Shown: one piece after another, positions 1-64,000 of the stretch | How positions within the stretch are numbered: the stretch's first letter is position 1 | How the letters are laid out: each line of letters begins with the position of its first letter | Source: Heliocidaris erythrogramma | Lineage: Eukaryota; Echinodermata; Echinoidea; Camarodonta; Echinometridae | DNA length: 64,000 nucleotides | Direction of reading: 5' to 3' | Assembly: GCA_025617745.1 (NCBI GenBank) | Contig: CM046868.1 | Span: 16,000,615-16,064,614 of the forward strand | Translations under genes and position numbers: made by a program | The notes under the pieces: generated by a model | What the model was told of the DNA's origin: nothing | Database searches by the model: none | Seen by the model: only the letters and a program-made list of their open reading frames with translations

Positions 1-722
1 GACTAACACATGGTGAACCGTAAACCTTCTCCACGTTATCTATTCCACCATGGAAACCTTCAAAGATCATATGTTTGAAATTGTTAGAGTTGCATGTATC
101 TTGAAGTCATACGAGTAGTTCAATTAATACCTTCTTGAAATAACATAACTGGCATGAATGCATGTATTCAACAAACAATGCATATACAAAATCTTCCTTC
201 AAATACAACATAGGCCTATATATGGTGAACTACAGGACTACAGGAGGAAGGACATTACAAATACGTGATGTAGTTTGCTCCCATACCAATTACCAAGCAA
301 CATTCAATAAATGTTTCACCTTTACAAAAAAGCAAGTCAGTCAAGCATGGAATGTATTCCACAACTGCCTCAACTAAACTAAAGAATGCAGAGTACATTG
401 TATCGCTACATCTCAGGACAGGAGGTAAAAATTCTGATCCCCGACACATGGATATGCGTGACGGGTTTCTTTCTTTTTCTACCAATCAACATTATAAAAC
501 AAAATCACGTGACGACCTAATCAACACCAAGAACAAAACAACCCCAGATAAATTAACACCAGATTATGGTCTTCGCATGTTTTAAATTTGAATGGTGTTA
601 AATGAACACCATCGAGAGTACATGCCTCAATTATTCAACACCAAGGGTGTTGTTTTATTTTAATTCTCCACTGGTGTATGAATTTTAACACCCTGGTTTT
701 TGCAGTGTATGCATGGATATAC

Positions 723-961
723 CCACTGGCGTAGACAGGGGGCACATGGGGCCATGGCCCCTCCTATTCAGCAACGAAAAAAAGCATAACTAAAAAGCAG
801 TCCGGACGTTGAAATAACCCCTAAAAAAAAGTGCTCCGAGCCAAATTTTCTATAAAACGTCAGAGCTTTCGCGCTTCGCGCGGAAAATCCCCCCCTCCCT
901 GCACCCACCCCCTGGGGACCGTCTGCCCCCACCCTATTGAAAAAATCCTGGCTACGCCTGT
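723..961. mobile_element. hAT-like MITE with 8-bp target duplication
   Basis: The ends are inverted repeats: CACTGGCGTAGACAGG on the left, and CCTGGCTACGCC on the right (its complement is GGCGTAGCCAGG). The element is flanked on both sides by GGATATAC (715-722 and 962-969), an 8-bp duplication as expected for hAT transposons. It is 239 bp with no coding capacity. The TIR type CAGTGGCGTAGCCAGG is widespread in marine invertebrates. Confidence 0.7.
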
Positions 962-1259
962 GGATATACTATGGATATACTATTATACATCTACCCATGC
1001 TGTATGTGTGAGAATCCCGCCCTGGTGTAAATGAGATCGTGTGTCATCCACAGGCCACAGGGCCGACGTAACATAAATAAAATCATTATTAAGTCATTCA
1101 TAAAGTAAAACAACCGTCATTTAGTCTTCATCAAGAGGGAAATGTGTTTTCTTCAGAACTCATCTAAGATTTGAATAAATAACACATATTAATATGTTGT
1201 AAATACTTCTTGGTAAAAAAGAACCACTTTACCCGACTTTTCTTTTTATTCACTCGATT

Positions 1260-2020
1260 ATTGTGACAAATATACGGTACGATGATTAATCGATTCATGA
1301 TGTAGCTAACAGAAAAACACGATTTAAGATTGTGCAGACAGTTGTTTTTTCTTTTGTATTGTTAAATCATAGATAATTTCCACAAATATCAGCATTTTGT
1401 GGGACAGTTTCCATAGCAACAGCCTTTTTTTTACACGCCTATGACTTCAAATGACTCAGATTGTGGTTGAAATCAGTGGGGCAGCTTGAAATACATATAT
1501 TATAATCCTTACCATATATTTTATGCTGTTAAATGACAAATATACGGTATTTTCTAAATTCCAGTATTTTGTTATGTGTTACCATGGTTACGGCCCTAGT
1601 GGCCACGCCCACCACCACCACCACCAAATTATGATAGCTGAGGTCATAACTAATATAAAAACATTTTATCAAAGACTGTGCAGACACCTATTTTTTCTAT
1701 TTTGTAATGGTTAGTTATAGATTTTTTCACAAATAACAGCTTTTTGTTGGACTGTGTGTGTGTGTGTGTGTAATTGGGTTTTTACAGACGTGTATCAATC
1801 AGATATGATTATTTAACGTCTGGGACCGACCTTTAACGTCACCATCCGAAAGACGTGACTCAGTCTCGAACCTGGGTCCGCTGAAGCAGTTTATAACTTC
1901 CACATTTAGCTGGATTACAGGCGCACGCCACAACGCCCAGTTTCCACAGCAACGGCCTTTTTTGATACTGGCTCAGATTGTGATTGCAATCAGGCAGCTT
2001 GAAATGCACATAATGGGATG
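1260..2020. repeat. diverged direct duplication (about 250-bp unit), copy 2 interrupted
   Basis: Copy 1 (about 1260-1510) and copy 2 (about 1530-2020) share the same order of blocks: ACAAATATACGGTA, GTGCAGACA, TTTCCA-AGCAAC-GCC, ACTCAGATTGTG or GCTCAGATTGTG, and CAGCTTGAAAT. Copy 2 is longer because a SINE (1753-1938) sits between GGAC and AGTTTCC, which are adjacent in copy 1. Copy 2 also carries a short CCA/CAC run near 1605-1624. Confidence 0.6.
1753..1938 (-). mobile_element. SINE with 7SL/Alu-like head, (CA)n tail, nested insertion
   Basis: On the minus strand the element starts near 1938 with GGGCGTTGTGGCGTGCGCC, followed by TGTAATCC and AGCTA, the same order as the 5' end of 7SL/Alu (GTGGCGCGTGCC, TGTAGTCC, CAGCTA). 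About 40 bases later comes CCCAGG-TTCGAGAC, as in the Alu B box. Then follow GGATGGTGACGTTAAAGG, a tail block seen in other marine SINEs, and a (CA)n run as 3' end. Comparison with the uninterrupted copy 1 shows that exactly this block was inserted. It could instead be a tRNA-derived SINE that resembles 7SL by chance. Confidence 0.6.
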
Positions 2021-2355
2021 CATTTTATAAGGGAGGGGGACCTTTTCGGTTACTGGCGCGGCCCATGGACTATTAGTGCAGGGCAGCGATTTGAACCCCC
2101 CCCCCCCCCTCAACTGCTGTATTGTGACCAGGTAGAGGTCGATGATTGTGGCCGATTGTGACCCATTGGACTTGATGCGTGTATTGGCTCTCTTAAAAGG
2201 CAGCCCCCCCCCCCCCCCCCACCCGGCTCCTGGAGGGACATTCCCTTAATTCTGATTAGACCAACTTAATTAAAAAGGCTACCCAGCCCGCCACATCGTT
2301 ATTTTTCTATTCTGTGCTGGGTTTGTGCTTTAATATTCTGTTTGTAATGCATTTT

Positions 2356-3597
2356 CCACTGGGCATTTTACCTGATATTACCCGGGTTGTAACAAGTAAT
2401 AACGTAGTTACCGCGGTAACACGGGGAAATAGTAGACCAATCTTTCCCCGTTATTACCACCCGATATTACTCCATTTACCATGATTTACCCAATATTACC
2501 CGTTATGATGTAACCGATATTTCCGGCATTTCCATGTTATCACACGATATAACTGCATTTACCCAATATTACCCGGTATGATGTAACCCGCATTGCCATG
2601 TTATTACTGCATTTACCCAATATTACCCGGTATAAAATTATAATATCACATTGTCTATAACACTATCTATATTTTATCTATTAATTTTACCTATATCCTA
2701 TCCTATCAAATCCTACACCTATAATCCTATCATAATCCTATCCTACTCCTACCCTATACTCTTATATATTAAAAGCTAGTATCTACTTTGTTATATAGGG
2801 ACTATATTATAGTGCGTGTTAAAAATGGTTAAAGATTACAAATTTCTAATTTTGGATCTAAAAATATCTCCACATAATAACATGTTTGAATATGTTATAA
2901 CCAATTAAAGCCATTCAACATTACCCATAAGTCCCATATTACCCCTCATCACCCTGTTGTATAACTCGGTAAAATGTCGGTTTCATCAGGGTGATAACAG
3001 TAATTTTTTGGACTTGAAAATTTCGCTAGGATTGATATGAGATTACTGTTATTACTCAAGTTTGCAATGTTATAACCAATTAAAGCCATTCAACATTACC
3101 ACTACCCCTCATCACCCTGTTGTAACTCGGTAAAGTGTCGGTTTCATCAGGGTGATAATATTGGGACTTGAAAATTTCGCTGGGATTGCTATAAGATTAC
3201 TGTTATTACTCAAGTTTGCAATGTTATAACCAATTAAAGCTATTCAACATTACCCATACCCCTCATCACCCTGTTGTAACTCGGTAAAATGTCGGTTTCA
3301 AAAGGGTGGTAACAGTAATATTTGGACTTCAAAATTGGGTTACGAGGTGCACCGTTTTTCAATTGTTTTTCTCATCAGAAACAGGTCCTGGCTGTGGGCC
3401 TGGAGGATCATTTACATCTTATCCTTATCCTCAAAATAACATATAGTAAGGAATTTATAACACTTTCATTATTACACAGGTAATATCATTTGGGTAATAA
3501 CAATATTGGTAATATTTGGTCTTAGTCAAATTTTGGGGTGATATTAGCGGTAATATCCGGTAATGTCGGTAATCGGTAACAAATTGCCCAGTGGGTT
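2356..3597. mobile_element. non-autonomous TIR element rich in ATTACC/GGTAAT
   Basis: The left end has CCACTGGGCATTTTACC and the right end has complementary GGTAACAAATTGCCCAGTGG. The outer few hundred bases are strings of GATATTACCC, TTACCCAATATT and their complements. The core (2894 to about 3370) has three tandem units of 150-175 bp starting at 2894, 3069 and 3223. Each contains AACCAATTAAAGC, CATCACCCTGTTGT and CTCGGTAAA-TGTCGGTTTC. No coding capacity is seen and the family is not recognised. Confidence 0.6.
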
Positions 3598-3926
3598 CTT
3601 TTATATTGTGACCCGGGATTGTGACAGTGGAAATAACCATACTAGTACCATCTACCACTATATAGAGGTCTTATTAAATCCTAAATCAATGAAGAAAGCA
3701 ATTGTTTGAAAATGTTTCTGACCATGTTCATGTTAGGTTTACAATTGATCAAAATTGATGTAGTTATACTTATAAAAAGAATGTAAAAGTGTACTAAATG
3801 CTCAAACCACTGACTGTAGATAGGCCTACCAGCGTGGCAATTTCTTCTCAATGGACATACCCACAGACAAATTAAATTAAATTAACTGCAACGCATTGTG
3901 CAATAACGCCCCCTCTTTTAGCGCGC

Positions 3927-4118
3927 ATGCCCTGTTCAATTATTATGTCGGTTATCCGAGATCGAGATTTCCAAATATCGGATATCCGAATTACATTAGC
4001 AGAAGGGGAGTTCATTTTTGTAAACATGAACGAGAAGCTCCGGCTTGTGTTACTGTTTGACACCTTGAAACGTACCAACGTACTTAAAGATCATCATGTC
4101 ATTTGTATTTTTATGTAA
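3927..4118 (+). other. possible 63-codon upstream ORF before INPP5F
   Basis: An ATG-initiated frame of 63 codons ends 23 bases before the INPP5F ATG. It has no recognisable domain. If transcription starts upstream of 3927 this would be a uORF that lowers INPP5F translation; if it starts downstream, it is only 5' flanking DNA. The stretch 3950-3990 is an imperfect palindrome around TATCCGA and TCGGATA. No TATA box was found at a convincing position. Start-site data are needed to decide. Confidence 0.25.
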
Positions 4119-4141
4119 AGCTGATTGCTAAGTAGTGAATT

Positions 4142-4238
4142 ATGGAATTATACCAAGCAGAGGATAACTATATCATCCAGGACAAGGATTCTAGCTTGTG
4201 GTGCAGTCGAGTCGATGGAAAGTTAATTCCGCAACCAG
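4142..4238 (+). CDS. INPP5F: INPP5F exon 1 (start exon)
   Basis: Codons 1-32 plus one base (phase 1). It reads [20 protein letters not shown] then a CSRVDGK stretch, matching the human start including the invariant LWCSR. The donor is CCAG|GTACCG. Two in-frame stops lie directly upstream, so no longer N-terminus is possible in this exon. The 33 residues up to AWNP in exon 2 have the same spacing as in human, so no exon is missing between them. Confidence 0.93.
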
Positions 4239-7200
4239 GTACCGGTACCGTATGAAAATAAGCAAGCGATGTCAATGCAATGCCAATGCCAATACTATAA
4301 CGGTGCCAGCTAACTCGGCACTTTGGATAACTCGGCCCCGCCGATCGAACTCGAAGATTGTTTCGCGAACCTATTGAGGAATGTTTGCGTTGAATGCAAA
4401 TTAATTACAATGTTTTCCACTGCGATTTCATTTCAACTATTGTAATAGTTAGCCAGTATTAATCTTACCATGATACTCATGTTTTTTTCAAGTGTAGCCT
4501 AGATCTAGCCTAGTCGCTAAAATAAATTAGTAAAAAATGTTTTAAAACAAAAGTGTGCAATGAAGTGACGATTATGTCATATTTCTGCAATCTCAGGGAC
4601 CGACACTTTCATTAGATGACAAACGCATAAATTCATACTTTGTTGTTACTTTTATTTGATTCAAGATTCTAAAATCACACATTTTCGAGGAATTATCTTA
4701 GTTTTAGAATTGATAAAACGTGAATTTCAAGCAAATTACCTGACTGTTCATTGTCGGTCCCCGAGTCAGAAATATGACGTAGGCCTATTCGTCACTTCAC
4801 GCACACTTTGTAAATTTGCTGATTTTTAAAAGTTTTTTAGCCATTACACTTGAAAAAAACCACAAGTATGGTAAGATTAATACTAAATTGCAACAGTTGA
4901 AATGAAATCACAGTGCATTCAATGATTCAACACATGTTTATTCCTCAACAGGTTCGCGACACAATCTTCGATCAATTTACATCCCTTTGGACAACTCGGC
5001 ACCTAATTTTCGGCGGGGCCAAGTTGTCCAAAGTGCCGAGTTAGCCAGGACCCTACTTAGGCTACTATAACTATACACAGCGCTGTCGCTTTGCGACAGC
5101 GCTGTACAAGCTGGCCATTCAAAAGCGTTGCGAACTGCGACTACATGCTTTTTGATTAAATTACATCCTTTCTTGAAGTAATCATAGTACCAAATCAAGC
5201 TTAAACTATTACTTTATTAATATTAGTACAGCTTACCAAAAAACGATGGGCCAAAGTCGTTATTATGCTCAGCTACCATTAAATCCGCCTGACCAAGTGA
5301 ATATTTAGTCAAGTTTCTTGTGTATTTATTATTGAACTTCTGATCATTTTCAATGGCAAAAAACGCTGTTGTTAATTCATAACTGAAAAAAAAATATCAG
5401 TCAAGAAGAGCGGGATTCGAACCCGCAACATTGTAGAACGTGCGGTGTAGAATAAGGTTACTTCGACCATGCAGATTTCTTTAACAATAGACCACGAGCA
5501 TCGAGCAGTTGACGGTACAGTTCGTTGCTCTTAAGGCTTTATACCTCCACTCTATAGAAATTCAATACCTCTTTTCTGCTCACTGTTTTTTCGATATCCT
5601 AGGTAGGATTTTTTCCAATTTGAGGATTACTGGGCATATTAGTTATTATAGCCAAACGATGATTTATTGCGTCGTCTGCCATGTCTGCCTACAGTAGCTG
5701 TACTATCACCTCTGCCGTTTGCGAGACGAGATAGTACAGCTGCTGTGGGCAGACATGGCAGACGACGCAATAAATCATCGTTTTTTTGTAAGTTGTAAGT
5801 TAGTTAACTAAATTTAAGTTAGGGAGCGCAATAAAGTAATAGTTTAAGCTTGATTTGGTACTATAATTACTTCAAGAAAGGATGTAATTTAATCAAAAAG
5901 CATGTAGTCGCGGTTCGCAACGCTTTTGAATGGCCAGCTTGTACAGCACTGTCGCTTTGCGACAGCGCTGTGTATAGTTTACTACTAGTACTACTTTGTA
6001 CTAGGCTATACTGGTACTACATGTAGACCGAAAATTCTGTCTCTTTTCGGTCTATGCCAGAACTAGTAGGCAATACTAGTTCTGTTCTGTTGTGGAAATG
6101 CATACATGTAATGAGGAGAGTTAACTTTATGTTTACAAACTTATCCCAAGTTCAGACAGTATCGTCGGTTGTTCCGCTGAGACTACGTCTTGCTCCACTA
6201 GACCTCCGGAAAGGTTGAGAAATGTCAGAAATATTAAAGATTTCCCCATAACAGACGGTTATTTCTGTCTAATCCCAAGATAGCTGTACAAGCTCCTTGG
6301 CTTAATATCAATCTGGTACTGGCCTACGGAGTCGGAGCTGTAGATATACATGGGATCCATATACTGTGTGTGGAGGCAGATATAAAAAAAAAAAAAACTA
6401 GATCATAGTAGATGTAAATATCACCATTTCTCACATACTGTGAGCCATGCAAACCACCCTCAGAGTTTGCTAAAGGGGGTTACCTTCCAGGATCAACTAA
6501 GATTGTAAAAATTGAATTACTAAAAATGAAAGAAAAAAAAAAATTGGCAGGTGTGATCAGGTTTTTTTTACCATGCACATTAGACTCTAGACCGAAAAAT
6601 CAGTCTATTTCGTTCGGGGATATGCTCCGGTGAGACTACGTCTGGCTTCGGGGAATGGAGGAGAGCCTCGAAAGTCAAAAAATGTTATAAAACTCCTCCA
6701 AACAGATGGATTTTTCTGTCTACATGTACATGCACATGTAACTTGTATATGGGACTATTTGCTATTGGAACCAGCTCCCCACCAGCGTAACATCAGCTTC
6801 TTCTTTGGAGCAGTTTAAGAGACAGCGAGATGGGATGACGCTGCGCAAAGCCTAGATGGAGTAGGAGCCATTTTTTGCTTTCACTGGGAGCACTTTTATA
6901 TTGATGTATATGATGCACCACGCGTAACCACGATTAGCTTCGTGAGTGTAAAAAAATTGGCTATACGCCTTTTACATCACGAAGCCAGGCGTTTTTCCCT
7001 AGCAATCTAAATGCGCACGGGTTAGCAGGACATGAAAATGCCAGTGCAGTGTTACTATGCATGGTGTGCATGCACTGCTGCTCGCGCTAACTAGCGCTCA
7101 CAAGCGCAGTGGCTAGCGCTAGCTCCCGCGTCTTTAGAACTTGATTTTATTGCACTTCTTCCTAAAAAACATCACATCATCGTTACTGTATTTTAGCTGT

Positions 7201-8398
7201 CAAACTTTCAAACTTAGACAATGGTGGAAGGTGATGGTGCATACAGAGATTTACTGAAAGGGAAAGGACGTAAAAGACGGAAGATTTCAAGGACCGAGAA
7301 AGTTGAAAGGGCACGATGTCGTGCAAAAATACAGAAGTTGGGGGACGAGCAGGCCGCTGATGTGGTAGCGGTTTTTAGGAAGGCGAGTGACGGGGGAGAC
7401 AAGGAGCAGGCTGATGGTGTTATGACCCAGGGGGCCGTTTCACGACGTCGTTTCACGACAGTCATATCTTTGTCAGCGCCTCACAGGAGATGTCCGCTTG
7501 CCGACAAACTATTTCACTGTTTCACTATTTCACAAAGCAATGACAGACAAGCTATCGATACCGCAAGTTTGAGAATATAGTTTTTCTCATGATCCTCTCG
7601 GCTTATTCCAGAAAATTTAAATTAAGTTTTGGGGCTTAAATGGTTGGTTATGATGGAAACATGCATGAATTTCCCATTACAATGTTTTACAAATTTAGTA
7701 GACCAATTATACCTCATCTTTTCCGCTTTTAGTCTTTTGAGAAAAATTGAATAAAAGAAAATTGCAGTATTAATATTTTTGCTACCGGTAAATTTAACGT
7801 TGGTTGAAGGACACCATAATAATGTGATAGTTTAGCGCTAAGAACTCATTTTAATAAATTGACATTTAGTTTTTTCCAAGAATATTACTCCAAATAGCTT
7901 GTTATTGGAATAATCATGCAAATTATTAGAGTAATTAATAGAATATTTGTTATGATTATTTCGATAAGCATATTTATACTAAAGTTGTAACTATACTACT
8001 ATAGTAATTTCTATTACGTTCATGAAACGTAAGATGGGTATGGAAGTCAAAGACTATTAATATGCTATGGAGAACGATGTGTGGCAACTTTCAAACTGAT
8101 AATATTTATCTCGCTATATTTATAAAATTCTGATTTCATTCGTTTCATACCCCCGAGGGAGGTGCATCCATCAATATCATTCCCGCAATGTGGTTTAATC
8201 TTTTCAAAATATATTTTTCCCCCAGAAATTTAGATTAATAGATAGAGAGAGAGAGAGAGATAGATAGAGGGGTAGGCCTAATATATGACAGTGACAACCA
8301 TGTCCGTGATTTTATCGTTCACTTCAAATTAATATTTGCTGATAACATATGTACAATGCATTCTCTCCTCTCTCCGCCCACCCCTCCTGTTTTTCACT

Positions 8399-8441
<43 letters not shown>

Positions 8442-11400
8442 CCTCTCTCTGTCCCTTTCTCCCTTCTCCTTTTGCTCTCAAGTAGACACCTAAAACGAGA
8501 CTTGGGAAATTCCTCTTTGAAATGTTCAGTATTTCTTTATTTAGTCATTATTATGCTTTCATTGACTATATTGTTTGTTTCATTATTTAATTTTAGATGA
8601 AAATAATACTGAACGAATGAACCAGTGTGAATGAGTAAATTTTTGAAGGAATTAACAAATGAGTGCATGCATGAACGAAATGATAAATTAAATACATAAA
8701 AGAATTATAGCGCAAAAAGGTTAAAGTTTGGAATCTTTGTGATACAACAAGTAAAATCCTTTGTTGAATATTTAGTTTTGTATAAAGACAATGAATGGAA
8801 TCTTTCAAATTCTATTTTATAGCATTTCATTTATTTATACACGAAAATTAAAGAGGTGAAGAGAGGAAGAAAGAGAGGGGAGACTCGAGGACCTGAGAGA
8901 GAGAGAGGGGGGGGGGGGGGGGGGGATGGAGAGGGGAGAGAGTAAGCTGAAAGAGAAGAATAAGAGGATGCCGTTGGGTGGGCAGAGATGTACACGAAAC
9001 ACTGAGAAAAGCTAAGAGCTTTAAGGAATGGAGAAGATAAACAGAGAGGGGAATATATATAGGGGAAGAGAAGCAGAGAGAGACAGACTGCAGTGAATGT
9101 TTAAATGATACTAATCATGCCCCACCCTCGTAACTGATCAAAATATATTTAAAAGTGATTTTTGAAAAAAGGTTTAGATCGAACCTTAACTAGTGTACAT
9201 ACGAGTAAACGATGAGCTAAGAATTAATATTATTACTTGAAACTACACCTTTCGCATATCATAGAATCGCCACTAATGAACTGTGGAGGCGCTTGCCAAT
9301 GAATAAAAAAGATAATGACAACTCCAGAGCAGCGACAACTCTCTTGTCGGCGAGCTTGTCGCTCATCTTGGCAAAGACGGTGTTGTGAAACACCTCGCGG
9401 ACAAGTTGAGGGATAGCGCATGAGTTGTTGCCGTGCTGGAGTTATGACGCTTTCGTGAAACGGCCCCCTGCTGACCCAAGCCCTCTCTCAAATCGAATAA
9501 ATAGAAATCAATAATAGAATAACTACTCACAACAACAATGAATTTGAGAAAAATACATGACTTATAGGATTTTTGACAAGAACATGGGACACAGTTGAAT
9601 GTTGAAAAAATCACACCAAAATAATTTCCCACTTTTTGGTAACCCCCAGGGTACAGCCCTAAAAAAAAAAAAAAATAATTTAACAAAATGGCAGATTTTT
9701 ATTTGGTACCCCAGGGTACCATTTATGTCATCATATGTACATACACCAGAAACCCCACTGACCCTTTATTGAGGATCAGCATTGCAGCATGGCACACTAG
9801 TATTTCAGCACTGCACGAAGTACGAAAATACTCTACCCAGAGGTCTGGCCTAGGTTTTCAGGAATTTTTGGAGCTATCACTTAACATCTCTGTTTTCTTG
9901 ATTTTTATTTCTAATAGGCCTAGTAAAATTTTAATGTTAAATCCTTAGTCTGTCATTGTTTGCTAAAGAAATAAAAAGGAAATACTTAGCGTCGGTCAGG
10001 ATCGTCTCGTTTTGACAACACCGACCAGTACCGTACACCTACTACGGGATGAGAGCATTCAGTCTCTAGTACGGCGGTCTAGTGGAGCCAGACGTACATG
10101 TAGTCTCAGCGGAATAATCAACGGTACAGAGAAACTGAAGCATTTAATCTACATTGGATATAGACCAAAAATTCTGTCTCTTGTACGTTAGCTCTTCTTT
10201 TAGAAACAGAAACGGTCCTATCACTCTGCTGTACAAACCGAATACACATTGACTTCCACACTAATAACAGTTTGAATTACCAGTTATTTGTGGCACATGT
10301 AATCAACTTACCTCTGGCCTCTTTGACGGGCGTCCTTTATCGATTATTCTCATTACAAGGGGAAACTCGTTTTTATTCTTTCATTGCAACTTAAAAAGTG
10401 CACACCGTGTTTCCCGTCATGAATACTGTATACATTTAATCATAATTTACCACTTACTGTAAATGGCAATTCATTGTAAAATGAGTGAATTTAATTCATA
10501 AATATTGAAAAAAAAAAAGTGGGTCGAGTTGCCCGGTGAGGCAGCCCACCCTGGATATCTATATCGGCCTGGTCGAGCTGTCCAGGGTAGGTGGCCGGGT
10601 TATCCAGGGTCTGGCTGTCTGTTGGTCGGACTGTCTGGACCCCATTTATATTGTGTGTTTTCCATCCCAGGGGATGGTCAAGGTGCCTACAATTTACTGC
10701 TATTGCCCTGGCTTTAGCTGAGCTGAAAGTTCGACACCCTGAATGCTTTTCAATTATATGGACTCAATACTTCCCTCTTGACAGTCTATATAGATTAGCC
10801 AATTTTGCTACTTTTCGCGTCGGTTTCTGAAAAATATGAAGTTACTGATAAGGGCCTAGAAATACTGATTTTGAGAGAAGATGTCATCAGACTTGTAGTA
10901 AAACGTGATACCAAAGGATTGTATGATGTTTTGTCTTGCAAATGGTGCAATTGTCTTACCTTTGATGGATCGCTACGTTGGATAACTTAAATGTGAACTC
11001 ACGTGTGCGAACTTACAATATGTAGGTCTTCTGGTTTTTATGCCATCTTTTCAGTTCCAGATTTTGAGATTGCGATATTTCTGAAATTCTGTCACATAAT
11101 TTTCTTGTTGGAACCACTTTTAATCCAGAATTTTGCTTTCCGTTTGGTATAAATCTAGATGTATAAATTATTGTAGAATATGAGAAATCAAGGATCGAAT
11201 ATCACATTCCTAAAATTATTTAATATGTGCGCAAAACATGGTCACCACATCATACTACATGTAGTAGTAGGCGTACATTGTACATGTATACCAGTACTAC
11301 TTGTGAACACGTCTGCACATTGTGTGTCCGGAGGGGTTGGCTATTTAGACAGATGATTTTCAAACTGAAAATCAAACACTTTTTCCTTCAAAATTTTATG

Positions 11401-14400
11401 AATTAAGAAAAAGTATGTTGAAAATATTCTAAATAATAAATATTCACAGAATATAATGTCACTGATGCATGCTTTCTGTAATTCAACAGCAAATGAAACA
11501 GCTTAATTTTTACAGTGAACATGACTTGTATAAAAGTGTCCGGACACACAACCCCCATCGTAGCACTTCATTTCTTCTAATGGCATGGCATTCGATTTGG
11601 TGTCTTTTTTACCCATCCATACTTTGCCTGCAAAATGCAAATGTGTGCATTACACTGAATGAGTGGTTTCCTTTTTAGTGGTACTGTATAGAATCTAAAA
11701 TCTGGTAGCTATTTATACAAATCTCTTGATTTGAAATATTAGAAAAATACACTTTCTAAAGTGGTAAAAGATGACAAAAAGTGAGCATTTTAACAGCTCT
11801 TTTCTACCTGTTACCGCGTTGGCACAATTTGAGTTTTAGTCTGATTCGTCTCTGGTTTGGCTCAACACCTTAAGTCTGACAAGATTGAGACCGGTTCTGG
11901 TATCGAGCTACAGCACTATTTAGAAACCACCTGTACAGAAAGACCACCTGTTTGTAAAGACCACATTGTTTGTTTCACTTGAGGAATGTTTCTTATTGAA
12001 ACCTGTAGTAAAGTATTCATGTATTTGTACATATATCCTAAAGGCCACCTGCTTATAAAGGCCACATTTCTTGTCCAAAGTTCTTAAGCAGTCTTTATTC
12101 ATAAATGCAGGATCCACTCTATTGCAATGTTTTATTTGGGCAACATAATTTCAGTTGTTGTTCGAGCCCTAATTTAGTTTGATTATATTAATCCAACATG
12201 TAGACCTCAAGGGTGAAATTTGTATTTGAGGTTAAATGAGAATGAGCTTTATTTGCCTTGAGCAAGGGTTTGTTAATGTCCAGTTTCGCAAGTCTCTGTT
12301 AATGTCCAGTTTCGCAAGTCTCAATGTAAATTTTCTAGATTTTTTTGTCATGTTTTGAGCAAATGTTAAGTTTTCCTTCAGGAGACCACAAATACATGGC
12401 TTATTTCCAGGATTTGTGATCATGACTTTAAAGTTTCATACATGTACATACACTGTATGTACATGTATTTATAACTTTTGTATTACAATGTACATGTACA
12501 TGTATGTATGTCAGACTTTTCTCATTCATGTACATTGCACTATAAACTCAAAGGCTCGAATTCACAAAGGAGGTTTGGTTTAAACCATGGTTTCAACCCC
12601 CTCCTGGGGATTTTAAGCGTACGTGCGCACGGAATCCGATCCAATCATATATTTTCTTTGAGCGCGTGCATGGGCAATGTGCGCTTATTTACGCTCATTT
12701 CAGTACGCTTACCGAGGTTTAAACCATGGTTTAGGTTTAAACCTCCTTTGTGAATTCGGGCCAAAGTGTTTCTAAAGTTAAGATTGGAAGTTGAGATGAC
12801 ATAATAAAGTGTTTTGAAAATTCTCACACATTTGCCAATTCAAATTGACAACTGTCTTGATCTCTCATTAGATTACTTTTCTCTCCTTCATTCATTTGAC
12901 AGGGTCAGCTCTTGGTAACGCCTGGAATCCTGTATGTCTTGGTAAAGTGTTTGGAGTGATTGGCAAACTACGCATACATCCAGGTATGTACAGGTAGATT
13001 CATTACACCTTACTAAGTAGTGGGCTACATGTACATTAAACTTCTTCACATGAGCTCTACAAAGTACACACAGGTCTAGTAAAGATTTACGAATATGGGC
13101 CAGAATCTTACAATCTGAAAAAAATGTACATGTACATGTACCAAATGGTAGCATTCTATGGGTCAATGGTTATTAGAAGTATGAAGAAAGGATAACATAA
13201 AACCTAACATGGTGTATAAAGTCTGATTGTGATTTTAGATGCACAGACAAACCTAGCAGTTTTGCTTTTCGTGTCTTTCCCGCGCCATTGTGTTTCGCTA
13301 TAAAGCTAGATGTACCTTAGGGCTCAGCCACTACTGTGCACTTAATTTTTGAGCACCCCTGCAGGTCTCTGAGTCTGATATTAAAGCCCCAGCTACATGG
13401 ACAGGCAAGATGAAAAAGCTTTCTGTTGCTCTCCACACAGTGTAAGCAAGGTGCTTCCTCACTTTATTAAATGACAAATCTGGAGAGCCAGGCATTATCA
13501 CGTACATGTACATGTCCAGCTTTCGGCTTGCCTACGGCAGGCACTGTCATCAATTAGCGCACAGCAGAATACCCTGTACAATGTACATGTACATTTAAGT
13601 GATAGACTGATTGTGATTGGCCCAGGTGACCAGCGAGAGGCTGACTAAAGGAGATCTACATGTACATGTATATATTGCAGAGCTCTGGTACAAGTCATAG
13701 ATGTACATACATGTACATGCTAAAATCACATTCAATATCAAATTTTAGCATACCTGTACAAGATTAATTTCTCCCTTATAATCCCTCCCTTCATTAAAGA
13801 AGTACACATTTTGCAATTGACACAACTTTGCCACTTTTTGTTTTGATCTTTATCAATATGAACAAATTTGTGATTTTCCTTTAGCTAGTAGTATTAATGT
13901 ATTAGTTGTACACCTGTATGTAAGTATTGTGTTGCGGAATTGGGAATATTTGTCGAATGAAAGCATGTTGCTGATTGTGTATGTAGACAACACATCGGAA
14001 AGTAACTAATCTTTAGATTATGATAATTATTTTCCATGAATCTTTTAATTAAATGCTATAAAAGGTATTTGTGTACATGTATGATTTATTAATGCACAAT
14101 TCAACCATAGACTAGGATGCTTACAAAATATTGAAGGCACCTTTAATATTGAAGCAAGTACTAAAAGCTGCAGCATGCATAATCCATTAGAACTGTCAGT
14201 GATAAATCTATTGATTTAGAATCATCCCTATTCTAGTAGCAGAACTGCACTCTTGCCTGGCATGAATATTGTACAGCAGTGATGAGAGTTAATTGATTTT
14301 ACAGCCCGAAATGAATGAGTGCAAATGTGTGTGTGTGTTCTTGGAGACCATTATGACAATGTGCATTTAGTTAAAAAGAAATTCAGAAAAGAAATTCATA

Positions 14401-17400
14401 CATAATTTTGTGCATTAAGTTTTCCATGCTACTGTCATTCAGTCAACCAAACCTCAGTATGTTTTGCTTTTATGTTACCTTCAAACACTTGAATGTAGAC
14501 ATACTTTACAGTGTCAAATAGGACATGTATTGTAACTCATTGTACAGCAGTGATGAGAGTTAATTGATTTTACAGCCCGAAATGAATGAGTGCAAATGTG
14601 TGTGTGTGTTCTTGGAGACCATTATGACAATGTGCATTTAGTTAAAAAGAAATTCAGAAAAGAAATTCATACATAATTTTGTGCATTAAGTTTTCCATGC
14701 TACTGTCATTCAGTCAACCAAACCTCAGTATGTTTTGCTTTTATCTTACCTTCAAACACTTGAATGTAGACATACTTTACAGTGTCAAATAGGACATGTA
14801 TTGTAACTCATTCTTGAAAGGAATGATAACATATAGACTTTGTTTCTACACTCTATGTGTACATGCATCTGTGTCCTCTTATCACTGGGCAAAAATAATG
14901 TAAATCCTTGAAGTAGAGTAAGTGGAAAGAAAAGTGCTTTACAATGTATAAATTTGATTAAATTATAGTAGAGAACATTTTTTAATGGATATTTAGATTT
15001 CAATTGGATGAACTTAAAGTCTTTGTGTCATTATGGAGCAGAAATAATAGTTTTTTTGTTCTTGAAGTTTTGTTGACAGACATTAGGGCAATTCCATGGT
15101 AACGGAAGGACATTTAGACACATTTTACCAACTTCATACCATAACTACAATTAAAAAAAAAACATTTGGCAGAACATTTGAAACATCAGAGATGTAAGCT
15201 TCGATCAACTAACTGCCTTTGATTTTCAAAAAAAAATTATGTTATTGCCAAGCAGTAATGAAATTTGCATATTAATGAAGTCGGTAACGGAAGGACATTT
15301 TGATTCAGTAATAAAATTTGCATATTAATGAGGTCAGTAATGGAAGGACATTTTGATTTTTTTAAAATGTCCTTCTGTAATAACACATTTTTGATGGTTC
15401 AAATGTTCTACCATTCAAAAAAAAAATTGTAGTTATGGTTTGAAGTTGGTAAAATGTGTGTGAATGTCCTTCAGTTACTGTAGAATTGTCCATTACCACA
15501 TGAAGATTACAGCTTCATGCATTTCCACATTTTGATTAACATTGTACTTTAATATTAAAGTTTATTGGTAAAGTGAAGAAAATTGCATATCATTTCAATA
15601 CAGAGTATAGTAAAAAAAAATATTTGTGTACAATCATATTGTATATTCCAGGAGTCATGGTGTACATGTACTGACGTTGAAAACTGCTTGTACAGATGCT
15701 ATCCATGTATACATGTACATATGCTATCCATGTATACATATGTACATGTACCTACATGTAGGCTAAACAAGTCTCTGTACTACTGTACTGTAAAACCAAA
15801 AACTTTCACGAATCGTTAATGACAGCCAATTTTGCAGCAAGAAAGTTGTTTCAATTGTGATTTGATTATTTTCGCGGCATGAAACTTTCGCAAATCTCGA
15901 TTCTCGACCACTCGCGAAATTTGCAAAAAAAATTCTGGTTTACAGTACGTGTACAGTGTACATGTATGTGTGCATGATATGAATTTAATCCACAAATCTA
16001 CCCAGTTTAATGCAAGAAATAAACTTGCATTTTACATGCTTTTGTATCTACATGTACATTAGAAAGTAAGAAAAAAAAAATGAAAGAAAAGTATTACACT
16101 GTTCTGTTGCATTGCACATGTGCAGTATACATGTACATTCACCTTTTGTGTCTTTATCTGCCCTAAGGCAATAGTACAAACAAAGAGCAAGTAATTTCTG
16201 AAACCTCATGTCAGTTGTCATGGGAACTTGGCCTTTTATGTGACGTCTGCTTCAACAGATCTGTCTAGAGTGCATTGTTTGAAGAGCCACAAGTGTGGAG
16301 AGCCTGGTAGTGTGTTCACATCTTTCTCAGATTGCAGAAGAAAAAAAAATCTATCACCAAAGAAGGATATTTTAACCAAGTACATGTATTTCAGCTGAAT
16401 CCCTACTCTCTAATTCATGATTGCATTTATTTTTACTTAAAGTTTAATCATTGTATGAAATTATATTTATGTTTATCTTTATTTATTTATGTTTATCTTC
16501 TGAGATACGAACGAAATACATACATATACATGTAGTATATATATCACTCTTTCCTTCTCCCCATTCCTCTATGATCTCAGTATCTTTCTCTCTCTCTCCT
16601 TCTCTTTCTCTTCCCCTCATTCTTGCACTCTTGGTCCTACCCTAACAATCTGCCTCTAATACCTTCTCTCCTCCTTATGTGGACCATGCGTTTCCATGTC
16701 AACTGATTTACACACTAAATGTGAACATCAGAACATCTACAAAATTTATAAAGTCACATGTATTTTATTAAAAATGTGTCAATATTGAGTGTGTTTGGAC
16801 TGAGTAAAGCACACATCTGAATGAAAATCTTACAGCTGGAATGCTGCACATTGTTGTTATTTTGAAGTTTACATACATTCATACATAGTCTACATGTACA
16901 TGTATCCCATTTTAGTAGTATTTGTTTGTTAATCAAATTTATTCTTAATTCCAAATTAATAAAGCTACAATACATGTACATGTATATTGACCTGAGAGGT
17001 ATTCCACAATGATGCTTAAAGTTTACCTTTAGGGGAGTGATTCTTAGTTAAGGTGTAAAAATCTTTTGGTTTTTAATGTTAACTTTACATTATTCAGGTT
17101 TGAATATTCAGGCTGCATAATGAATCCTTGTATTTAGGCCTTGGCTTAGGAAAAGCGTTATTATTTGCTGTCAAATGCCCATCTGAAGATTAAATCTCAG
17201 GAGGAGAGGGGTTCCTTTTCCCAAAGAAGTACTATGATTCTCAAGGTTATTCAAGAAGTATTATTAAAAAGATCAGTATACGATAGTGCTTGGCTTGTTT
17301 GAAGAGGTGTCTGCTCCCGGAGATGATAGTGAAAAAAGGCCGGTTGTCCTTTTAAATTTTGAGTGGCTTGAACATTTCTAACTTTACTTTGGTACTCCCA

Positions 17401-17667
17401 GTGGTTCTAATGCCTCGGGTGTTACAAGTAACGTAGTCTTCACCCATCCTTAAAAAAAAAAAAAGGTTATCCATGGAACTTACGGGGGCGAGACCTTAAC
17501 CCTACCCCTACCCGAGATGTTTGGAGTTCACCTCCCCCCTCAACAAGTCTGGCTACTTCACCAAGTTGACAATGTAGAGATTGAAAATAAAATTTTGGTG
17601 TACCGTATAATAATAATAATAATAATTTAATTATGATAATAATCATGATAATGATATAATAATAGTA

Positions 17668-17704
<37 letters not shown>

Positions 17705-20700
17705 AATTAGAAGATGTACAATGTACAGTAGTGCTTTCATATCTACTTGAGATGTGGATTGAACGTTTCCTTTCTATTGAATCAATAGTTTCGAAGCTTA
17801 CATGTGTGTCTTCAGTGTTGTTGATGGAACTACCATTATAGAGAAACTGGCTCTAAATTGATTATCATACAGTAGATCTGGAGTTTGGATCAGCAAAATG
17901 TAAACAAACTGACGAAAACTTGCTGGAAATCCCATTCACTATTACCACATGTTCTGTTTGCTCCACACGCTGTTAGGAAGACTACAGTGTACACATTGTA
18001 CAGTATCTTGATTTTCTTTTCTTTCTTTGCTCATTACTCTGAGCTATCATATTTTGTACCAAGTTAACCCTTTCAGGACAGGAATTATTTAAGTGCTAAA
18101 TTGATCACAATTTGTTCTTCAAATTGGCAACATTTTTCTTTTAGTGCTACACGGTTCTAATATAAAGGTGTAATGTCTTTTAAAACAATATCCATGTACT
18201 GGTTAAGAATTTTGTCAAAATATTTTAAAGCTGCCAGTTTTGATATAAAACAATGATTTTAAATCTGGTATTGTGTTGCCAATTTAAGGATTTAAAATTT
18301 ATTTGTGTTTCTAAAATTCCTGGCATCAAATGCAATATGGTCATGCAACAAAAATGGACATAGTGTGTGCAGAAATTTCTGCTCTTTCTACTCATGCATC
18401 TGGTATATTTTTTAGAGCTCTGAATCAAAATTTATTGAGCCAAACCACAAAATACTGTCACTTGTCTTGAAAGGGTTAAAAAATGAGCAAAAGTTTGAAT
18501 CTGAAAATGTACTGGGTAGGGAACATTAAGACCTGGAATCGAGTCAGATTAACCCTTTCAATCCCAAATTATGGTGAAATGTTCAGATATGTTCTGTGAT
18601 TTTTTTCTGCACTATTTTCATACTAAATATGACAGAAATTTTTTAAAAAGTGGGAAAAAATGTAGTGTTAATTAAATCACTGAATAGGGACTCAAAAGTC
18701 CCATCAGACAGGAAAGGGGTGAAGAATGCATGGCATTTTTTTACAAACAAGCTTAGTCTGATCTGGAACTGAAAAGTCCCGTCGGCCTTGAAAGGGTTAA
18801 AAGAGTGAACTGGAATTTCAGTGAACAGAAAATGTGGAATAAGTGTCGCGATGAACCTCCAAATGGAGAGAAGATGTCATTATCGATATTAAAATAGATA
18901 TGTACTGTACATGGAGTGCAAAAGAACTTATTTTATATTTTCATCAATGCTTCACATATATGTACACAGAACTTCCGAGGGAAATGAACGCCAGGACAAA
19001 GATGATCTCATGCCAGAGTCTACTGTAAACGCTGTTATTTTCGCGCTGAGCTACCCCAAAACATATTTGCGGGTTCTTGAATTCGCGCTGCACAATTACT
19101 CACTCGCAAAAATGTTGTAAACTCCATTTATTGTTTCACACAAACATGGTCCATTCAAATGCAGGCTACAGACACAACTACACACGCACTCTAAAATGAA
19201 TTGGATTCAAACATGTATTATTCAGATGAAGCGCGCAATGCAGCGTCCATTCAAAAAAAGCATAAGAAATCGTGCTAATATTTTCGCGTGTTCTAGAATT
19301 CGCGCCCGCCGAAAATAGTGCGAAATCTGCAAAAATTAATGTAACACGAATATTTCTGCAATTACAGTAGTTGAAATAGAGACTGAACATGAACATGTTG
19401 CTGTTGAGCCCTGCTGTTGAGCACTGCTGTAGAAAGGAAAATACCTGCTTGTACATGTGCTATTTGTACATGTTGGTTGTAAAAGAAATTCTTTTTTCTT
19501 CACCAACAAACACATAAACATATGTAGGACAGAAATGAATGCCTGTAAACAGGGGAAAGTACATGCACATGTTTACCAAAAGAGTCAGAATGGAGACTGC
19601 ATAAAAAGTTGTTGTTGAACCCTGTTATAAAAAGAGAATACATGCGCATATACTTACATACATGTAGTTTGTAAGATTCTTTTTGTTTTTGCAATTAACC
19701 CACATAATATATCTTAGAAAAGAAATGAATTCTGGTACAAAGAGCAAGTAGACCAAAGTGTTCTCATGTTTTCATGATCTTTATTATTAAAGAGTCTGAC
19801 AGGAGACTGAATGAAGAAGTTGGTATTGAGCCCTGCATACAAAGGGAATACCAACTTATTCTAGATTGCAAAAGAAATGATTCTAGTTACATATCTACAT
19901 GCATGTACAAATATCTGAAGAAGCAAATGAATGCTGGTCAATGTACATGTATAGAAGGAAAGCAGAGAGTAGTATGTTTTCAAGATCCTATTTCAGAGTC
20001 AGAATGAAGACTGCATGAAGGAGATGGTGTTGAGCCCTGCTTATACATACATGTAGAAAGGGAATATACATTTACATCTTTAATATGCAGGTTGCAAAAG
20101 AAAATATTCTAAATTTTTTCATCAATACCTATGGCTTCATGGAAGTTTACATGTAGGATTGAGGAAGGAAATAAATACCAGTATAAAAGAAAAAGAAGGC
20201 CACAGTTGTCTCATGTTTTCATGATCTCATTTCAGAGTTGGAGTGGAGACTGCATGATTAAGTTGCCGTTGAGCCCAGTTAAAGAAAGGGAATACCTATT
20301 TGTACATGCATGTTGCCAAAGGAATTTCATGTATTATTTTTTTTGCATTAACACCCATATAACATACCTAAGGAAAGAAATGAATGCTGGTACAAAGAGT
20401 AAGCAGGCCAAAGTTGTCTCATGTTTTCATGATCTCATTTCAGAGTTGGAATGGAGACTGAGTGAAGAATGAAACAGAATACACACTTACATGTACATAA
20501 ATGTGTAGTTTGCAAAAGAAATTATTCTACTTTTTGCAACAACAACCACATACATGCATGCTAGACTGAGAAAAGAAATTAGTGCAGGCAAAATCATTCT
20601 CATGTTTGCATAATCTCATTTCAGAGTCTGAATGGAGACTTCTCCTCATCCGCAGCCATCGTCTAGTGGGGCAGCTGCCCCGGGGACATGATGTCTACTG

Positions 20701-23700
20701 CATCACTCGCATAGCTGTTCTACCGCTCTCCCAAAATGGACATCCAGATATAGACATTGAGGTATGCATTGAGGGGTTGTACATTATTTCTACTTAAAAA
20801 CAAAGAGGGGGGGGGGGGGGGGGGAGGGGGTTAAATGCTTAAGGCATCTTAATGGTTTTTTATCATCCATTTTTAGCTTTGTCTGTACATGTACATGTAG
20901 TTCTTTTTAAGAGCTGCCATGAAAAAAAAAAAGAATTCTTTAATACTTTCATTGCTGTTTACCACACTCCCAAAATGAACATCCAGATATCGACATCAAG
21001 GTACATGCATTTTGAGCTTGTACTTGTTTGTAAATTGATGCATTTCTTGAAAAGGGATATAGCACCTTACATATTGTGTCTATTTTTTCTGTAAACAGAA
21101 TCTTTTATAATGCTCCCATGAACAAATGGAAAAATAAAATAAATTCTGACACATGTACATGTAGTTTACTACCTTTCTTCCACTCTCGTCAAATGGACAT
21201 CCTATTGGCATTGCTTTTATTTAGGATTTTAGTAGATTTTGCAGAAAACTTTCCTTATCCAGGGATAGTTTTATATTACACGCCCTCTACTTCTACATGT
21301 ATGCACACTTGCTCATACACTGTAGTAGCATACATGTAGAAAATGGTGTATTGACAATTGACTATGACACTGATTTTTTTTAAAGGTGTACTTGTAAATG
21401 AATGTATTATACATGTATGGCTGTGTGAATTCAAAGTCTTTTCCTGACATATGATTGAAGTGCATGAATCTTTCCTGAAAAGATTTCAGTAAAACTAAAT
21501 TTTTCATGTAGTATTTACAGGATAATGCCTTTTTCTACTTGTGCATAATATGTACAAGTACAGTACATGTACATGTAACCTTTTACTTTGGTGAATTACA
21601 AAATGCCTTAAAAACTTGTGGCGGAAAAAGAAATTTCATACTATTAACCACTTAACTGGTATTGGGCTTATTACACATTGATAGCCTGCCCTCTGTGCTA
21701 CAGCACTTTTTTGGTATTACAGTATTTTCACATTTTTTATGTTTTGGAGTTTTATCATAAAAATTTGGTTATTTATTGGTTATAACATTAACAATTGTTC
21801 TAGCTATTGTTCAAACCCTGTATATCATAACAGCAGTGCTACTGGCGTAAGGGGGCAAATCAATCGGCAGTGCTATCATTCTGAATGTGCAATAGCCTAA
21901 GCACGTACATGTACGTGGCACGCACCGTGAGGTGAGATTGAGAGCACGTACATGTACATGTATGTGGCACGCAGTCAAGTGGTTAACAGAGATGCCAACT
22001 ACATGTAGTACGATTTTTATCTTATTTTGTACGATAAAAAAAGTAAAATACGACAATACGATATTGCCTATAAAAAATATGATTTCCCAATCTTTTTCCC
22101 CATTTTTCTTTTCGTTCTTTAAAAAATAAAACAAACAAAGACTCAGTTTGGGAGTTATCGCACTTCTCTCACCGGGGGGACCCCTCTAAGAAAGCAATTA
22201 GGACGGGTAGGTCCGTTACTTATTGCCGACTCAATAGAAGTCTGTGGTATTCGTCTCACATTATTTTGTGATAAGTACCCTGTGCCAGTTCTAGGAGTGG
22301 TACCCACTGTATTGCGATGCATTTGTATGTGCTCCACATACACTCAAAATGACTGCATGACTTGCGGTTTCGCAGAGCTCACCCCTAAATCCTAGGGTTG
22401 ATTTTGGTCCTGAGTGACATTTTTCAGAACAAAAAATGTCAGAAACTGTATTTTTGGACTTTGTTTGTCCCTATTTATTCTGTATTTAGTTCAAAACTGA
22501 CGAAATTATTCTTTATTTCGCCAAAACTCCGTCATGACGGCGCTGGTAGTCAGAGCTGTTCTCAACAGCCTTGGCTGCCTGAACTTCGGGGAAGGAGTCC
22601 TCAGTAAATGCCCCACTGAGCTGCTTATTTGAAGAAATTTCAGTTTTGGAAACACTTTACTTATCATCATTTATTTGAAAACTACATATAATATATTTGA
22701 GTAGATGATTGACACATTCTTACCAAATTTAGACTTCCCCCGAATGAAATGTAAATTATATGTACATGTACTTCTGCGTTTTCAAAACACTTATTTTATT
22801 TCTAAGGTATGAGAAAAACTACAGTGGTGTGATAGTGTACTATATTTGTTTGTGACTTAAAAAGCAAAGTTAGTCTCTTTAATAAAACACATATGCACAT
22901 CCAAGCCTACACCAAACCTTACACTCGCATGCACACATACCACAACCCACAGTGATACGAAACATTAAAAGAGCATCTTAAACCCCTTTTTCTCTTTTTT
23001 TTTTTTTTACTTTGTAGATTGAATGACGGGTGACAATTTAAGATAACAATTAAGCCCATCAAGTGGATCAATAGTTGACTGCTGTTGAATATATGCAGTT
23101 CGTTTCATATTTCTTATTTCAATTTGATTTTTTTTCCCCAGTACCCACAAAATGTCAAAAATATTAAGATCTTGGGGTTGGGCAGGTTCCCTGGCAAAAG
23201 AGTTTGTGTGAAGCCCTGTAATAGCCTTATTTTTTTTTTCACATTTGTATTTTTGAAATGTCTCTTTTTTAGACACTTTTATGTTTTTCTTATAATTCAA
23301 TTTTTTCATTAGATGTCTGTGAACACTTTAGGGTCCTTATTTTCATCATATGGTGTGCTAATAATGCATGTCACATTCTTTTTCGCGAAAATCTGATTTT
23401 TGTGTGGAAAATCTGATTTTTTAAGGCAACCAGTCTGTTTTTTTGTGTTGAGAGGTTGGCATTTCTGTATTAATGTGAACTTAAGATAGAAGGATTGGTC
23501 GATTCCAACCTCAAAACCTTTTAGCATTATAACGTAAATAGTACACTCTTAAGCCTATGTTTGTCCTTTCATAGATTTGCCAAAAGCGTTTAATCTTCCC
23601 CATTTACGTCAAAAGACTGTCTAAATAGAAATGCTCTTTCGTAAATGTCATGGCAAAAAACTGTGGCAAATTGCTTCCATTAGACGATCTTTGAAAACAA

Positions 23701-24466
23701 ACAGTTCATGTACAGTATCCAGCTTGGAGCCAAATTGGCAACACATTGTGAATATATGTATATTACATGTATGCCTAGACTTTCAGCATGATCTAAACTA
23801 TGTTTCATGAGCATTTTGGCAAATTAAATGTAATATTTTGGAATAAATATAGTCAATGCTACACCCATTTAATACCTTTTAGCCTTCATGTTTGAGATTG
23901 ATCAGACTCAAAACGTCTTCAAAGCTACAAATAATGAATTCTCTCTGTCCCTTTTATCATGATAAATTGGTAGATTTTGCCTATTTTGTCAACAATCTTG
24001 GTAGTTTACATGACTTGTACTCGCTTTCTGTGGCAAGTATAGTCTTCAAGACATTTGGCTGAACATGAGTTTGACTTGCCAAGATGGCTAGTAGGCCTTT
24101 ATAAAATACAAACAATGAATGTTCATTACAAATGTGATTTCTATTTACAATGTACATGCCTCTGGATGTATTGTCTGTTGAGAGACAGAAGGACATTGAC
24201 GCTGTGTTTAATGTTATGAGTTAAAGCCCTTCTGGCTCTGAGCAGGCAGTAGTTTAGTTGCATTGGGCATTATGCAAGTGGGCAAGTACATGTAGGTCTG
24301 TAGCACCCTGATTCTATAGTAACCATATTAAAAAAGTACACTGAAATGAACATATGGATCAATGTTGTACATCGGTATCGTAGACTGGGTCTGGGTATGT
24401 AATGAATGGGTACTATATACATGTAGCCTCACTAGGTGAATGAAATATGAATGAACAAGGTTATCA

Positions 24467-24502
<36 letters not shown>

Positions 24503-27500
24503 TGGAGAGGGGGTCCTTTCATCTTCTTTTTTTTGGTTCCCTTTCCTTGTTCTTTTTCTTTGTTCTTAATTTCTATTTTTGCCATTTGATTCGGGAGGGG
24601 GGGGGGGGGGGTGGTGGCATGTGTCCACTGCCTCCTGCGTCCCCTGTACATGTAGCTACATGTACATGTACACCACTGTTATGATTTGAAAATATAGCCT
24701 GCATTTACATGATATATGCTGGTTATTATGTGAGACTTTACATGTATTACCATCGTGCACCTTTGGACTCTACTAGTACTTGACATGATTGATGAGACTG
24801 TTCATCTCCATCTCACCCATCTCATGTTTCATCTGAAGGACTCTTCCTCTCTTGGGGTCTGGGTATTGTTGTCATCTCAAGTATTTAAAAACCTTGGTGA
24901 TGAGGAATCGGAAGAGCAGTATCCCCTCTGCAGTCTAGTCTATTACTACAGTCACTGTTACTATAATTACTACCACCCTTGGCAGTCATTATGCAGGGTC
25001 TGGATGTGAATTATCCATTCCGTAGGGGTCGGGCTAACTCGGCACTAGGGCGAATTCGGCATCACACAACGAAAAGTCCTAAGAGTTGTAGTGCAATCTA
25101 CACACCGGATCACTAAATAGCCATAAATTTCCTTTTTGATACAATTTAACCTCTTGAAATTTTTAACACTACATCTTTAGTAACTATTTTTTCACATTTC
25201 CATCAAATAACCTTGAATGTGGATGTTAAAAAATATGTACTTAATGCAAAAACTGTAGTATTTGCGATCGATTTTGCTGTTTTGGATAACTCGGCCGCGA
25301 TTTCCGCTGAGTCTGAGTTGGCCCTAGTACCGGATCCATTCCGTAGACTATACATGTACACATCAGACCTGTAGCTGGTCACAGATCAAATTTAGGGTCT
25401 GAGCTACATGTACATGTACATGTATGTAGCTGCTCAGGAGATTTGACATGAACATGTGTACTTGTACTTGTACATTTCTGGACAAAGTTGTTCACAAATT
25501 AAATGCGGGGTCTGAACTATGTGAGCAGGAGACTACATGTATGTGTCTATACATGTACATGTAAACTGTGTACTGTAGCTATTCAAAAATCTACGTACAT
25601 GTACCATAATAGGGAGGGCTAGCATTGCTTTTTGCGACTTCAAATTTGGGGCACTTTTGGTTTTGCGGTAATGATATCCTTATGAGACTGTACGTGCTTT
25701 CCTTGTCAATCAAGCTTGCGCAATTAATCAATGTATAGCGTCTCAATGTACATTCATTGGGACAATCCTTTTCCTTCTCATTGACATAATTAGTAATCTC
25801 ACTAGTATGATCATGAGAATCTCTTATGATTAAAACTATAAATCAAGCTCTTCTGAATTGATATGAAAATGTTGGCCTTCGTGTCTGTAGGACACAAAGG
25901 TTTTCCAGACCCCCCCCCCCAACACTTTAACATAGACTCCTGCAAGGAGTTGGTTGAATTCCAAGGTAAACAGAGATGAGTTTTCAAAGCATAAAGTCAT
26001 CAAAAACAAATTTTTATAACTAGTAGGCTGAATGAAATGATTTTTTTTTCTTCAAATTGGTTAAAATGGCTCCTACATGTACATGTACATGTACATTCAT
26101 TCTAAGAAACATAAAATCTCCATAAGAGTTATTATTGCTACATGTACATGTATAATTGTAACTTTGCATGAAATAAAATTCACATTTGGGTAAAGAGTCT
26201 GCCTGTCGAACCCAAGATTGTGGGTTTGAATCCAGCCCCCCGGGTGGATGACTGAACTATGCGTTATGTGTACACAACATTTCATAGAGGCAGGCTGTGT
26301 TACAGTGGAAAACACTCCATTCCTCGGATAGTATGTTAAATGGAGAGTCGCCACCTTATAGCACGTTAAGAACGTACTGCACTGTTCAAAGAAGAGTAGG
26401 GGAAACCCCATGGTATTGGGAGGTACACCTGGACATCAAAATCAGTTATTCTGGGAGGAGAGACCCAAGGGTTACAGTAATTCGCTTTCCCCTGCCAGGC
26501 ACAGGTGACCCCAAATACAATAATAACAATGATAATTTGTATCGCCCCCCCCCCCCCCCCTCCCTAAATTTGCCCTTTGGAGTTTGTATCAAACATAAGT
26601 ATCACCTGCCAGAATAAGTGACACCTTGCTTCAAATGCAGTGGAGTAGGGTGCATGGGTCCAGACATTGAGTGGGCACTGGCATCATTTACAACACATTG
26701 TCACTGCCATACAATGTGCTAAAATGTATTCAGAAATGCCAAGCATTGGGCCTGAAACCATCGATGCAGTACAACTCTTTGGTACAGTGTGGTACAATGT
26801 GCCACAATGTACCTGTAGGAGACACCAGTGGATGAAGTGCACATTATGGCGAAGGTGTAGGAGGGGGTTGTAGCGTTTTTCCTTTCTGACCCCTTTTGCC
26901 TTCTTCCTTTTTATACACCCGCCAAACAAAGTTTGAAGGGGGTATATACATGTAGGAATCAGTCGATGGTTGGGCGGGCGGGCGGTCGGTCCGTTGCAAA
27001 TCTTGCGGATCGAACTACTTCCTCAGTTTTTGACCAAAAGTCATGAAATTTGGTACACACATTGGTCTTGGTGGGAAGATGTGCAAGACATATTTTTCGG
27101 ATGAGTTGGAATCTGCGTTGCCATGGTAACGGCATATTTATGGCAGAAAATCAAGGAAAACAGCTTGCGGATCGAAAGTTTTTGACCGAAAGTCATGAAA
27201 TTTGGTACACACATTGGTCTTGGTGGGAAGATGTGCACGACATATTTTTCGGATGAGTTGGAATCTGCGTTGCCATGGTAATGGCATATTTATTGCAGAA
27301 AATCAAGGAAAACAGCTTGCGGATCGAACTACTTCCTCAGTTTTTGACCGAAAGTCATGAAATTTGGTACACACATTGGTCTTGATGGGAAGATGTGCAA
27401 GACATATTTTTCGGATGAGTCGGAATATGTGTTGCCATGGTAACGGCATATTTATGGCAGAAAATCATTGCGGATCGAACTACTTCCTCAGTTTTTGACC

Positions 27501-30500
27501 GAAAGTCATGAAATTTGGTACACACATTGGTCTTGGTGGGAAGATGTGCAAGACATATTTTTCGGATGAGTCGGAATCTGCATTGCCCTGGTAATGGCAT
27601 ATTTATGGCAGAAAATCAAGGAAACGCCTTGCGGATCGAACTACTTCCTCAGTTTTTGACCGAAAGTCATGAAATTTGGTACACACATTGGTCTTACTGG
27701 GAAGATGTGTGCAACATATTTTTTTGATGTGTCGGAAGCTGCGTTGCCATGGAAACGGCATATCTATGGCAGTAAATCAGGGAAATCATGTACACTGCCC
27801 TACAATTTGCTACAATGTACTTTGGAGTTCAGAAATGCCAAGCATTGGGCCTGAAATGATGCAGTACAACTCTTTGCTACAATGTGCCACAATGTACTTT
27901 CAAATTTTAAACCTTTGAGTCTGAAATGACGCAGTCTGTTTTACAGCAATCGCCGTACAGTCAGCTGTTCTATCTGAACTCGTCCTGAAATCCCTTTCCA
28001 ACAACTCAAATAGGATTACCAATGGGGTAAATGGGATCAAATCTAATAGTAACATCAGCCTTTGAATCATTGCGTATAGCTAGAAATAGCCTCAGTACAG
28101 TGTAATCGTTTAATGTAGTGACAGAGGAAGAGGATAGTTGTAATTCATGGTCATGAATTTTGTAATATGTAATAATGCAGTGTCACTCATACATTTTAAT
28201 CTGTTTATGAAATAATATCCCTTTTGTACTGGAAGTTAGGGCACTTCAGAGGCACCCTATCTTCCAACATAAAATTAGGGTTAAACAATTTAGGGGTCCT
28301 AGATTTAGGGTGTCCTAGATTTAGGGTGCTCTAGGGGTTGTTTCAGGTCCGCTTCTAAGGGGCTTCAACAGCAGTATAAAAAAACATTCATAAGTATTTA
28401 AGCCATTTTATATTCAGTGACCGTATAGCAGATACTGTATACTGCTTCCTGGTGTACACTGTAGTAATGCTTTAATATCGTGTCCTCATGTGGCAACTGT
28501 ATTGGTCTCATACAGACTTTGCAGAGATGCCAAGTTTCTAAACCAGCTGGGAGTGAGACCCTGCGAGGGAGTGTGGGAGGGTGGCCGTCTCCCCCTCCCA
28601 CGGTAGGGAGATTTTTAGCTCACCCGAGCCTAAGGCTCGAGTGAGCTATTGCGATGGAAATTTGTCCGTCGTCCGTCGTCCGTCATCCGTCGTCTGTCGT
28701 CCATTAACTTTTTACATTTTCATTTTCTCCAAAACCCATGAGCGGAATTCAACCAAACTTGGTAGGAATCATCCTTAGGGGTAGGGGACCCAAAGTTGCT
28801 AAAATGGTACATGTGGCCCCCAGGGGGCCCAGGGGGAGGGCCCCCAATTGTAAAAGCTATGTAAATTTCAAACATCTTCTTCTCCAGAACCAGGTATAGC
28901 TCAGACTTGGTATTGTGTATGGAGATACCTCTATAGATGAAGAATGAATGTTGTTCATGAAATTTCTCTGAGTGGCCCTATAGGGGCCCTGTGGGGGTAA
29001 CATACTGGAGGGGGGGGGGGGGGGGGGGGGGGCGCTGCCAGGCAAAATGTACATTCTGATCTTCTTCTCCAAAACACATGATCGGAATTCAACCAAACTT
29101 GGTAGGAATCATCCTTAGGGGTAGGGGACCCAAAGTTGCTAAAATGGTACATGTGGCCCCAAGGGGGGCCCAGGGGGAGGGCCTCCAAGTGTAAAAGCTA
29201 TGTAAATTTCAAACATCTTCTTCTCCAGAACCAGGCATAGCTCAGACTTGGTATTGTGTATAGAGATACCTCTATAGATGAAGAATGAAAGTTGTTCATG
29301 AAATTTTTCTGGGTGGCCTTATAGGGGCCCTGCACCAGATGTGAATTGATCCACCTCAGGTGAGCGTCGTGCTTCCTGGGGCTCTTGTTTATTTTGGGAT
29401 ATAAAATTGTGTGATTTGGTGCATACATGTACGTACATGTATACAAACTTTATTACTTAACTTGATAATAACAATAAGAGAATTTTGTATGTATTGCATC
29501 ATTGAAAAGAAAAGGTCCAGGCTTTAAAAGTCTGTGTGAGATTGTACGAGATACAACTGATTTTATTCAGTCGACGAATCAAAGACGAGAGCAAACAAGC
29601 ATCCTCAGTTTCTAAGGTTTTAATAAAAACATTCAATTTGATAAACCACATGTGTACACATTATATGCATGATTGTAGATCTGTTGTATATATTTTGTCT
29701 TAAAAATTGAGGAACATAAATTCCTTACCTTTCACCTTATTTACTGCAATAAATCATATATACCTACCTATTATGCCTGTAGTCTTGACTACGGGACCCC
29801 TTCGAGAATTATCACACATGTGTCACAAAATTGTGCGCACCCCCCGTAATCCTATTGTCCCCTTTGCCACTCACGCGCGTCAATACGCTACGGCCATCTT
29901 CCTCTTTCTTGCTCGCCCCCGACGAGTTAGGACGTATAGTCACAGCGCTCCTGAAATCAGGTCGTATAGTATCTTTTTGGTGCGCTTTTTCGCATAGTTA
30001 AAGCACTTTTAGGTACCTATATTCGTTTAGATTATAGTACTTTGTGTTTTATTAGTCACTCTTGCCGATTGCAAGGGATTTTTTGATTCCCTTTCTTGGC
30101 ATTTATTTTTCTCTTTCACGGTCAGCCCCACGTAGATATTTCCGTGTTTGCGGGTGTTTCCGTTTGTCACCGAGCCTTCGGGTTCGGTGTTTGTTCTTAC
30201 GGTTTAGGCTGTGAAAATTTATTTAGTGCGTATCTCCCAAATAAACTTTAGTTTTATTTACTGCATTCAGTTGAAGTATTTCTTAATTTGAAAAGTATAC
30301 TTTATTGTCTGTTTTATTGCAGTGGTATGAATTCGGAAGAAGAAGCAGCTGGGTCAAGGAGACCTGCTTCTTCCGAAGAGTTGTCTAGCAAGACGACTCG
30401 GCCTTCCAGAACTCCCCCGAGTACAGCGGTACGCGGGGGAGGGAGGAGGGCTAAAGGTAAGTTGCCTAGTGGTGTTCCCTTGCAGAGTTTGCCAGTTTCG

Positions 30501-33500
30501 GAGCTTGCGGCTTCGGGACGGGTGGCGTTAACTGAATCGGGATTGTCAACTCCGAAGCCTGTGGTTTCGGGGTGGGTGGCGTCAGATTCTAGTGGTTTGG
30601 ATATCTCGAATCCAATCCCCCGGTCGCTGAGACCAGAGGGGGGGGCTGTTGTTTCCCGTACGGTAGCGTTCACTCGCTCTGATCCGTTAGGGGAGACGCG
30701 CCCCACTACTGCAGGGCAACCCACGGGCTTAGTCCATGTTGGTCTGGATTCTCAAACCCTAGCCCCCGGCAAACGCCATATGGGGGAACGAGTACTTTCT
30801 GGGCTGTCTCAGTTGCCAGCTGATGGGAATGCTCGAGCTAACAATTATGGACGCTCTTCGGAGCAACGGGTGTTTTCACCTGAGTGCGTGACTACTAGTG
30901 CTCCCCTATTGCCGCTTTCAAGCGGTCCAATAGTGGGTTCACATGCCTTTAGTAGTCATCGGGCACATACCGAGTCATCTCGGTCTGCCCACGCACTGGG
31001 AGCTTTTAGCTCCCAACCCATGGCTACGGCATCTTCTTGCCTAGCCAATATGGGTGATTTGGGCGATTCTCTAGGCTTACGCCATGAGCGCTCCAATCCC
31101 TTTATGGGAAGTGAACGTCCCTCCGCGGAGGAATCGGTTCGTGTTTCCGAAGAGGCTTCGGGGATCCGAATGAATCCGATTAAGCGTTCTAAGAAAAGGC
31201 TTTCGGCTACGACTATTGTCGAGCCAGCCAAGAAAAAGGCCAAGAAGAAGGCGAAAAGAGGCAAGGCTTTGCCGACCTCTTGCCCGTCTGGCCTGGCTGA
31301 CCCGGCTAGCTCCTCTCAAGCTGACATGTTCAGTATGATGCGGGCTTTTGCTCAGAGTCATGGTTGGTCCTTTGTACCGGCTTCTTCAACCCTGACTTCT
31401 GTCCCTATTCAGGGATCTCGCTTTGAGTCTGATCAACCTTTTGTGATTGATTCCTCTTTGTCTGAGACTGATTCGCATGTGCCTCCTACTCCCGCGGCCC
31501 TTGGGGCTCCGCCGGGCGAGGAGACTGTTGGTGAACCATGCGGGGACCCGCCTGCGGAGGCCTTTGTTAGCGCCTTTGTCTCATTCCACTCGGGTGGAAC
31601 CAGATTTGGATGCGTCCTCTCAAGCTTCGGTTCCCGAATCGCTTGGGCAGGCGGAGTCTCAATCGCTCAATCTCTGTGGAGTGGAAGCGATTGCTTTGTT
31701 GTCCAAATATCTCCCTGAAGTTCAGTCAACCCGCGCGCAGGGTTCGACTTCGCGTTGGAATTTCAAGCAGCAGGTCTCCTCTGAGGGTATTGCTCTCGAG
31801 GAGGCTTTCAAGCTGGAGTATGACCGCATTGAGGCCGCTGTGTTGGTTAAGCGATCTAATGCGGTCAGGGGTAAGGCTTTTGCCTTTTGTTCTCAGGACC
31901 AAGACAGCTTTTTCAAGGCTAAGATTCTTTCTCCTGAGATTTTAGAGGTTGGTCGTCGCTTGCGGGCGACTAATCCGCTTACCTCCGCTGCGTTCAGGGC
32001 GGAGGATAAGATTTGGTCTAATATTGAAAACCACATTAGATCAGGGATGCGTTTGACGGCTTTTCAAGGGCTTCTCTCCGACCTTAGGTCCAGGGCGGAG
32101 GAGTTGAATGTTACCGATGGTGACAAGCTGATTATTGACGACTTGCTGCATACTCTTTTTTGTCTGCAGTGGTCGCAGCTTTCCACAGCAGCTGCTTCGG
32201 CTACGTTCCGTCGCAGGACCTCGGCTCTCTCAGCACTGGGTGTTAGAGAGTCGGGCATTGCTCAACTTCTCCGAGATGTTCCGTCTCGGGGTCCTTCGCT
32301 TTTTGGTGGTAAATTCGCTACGGTGTTTCAAAGAGAGATCGATGCGCGAAAGCAGATCTCGGATATGACTAAGCAGTTTCACACTAGCTCTAAGCCAACG
32401 CGGGCCCCTGTTCAGCGTAGACCTGCTGGTCCTGTTTCGGGTCAACGCAGTCGTGTGTCTAGGGTCCCGCCTCCTGAGCCTCAGCCAGCTCCGTCTCGTG
32501 GGAGAGGGAGTCGTGGCAGGGGTTTTTCGAGAGGTTCTCGTGGTAAGGCGATGGCTTCGCAGAAGGCCAAGCCTGGTTTTTGACGTTTTTCCCCGAGCGC
32601 TGGTTCGACCGAATGTGGTAGGTGGCCGACTTCATGCGTTTCTCCCCGCTTGGGAGGCCATCTCCGGGACGGGTTTGTTCTCTCCGTCGTGCGAGACGGA
32701 TTCTTCATAGATCTTTGCGCCTCGCTCCCCGGAGGGGCTATAAGAATTCGGTCACCTCCCATGTCTGCCCTGTCTCGGTCTCATGCTTCGAAGGAGATCG
32801 AGTCTCTTTTGGAAAAGAGGGCTATAGAAAGGGTAAGAGACAGGCCGTCTCTTTCCCTTTCTCCAATATTTGTTATTCCCAAGCGCTCGGGAAAACTTCG
32901 TTTGATACTGAACCTAAAGAGGATAAACAAATTTATTCCTCCGGTTCATTTTCGTATGGAGACTCTTGCCTCCATTCTTCCGTTGATCAAAAGGGGAGAC
33001 TACGCGGTCTCGATAGATCTCAAGGACGCGTACTTTCACATTCCCATTCATCGCGCATCTCGCGATCTTCTGGGGTTCTCCTTCCTCTCGGAGACTTACC
33101 GGTTTCGGGCTCTTCCCTTCGGGCTGCGCCCGGCCCCTCGGGTTTTTACTCAAGTTGTAGCGGTGCTAGCGGCCTTTCTGAGGCGTCGCGGCCTGCGGTT
33201 GTTTTGTTACCTGGACGATTGGCTTCTCCTTGCGGAGTCGCGCGATCGTTTGTTGGACGAGACTCGTTTGCTAGTCTCTCTTACTCAAGACTTAGGTTTC
33301 CTAATAAATTGGGAAAAGTCAGAGTTAGTCCCCACTCGCAACCCAGTTTTTCTGGGGGCGGTGTTAGACATAAGGAATCAGTTAGCTCGACCCAGTCGAG
33401 ACAGGATTCTCACCATTGTCTCTGCGGCTCGCAAGCTCTTGCTGGCCAGAAGAGTCTCGGCCAGACAGTGGCTTCAGTTTCTAGGTTATCTGGCCAGTCT

Positions 33501-36500
33501 AGTCGATGTTTTAGAGGACTGCCGGCTCCTCATGAGACCCTTTCAGAGACATCTCCTCAGGTTCTTCAAGCCGGGAAAAGACTCTCTTTTGGTCTGGATT
33601 CCAGTACCAGTAGAGATCAAGTCTCTTCTCGCTTGTTGGACGAGCGAGGTGTTTCTCGCGCGAGGCAGGTCCTTCTCTGTCCCTCTTCCGTCGATATCGG
33701 TTTCGACGGACGCCTCTCGGTTGGGGTGGGGAGGACACTGCAACGGCAGCACGGTTGCGGGGGATTGGTCTCATCTTGGGACTCTTCCTCATATCAATGT
33801 CCTGGAGTTTATGGCAGTTCTGCTGACCTTGCTCCATTTCAGAAGTCGACTTCTCAGTCGTTCGGTTCTGATTCTCACGGACAATGTTACCGTGGCGGCA
33901 TATATCAATCGGCAGGGAGGCACTCGTTCGGTTGCCCTGAATGCCCTAGCAGCTCAGCTGTGGAGGTGGTGTCGTCGCATGGCAATCACACCCGTGGCCT
34001 CTTTCATCCCAGGTCGGGAAAACCTCATTGCGGATTTTCTGTCCCGGGGCAGGTATCTTCCATCGGAATGGATGCTCCATCCGGAGGTATTTTGCCGCAT
34101 TCGCACTTGCCTAGGTCCACTGGAAGTGGATCTATTTGCGTCGGTGCTAAATCACCAGCTGCCGAAGTATTGCTCCCGTGTTCGCGATCAGGGAGCATGG
34201 GCTCTCGATGCTTTCTCCCTCAGCTGGGAGAACCTTCAGGGATTCGCCTTTCCTCCCTTCCAACTGATTCCGCGTGTCTTGCGGAAAATCAGGGAAGATC
34301 GGGCGAGGGTGCTTGTAATAGCTCCCTTTTGGCCCAGGAGGAATTGGTTTCCGGAGCTTATGAGCCTTCTAAGGGCTCAACCGTTAGTTCTCCCGTTAAG
34401 AGCGGATCTGGTGTTACAGCCCCTATCGGGGATTCTTCACCACAATCCGGAGTCTCTTCATTTGACTGCTTGGCCCCTGTCAGGGAATCTGCAAGACAGT
34501 CGGGTCTCTCTGATAGAGCCGCGGACTTTTTAATGTCCAGTCGTAGGGTTTCTACTAGGGAAATTTACAATTCCCGTCTCTCGGTCTTTTTCCTTTGGTG
34601 CAAAGAGAGAAATCAAACCCCTTCTAAGGCTCCTATTGGCTCAATTGCGGATTTCTTAATCTCGTTGTTTGACAAAGGGAGATCTATTTCTACTATCCGA
34701 GGCTACCGTTCGGCGATCGGGGCCATTCATTCGGGTGTTTCGGATGGTTCGGGGATTTCCAATTCCCCGCTGCTAAGCGATTTGATTCGTTCGTTCTTTC
34801 TGAAACGACCTTCGTTTTCTAAGTTAGTGCCGTCTTGGAGTCTGCCTAAGGTCCTGGAGGCCTTGGCGAAACCTCCTTTTGAACCGTTAGGTGAAGCTTC
34901 GCTTCATCATCTTACGGTTAAGACTCTCTTTTTGGTAGCTATTGCCTCTGGGCAGAGGCGCAGTACTCTTCATGCTCTCTGTCTTACTCCTGGTCATGTT
35001 CGCTGGGAGAGAAAAGGTGTTAGATTGATTCCTAGGGCTTCTTTCGTTGCCAAGAATCAGACAGCTACCTCCGGTCCTGTTGAGATTTTTCTTTGTCCGC
35101 TTTCTGACCTTTCTTCGGTGCGTGAGGACAAAGTTTGGTGTCCTGTTAGGGCTCTCAAATGGTATATTGATAAGACTAAGTCTTTTCGTAAGGATGATCA
35201 GTTGTTCTTGATCACTAGAGAGCCTTTTTCTCCTGCCTCTCTTGATTCCATTTCTAGATGGATCGTTGAAGCTATTAGGGCCGCTGGCACAGAGGCTCTT
35301 TTATCCGACAGTAAGCCTCGTGCTCATGATACTCGTAGTGTCAGCACTTCTTGGGCTCTGTTTCAAGGTGTGGCGCTTGTTGATATTTTGAAGGCTGCTT
35401 ATTGGCGTTCGCCCAATTCCTTCATTTCTTGCTACCTTAGGGATATTCCCGCAGGTGAAGCTTTGTTTGCGTCAGCCACCTTGAAGGCCGCTGTGTCTTC
35501 TTTGTAGTCTTTGGTGTAATCCTATTTCCTTTGCTCGAAACATGCCTCCCGGTTTTTTGAGTTGGCGCTGGTCTGGCATAATAGGTAGGTATATATGATT
35601 TATTGCAGTAAATTTGTAAAATCAGCACTGATTTTCTTATTTACTATATAAATCTATATACCTACCTATGACCCTCCCTCCTTCCCCGCTCCTTGCAAGC
35701 AACATGTTTCTTCTTGGGGTTGCTCGCAAAAGAGGAAGATGGCCGTAGCGTATTGACGCGCGTGAGTGGCAAAGGGGACAATAGGATTACGGGGGGTGCG
35801 CACAATTTTGTGACACATGTGTGATAATTCTCGAAGGGGTCCCGTAGTCAAGACTACAGGCATAATAGGTAGGTATATAGATTTATATAGTAAATAAGAA
35901 AATCAGTGCTGATTTTACAAATTCTTTGGAGCTGTGAGCTTTGTTGGATGGATGTTTTGGCTTTTTAAAGAACTTCCTTTGGGGGGATCAAAGGTGTGTG
36001 CTGGTTCAAAACAAACTGCGATCGATGCATCTTGTCTATTTTTTTTCCTTGCTGCGCGGGACGGCATGAGAAAATGAGTCATGGGCGGGTGGGCGTGAGA
36101 TGAGGCTATGGGGCGTAAATCTCACACCCCAGGCGTGAGACTTGGTAGGTCTGACTTTGGGTGGCTGAAAGAGCAGTTTCAACTAAGTTGGGTCAGTGTG
36201 GAACCCGGTTCTTCAGAAGCAGTTTCAAATTTGGCCACATTTATTAATGATTTAGATTTTAGTCTATTAAAGTTTAATAGTGCTGTTAATTGATGCATTG
36301 CATTTGGGAGAGAAAAACAAATCTGAGTAGAATAAAGTCATGTTTTTGTCTACATGTAGATATACAAAGGTATGTTAATCAAAACATAAAGGTGAGAACA
36401 ATTTATAATCCCTGAATTTTTTTTCTCCCGAAGAACAAATTTTTACAGAGAAGTCCATGTCATTGATACATGTAAATGTAGGCAGCATAGACATCAAATA

Positions 36501-39500
36501 ATTGGTGCTCTGCAAATTCTTGGATTATATAGTGCACACCTTGATCTTTCAGCCAGTTACCCTTATTATTGTTAGAAAAAATTAGCTAGATACAGATTTA
36601 CATAATCTATGACATTATCTCATTTACATGTAGTTTTAAGTACGGATTAGGCTAAGGTAATTAAGTTGCTAGAAGCGCCCCAAATTTTGTGTGCAGTATA
36701 GAGAGGGGTCTACATGTATATCAGCAATTTTAGAAAATGGTTATCACAGTTGTACATTGTACTTGCTCCAAGGGAATGACATAAATCTAATGTGTGGCAA
36801 AATTCTTGCCCTGATAATACCAATTAAATGAAAGATCTTTACAGAGCATAGATACTTCAGAGATTTTCATCCCTTCCTCCCTTTGAAGTAGTGTCGACCA
36901 CAAAAAATGTAGTCAGAAACACATTTATGAGTTCAGTAGTTCACTAATATTTTTCTTTACTTAAGAGTCGAGAGATACATGCATACATGTACTCTACAAT
37001 GTGTATGTCTGTTGTGCTTTTATATAATCTGTATAAAAATATAGGAATTAGTTTCTTCATGAACAGTGATGTGAAGTCTAAAGCGTGGGTCACATATGAC
37101 CGATAACGATAACGATAACAAGGTTTTAAATTTAAGGTACACCTTTATATGTATACATATATACATATATATGGTGTGTACGTGTGAGTTTATGCTCCTG
37201 TCTATTAAGAGTAGGGCAGCTGTAGAGTGCACCTTTAATAAAAATATCTCGTTATCGTTAATGTTAAGGTTTTGCACAATAGAGTACTTACATTTTCTTT
37301 TCAAGCTTACCAAAAAAATTGATAGATATTGCTGATAATATTTTATATACATGTACATGTACTTTATATATTTTATAACACAATCAGTGTTAGATGTTCT
37401 CTGTAGGTTTCCATGGTGAGTTGAGTATTCACAATTGAAGGTTTTCAGTAACACCATGTGGGAGCCTCTGTGAAAAGGCTGTTGATATATTCTTTTGTGA
37501 AAAATAACACACTGCATTTAAAGGAATTTAGGAGAAGTGAAAGGAAAGGAAGAGATGGAAATGGAATGAAATTAAACTAGAATTTAATTCGTCATGAGGA
37601 CGAATTAGGTGGTCTGTCCTTAAATTTGCACGATCATGACTGTAATCAGGATGATCATATTAATGGGGAAATACTAAACAGAAGACAGGATGTCAAGAAT
37701 GCCATGAATGGAGATGCTTCCTGAGGACAGGAATGTAGAAAAATGTGTAACGGTCATTGTAAAACGATTATGGTGATGATGATAATGGTGATTATGATGA
37801 TTATAATGATATAATGATGATGGCGATGATATAATAATAGCGATGATGATCATGACGGTGATGATAATAATGATGATGATACAGGATACTTGGGAGATTA
37901 ACCCCATAGCTCTAATACAGGATAGGAAATCACAATTTCCATAGGGTTGTACACAAACTACTGCACACTACTTTCTAATAGACATAATACGGAAAATAAG
38001 GCAGTTTATTACATGATTTGTGATTTTTTATGTTACAATAGTCGAAGAGGATGGTAAAATGACATGCAAAAAGAAGCAAAAAAAAAAAAAATTCTTATGG
38101 ACCCACCGGGGATCGAACCTGGGTCACCGGAATGGGAGGCAAGTGCTTTGACCAATAGACCAAAATATTTCCCATAGAGATAACACGTAAACGAAAACGG
38201 GATTCTCAAATCACATTTTGTACTTAAAAATTGGGCATGATCCCGACATCTGATCAAAAATTGGAGACCACACTTGTAAAAGCTTATAGTCTCAGCTACA
38301 ACATATTAAAATCTGGAAGGAAATTGACCAAAAATAACTGAGATACTGCTCAGAGAACGATGTCATGTAGATTCATGATTCGAAAAAAAGTCATCTTCCA
38401 TAGACATAACACGCAACTGGGGAAAATTCTGACATGGCATCTTCGATTGAAAATTTCACTGTCATGACGTCATCAAAATTAAAAATGGTTGAGACTGATG
38501 TGATAGAGAATTATCTCAGCTATAACATAACAAAATTTGGAAGAAAATCGACCACCTATTACTGAAATATTATCAAAAGAATACAAAAATGATGACATAA
38601 TTTTTTCAAAATCACTTTTTTGATTTCATATGCAAATATGATGACGTTAAAACATGAGATCGGCAAAAATTCTACATGAATTCATATCTACAACTCACAG
38701 GCTTTCAGAATATGTAAAGAAATTGGGGGGTTTCCGCCCCTTCTGAGGAGCTATGGCGAATTCTAAATGGGCATGTTTTTACCACTTTTTGCATTAGAAT
38801 GCCCTTTGACGTGCGCACAAATTTGAAAGTTTGACGCGCGCGTACGACATTATGGAAGGTCGATAATGACTGTAAATAGTTGGAAATTGTCAAGAATATT
38901 ATCAGGAAGATGAAACATGCGAAAAAACGGCGTTTTTACGTTCTCTACGCGCTGTGTGCGCGCATAACGCGCGCGCGGACGCGCACGGACAGAAAATTTT
39001 AAAATGCTTAAAATGTCATGAACCATACTCTAATTTGATTAAAAAGTGATTTTGAGCAATTTTAAATTTTGACGCGCGCGTACGTGCGCGTCATGATGTG
39101 CGCGCGGATTTTGATGACATTTTATGTTGACCCTTGACCTGAAGTTCATGTGTGTCAAATATGGTTTATTTTTGATGACTCGTTATGAAGATATGATTGA
39201 TAATGTGATTTCACAAAATGGCGCCTGGATGACGTCACGATGACCTGATGACCTTGAAATAGATACCCGAGCTTGATCTGATAGGTCCTCATGACTGTTG
39301 AGATTTTGATAAAAATTGACTCAGCCGATATTGAGGAATCATGGTAACAAGAAAGTGCCGGAAAAATAAAAATAAATAATAAAGAATAATAATAAAGAAA
39401 ATTCTGACGAAATTAAGAGGTGGTCTGTCGACTACGACAGACCACCTAATTAAACACTTACACAAGACTATTTTTGGTTTTTGTTTTCGGTTTTTGTACA

Positions 39501-42363
39501 CCAAAAATGAGTTGAATGGAAATAAGAAAGAAGAAAAAGGAAGAAAGAGTGATTAAGATCAGGAAAGTTCTGAGCAGGTCAGAGAAGTTTGGAGAGAGTA
39601 GTTCTGAAAAGAACTGTTTGTATTCCTCTTTAGAGTAGTTCTGAAAGAAAGTTTCCGAACTACATGTATGGTAATCTTTCGGTAAAGGAGTATATCTGTC
39701 TCGACGCATTTCGAACAGTGTGCGCTGTTCATCGTCAGGAGATTAACTTGAGGAAAACTGCAGTTTTAACAGCCTTTTCACAGAGGCTCCCACATGGTGT
39801 TACCGAAAACCTTCAATTGTGAACAATCAGTGTTTATATATCAGGGAATCATACATGGATTTATAGAGCAAAGGGATGTACATACATGTACATTTACATG
39901 TATACAGTTATGTTTATTGCATCTCAGCACAGCACTTATAATTGAAAAGAACTACAATATAATTGAAGCACTTGTAAGGTGTAAGGTGTCTAGTCCTTGA
40001 TTATCATGTTTGTATTAAACAGGATGTTATGTAGCCCTCAGTACGTCATTCTCGAATCAACCTCTTGATGACTGCATGAATTTCCTCATTCTTATAGACT
40101 TAATACAGGAACCACCCTGTCCAATTACCCTTATTGTTGTAACAAATTAATGAGCTACATATACATTATATATTGAGATGTAGATATGCACATGTACAGT
40201 ACATATCTATAACAATTATCTCATATAGTTTGATGTACGGATTTCAGATTAGGCTGAGATAATTAAGTTGCTTGGATGTACATTATATGAACTTCAGAAA
40301 TATTCCTTAAAATTCTTTCAACTGTTTTGTAACTGTTTTTGAGGGTGAAATGAATATACATGTATTGATGCAAATGACTTTTGACTCTGATGTTTATACC
40401 AAAATGTGCATCAATAATTGTACTTTTGAAGGCTAAAATGGAGCTTACATTGTATGTATGGAGCTGTATGTGGTCAGATTCCAACTAGAAGTTTCATTGT
40501 CATTCCGGCTTAAATTTTTTCTCAAAGTTACATCATTATTACAATTGCTACTTGCTTTAATTAGCTTTCGGCACACTGTATGCATGTATCTACATGTAGA
40601 AGTTCATTTTGCATTTTGCTATGAAGTGCATTTTTAATTTTGCTATGTGGTACATTTTGCATTTTTGCTATGTACAGTGTAGTACATTTTGCATTTTGCT
40701 GTGTGATACATTTTGCATTTTGCTATGTAGTATATTTTGCATTTGCTATATATACATTATTATTTTTGTGGTAAGAAGGACATATAATATCATAAAAGCA
40801 AGGTATAATTGCTGGAATTGGTATTCATTCAATGAAATACAAAGACAAATCATTTTTATAATTTTGTATGCATATTATAGTACCCTTACAGAAGCTTGGT
40901 CTAATAATTTTTTTCCAGGGCTGTACATGTTACATTTTGCTATGAAATACAATTTTCATTTTGATAAGTACAGTAGTACAGTTTGCAATAAAGTTCTGGG
41001 TTACAAGGGTTGAATAGGAGATGAATATGAATTGCATTTAACTGCCATCCCCCCCCCCCCCCCAACCACCAAGTGATTTTCACTCTCCCTTCATTTGGCT
41101 TTCTACAAGTGGAAGAGAAAACTAAAGAACAGAAGGCACAACAAAGACATTCACAGAGCTAATAAAGCGAACCGAATATTGAATTTTTATTGAAAAGGTG
41201 CTCCAATCACGATGTTCATGGAGCGTAAGCAAACAAGTTCATCACTGCCTGTTGCAGTGGCCGTGAAGTGCACTTTCTATTTTTAGCCGAGCTCTGTAGA
41301 ACATCTCAAATGGCATTGTGACGTAAAACGAACCCCTGAAATATCCACCTTGGTAGGGTTGAGTTCACATGCCAGCTTGAGCTAGGGGTTAACCTCTAGG
41401 GACAAACTTGGAATAATCAATAATGATATTCACATAATGTAACCTGTATCCTGTTAAGATTATTATGTGACAGTCCCTGAGCTAAAGTTCAGAGATTTCT
41501 CTTTCCATGATGGTGTTGATTTCAGTGGGATCGACACAGTGCAAAATAAAGTTAAACCCTAATGAATAATTTGCCAAAGCATGAATCTCTTTTAATGCAT
41601 ACCATCATGTGTCAATCGGAAGGGCACAAACATACATTTGGTCACACTTTTCTTTTCCTTTTTGTTCTATAGCAAAAGGATAAAGAAATATAAATCAAAT
41701 ATACCTTGCACTGAGAGGCACCAGTTGAAATTATGGATTCTCTGAGGTGACTGGTATAGCACTATTTTCTGAGGGGCACAGCCCCGAAGAAAATAGTAAC
41801 TATGCCAGTCACCAAGGAATCCATAATTTCAACTGGTGCCTCGAAAAACGTGCATGGTATATTTGATTTACTATAGCCATCTTACCCGTATCGCGATTTT
41901 TGAAATGGAGCGTTTAGTGCATAAACGTGTTTAAGATGTGGGATTTTTAGGCAGGAAAAACAGGATATAGTACAATTTTTTGGACTTTTTGTTGCTATGA
42001 TGTACAGCACTGTTGATTTCCTATGCGCGCGGAGAAGTTTATAATCGATTATGTTCATGATCGACTGTATGTGTTATGAAACAGTGTTTATTTTTACCTT
42101 TGACCCCAGTGATGACCCCAGTGACGTTTTAAAAAAACGTCACTGATGTACAGCACTGTTGATTTCCTATGCGCGCGGAGAAGTTTATAATCGATTATGT
42201 TCATGATCGACTGTATGTGTTATGAAACAGTGTTTATTTTTACCTTTGACCCCAGTGACGTTTTAAAAAAAAACCAACCCCTCAAGGGCAATTCTGGGGT
42301 CCCCCTACATACACCATCCGAGTTTGGTGAAGATCTGTCGAAGGATCTAGGAGGAGTAGGGGA

Positions 42364-42394
<31 letters not shown>

Positions 42395-45300
42395 CAGACG
42401 AACAGACAGACAGACAGACGAACAGACAAACGGTTCTCGAATTATAGCTATAAATAAGCTATAAAGCTATAAGCTATAAAGCTTACCAGAGTAAGCTTTA
42501 TAGATAGATCAACAATAATAAAACTTAATCTAGGCCTAGTCCTAGACATAGACTCTATATGAAATGTATACAACCATATTTGCCCAAAGTCACAAAAGAG
42601 GCCATTGCTTGTAAGTCTTGTCTATAGTCTACTGTAGATCTAGATCTACATGGCACAATTCCAACGATGAAACCATTTAAACGATGAAAACTTGAAACCT
42701 GAACTTTTCCCCCAAGTCACAAGAGAGGCTAATAGACCCCTACTTGTAAAGTGTACTGTAGATCTACATGGCACTAATCCAACGCTAGACTAGCGGAGAT
42801 CAACGTGCATCGACGTAGGGATAGGGTCGTCTGCACTTCACTACGCGCATATATACACGCACACATACGTACATGTACACTGAGCATGAGCTAGCAGCTC
42901 TCAGCCATCTCTCAGCTCACGCAGAAACATTATCGCGATATATTGTCGCGATACCGAGCTTCGAAATATCCAGAAAAACAAAAAAGTGACGTCATAATAT
43001 TTTTATATACGGAGGTCTGATGTCACGCGATATCCATTTTTTCTTCATGGTGAAAGTATTTTGTGTCACGTGGGACATTCCTGGCCAGTCTTTGCATGAG
43101 AATTTTATGATGTAGGATATAATATATCATAACCTTTGCCTGTCAATTTACATGTAGATGATGTATTGACTGGAATGTGTTGTACAGATGTAGTCAAAGA
43201 AAGGCCCAAACTCTAAAATGTGCATACTCCAAATGTACATCTGCTGGCCTTACATCAATTTTCACCCTTCAGTATGGCACACAACAATTTATTCTTAAGT
43301 TTTGAACATCCACCGTGTGCATTATCATTGAAACAAAATAGTGGATTATCACAAGATTCATGAAAACAATCATAAATTCAACTTTATTGGTGAAATCCCT
43401 TCCATTATTATGCATGGTGGAGCCTATTATTCCCGTAATTTTTTTTTTTTTTTTTTTTACATGACACATGTGTGTACTTTTTAAATAGTCTGCCAGTGGT
43501 ATCCCTTCGCTCACACATACTTGGATCTTATAAAGAACATCATCTTCTTTGAAAAGTATAAATTCTAGCTCAACTTAGAAAAAATAGGTCATGTCACCCA
43601 GAGATTATCCACTGCCTACAGTATTTTGGTCCCTGTATTTAAGCCTAAGGGAATTAGAGAGTTCAGTAGTCAGTGGGTTTATTCTGTAGTACTCAGGACA
43701 GGCATTGACCACTTTTAGGATTGCAAGAAATGGAAACCCTCAAAGTGAGAGAAATTTGAGATTAATGGAGGGATAAAGTACAAGTACATGTATGTGAACT
43801 CCCCTTGATTGCCAACATATTGAAAAGATTCAATAACTCTAGACTTCATATAAGAGTGTATATATCCCATATTGCAGAGCTTCCAAATGCTATCTTTCTG
43901 GATCCTATATTTAGTATGATTTTATTGTCCTAATTGGCAAGACAGTAATCTACGTACATGTGAAATTATTTTCTCAAAAAAATCTTCAATACAGTAGAGA
44001 GGACTACATGTCTTAATTCATATGCAACAGAGTCATAAAGGTACATTAATGTACAGACACTCAGCCTTTGGCGACAAAATATTCATGCACACAAACATTC
44101 ATATTGGGAATGCCCAATCTATTTCCCAGGGTCTTCCTGAATACTGCATACGCCCAAGGACTATGAAGAGAATACACAGTTCTTCAATTGTGAATAATGT
44201 ATTTCAAATTGATGATAGATGTCTACCACGCATCCCATATTAGTCATCCTCTTTACACTCAAAAAGTCTGTTTGCTAGGGATGAATTATTCTGGCAGCTC
44301 ATACATCTTTATGCTGTATTGCTTATCCAAATAGATCCTATTTGAAATAAATGTATATTTTGGTAAAGAGAACTGCACTCTACTTCTTTCATTTCCTCTA
44401 TAACAGTTTGTTCTTCTTTGCCAGGATATGTATGAATTATGTATGATAATTGAGCCAATTCATCAGTTACCGTGACAGCATTTAGATTGATACAAAATTA
44501 TATTTGAACATTCATTTTGTGTTTTCCATTCTAGTGGTGAAGGTAGCATTGAATTGCTGTGTGACTTAGAAGAGTGAAATTTGTAAACTATACTGGAAAA
44601 GTAGCTTTTTGTTCTTTTGTTTTTTGCAATCTTGTCAAATTTATCCAAATTTGATTTCTAGAAAAAGGCTTTGTAAACGTTAGTTTTATTCTACATGTAA
44701 CAATTTTACAGGATTGTATTTTTATGGTAATTTTTTTCTCTAATCAGCATTTTTAGAAAACAAATTTCCATTTTGCAACTTTATTGTTTTGTCATTTGTA
44801 AGCAAACAAGTGAAACCCTGCTTAAAACTTCATAACCTGAAATTTGCCAGCAGGATTTGTACATACTGTATATGGGATATGTTGCATATAGCCAATGTAC
44901 ATGTACGTAGGATGCAGACCCTCCATTATGGATACCTTAACTCATCAATTACACCTTTTCTTTCCAAGTTTTAAGGAGATGCTCGTTATTTCTAGATATT
45001 AATAAATGTACATGGTGTTAGTTTTGTTTGATTCTGTTAGAATATATTTCGGTTGTTACTTACATATACCAGAACTCAAGATTCTCATTCCTTTCCAACT
45101 TCACATTCGTTAATCATGAATAGCTTTTTATGTTTTTTATTGTTTCAGAGATGTGATAAGCACCACTTTGGAATCCGTCAGAAGGCTAACTTGATACTAG
45201 CCCCAGCCGAGGGCCAGCAGAAAGCACTGGCCAAGACTTGGAATAGCATCAAGTCAGTTACACAGGTCAAAAAGGTGATCCTCATTTTCATTTGATTTCA

Positions 45301-48035
45301 ATCATTTCTATTTAAAGAAAAGAAAGCATAATTTGTTACAAATTCATGCTTGAAACCAAACAAGAAATAAGTGCTCAGTCATTGTGAAAAAAAATATTCA
45401 ACTGGCTTTATATGAATAGTACAGCGACTAGAAGAAAAGTATGGAACTATTCATGTACACCTTTTATTAAAAACAAGATCACAAAAGTGAATATTCTCTG
45501 TTTTTTAAAGTTGATAAAAGTGGTGTACTAGTACTGTACATGACTTGGAATGAGCTGAAACCCAGTGTCTGGTTTGAATATTTTGTAGAATAATGAGCTA
45601 CATGTAAAATGTGTAGATAAACAAAAAATTTAGTTATCACAAAGCTTCATTTAAAGAGAAACTGCATTAAAGTGATGAAGCTAGTAAGAATCCTTGTACA
45701 TGTAACATATTTAGATTTTGTTTGAGTCAGCTACATGTAAATGTATACAAACTCATAAAACAATAAACTTACCTAGTTGAAACCTCATACTGGCACCCTG
45801 AAAAGCACGAACTCAGATATGTATGTATGAAACATAGTATTGCTAGACGGTCTTTATTGAGTACAGGTATAATTTATTATATCTGTGCATGAGAAAAATA
45901 ATTAAGTTAGATGCAGTTAATCATCAGTTTAATTTTTAAGAAGCATGGTATTCAAACACAATTTTATTTTCAAACCCAGTGAGCAGCACAGGGTAAATAC
46001 CATAAAGACACTAGCATTCTGCAACAAGATGTACATCCATGCATTTTACACGAATGTATTTATACCTAACACAAATTATACATGTATGAATTCAATTATC
46101 CCCAATGGGTTTTGCATTATTAGAGTACATGTAATTTCCACCGACCCCTTATCATATTGCAAGAACGCAATATTAATGCGGATCACTACTCCGCTGTTTT
46201 CCAATCCTGTTTGATTACTCTGCCAATTGTGGCACCGAACTCCCGCTTTCTCTCTCCGTTGAGTCGATTTGCCATGCAACTTCAGGCGTATGGGGAATTA
46301 AAGTAATTTGTGACAGTGTAATTTAGGTCATTCCTACATACATGTACACAGGTACATGTACACTGTAATATCAGGAGAAGCAGGAATTAGTAAAGAATAA
46401 CTTTTCAAACTTTAGCTTTGTCCAATTACTTAGAAAAAAAAATCTTTCTTTTTAGCAATGAAAACAAAATTCACACCAAGATAATAGATCAAATGGATAA
46501 AGTTAAGGTGTGAAATTGATTTCATGACATGATTTTTGTATATTTCATTTATTTGTAAGATTATACTTCACATGATGAAGAGGGTGTTGACTCTTGGTTC
46601 TCCATAGATTTGGGCCGGTATTCAGTTAAAAACATGCATTAAGTAAGTTGGCTAGGCTAAGTAAACTGGCTTTAAATTGTTTTCTGATCAAATCTAAGTA
46701 TTTTGCTTTAGCAAGCCGACTTCAAGGCAAAACTTACTGATGCTATTGTGACATCTCACAGCCAGTCTAAAATAATGTGGAATAAATGTTTCGCTTTATA
46801 TACTTTACTGTGCGCAGCTTATACAGCTCCGTGTATGCATATGATCAAAAGCCACATACCTGCCCATCAACAGTGATCAGATTTAATCTGCTAGTGAGCT
46901 TTCTTAGATTTAGGGTAAACTACTTAGCAAAAAGATTCAAATGAATACCAAAATTGTTCAAGTATTTTGTTTCAGCGGAAAAGGAAGTAAAATACTCATA
47001 TTTCATACTTAAGTAGTGAATTGAATACGGGCCCAAGGGCCTAAATCCCTCTCCTTTATCAGAGTTGAAATCTGGGATTGTATTCTCAAAACTATTTTAG
47101 TTTCAATTTCAGGAAATATATTCTAATTGGCATAACAAATCTAAATTTTGACAAAGTTATTGGAGTGCGTATAGATGTCTGTGTACAACATGGATGCTTT
47201 AAGAAGACATCCATGCAGGCACCGACGAAAAGGTGCAAATTTGAATTTGTTATGACAATTTCAATCCCTTCACTATTAAAAAAGGGAAATTTCCAGAATA
47301 CCACCCCTGGACTTGTTTTAATGAATTCTGGCCTCATAATTCACTTCACCAGCATCATGGCTTGACTTATTAGTCTTCCTGCATACCCATCCATCCATCC
47401 TTTCGTTGATCTGTTTCATGTCCTATTCCCGTTTCAGAAAGAGGTGAAGGAGCGGGAGAAACTTGAGCGACGTATTCTGGAGGAGCTGAATCGCATGTTT
47501 ACAGAGTCTGGTAAGCTTGGCAATCCTGAATTTTAAAGGAGGACAAGGACATGTGTAGGTCCTTTTAAAGGGACATGACTAAATTTTTAAAAGTAGACCA
47601 TTTTCTTCATCGATTTTAGAATTTGATTTTTACTGATAATTTTTTTTTCAAAGATTAGATAATACTTTGAACAAGATTTTGTCTTTTTGTTGATATAGGA
47701 TTGCAAACCTTTGTGTAATTCTTGAGGCAATTTCAAAAGTGTAGAGCATTATTTCCTTATTGAAATGTGAGGATTTTACAATGACTTATTTGTAATCAAC
47801 CGTGTAATTTCTGTCTCGGTGATACTGTACATGCTGAAACCAGTCTTGAGGTGATTTCTTGGAAATGTTTGTCAGTGTGCCTTATGCAAATGTTATGCTT
47901 GTCCATGCTGTTGCGTTTTATTTATAATTATTGGTACTACAATTATAAAAGAAATCTCAAATGTACATGACATAAACATGTATGCAAATTTCTATTGGTG
48001 ATGAAGACCTGTGGTGATGATATTGGTGATGATAT

Positions 48036-48069
<34 letters not shown>

Positions 48070-51000
48070 CATGATGAAGGTGATGATGATAACTAGAGTT
48101 TGTAGCTATACATTGGCCAGTGGTGGTTGGCAAATTCCACCACTCAGGCCCACCACTTGAGAGTCCAAATTTATATCTGTATGTCAAAGTTATCCCACAA
48201 TATATTTTCATCAAATACCATCTGTTACAAAAAATGTGCTGCCTTTAACCCTGATGATAGCATTGCAACTCATAAATCTTAAATGGTTTAAAGGGAATAG
48301 ATTTAGCATGTAGTTTCAGAAGGATCTCTCATTATCATTTATTTTATTTTCTCAAGAGCTAAAATATCTCAAGTAAAACAGATCAGATTTTACGAAGTGT
48401 CAGAGTGCAAAGTACAGTACAGTGAGTCATCATGTAGATTTTATGACAAAAACACATGCTTAGAGTAAAGAATTGTGAAAGGCTTCATGCTGACAGGTCC
48501 TGTAATATGTACTTTGTAGATATATCTAATGTATGAAGTCTTTAAAAAAAAAACTTGTTCTCTCAAACTCTGCTGTTTTATTGTTGTCAGGTACCTTCTC
48601 TGAACACAATTGGAGATGCGTAAGGCATTTTGTATGTTAAACAGTTACGCATGGATAAAAGAAGGAAAGATAGATCACCAGTCATCTGAGTTGAATTTCC
48701 TATTGAGTAGAAATGTGTTTTTTATCACTTGACTTATAATAGAAATTAATAAAGATGTAATAATATGCATGTAACATGATGAAAAGTAATTTCTTAATAG
48801 CAGTCCATATATATGTTTTCCTACTTTGCATTTATATTACAACATTCCTTTGCTTTTAATGCAAAATAATGCTGTTTCAAAAGAAGCAAGGTCAAATATG
48901 ATATCAGATGTTTTTAGTTTTTATTGTTTAAATTTAATTAACTTCTTTTCTGTGCGGTAGGGGTTACTTTTCTAAGGTTTGTGAGAGAAATTAAAGCAGA
49001 GTAAACACTCACTGAAATAACTGTATCCATAGTTGATGGCCATACTTGCATCAATCCGACACCTTTTGAATGACATTACACATGATGATTCATCATCATC
49101 ATCAGTCAATAATGGCATAGCAGACAGACGACCCGTCTAGACCTCACCCTCTCTATGACTATGTGTACACATTTGTGCATTGAAATATTCTATGAAACAT
49201 ACTGTTGATAGTCGGATCATATCTTTACTGAGAACCAGAGGAGCATATGAACTCATAGTTACCCTTTTAACACATATTACATGTAGTTAACACCCTTCTG
49301 GCTCAAAACAGACAATTTGGTCTGCTGAGAGGTAGGGGGGCATGAACTCGTACCCTTTTAACATAGAGTTTGCACCCAGTAGACAATAGTTACTGAAAAC
49401 AGAAGCACTATAAACTTGTCAATCCAAAGGCCCATATAGGATCTACTAAAGGAGGGGATTTTGTAGGTTAATTTTGTTTATTTTAACTACTTGATGTATA
49501 AATTGGGTCAAGGGACAGGGGTATACATGTAGATATGATCTATTTTATAGAAGTCTGGAAGAAGAAATTGAGTTGTAATATCAATTTAAGAATGGAATGG
49601 TTCATCCCCCCCCCCCCAAAAAAAAAAAAAAAAGAGAAAAGAATAAGAATATGGGATCATTAAAGTAATTGGGGGATTTATCTTCTATGAGGTATATACA
49701 TGTATAAGAAAAAAGTGGATTGTAAAATAATTTGGGGAGAAAACAATTCATTTTCTCCAAAGTCTAGAATAAGAAAATTAGGTCTCAAGTCTTGTGATCA
49801 TTCAATTCCAAAAACTTTTGGTAAGCAACCCCCCCCCCCCAAAAAAAAAGGGGGGAGGGGCTTCAATCCCCAAACTCCACTTCTTTTTACTACCTGCATG
49901 TACATGTATGTGTTTAGTCTTCTACATCTGTTAATGTTTTCAGCATGATGAAGGGTGTCCCCCATGTACATACATGTACATGTATCAGTTGGTTTTCGAG
50001 TTTCATTCTACCAAACTGTAATGAGTTTTTTCTACCTCGTACACGTATGTGCCACTCGACTGTTCAAGATCCGTAATTTAAGTCCTCGAAATAACGAGGG
50101 GCGTTTTCCCATCTGGATTGAGCTCTGGAGAGATGATGGTAGGGCGATGATCCACACTGTAAATAGCCTCGTTTCTGGGTAAATACATCCCATCTCCATT
50201 GTGCAAAGAGGCATGTTTCATGGACTCATGGTAGAGGAAAAGCCTGAGTTTAATCAAGTCAGACGAGCTCATCCCATCGAAGATATTGCTCCCGATCTCA
50301 TCAAATTCCCCTGAGCAGAAATGAGGTTTACATGGAGAGAAAGTCATGGCTGGTTTCGACAGCTGATGGAATAAGCCTGTACTGTGCCCGTTTTTTATTG
50401 CCCTCGATGTTTGAAAGGGCAACAGAAATAATCATTTTGCTGCATCAATAATTCATAACGTTTTAATCAATGGGACATGTACATTTGGCATTTTGTTGAT
50501 TGCATTTTTCAGTTTCACTTGCTGTTCTTTTCTCCTTTGTTACATACAGCCATGGTAAAAATTATTAGACCAAGCAGTGTTATTTTTGTGGTAAGAAGGA
50601 AATAAAATTACATAAAAGCAAGGTATAATTGCTGGAATTTGGTATTCATTTAATGAAATACAAAGACAAATCATTTATATAATTTTGTATGCATATTATA
50701 GTACCCCTATTACAGAAGCTTGGTCTAATAATTTTTTCTGTGGCTGTACACAGCTGTATGTCACAGCCAAATGGAATGTTAGGAGAACTTTGTAAAAATT
50801 ATGTGTTGGTGTTGGTCAAGAAATGGTATGACTTTTTATAAGAAAAATCTACTTTTAAGATCTCTAGAGCCCATGGTCTGAAATGGAAATAATAAGATAA
50901 AATAGAGAAAGGGTCCAATAGAAGATATATTCAGGATACTTGTAAGATTAAGAAAATTAATACACAGTAGGAATTAAGGCTCTGGTTTTTTAACATATAT

Positions 51001-54000
51001 ATACCAAATATGTCCCCAAAGAGGGTTAAAATGAAATTATGTTTACACACTTCAAACATGTATTTTGAGTATCAAGACTATTTATATTTTTGAGAAATGC
51101 AAATTTTGGAGCTTAATCTATCTCCATATTTAGTGGACAGACATGAACATTATGAGTTTTACAGTTTTACTCTGCAATATAGCATATCTTATAACTGTGA
51201 TATTAAACTGATTTGTTACAAATTATATTAATGATAAATAATATTCATTTGGAATGTGCTTCAGAGATTATTCATGGAAAATTTTGAGTTTCTATCTTGA
51301 AAAATATAGATTTTACATCACTTGAAACTTAAAAATAGCCCTAAATTTGGGGTTTGACAACTAAAAGTTTTTATTTCATATAGTAGAATGCACTTTCCTT
51401 GGGTCAAACTTATTTTATGTAAACAAGTGATGATATAAGATAGATACATACAAAAAAAATTGGGAACGGGTGCATTATTTGACGATTTCCATTTGTAACA
51501 CCCCGGACGTTTCGGACGTTACATTCTGTTAACATTACAGTTTTCATCATTTTTATTTCTTTTCTTTTGGTATGATTGGTCTGTGACAATACTTGTTGGC
51601 AGTTAAATACTCTATCAATAATTTATTGCATTTATGCAAAATGTAATCTACACAAATGTGCAGTTTTAGCACATAGTTGTCTCTATCAGCTACTCAATTT
51701 GGAATCCAAGGTGTACTTTACATGTACATGCACTTAAAATGTATAAGTGATGTAAATTTGCAAGATATGAACCTAATAGCAATTGTAGTCACTGAAACCT
51801 CTTAGAAAATTCACTTAAACTTATATTCTGTTTAGCATGTTATGAAAAACAATGTATGCAGTGTTTCGTTTCGGACGTTACATGATGTTAACATGTCGAT
51901 CAGATCATAATCCAAACTTTGTCCTGATCTGAACTTAGAGCTTGTGCTTCTTAGTCTTTTGGTGGCTGATGTATGAACTTGCATGGTAATGACTTTTGGT
52001 CATCTCTAATCTAGCTTGCTGATGTCAAAGATGTGACAACCTAGGTTATTAGATCACACACTGCTTCACCAGGGGATTCTATGAGGATATTCAAAGTATT
52101 CAGAGCATAAATCAAGATTTCTAGAAAGCTATGAAACATTATTGGTACCATAAACATTTTTTTTTTTTTTTAGATTGTAGATTTGTCCAGGATCTTTTCT
52201 TTGTCTGACTTTAACAATGGTACACAAGATGAATAAAGAACCCATTTTCATTTTCATACCTTCTACAAATAAAATTGAATATTCATTAGAAAGGGTACTA
52301 ATATCCTATTTGGTACACAAGGCATGGGAGGGGCAAGCATTTGAATAGTACAGTAAGCATACATGTAGCTCACATTTTGGTAAAGTCGAAACGAGCAAGA
52401 AATCTCTTGGCATACATGTAGTGAGAGAACTTCACGGAAATCTACAAAAATTTAGTTGTAATGCTTTATTCTTGTATACTTTCTAGTTTCTAGGAATTAT
52501 TGTTGGTGATGTTTTTTTAGTTTTTGCTGACAGAATTTGCTGATAGGGTATTACACCCTACAAGAAGAAAATAAATGAATGGATGGATTTGGAGAGGCTT
52601 TACCGTAGTTTATTTTTATTTTCATGTCAGAATGTCATGAATAATCTACCTATAGTTATTAGAAGTTGCAATTCTCCAGATTCATTCAAAGGCAGTCTAA
52701 AAACTTAATTGTTCAATGCTTCCATTGATTATTACTGTACATGTACATTCCTTTTTATTTCTACTATCTTATGCCCTTCTTTACTCTACACTATGCCTAG
52801 AGCACTCTACAAATTGGATTTGCACATTATAAATCATGCTATACATGTATGTTATTATTCACAAGTTGATAATCCATATGAAATTAATTGTGTAGGATGT
52901 GGATAGTTAAATTAAAGGCTGATATACAGCCATTTGTAAGTAACATTTTTTACAAGTTTACAGCTTCTTTTAGTATAAGTACCTGACTATAGATCTATAC
53001 TTGGAAGGCCCTGTGTTCACCAAAAACTGTGTAATCAATCTTCATGTACCAATGAGTGGTTTCCAATTCTATTTCACAAAATGGCATGATAAATTGTGAG
53101 GCATTAAAAAAATCAGCTAAATAATTTAAAGTTGTAAGTAGTCCCACACATACATATATATATATAAAATTAAAGTTTAATAGTGCCCTATTTTAAAGTA
53201 AAATTCCATATTTCATGTAAATTTTGAGAAAATGGTTTAGCTTGGCTGTATTTTTGTAATATTTACACCACATATTCTTTTTTTTTGTAGACTGGGTAAA
53301 GTTAAGGTGTGTGACTGTTACTGAAAAAATACTTTAAATTGACCAAATAAACTGAAGTTTAATGACATCATTTGGGATATCCTTCATAAAAATGAAAAAC
53401 TGATAAAATACAAATGCCAAACACTGTTAACAGTAAGAGGAAAGGTTGAAAAATGGAAATCACTCCCTCTTACATCAATCTTTGCCCCTCATTTGAACTG
53501 GCTGGAGTTTAAAAATGGATGTTAACAGTATAATGTAACGTCCGAAACGTGCTTACAGCATACCAGAAAATACTGTTAACATGACTCAAAATTTGTTACA
53601 AGTACCCTTTGTTGTGATTTTTTTGCGATAAATTACAATTTAGGATATACTAAACCATCCAGCAATGCTTTTAATCACATAGAGTGGCTTCAAAATTATA
53701 ATTTGTTTATATTTCAATTTGCAGAAAGCATAGATGATTCATTAAAAAATGAGTTTTTAGCATCCTATTCATGCTTTCTTTATATTCAAAGCTAAATAAA
53801 ATATTAAAAATAGTTTTCTTAACATGGGAAAAGATTGTGAAATCATAATTTGCTGATATGTCAAAAAATTAGTTGAAATTTGTAAATTATGTGTTAACAA
53901 TAAAATTATGTAACGTCCGAAACAACTTTCTTGTCCTTACAAAAAATTGTTGCATGTGAATCATATAATTTGTGTCTAAATTTGTGTAATGACTTACAAT

Positions 54001-57000
54001 GTTTTATTCCATAATGATTGATTCACTCCAGATACCATAAAATTTGACTAATCAGCTTTAAATGAGTATTTTGTGTTTCGGATGTTACATTTGTTTCGGA
54101 CGTTACAACTGTTAACGGAAAATTGGTTTTACTGATAAAGTGACAATGTAATAAGCTCCTCCATTATTTTTTGCTTAGATGGGTAGCTGCCTTAAGATGT
54201 TTATAAAATGTTGTAAAAGATAGGTCCTCCAAGTCATATAATTTTTACTACTTCAAAATGAAAATTGTTTCGGACGTTACAAAACTGTTTACGGAAAATT
54301 AGACATCTTTTTCATTTGATGAGGATATTTTTACCATCAGCACTACTACAATATATTGCTATTTTATTTTAAGCTATTTATTTGGAGTAACTAATAAGTG
54401 TATTCTAATATGGATATGAGGTAATTAAGTTATTGTTCTAGTGGGTTAAATGTGGGTCTAAAATGTTTACGGAAGATGTAACGTCCGAAACACCATTTTC
54501 GATTACACCGTTCCATCAAAATATGAGATTGTTCAGATGACATTTAAATTTTTTAAAGATCCATCCATGCTCATTAATCATGAATAGAAAAGGAATATAT
54601 TGTGTATGGCTTTTATATTTTTCAGCTCCAAACAAAATGGTATGTCAATTTGGGTTACAAAATTCCGTAAACAATTTGCTGTTCAGGGATACCTCAGGCA
54701 CATAGATCAAAGTTTAAAATTTTTCATTAAGCTATGGGAGATCAACCTAGGTCCATGCTACAAGAAAAAGTTAAAACTGATTTCCAATTCTTTATCTTTA
54801 AAAATTTGGGGGCCCTCAAAGTGCCATTAAGCTTTTTGGTCATAGTTAAAAAAACCAGAGCCTTAATTCATGGCTTTAAATGTGATTTACATGGTAAGTT
54901 GACTAATCCTAGGTTTAAATGTTTATTTCTTTGTTCATATTGTTACCGCTATTATTTTTAATAAAGATTATGCTTATATAATCAATGCTAAAATCTGAAT
55001 TTACATTGGCCAGAAATAAATATTACAAAAAACGTTTCTAAAAAAATTTATTCCTAAAAATACTTTTATTGTAAGAAACTCCATTTGAGTTATAGTAATT
55101 GTTATAATGTTACCAGCTGTTTTTCAGAATCTCTTTCTTTCTTCTTAAAGTGGTATACAAGTTTGTATTCCTAAATCCTATTAGCCCTAGAAAGTCCATT
55201 TCTACTACATATCTTCTTTTCATGTATTTACAGGCTTTTTATTCTGGTTATCACAATATTTCAAGAACAGTATTTCAAGAACAGTTTGAGTCATCAACTG
55301 AATTTAGGCAGAGGCATGTAAGAGACGCAGTTGCATTCATTTTGTCTTTAAGAGAATTTGGATTAAAAGGCACCTAAAAAATCTGATTTAAAAAAAAATT
55401 GAATGTTAGAAGTTAAAAAAAAATATTTTGCTCTCTCTTATGATACAAACTCCTGGATCTGGCCCTGATTTCCACAATGTAAAAAAGTCATAAATACTAG
55501 TACATGTACATGCCTTTGCTGATAGTTTCTCAGAAAGCTCTTAGGGGGCGTTGCTGGACTTTCCCTGATGGTTACCTCATGAATGAAAAAAAAATCTCAG
55601 CTTTGACAATTTGCCACTTGAGAAAACTGGTTTGCCCTTATACTGTCTGACGTACTTCACTCGATCTTCAACTTTTGTTCTCACATGTGGGAAGATCAAT
55701 TTCAAAGAATCGGGGGAAAACTATGCAAGATCAGAGGGTTGCAAAGATACATGTAGATACTAGATAGTAAATCAGCATTCAGCATTCCTTGAGGGGTTTT
55801 ATCCTCAATTCATTCCTACAATATGAAAGATAATATGAAGATGATACTGCTTTTGTAGGTATTGATTGTATGCAAAGTAGAGTTCTAGGATAAGATGGCC
55901 AAGGGCCGGGTCACATTTTGGATTGGCTTGTGTGCATTAAACTTAGCATACTCTCAATATTTTTTTCTTTCTTTCTTTGATGGGGTCCATTGGAGAGATC
56001 GGTAAAACATGGACAGTACATGAACCTATGCATACATGTATATGGAGGGTTATTTGTATTTTCAAAAAGGTGAATCCAGGCTTCAAAAGAGTTCTCCTTT
56101 GCCCAAAGGTTAGCTACCCATTAAGGTACTATAAAAAAAAAAATTTTGGTTGTTGTTGCTAGAACTAATTGTGGGTGCATAATTTTTAACCAAGCTTTTT
56201 TCCTCTTCTAATAGACCACTACTGTGCGTGTTATTGGTAATAATAACATATTTTGTAAGGTTTTTAACTTTGATTAAAATTGCATCTTGTATTTTTTCTT
56301 TTAATAAATTTGAAATTAATTATTTTGTAATTAAAATCATAATAAAATGACTTTGCTGTAACTTGGCAGGAATATCGTACATGTGTGTAGTTTACTACAT
56401 AAGTTCAGCATGTACATGTATATGTATGTGTACTAGGGAATCTTCATTACAGTTGCTATAATCTGGTGAAATTAGAAGCTAATCATCTCTGAAGTGTAGT
56501 AATTTCTGGATTGAGTATTATGTAATCTGTTTTCAGTATGAAACTTATCTGTATGGCCTGAATTGCATTACCGCGATACACGTCACTGAAAATAATAAAT
56601 AGTAAATAATGCTTTTATAATGCACCCTTTACCACAAGGAAATTTGAACTTACTAAAGTTTACGTAGAGGTACATGTATACCTGGGGAGTGTTTCATCAA
56701 GCGTTTTGTCAGTGATTTTCACCGACAGCTGTTATGAGCGACTGAAATCCTTGCATCTGATTGGCTGAGAGCAAATTTGTCTGTAAAAATCACTGACAAA
56801 ACACTTGATGAAACGCTCCCCTGAAATTTATAGATTGATATGATTAAAACTGGGATATTTAATCCCCACCCCCTCCCCTCCCTGTAATAAAAAGGTACAA
56901 CTTTGTATGAAAATGACCACTAGTACATGCACCTGCCACAGAATGTGAGTTTTAGAAGATATTCCCAGTATTAGAGCTCAGGAAATTATATTCAGAGAGT

Positions 57001-60000
57001 CCACGATTTTATGTGGATCAGACTGAATAGACTTATCAAATTATTATCAATTATCAATTATTATCTGCTAGACCACAACACCTCTACAGTGAATTAATTA
57101 GATTTTGTTTTTTTTCCTTGACAGACTGGTTTTACTACAGTCCCACCGGTGACCTGACCAACTCTATCCAGAGACAACATACCCATAGAGATGCAGGCTT
57201 TGATGACAGGTTCTTCTGGAATCAGCACATGCTACAGGACATCTTGGATGCTCAGGTGATTGTCTCTTTAATGCAAACCAACAACTGTTTGCAAAAATAT
57301 TAACATGGCAAAATAAAACCATTATTATACATTTACATGTAAAGGAATGGCAACTTTGGGATCTAAAAAAAGTAGCTGCTTGCAACCAAGGTCCCAAAGC
57401 ATCATCAGTAATCTGTGTCTAATTTTATCTAGTACATGTGCCTCTAGAACAGTTCAGGGAAAATATTTGTGTATCAATTGCTTTTAAATTTGTATTGAAA
57501 GTTCCCTTTTTCACAACGACAACCACCATGTGACACTTATGCCTTGTTCACACATGACCCTGCAAACTGCCTCAGAAAAGTTCCGCTGCCACAACATAAA
57601 ATGTCGTAAGTGTAGTGTGCTTCATATTTCTGTGGTCATATAATATTTGCTACAAACAGGTACTTTTTTCATTCCCGCTTGCTATACATTTGCACATCAA
57701 AAATGTTTTTATTTGTCTGCATTGGTTTTTTGAAGTGGTTTCTGGCTCTATGCTCTCATTGACATTGAGAACAGGGACACAGTGAAGCATGGAAGTGAAG
57801 ATTCACACTGATTGAAACAGGATGTGATTGATCCTGAGGAAATTAATTAATTAAACTCTAAGATGACATTCCTCTGTCAGGTGATGATGAAACACAACGT
57901 TCTTGAAAAGTCTCTCAAGATTGCAAGGTGCTGACAATATTCATGTTTCTATGATAAAAAACCCCTCTCTGTAAGGGCCTCTTCTACACTATACTACACT
58001 ATAGTATACTGCACTGCATTAAACAGCACACTATAGGTAATCCATTACCCTCTATATACATTGGCCCCACATTTTTCTCTCACAGTCCTTTTTGATTGGT
58101 AAATGTACATGTATGTGCTGACAATTTTCAAGCTTTTGTCTTGTATACCTATACAGAAGGGTTACCTGTCCGTAGTATATAATTTTCTATCACACTTTTT
58201 AAAGGGCCCCTGCAACCAAATGCAACCCAAATGCAAGTTTTTTGCTGTTGATGTGCAGGGATGCATCCAACTAATATTTTATTATTCAAACATCTAAATA
58301 GATTTTTAAATATTTGTTGAAATATTTTTTCCAACCTCCTAAGCTCCACCCTAAAAAAGCTCCAGATCCCATTCCTGTAATGACATCATCTGTCAATCAT
58401 CAGTCAGCTACACTAACATTCTACAATAGACAGTGGAATGTAACTTCCCCCAGCTCAGCACATGCTCACAATAGAATTGCATGCTTTCGAACAATACCTC
58501 CTCATTACCATTTTTTTCTTGGTGATGCTACAGCATGTCTGACATAGCAACTACTTTGTGGGCTTTGTATGGTCTAATAGAACAGATGGTCATCTCTGGC
58601 AAAGCTACATACCACTGTGTCTCTTTAGCTCACTAATGATTGGCCGATGATGTCACTGCAGAAATGAGATCTGGAGCATTTTTTTAGGGTGGAGCTTAGC
58701 ATGTTTACAAATCTATGAAACATATTTAGATGTTTGAATAACAAAATATGAGTTGTATGCATCTCTGCACATCAACAGAAATCAACTTGCATTTGGGTTG
58801 CAGTGGACCTTCAAAGACTGTCATGATTGCTAAATGCTGACAATGTACATGCGTCTTCATGGTATACCTCTATAGATATAAGGACCACGTGCTTGTAGTG
58901 ACCTACTCAATTATCTCCCACAGTACTTAAAAAGTTTGCTAGGTGCTGACAAATTTCATGCTTCTAGTACATTGAATGGGTTCAATTATAATGTTATGTG
59001 CAGAATAGCCTCCTTTACATACAGTTTAGTGGCCAGTTCATTTTCTCCCAATGTTCTTTAAAAAAAACAAAAAAAAAAACTCTCAGAGATTCTAGGTACC
59101 ATAAAACGGGATTATAGGAACAACGGGTGAATAGGAACAAAAATTTTAAAAGCTACCTGACAAAATATTTTTCCTAGTATTGAAGAAGACCCTTTTTACT
59201 GTTTCATTAATAATGAATAAAATAAATATAAAGGGTCGGCATCACCTCTGGGGATGAAAAATACAGTTCTTACAAACTATCAAAATTACTAGTATTTAGA
59301 ATTTTGTTTTGCTTTTCTTTTCAAATTATGATTATCATATCCTTTTCCCGCCTGCTCTTTGACAATTCACTCACTTCAGAAATAAAAATATACATATAGA
59401 ATAGCAATTTTCTGGGAAAACAGTAATCTGTATCGTTGTGTGTGGGGTTGTTAATCTGAAAGTGAAACTTACATGTAGGGTTATTTATAGGTTGTGGCAT
59501 TAATAATTCAATTTACTTTTCATATTTACCTGTTCGTCAATAGCCAACGTTATGCTCACGCTTTTGTAGGTGTTATGTGCTCAACAAGTTTTATTATCTT
59601 GTAAAAGTTCTGATCAAGGAATAATTATCCTATCAGATTCTGAGGCTAAATTGTGCTACATTATTATTTATTTATACAGTACATGTACATGTTTTATTAT
59701 AGTGTCTTTTGGTTCAGAGTATGAATATGGAAATCTTCTTGTGATATATTCGAACCAGCAAAAATACAGAAAACTCAAAATTGCAAAAAAAAATATAAAA
59801 GCACACGTAAACTCAAGAGACAAGGAAGTACATGACATATGATAATTAGAATAAACTACTTGTTGTCATATTAAAATTATAAGAGTATGTTGTTAGTAAT
59901 ACCTCTCATGTCACACTGAAACTATAGGTATATTACATAATTAATTTCCTGAAAAATATAAAGAACTCGCCTTTGATTTGTGTACCATGAACTTCAAGCA

Positions 60001-63000
60001 ATCAGTACTAACAGGGCCTTCTTGTATAAAACTTGTTATCAGTAACAACTGCAACAGATCTATGACAAATGTACTATTATAGCCAATCACATACAATGAT
60101 TTCAGTAGCTTATATCATTCATTGTATCTTCTGTAATATCAATAAGGTTTGTGAAACAGGGCCCAGGGCATCATTTCTTGTACAGCAGTCTTGGAATGTT
60201 ACATCAAATTCTGTGGTCAGTGATTGCATTTCGTTTTTAATTTCCATACAGAATAAAGAGCTTGCCCGGCCATGGATCATCCCCATCGTCCAGGGGTGCA
60301 TTCAAATCCGCGAATGCCGCATGTCATTTGCGCCGGAGGAAGGAGCCCAGAGCGGAGGCAGTGGTGCCGACAGCGATGACTCCGATATCAAATTCAACCT
60401 CATGCTCATTTCAAGGAGAAGCAAGTTCAGAGCAGGTATTTAAACAACAACAAAGAAAAAGAATTTTTCAAGGGTTGAAGCGAATCAGTTTTGACTTCTC
60501 CATTGGCATCAGGTATTTTTTTACTCTGATCCTATATTCAAACAAAATAATATATACAGTTTAATTATATTAACCCGAATGAAAAATGACATAATGCAAC
60601 AAAACTTTTCCAATATGTAGTTTTAAAAAAAATATGCATACTGATTTAACTGTCCACTACTTTTTGCCACTTGTAAGATATTGCTGCATAGTTACCTTTA
60701 AAAATATTCCAGTGTATGGAATAGTTTATGCAAAATAAAATGATTCAGATTTTCTAAATAATCTTTACTATTTCTACCCCTTTATGTACATGTAGGTACG
60801 TATTTTATAGCATTCTAAATCATAAAATTTAATAATGCAGTTGATGAATTTAAGAAGACAGAACAAAGCTTGGCAAAATGCAGGTGTCCTTCTTTTTGTG
60901 TCCGTCATAGGAACCAGATACAGGAGAAGGGGGATAGACGAGAGTGGGGCATGTGCAAACTATGTAGAGACGGAACAGATCCTACAGACAGCGGAACATT
61001 CTGTGTCCTTTGTCCAAGTCCGAGGGTCAGTGCCGGTGTTCTGGAGCCAGCCTGGCATCAAGTACAAGCCCCCACCAAGGCTTGATAGAGGTAGGTAGTT
61101 GTAATCTCATTCAAATTAACTGTATGTTTATGGCATTAAAAATTTGAAGATGAAAAGGTCAGACATGTATTCTAATTGTTGTGTGCATTCATCATCAAAT
61201 TAATGCTGATAGAATGCATTCATCATAAAATTAGTACTGATACAATGCATTTATTAACAAAATACATGTAGTACTGATAATATGCATTCATCATTAACAG
61301 TAGTACTGATAGAATGCATTAGTTTTTAAAATGGCACTAGTAGAAAGATCATTTGTGAGAAGATTCCTATTGATTATATACATGATCAAGAATCAAGAAT
61401 ACCTTCCAAACAACTACCTGCAAGAACATAGCTAACCTTAGATGAAAATTTCTTCTTCATTGTCTTCACTATAGATGATGATGAGACCCAGGAGGCTTTC
61501 AAGACACACTTTGAGGAGGACCTGAAGCGATATCGTCATGTGGCTATCATCAGTCTCATCGAACAGGCTGGCAGAGAAGCTATTGTGGGGTCAGCTTTCA
61601 TGAAGCATGTTCTAATGTACGACAGTCCCAAGCTCACCTATATCACATTTGACTTCCATGAGTACTGGTCAGTATCGTTTAACCCTGTTACAACCTAAAA
61701 ATTAATTGCAGTTAAAAAACACTTACAAAAAGACCACTCAAGGGATATGAGAAGTGCCGGTTTATAAAGATAAAGTTGAGTTCTGGGGAGCGTTTCATCA
61801 AGCGTTTTGCAGTGATATTTACTGACAAATTTGCTCTCAGCCAATCAGATGCAAGGATTTCAGTCGCTTATAACAGTTGTCGGTAAAAATCACTGACAAA
61901 ATGCTTGATGAAACGCTCCACTGGTCATGCAAATAGCATTGTGAAAGAAACTGCCTGGAAGAAGTTGGGAAAGGTTGATGATACAGAAAATAAGACTTGA
62001 TGTATACTACAAGGTTTTGAATCACAGTGATGAGAAATTGACTCGGTCTCACTGAAAAGCACATGCACTGCACACAGAAATGGGTAAGTGGGACCACACA
62101 CACATATGACATGAATGTACGCGGCCCGAACACTTCAGCTGTTTCTCTTCATATTTCAAATATGAGGGCATTTGAAGAGCAATCCTTTTCAGGGGACATT
62201 TCTACTATGATGTTTAATACAAACTGATATTGAGAAAGCTCACAAATTATTCGTCACCTTTATCAGAATTCAATCTTCTCTTTAAATGTGAAACCAAGAA
62301 ATGAATTCTTGGCGCATTGATCATTGATCAACTATCCAATTCCTGTCGGCAATAGTTTAGCTTCAGGTGGGTTCAAAGGCAGGATTATGTGGGTAAGACT
62401 GCTGCCTGGAAATAAAGAGAGCAGTCTTTATGTAGAAATGTTTGCTTTAGAATCTTTGATATTTCCTTATTTCATGTACATTGACATCACTTGTATTTGT
62501 CAGCAAGGTTATTCACACTATTCTTCACACTTATTGTGCTATATTTTATAGTCTTCTAGATGCAGAAAGTTTCAAATCCTTTATATTGATGCTTTAAAAA
62601 CTCCAGACAATACCACATAAAATTCTATTAATATTATCAAAACTTTCAATAAAGAAAGTTTTGTTAAAGAAATAATCCCAGTAGCTCAGTATCTACATAG
62701 AGGAGCTGTATTGAGGTAATAACCCTTTGCTGACTCCCCCGATTACTTTTCTCTATTTACAACCATGCAGCCGAGGTCTTCGCTTTGACAGGGTCTCTGT
62801 TCTTCTGGAAAGCATCCGGGATGTCATCAAAGAGATGAGATACTGCTGGTAAGTTACATCCCAATTTTTGCTTTTCAAGTTTTTTTGAGGATCTCAAGTT
62901 TGATTTTTGCTATCATTAGCCTTTAATCCCTTCTGGAATATGTTTTTGGCGGGTCTGAGGATTAATTGTGATTTTTTTTTTTCGGTTGGAATTCATTTGC

Positions 63001-64000
63001 TACCAACAGCCTGTAATCCATTAAAGACAGCTGCTGTATCCTATAAACTGCCCCTCAAAATGTAGGAGGTGCTATGGCTCAGTGGTAGAGCAGTGGTCTC
63101 GTATCTGGGAGGACCCAGGTTCAAAACCAATTGGATGCACTAGTGCCTATTGGTAAGGCACTAATCCTCATTACCAAGTCTCATGGAGGGGACTCAAAAG
63201 CCGTCGGTCCCCTGGTTGCTTACTTACTAACTATCATGCACATCCTTTCTTAGCAGTCGGGTAAAATGCACCATCAAACATATGCCTACCTGATGCCAAA
63301 GTTTTCAAAGATTATATCCTTGATCTGTTTCCGTCTAGGGCTGATGCTGAAGGAGTGATCCTTGAACAGAGAGGTGTGTTCAGAGTGAATTGCATGGACT
63401 GTCTGGACAGAACCAATGTAGTCCAAACAGCTCTAGCCAGGGTTGTACTCAGAACACAGGTAGGTAGTATGATAGGATGAGGAAGATAAAGGCGAATGAG
63501 GGGAGAAAGAGCGAAAAGGAGAATGAAAAAAAAAAGATACAGGTTGAGGAAAGCAAATAAAGACTAGAATGGAGGATGAAGAAAATGTAGATGAAAAAAA
63601 AGAAAGATGAAATTGCAAATGGATGGGTTGTGAAAAGTTTCTATCATTGACAGTATTCCGGTTGAAGATGTGTTTATGCAGTCAGGAACACTTCCCCAGC
63701 AAGAAAAAATCTATGGCAGAAGTGTTCATTTATCCCAATAAAAAAGATGAAGTACTGTGTGAAGATGTGATGCTGGTTCTGGCATTTCCATTCAACAAAT
63801 ACATGAAACAGCATTCAGACAGATTTGAAATCCTGAACATTAATTACTTTTTCCTAGGGTTCTTTCATTTGCAGTTTGATTCGATTTAAATCACTTTAAT
63901 AGTGCACAGTGAACTTGAATGTATACCCCTTTGTAACAATATTCCTCAACAGCTACGCAAACTGGGGCTGCTGCTACCTGAACAACGCCTTGTCCCGAGC
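4142..64000 (+). CDS. INPP5F: INPP5F/SAC2 orthologue, Sac-domain phosphoinositide phosphatase, 12 exons, 3' incomplete
   Basis: Coding exons: 4142-4238, 12903-12983, 20625-20761, 45149-45274, 47438-47510, 57125-57255, 60252-60435, 60911-61090, 61475-61667, 62771-62848, 63339-63459 and 63953-64000 (partial). They join in frame to 483 codons with GT-AG introns and align exon by exon with human INPP5F as I recall it. Family knowledge: SAC2 removes the 4-phosphate of PI4P on endosomes and other endocytic membranes. The Sac domain begins near codon 150 and its catalytic CX5R loop is CMDCLDR, with Cys445 and Arg451. The start ATG matches the human N-terminus ([11 protein letters not shown] against MELFQAKDHYI), has A at -3 and G at +4, and is preceded in frame by TAG TGA. 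The human protein is about 1,130 residues, so roughly 40% is here; the HSac2 domain and C-terminal half are missing. SAC1-type paralogues lack this N-terminus, so the assignment is firm. Confidence 0.95.
4309..5044. mobile_element. foldback element, CTAACTCGGCACT family
   Basis: Two arms of roughly 330 bp are inverted around a short centre near 4680. The outer ends read GCTAACTCGGCACTTTGG and, on the other strand at 5044, the same string. Inner matches include CGCGAACCTATTGAGGAA / CGCGAACCTGTTGAGGAA, TGAAATGAAATC, TTACCATGATAC-like blocks and GACCGACA / GTCGGTCC. The right arm has a 35-bp extra segment repeating the terminal phrase. There is no coding capacity. A short relative sits at 25028-25330. 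Confidence 0.7.
5405..5480 (-). repeat. tRNA-derived segment (minus strand)
   Basis: On the minus strand it reads GCGGGTTCGAATCCCGC, a perfect T-arm and pol III B box, preceded by CTATTGTTAAAG, which is A-box-like. The acceptor stem is not closed and the D-arm is poor, so it is not a functional tRNA gene. It is probably a tRNA-derived SINE head or pseudo-tRNA carried inside the foldback element. Confidence 0.4.
5654..5784. repeat. 54-bp-arm palindrome nested in the foldback loop
   Basis: Arms 5654-5708 and 5730-5784 are nearly perfect inverse complements, with matching blocks AACGATGATTTATTGCGTCG, TCTGCCATGTCTGCC and AGCTGTACTATC. The loop is about 21 bases. Such a structure would form a stable RNA hairpin if transcribed. 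Confidence 0.8.
6024..6271. mobile_element. MITE, TAGACCGAAAA family, copy 1
   Basis: The left end is TAGACCGAAAATTCTGTCTC and the right end CAGACGGTTATTTCTGTCTA, which is inverted relative to the left. The interior has GTTCCGCTGAGACTACGTCT and CCACTAGACC, shared with the copies at 6588 and 10040. The flank is TA-rich. No coding capacity. Confidence 0.55.
6588..6722. mobile_element. MITE, TAGACCGAAAA family, copy 2
   Basis: The left end is TAGACCGAAAAATCAGTCT and the right end AGATGGATTTTTCTGTCTA, giving inverted ends of about 19 bp. The interior has CCGGTGAGACTACGTCTGGC, shared with copy 1. It is 135 bp long. Confidence 0.6.
7221..7580 (+). other. unexplained 119-codon open frame with basic N-terminus
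   Basis: The ATG has a good context (ACAATGG). The first 70 residues are strongly charged, with [20 protein letters not shown], a possible nuclear localisation signal, then [20 protein letters not shown]. From about 7430 the frame runs into a GGGGGCCGTTTCACGA repeat end, so the C-terminal third is probably spurious. GC is higher than the surroundings. I do not recognise the family. It may be a 5' exon of an intronic gene or a decayed transposon fragment. Confidence 0.25.
7431..9470. repeat. possible paired ends GGGGGCCGTTTCACGA / TCGTGAAACGGCCCCC
   Basis: GGGGGCCGTTTCACGAC at 7431 and TTTCGTGAAACGGCCCCC ending near 9468 are inverted. Both are followed inward by fragments such as GACAA and TGTCCGC/GCGGACA. 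They could be the two ends of one 2-kb element or two separate truncated MITEs. The interior contains simple repeats and nothing coding. Confidence 0.3.
8403..8439. repeat. (CT)n microsatellite
   Basis: A CT dinucleotide run followed by more pyrimidine-rich DNA to about 8475. A related (GA) run is at 8245-8262, and GA-rich DNA with a poly-G tract is at 8870-9090. Confidence 0.95.
10040..10185 (-). mobile_element. MITE, TAGACCGAAAA family, copy 3 (inverted)
   Basis: On the minus strand it contains TTCCGCTGAGACTACATGTA and GTCTGGCTCCACTAGACCGC, as in copies 1 and 2. On the + strand the right part has TAGACCAAAAATTCTGTCTC at 10161. The edges are approximate. Confidence 0.45.
12271..12322. repeat. 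26-bp perfect tandem duplication
   Basis: TGTTAATGTCCAGTTTCGCA plus AGTCTC occurs twice head to tail (12271-12296 and 12297-12322). It is a short local duplication inside intron 1. Confidence 0.9.
12553..12762. mobile_element. palindromic MITE with GAATTCACAAAGG ends
   Basis: The left end GGCTCGAATTCACAAAGGAG is inverted against the right end CTCCTTTGTGAATTCGGGCC. Just inside are TTTAAACCATGGTTT strings on both sides. It is 210 bp, has a GC-rich centre with several GCGC sites, and no coding capacity. Confidence 0.75.
12903..12983 (+). CDS. INPP5F: INPP5F exon 2
   Basis: An 81-base exon in phase 1-1, codons 33-60. It reads [20 protein letters not shown] then GKLRIHP, close to human AWNPICLGLVEGVIGKIQLH. 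The acceptor is TTTGACAG and the donor CCAG|GTATGT. It was recognised only by homology and phase, being too short to stand out as an open frame. Confidence 0.95.
14271..14812. repeat. 271-bp tandem duplication, nearly identical copies
   Basis: Copies 14271-14541 and 14542-14812 start GTACAGCAGTGATGAGAGTT and TGTACAGCAGTG. By eye I see one difference (TTTATGTTACC against TTTATCTTACC). The unit includes a (GT)n run, ATTCAGAAAAGAAATTCATA and GGACATGTATTGTAACTCAT. It is either very recent or an assembly artefact. Confidence 0.95.
15086..15491. mobile_element. foldback MITE with inner 57-bp repeats
   Basis: Arms match across the element: GGGCAATTCCATGGTAACGG against the complement of the right end, ACATTTTACCAACTTCA, and CCATAACTACAATT. 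The middle has two or three copies of a unit with AGTAATGAAATTTGCATATT and GGAAGGACATTTTGAT. It is about 406 bp and non-coding. Confidence 0.7.
15786..15947. mobile_element. TA-flanked MITE, TACTGTAAAACC family
   Basis: The left end TACTGTAAAACCAAAAACTT is inverted against the right end TTCTGGTTTACAGTA. Inner TTCGCG and CGCGAAA strings are typical of a widespread marine MITE type. The ends fit the TA target duplication of Tc1/mariner elements. It is 162 bp. Confidence 0.65.
17607..17704. repeat. (TAA)n / (TAATGA) microsatellite
   Basis: An imperfect run of TAA, TGA and ATA triplets of about 98 bp, with ATGATAATGATA interruptions. Confidence 0.9.
18068..18475. mobile_element. piggyBac-like MITE with TTAA duplication, copy A
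   Basis: It is flanked by TTAA at 18064-18067 and 18476-18479. The inverted ends are CCCTTTCAGGACAGG and CTTGTCTTGAAAGGG. The CCC...GGG ends next to TTAA fit piggyBac-type transposition. It is 408 bp, AT-rich and has no transposase. Confidence 0.65.
18553..18796. mobile_element. piggyBac-like MITE with TTAA duplication, copy B
   Basis: It is flanked by TTAA at 18549-18552 and 18797-18800. The ends CCCTTTCAATCCC and GCCTTGAAAGGG match copy A only in the outer 8 bases. The interior has ACTCAAAAGTCCCATC and CTGAAAAGTCCCGTCGG as an internal direct repeat. It lies only 70 bp from copy A. Confidence 0.6.
19021..19371. mobile_element. TACTGTA-ended MITE
   Basis: The left end TACTGTAAACGCTGTTATTT is inverted against the right end TTTCTGCAATTACAGTA. 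The interior has ATTTTCGCG and TTCGCGC strings on both sides. It is about 350 bp with TA-type ends and is related in style to the 15786 element. Confidence 0.55.
19370..20640 (+). repeat. degenerate tandem array ending at the exon 3 acceptor
   Basis: Seven copies of the anchor GAATGGAGACTG or variants lie near 19380, 19593, 19803, 20006, 20246, 20454 and 20635, spaced 180-240 bp. Each is preceded by blocks such as AGAAATGAATGCTGGTACAA, CTCATGTTTTCATGATCTCA and often TTTCAGAGT. The last copy is the real acceptor and first 16 bases of INPP5F exon 3. The copies near 19991, 20229 and 20438 keep an acceptor-like TTTCAG|AGT. See findings. Confidence 0.8.
20625..20761 (+). CDS. INPP5F: INPP5F exon 3
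   Basis: A 137-base exon, codons 60-105, phase 1 to 0. It contains [20 protein letters not shown] and [20 protein letters not shown], matching human WWLILIRQKALVGKLPGDHE and its sequel. The acceptor TCATTTCAG and the first 16 exonic bases also occur in tandem copies upstream, and the last 50 or so bases with the donor recur downstream (see the array features). The true exon is the only copy with the full open frame. Confidence 0.96.
20807..20824. repeat. poly-G tract 46 bp after the exon 3 donor
   Basis: Eighteen Gs in a row, then AGGGGG. G-runs just downstream of a donor can act as intronic splicing enhancers or form a G-quadruplex. Other long poly-G tracts are at 8907-8925, 24597-24611 and 29010-29032. 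Confidence 0.9.
20957..21215 (+). pseudogene. partial copies of the exon 3 3' end with donor
   Basis: At 20957-21002 the sequence TGCTGTTTACCACACTCCCA, then AAATGAACATCCAGATAT, CGACATCAAG|GTACATGC repeats the end of exon 3 including a GT donor. A weaker copy at about 21168-21215 has TTTACTACCTTTCTTCCACT and AAATGGACATCC. Both lack the rest of the exon. They mirror the upstream array, suggesting that exon 3 sits in a region prone to local duplication. Confidence 0.65.
21648..21982. mobile_element. TTAA-flanked MITE, CCACTT ends
   Basis: TTAA flanks both sides (21644-21647, 21983-21986). The inverted ends are CCACTTAACTGG and CAGTCAAGTGG. The right half carries two copies of GCACGTACATGTA followed by GTGGCACGCA. 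It is 335 bp and non-coding, probably piggyBac-like. Confidence 0.6.
24470..24498. repeat. (GA)n microsatellite
   Basis: A pure GA run of about 29 bp. Confidence 0.95.
25028..25330. mobile_element. short relative of the CTAACTCGGCACT foldback family
   Basis: The left end has CGGGCTAACTCGGCACTAGG and the right end has TTGGATAACTCGGCC then GAGTCTGAGTTGGCCCTAG, inverted to the left. The shared terminal phrase links it to the 4309-5044 element. The interior is AT-rich and non-coding. Confidence 0.5.
26170..26515 (+). mobile_element. probable tRNA-derived SINE
   Basis: GGGTAAAGAGTCTGCCTGTC resembles an A-box region and GTGGGTTTGAATCCAGC a B box (consensus GGTTCGAATCC). Downstream, CCTCGGATAGTATGTTAAAT followed by GGAGAGTC resembles the GGATGGTGACGTTAAAGG tail block of the 1753 SINE. 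The 3' end is unclear, near the AATAACAATGATAAT run. Confidence 0.45.
26910..27790. mobile_element. tandem-core element, five units of 151-162 bp
   Basis: It opens with a small palindrome at 26913-26946 (TATACACCCGCCAAAC ... GAAGGGGGTATATA) and a GGGCGGGCGGGCGG run. Then a unit with TCATGAAATTTGGTACACAC recurs at 27041, 27193, 27355, 27506 and 27667. Units also share GCGGATCGAACTACTTCCTC, TTTTTCGGATGAGT and GTTGCCATGGTAA. The open frames here are by-products of the repeat. The layout resembles bivalve pearl and related Helentron-associated elements (inference). Confidence 0.6.
28615..29392. mobile_element. tandem-core element, two units of 340 bp
   Basis: It starts with the hairpin GAGCCTAAGGCTC inside CTCACC...GTGAGC, then GTCCGTC repeats. 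Two units start near 28745 and 29085 with GAATTCAACCAAACTTGGTA, GGGGTAGGGGACCCAAAGTT and CAGAACCAGG-ATAGCTCAGA. It ends GGTGAGC...GGGGCTCTTGTTT. This repeat type is common in marine invertebrates. A poly-G tract lies between the units. Confidence 0.65.
30327..32583 (+). mobile_element. DIRS gag-like region
   Basis: The 5' coding part of the DIRS element, on two overlapping frames. The first is Ser/Pro/Gly-rich with a Lys-rich patch ([13 protein letters not shown]) typical of nucleic-acid-binding gag proteins. The second ends in an Arg/Gly-rich tail ([16 protein letters not shown]). No recognised enzyme motif is present. GC content and codon use differ sharply from the surrounding AT-rich intron. 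Confidence 0.7.
32622..35507 (+). mobile_element. DIRS tyrosine recombinase region (overlapping frame)
   Basis: This long frame overlaps the reverse transcriptase region, an arrangement known for DIRS elements. The enzyme proper is in the C-terminal third (about 34550-35505). Conserved residues are seen in [12 protein letters not shown] (first Arg), [13 protein letters not shown] (His-x-x-Arg) and [11 protein letters not shown] (Tyr nucleophile). The N-terminal two thirds are Ser-rich and probably just open by overlap. Confidence 0.85.
32650..34533 (+). mobile_element. DIRS reverse transcriptase / RNase H region
   Basis: A long open region. Reverse transcriptase motifs are visible: [13 protein letters not shown] (motif A), the YLDD box in YLDDWLLLA (motif C) and the following LGAVLD. 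RNase H motifs follow: [19 protein letters not shown] and LTDN. The C-terminal part, with [23 protein letters not shown] and IAPFWP, corresponds to the region annotated in DIRS elements as a Dam-like methyltransferase (family knowledge; not certain here). Confidence 0.9.
35576..35673 (+). mobile_element. DIRS internal complementary region
   Basis: The first part (35576-35612) is the reverse complement of the left outer edge (29739-29775). The second part (about 35610-35670) is the reverse complement of the right outer edge (about 35865-35923). In DIRS1 this region templates completion of the ends through a circular intermediate. Its agreement with both ends defines the element boundaries. Confidence 0.85.
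37600..39450. repeat. composite repeat with GGTGGTCTGTC ends and 200-bp inner units
   Basis: TTAGGTGGTCTGTCC at about 37606 and the palindrome GGTGGTCTGTCGACTACGAC, with its complement, at 39419-39447 border the region. Inside are a (GAT)n run (37771-37883), a tRNA-like block and two diverged units starting CATAGA-ATAACACG, each containing CTCAGCTA-AACAT. Near 38810-39110 there are several GACGCGCGCGTACG-type CpG-rich strings. No coding capacity. Confidence 0.5.
38093..38167 (-). repeat. tRNA-derived segment (minus strand)
   Basis: On the minus strand TGGTCTATTGGTCAAAGCA is A-box-like and CCAGGTTCGATCCCCGG is a T-arm/B box, with CCTCCCATTC as an anticodon-loop region, followed by TGGGTCC and later a T-run. 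The 5' acceptor side does not pair with TGGGTCC. It is therefore a tRNA-derived SINE head or pseudo-tRNA, not a working gene. Confidence 0.5.
40605..41000. repeat. CATTTTGCTATGT minisatellite interrupted by a MITE
   Basis: At 40605-40748 a unit of about 28-35 bp containing GTACATTTTGCATTTTGCTA is repeated some six times. The array resumes at 40929 (TTACATTTTGCTATGAAATA) after a MITE copy (40757-40928). The array predates the insertion. Confidence 0.75.
40757..40928. mobile_element. mariner-like MITE, copy 1 (left end lost)
   Basis: It shares TATTTTTGTGGTAAGAAGGA, AAGCAAGGTATAATTGCTGG, GAAATACAAAGACAAATCAT and AGAAGCTTGGTCTAATAATT with the copy at 50547. The right end GGGCTGTA is kept, but the left terminal repeat is missing. 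Confidence 0.7.
41690..41872. repeat. 183-bp near-perfect palindrome
   Basis: The arms 41690-41777 and 41779-41872 are inverted: AAATCAAATATACCTTGCA against TGCATGGTATATTTGATTT, GGCACCAGTTGAAATTATGG against its complement, and TGACTGGTATAGCACTATTT against AAATAGTAACTATGCCAGTC. The loop is only a few bases around GGGGCACAGCCCC. It may be a MITE or an inverted duplication. Confidence 0.8.
41999..42275. repeat. 146-bp tandem duplication
   Basis: The unit starts GATGTACAGCACTGTTGATT at 41999 and 42145 and includes TATGCGCGCGGAGAAG and TGTTCATGATCGACTG. The junction carries the palindrome GTGACGTTTT ... AAAACGTCAC. It is followed by CCAACCCCTCAAGGGCAATT and a (GACA)n run. Confidence 0.85.
42367..42428. 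repeat. (GACA)n microsatellite
   Basis: An ACAG/GACA tetranucleotide run with a few interruptions. It follows a phrase with GGTGAAGATCTGTCGAAGGA, typical of the 3' part of a common marine repeat. Confidence 0.9.
42586..42790. repeat. imperfect direct repeat, about 125-bp spacing
   Basis: AAGTCACAAAAGAGGC, CTTGTAAG and CTACTGTAGATCTAGATCTA then CATGGCAC (from 42586) recur as AAGTCACAAGAGAGGC, CTTGTAAA and GTACTGTAGATCTACATGGC (from 42713). Both are followed by TCCAACG. Confidence 0.6.
45149..45274 (+). CDS. INPP5F: INPP5F exon 4
   Basis: A 126-base, phase 0-0 exon, codons 106-147. It starts [19 protein letters not shown] (human LCKKHHFGINKPEKIIPSP) and ends KSVTQVKK at donor AAG|GTGATC. The acceptor is TTGTTTCAG. 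It follows the 24-kb intron 3. Being phase 0 on both sides, skipping it would keep the frame. Confidence 0.96.
45275..47437 (+). other. INPP5F intron 4
   Basis: A 2.16-kb phase-0 intron. It contains one TIR MITE (46610-47035) and, at about 47124-47260, a weak palindrome around ATAACAAATCTAAATTT / AAATTTGAATTTGTTAT. The stretch 45275-46600 shows nothing recognisable. Confidence 0.85.
46610..47035. mobile_element. MITE with TTGGGCC ends
   Basis: The left end TTGGGCCGGTATTCAGTT is inverted against the right end AATTGAATACGGGCCCAA. The interior has TAAGTAAGTTGGCTAGG and TTAAGTAGTGAATTGA. It is 426 bp and non-coding. Confidence 0.65.
47438..47510 (+). CDS. INPP5F: INPP5F exon 5
   Basis: A 73-base exon, codons 148-172, phase 0 to 1. 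The peptide [20 protein letters not shown] is a charged helix matching human KESKEKEKLERRLLEELLKM. The acceptor is CCGTTTCAG and the donor TCTG|GTAAGC. This helix leads into the Sac domain. Confidence 0.96.
48012..48090. repeat. (GAT)n microsatellite
   Basis: GAT triplets with GGTGAT and ATTGAT interruptions. The minus strand spells a His-rich frame, which is an artefact. Confidence 0.9.
50078..50422 (-). other. unexplained 114-codon minus-strand open frame
   Basis: The frame reads opposite to INPP5F and has a mixed, protein-like composition: [20 protein letters not shown], then [20 protein letters not shown] is higher than in the flanks and homopolymers are absent. I recognise no domain. 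It may be a retroposed or decayed gene fragment, or a conserved non-coding island that happens to be open on this strand. Confidence 0.25.
50547..50746. mobile_element. mariner-like MITE, copy 2 (both ends present)
   Basis: The left end TACAGCCATGGTAAAAATTA then TTAGACCAAGC is inverted against the right end GCTTGGTCTAATAATTTTTT then CTGTGGCTGTA. The TA at each edge fits a Tc1/mariner target duplication. It is about 200 bp. The copy at 40757 shares the interior. Confidence 0.75.
51500..54492. repeat. zone of recurring TTTCGGACGTTACA motifs in both orientations
   Basis: The motif GTTTCGGACGTTACA (or with GATGTT) occurs forward near 51509, 51868, 54075, 54093 and 54267, and inverted near 53534, 53909 and 54478. 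It is often followed or preceded by GTTAAC or GTTTACGGAAAA. The rest is AT-rich and non-coding. The outer flanks GGGAACGGGTG (about 51463) and CACCGTTCC (about 54507) are roughly inverted. It could be a large non-autonomous DNA transposon with subterminal repeats. Confidence 0.55.
52600..52720 (+). mobile_element. possible LINE ORF2 3' fragment
   Basis: In one frame the stretch reads [20 protein letters not shown] then FKGSLKT, stop, LFNA. This resembles the end of many CR1/L2-like reverse transcriptase proteins (WNxLPxxIRxxxSxxxFKxxLKTxLF). The tryptophan is replaced and a stop interrupts the last residues. It is only about 40 codons, so the call is tentative. Confidence 0.35.
55243..55377 (+). 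other. open stretch after an acceptor-like TTTACAG
   Basis: After GTATTTACAG the frame reads [20 protein letters not shown] and later [18 protein letters not shown] to a stop. The composition is protein-like, but it does not fit the INPP5F sequence and no homology is recognised. It could be a decayed transposon or alternative terminal exon. Confidence 0.2.
56684..56821 (+). mobile_element. palindromic MITE, GTTTCATCAAGCG family, copy 1
   Basis: The left end GGGGAGTGTTTCATCAAGCG is inverted against CACTTGATGAAACGCTCCCC. The inner orientation marker reads GCGACTGAAATCCTTGCATC then TGATTGGCTGAGAG. It is 138 bp and lies about 300 bases upstream of exon 6. Confidence 0.85.
57125..57255 (+). CDS. 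INPP5F: INPP5F exon 6 (start of Sac core)
   Basis: A 131-base exon, codons 172-215, phase 1 to 0. It reads [16 protein letters not shown] and later [18 protein letters not shown]-x-x-x-DLTNS-x-QR and DDRFFWN are hallmark Sac-domain blocks. The acceptor is CCTTGACAG and the donor CTCAG|GTGATT. It shares the reading with human FYYSLTYDLTNSVQRQ and DDRFFWNKYMIQDL. Confidence 0.97.
57256..60251 (+). other. INPP5F intron 6
   Basis: A 3.0-kb phase-0 intron. It contains one long-TIR MITE (58202-58811). The rest shows poly-A tracts and TACATGTA strings only. Confidence 0.85.
58202..58811. mobile_element. long-TIR MITE, about 610 bp
   Basis: Terminal arms of about 165 bp (58202-58370 and 58655-58811) are inverted: CAACCCAAATGCAAGTT, GTTGATGTGCAGGGATGCAT, TTCAAACATCTAAATA, and CTAAGCTCCACCCTAAAAAA with AGATC. 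The ends are AAGGGCCCCTGCAACC and GGTTGCAGTGGACCTT. The open frame across the centre has no known domain. Confidence 0.8.
60252..60435 (+). CDS. INPP5F: INPP5F exon 7
   Basis: A 184-base exon, codons 216-277, phase 0 to 1. It contains [12 protein letters not shown] (human WIIPMIQGFVQI) and [13 protein letters not shown] (human VALISRRSRHRAG). Between them lies an acidic, Gly/Ser-rich loop with GADSDDSD, which also varies in vertebrates. The acceptor is CATACAG and the donor GCAG|GTATTT. Confidence 0.97.
60911..61090 (+). CDS. INPP5F: INPP5F exon 8
   Basis: A 180-base exon, codons 277-337, phase 1-1. It reads [20 protein letters not shown] and later [16 protein letters not shown]. [17 protein letters not shown] and [12 protein letters not shown] are among the most conserved Sac motifs. 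The acceptor is CGTCATAG and the donor AGAG|GTAGGT. Confidence 0.97.
61183..61330. repeat. minisatellite, 35-40-bp unit, about four copies
   Basis: The core AGTACTGATAGAATGCATTC then ATCATAAAATT recurs with variation (starting near 61183, 61213, 61250 and 61290). Confidence 0.7.
61475..61667 (+). CDS. INPP5F: INPP5F exon 9
   Basis: A 193-base exon, codons 337-401, phase 1 to 2. It reads [32 protein letters not shown] and [11 protein letters not shown]; the human counterparts are FCAHFEEQLNIY, INLVDQAGREKIIGDAYLKQ and LTYVSFDFHEH. The acceptor is CACTATAG and the donor ACTG|GTCAGT. The palindromic MITE at 61795 lies about 130 bases downstream. Confidence 0.97.
61795..61920 (-). mobile_element. 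palindromic MITE, GTTTCATCAAGCG family, copy 2 (inverted)
   Basis: The ends GGGGAGCGTTTCATCAAGCG and GCTTGATGAAACGCTCC match copy 1. The inner marker CTCAGCCAATCAGATGCAAG then GATTTCAGTCGC is the reverse complement of copy 1, so the two copies lie in opposite orientation around exons 6-9. Confidence 0.85.
62771..62848 (+). CDS. INPP5F: INPP5F exon 10
   Basis: A 78-base, phase 2-2 exon, codons 401-427. Together with the previous exon it spells [16 protein letters not shown] and ends MRYCW, matching human HEHCRGMKFENVQTLT and MKWCW. The acceptor is CCATGCAG and the donor CTG|GTAAGT. It is a symmetric exon, so skipping it would keep the frame but remove part of the catalytic fold. Confidence 0.95.
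63067..63290 (+). mobile_element. tRNA-derived SINE
   Basis: GCTATGGCTCAGTGGTAGAG then CAGTGG is a near-perfect tRNA D-arm/A box, and GACCCAGGTTCAAAACC a B-box region 40 bases later. The body has GGAGGGGACTCAAAAGCCGT then CGGTCCCCTGG, a phrase typical of marine SINEs. The 3' edge is uncertain. Confidence 0.7.
63339..63459 (+). CDS. INPP5F: INPP5F exon 11, catalytic CX5R loop
   Basis: A 121-base exon, codons 427-467, phase 2 to 0. It carries [18 protein letters not shown], the Sac-family signature RxNCxDCLDRTN. By family knowledge Cys445 is the phosphocysteine nucleophile and Arg451 binds the phosphate; both are intact, so the encoded enzyme is predicted to be active. The acceptor is CCGTCTAG and the donor ACAG|GTAGGT. 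Confidence 0.98.
63953..64000 (+). CDS. INPP5F: INPP5F exon 12 (5' part, cut by window edge)
   Basis: Codons 468-483, phase 0 at the acceptor CCTCAACAG. It reads [16 protein letters not shown], matching human LKKLGVMPPEQPLPVK. The exon continues past the window. Confidence 0.93.

Follow-up and report, generated by a model that had tools for sequence, protein, structure and literature searches.

Exon 3 of the INPP5F gene of the sea urchin Heliocidaris erythrogramma lies among repeated copies of its own borders, which raises the question of how such an arrangement arises and whether the extra splice signals affect the expression of the gene. We analyzed this locus within a stretch of 64,000 nucleotides of contig CM046868.1 (hereafter the window, to whose first letter all positions refer). 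The genome includes a 12.9-kb contig whose cytochrome oxidase I contains 11 TGA codons in frame; under genetic code 9, its AAA codons coincide with conserved asparagines and its ATA codons with conserved isoleucines, which suggests an echinoderm. The window gene was recognized as INPP5F/Sac2 by its SAC-domain exons, which follow one another in order on one strand. Pieces of human INPP5F align in order between positions 4142 and 63991, although the last of them does so only with an E-value of 0.78, and a profile search placed Syja_N (PF02383) above cut-off at 57076, 60907 and 61468. Exon 3 itself (20625-20761, plus strand, 137 nt, phase 1 in and phase 0 out) is 47% identical to the human protein over 51 amino acids by tblastn and encodes 46 residues when the last base of exon 2 is included. 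Its real signals are the acceptor TTTCAG (AG at 20623-20624) and the donor GAG/GTATGC, the slash marking the border here and below. Joining the end of exon 2 (CATCCAG/GTATGT) to the start of exon 3 (AG/AGTCTGAATGG) restores a reading of 13 residues, and the exon is flanked by long introns of about 7.6 and 24 kb. The ordered protein matches and the splice borders thus bear out the initial annotation, which had assigned the exon to INPP5F as its third.

Upstream of the exon, six adjoining units of 217, 210, 204, 239, 208 and 181 bp fill positions 19382-20640 of the plus strand. They align end to end, are 62-77% identical in pairwise comparison, and each of them ends in an AG followed by a 16-base piece of exon 3. 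The last unit is the functional one, and it supplies the real acceptor and exon bases 20625-20640, exactly as had been proposed from inspection of the letters. Besides the real border, the main array therefore contains five AG/AGT borders, with spacings of 210, 204, 239, 208 and 181 bp, and the identity of the units to the functional one drops steadily with distance (73, 72, 70, 69 and 67%). The full motif TTTCAG/AGT occurs at 19997, 20236 and 20444 as well as at the real site, 20625, in agreement with the earlier count of at least three such copies. The acceptor border matched its upstream flank with a score of 67, whereas none of 500 dinucleotide shuffles exceeded 28. With direct repeats lying side by side and each including an intron-exon border, the array is a border-spanning tandem duplication. 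Seven repeats of about 180-240 bp had originally been described; the periodic units are real, and six of them adjoin (181-239 bp), the seventh being a partial copy detected at 18897-19010 by nhmmer with a profile of the 5' units (E-value 1.6e-9), outside the interval 19370-21215 first delimited.

This outer copy is separated from the main array by an interspersed element of 345 bp (19023-19367, no strand assigned), which resembles a MITE in its short length, its inverted ends (CTGTAA...TTACAG), its target-site duplication (TA on both sides) and its many copies. Among 1182 first-look candidates in the genome 40 matches were scored, itself included, and the 39 other copies are 88-93% identical to it. 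When the flanks of the element were joined, the outer copy extended to 19020 and included the AGAGTC of the border, so that this older partial unit (18897-19020, plus strand) ends in CCAG/AGTC where the MITE-like element starts. The two profile hits stayed separate after joining, with 20 unassigned bases between them, and these bases contain a remainder of the GAGACTG type, paired with the next unit (19374-19404). Because of this pairing, the element was likely inserted within the exonic piece of the outermost decoy, and it arrived after the outer copy was already there.

Downstream of the exon, the last ~50 exonic bases recur on the plus strand at 20950-21003, at an offset of +239, followed after 21000 by a decoy donor, AAG/GTACAT. 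Positions 20721-20764 and 20960-21003 are 86% identical over 44 bases, and the likeness continues into the intron to about 21032, with 80% identity over 85 bases. A second and weaker copy, which is the third instance when the exon itself is counted, lies at 21170-21213 of the same strand (offset +457, detected over about 21175-21213 with 76% identity and an E-value of 6e-4). The initial annotation had reported a duplication of the exon end together with its GT donor at 20957-21002 and, more weakly, near 21170. Both copies are indeed present, but the GT is kept in the +239 copy only and the weaker copy has no GT donor. The donor border scored 66 against a maximum of 24 in 500 dinucleotide shuffles. 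No copy of the middle of exon 3 was found in 18500-22500, nor any within 1.5 kb. The profile of the 5' units detected nothing on the 3' side, and a common ancestor of the two arrays was accordingly rejected.

The original sequence observation is correct and somewhat understates the structure. We consider it probable that two local tandem duplications, one across each border of exon 3, produced this structure, and that the resulting array is tolerated and largely inert; it looks like ordinary tandem duplication and not like a designed switch. On the upstream side, the repeatedly copied segment would have measured about 205 bp, of which about 190 bases are intronic and 16 exonic; on the downstream side, the segment would have measured about 239 bp, with about 50 exonic bases followed by intron, and would have been copied twice. 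Since such a duplication ends inside the exon, its geometry alone would leave the exon-proximal copy fused to the exon body and working, and all the others stranded as intronic decoys. The decoys have since diverged, and the MITE-like element landed at the outermost one. An origin of the 5' units as copies of a mobile element was rejected, as no other copy was found in the 1.06-Gb, 26-contig genome among the best candidates scored, the sole match being the array itself; off-locus matches of the array search were limited to query positions 299-340, which correspond to a G-rich stretch of intron 3. An assembly artefact is hardly likely, since the array is diverged. No structured RNA was recognized in 18500-21500 by Rfam models at their gathering score.

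In order to compare the strength of the duplicated signals, we scored them with a crude matrix of roughly vertebrate splice-site frequencies, in which the real acceptor reaches 7.78, the decoys at 20236-20251 and 20444-20459 (both TTTCAG/AGTTGG) exceed it with 9.69, the decoy at 19997-20012 (TTTCAG/AGTCAG) equals it with 7.78, and the two degraded borders at 19793-19808 (TTAAAG/AGTCTG) and 19583-19598 (CAAAAG/AGTCAG), all on the plus strand, fall to 4.55 and -0.42. The same crude matrix gives 7.46 for the real donor and 5.29 for the decoy donor after 21000. The decoys at 20236 and 20444 also carry CTCAT at -23 like the real site, have one more yUnAy match than the latter, and contain 12 pyrimidines between -20 and -5 as compared to 11 at the real acceptor. 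The branch consensus being kept in the two top-scoring decoys, weak branch sites, which had been suggested as a reason for silence, cannot account for it there; the suggestion may hold for the decoy at 19997, where no yUnAy match occurs in the last 45 bases.

The strength of these two decoys speaks for the possibility that the copies act in splicing control, spliceosome parts assembling on them so as to promote intron retention or stop-containing isoforms and thereby reduce the output of INPP5F, much as the OGT decoy exons discussed below. Two candidate cryptic exons and the long flanking introns also fit this reading. The first candidate (20236-20398, 163 nt, donor AGA/GTAAGC, score 5.5) would meet a stop nine codons in when placed after exon 2. 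The second (20877-21000, 124 nt, acceptor 9.8, donor 5.3) would be open after exon 2 but in the wrong phase for exon 4, and would run into stops after exon 3. However, the alignment indicates that the donor of the first candidate is absent from the other units, and the outer decoys have decayed. Acceptors of the real score are moreover not rare: 29.5 kb of flanking intron has 45 of them among its 1671 AGs, and the 1.25 kb of the array has 4 among 99, one of the 4 (20091) not being a border copy. Such sites are thus denser in the array than in the flanking intron, yet common enough in the latter that score alone does not set usage. Among 1815 GT sites of the flanking intron, likewise, 78 score at least as high as the decoy donor and 21 at least as high as the real one.

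The pattern of conservation within the units bears on the same question. No part of the unit is better kept than the border piece, whose mean identity is 0.856 compared to 0.668 outside the last 50 columns; it ranks first among 175 windows (P 0.007 by column permutation), keeps this rank when the decoys are taken alone (0.839 vs 0.672, first of 185 windows), and contains 13 invariant columns out of 18 against 41 of 111 elsewhere (Fisher P 0.009). These statistics are to be read with some reserve, given overlapping windows, the lack of independence between neighboring columns, and a remainder of the unit that is AT-rich, of low complexity and gappy. Neither the five decoys of the main array nor the outer copy have lost their AG, so that there is no sign of decoys being destroyed. 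In the first 3' copy, 14 in-register codons differ from exon 3 by four synonymous differences and three residue changes. Neither the well-kept border piece nor this pattern over a few codons proves constraint, but both are hints of it and against simple neutrality. Weighing this conservation and the strong decoys against their decay, the common real-grade acceptors and the occurrence of like border copies in unrelated genes described below, we regard a role in splicing control as unlikely.

Tolerance of an inert array can be accounted for under the preferred reading of two local duplications. With such long flanking introns, the exon would be recognized as a short acceptor-to-donor unit, and this would favor the 137-nt exon over extensions of 181 to 1042 nt. 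In-frame stops occur in all five decoy-acceptor extensions of exon 3 and in the decoy-donor extension, and transcripts extended in this way would be expected to be degraded. The decoys would then be tolerated because a short, stop-free exon comes only from the exon-proximal copy.

To place the locus in its genomic setting, 83 exon sets were compared, comprising 74 control loci, among them three stretches of INPP5F that the window contains too, and 9 of the 12 mapped INPP5F exons, the last of these having only 537 bases of 3' flank. The sets correspond to 80 places, 71 outside INPP5F and 9 inside it, and the 71 control loci are uncurated profile matches that include some near-duplicate pairs, long open frames, and matches that contain stops or span introns. 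A copy overlapping the exon was detected within 1.5 kb in 6 of the 83 sets, namely exon 3 and loci L037, L056, L067, L074 and L083. At four of the 71 controls outside INPP5F the copy covers part of the exon: L037 has a single upstream copy (offset 892), in L067 the donor border is copied at +1387 and an internal piece at +252, and the match at L074 is weak (E-value 2e-4), while at L056, a myosin-head exon on the minus strand of contig C6, the acceptor border and roughly 60-100 exonic bases are copied three times upstream (offsets 242, 461 and 606). One of these three copies appears, as judged by eye, to be open in the frame of the exon. The fifth control locus with a copy, L083, carries a copy of the whole exon. 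Copying of both borders without the middle had been called unusual. Border copies at other loci show that the genome makes such structures repeatedly, and it is the two-sided form that was found only at exon 3 among the 80 places, exon 3 having been chosen for that very feature.

Tandem repetition is common in this genome. Of 100 sources, each about 3.2 kb long (20 tiles of the window, 71 exon loci and 9 loci of the MITE-like element), 42 gave a total of 98 self-matches, and 12, the INPP5F array among them, had at least two repeat pairs at offsets of 100-400. Other tandem arrays of the window, with units of about 146-271 bp, lie at 27002-27785, 14268-14812, 2940-3336 and 41998-42271; matches of 99% in the array at 14268 make a recent origin probable for it. 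Exon borders are not enriched in such repeats, as 3 of 142 exon-match ends fell inside local repeats compared to 2073 of 36991 flank positions (5.6%), in a test where match ends lie only near true borders and where the strict count took L056 and L083 and left out L037, L067 and L074. A special link between repeats and borders is thus not supported. Matches of nearly equal score to the deubiquitinase domain UCH (870 bp) were also observed at 12 places on many contigs, in long open frames of 625-1981 aa, which suggests that this domain is carried by a multi-copy element; the same is suggested for protein-kinase matches of equal score and length at 10 places on many contigs (open frames 654-1453 aa).

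The three border copies of the myosin locus L056, set beside INPP5F exon 3, allow a further conjecture, that such acceptor ladders are recurrent in this genome, that selection or conversion preserves their copies, and that these adjust exon recognition by sequestering splicing factors; we think this distinctly improbable. An alternative exon 3 ending in the downstream copy can be given still less credence. The native reading is largely kept over 14 residues and followed by a GT donor, the ratio of four synonymous to three changed codons does not argue for free drift, albeit in a tiny sample, and 20877-21000 is open throughout if spliced after exon 2. Going upstream, however, the native frame of the copy meets a stop at 20941, and the sole AG in the open stretch after that stop scores 1.2; from the best upstream AG (20877) the copied piece is read in another frame, and the 124-nt exon is in the wrong phase for exon 4 and encounters stops when it follows exon 3. 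A downstream alternative coding exon is hence not supported on grounds of frame, phase and stops. That the copies are remnants of complete exon duplications of which only the borders are still recognizable would agree with the copying of both borders but is extremely improbable, since the 5' units align over their full length without the exon middle and the blank result of the unit model on the 3' side indicates that the two arrays are different segments.

Border-spanning duplication as such is already known. The account given in PMC4974935 describes a potato RdRp gene in which tandem duplication of an intron-exon border led to a new intron confirmed by RNA reads. The potato case, as described there, involves a single duplication, with the upstream exon providing a cryptic donor, whereas INPP5F has at least six copies and a separate 3' array and its gene structure is apparently unchanged. 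In the duplication system that the same paper summarizes, local tandem duplication supplies extra splice signals as it does in INPP5F; the segment there lies inside an exon, whereas that of INPP5F spans the border and the new sites fall in an existing intron. Decoy exons in OGT intron 4 are reported to promote intron retention (PMC12017769); they and the INPP5F decoys are both intronic splice-site-like elements, perhaps recognized without inclusion, although the OGT elements, in that report, are cassette-like exons that have both sites and were studied by experiment, while the putative decoys of INPP5F are mostly lone acceptors. In C. elegans, CeRep25B intronic minisatellites have been linked to alternative splicing (PMC4039745) and share with the INPP5F array the occurrence of tandem repeats in introns near exons; CeRep25B is described as a dispersed 24-base repeat, in contrast to the single-locus unit of about 205 bp containing an exon border. 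Among publications on intron gain, decoy exons, intronic minisatellites, sea urchin repeats, duplicated splice sites and internal duplication, judged mostly by title, we found none on a multi-copy two-sided border array. Given the potato precedent as described in PMC4974935, we regard the multi-copy, two-sided form at INPP5F as a variant of a known process.

The locus constitutes a natural experiment in splice-site choice. Four TTTCAG/AGT acceptors are present within 630 bp, and two of the four are apparently equal to or better than the real one, which is distinguished from them mainly by its position relative to the exon body and the donor. Silence of the decoys in RNA would favor exon definition over the local strength of sites, whereas their use would make short tandem duplication a direct source of new splicing variation.
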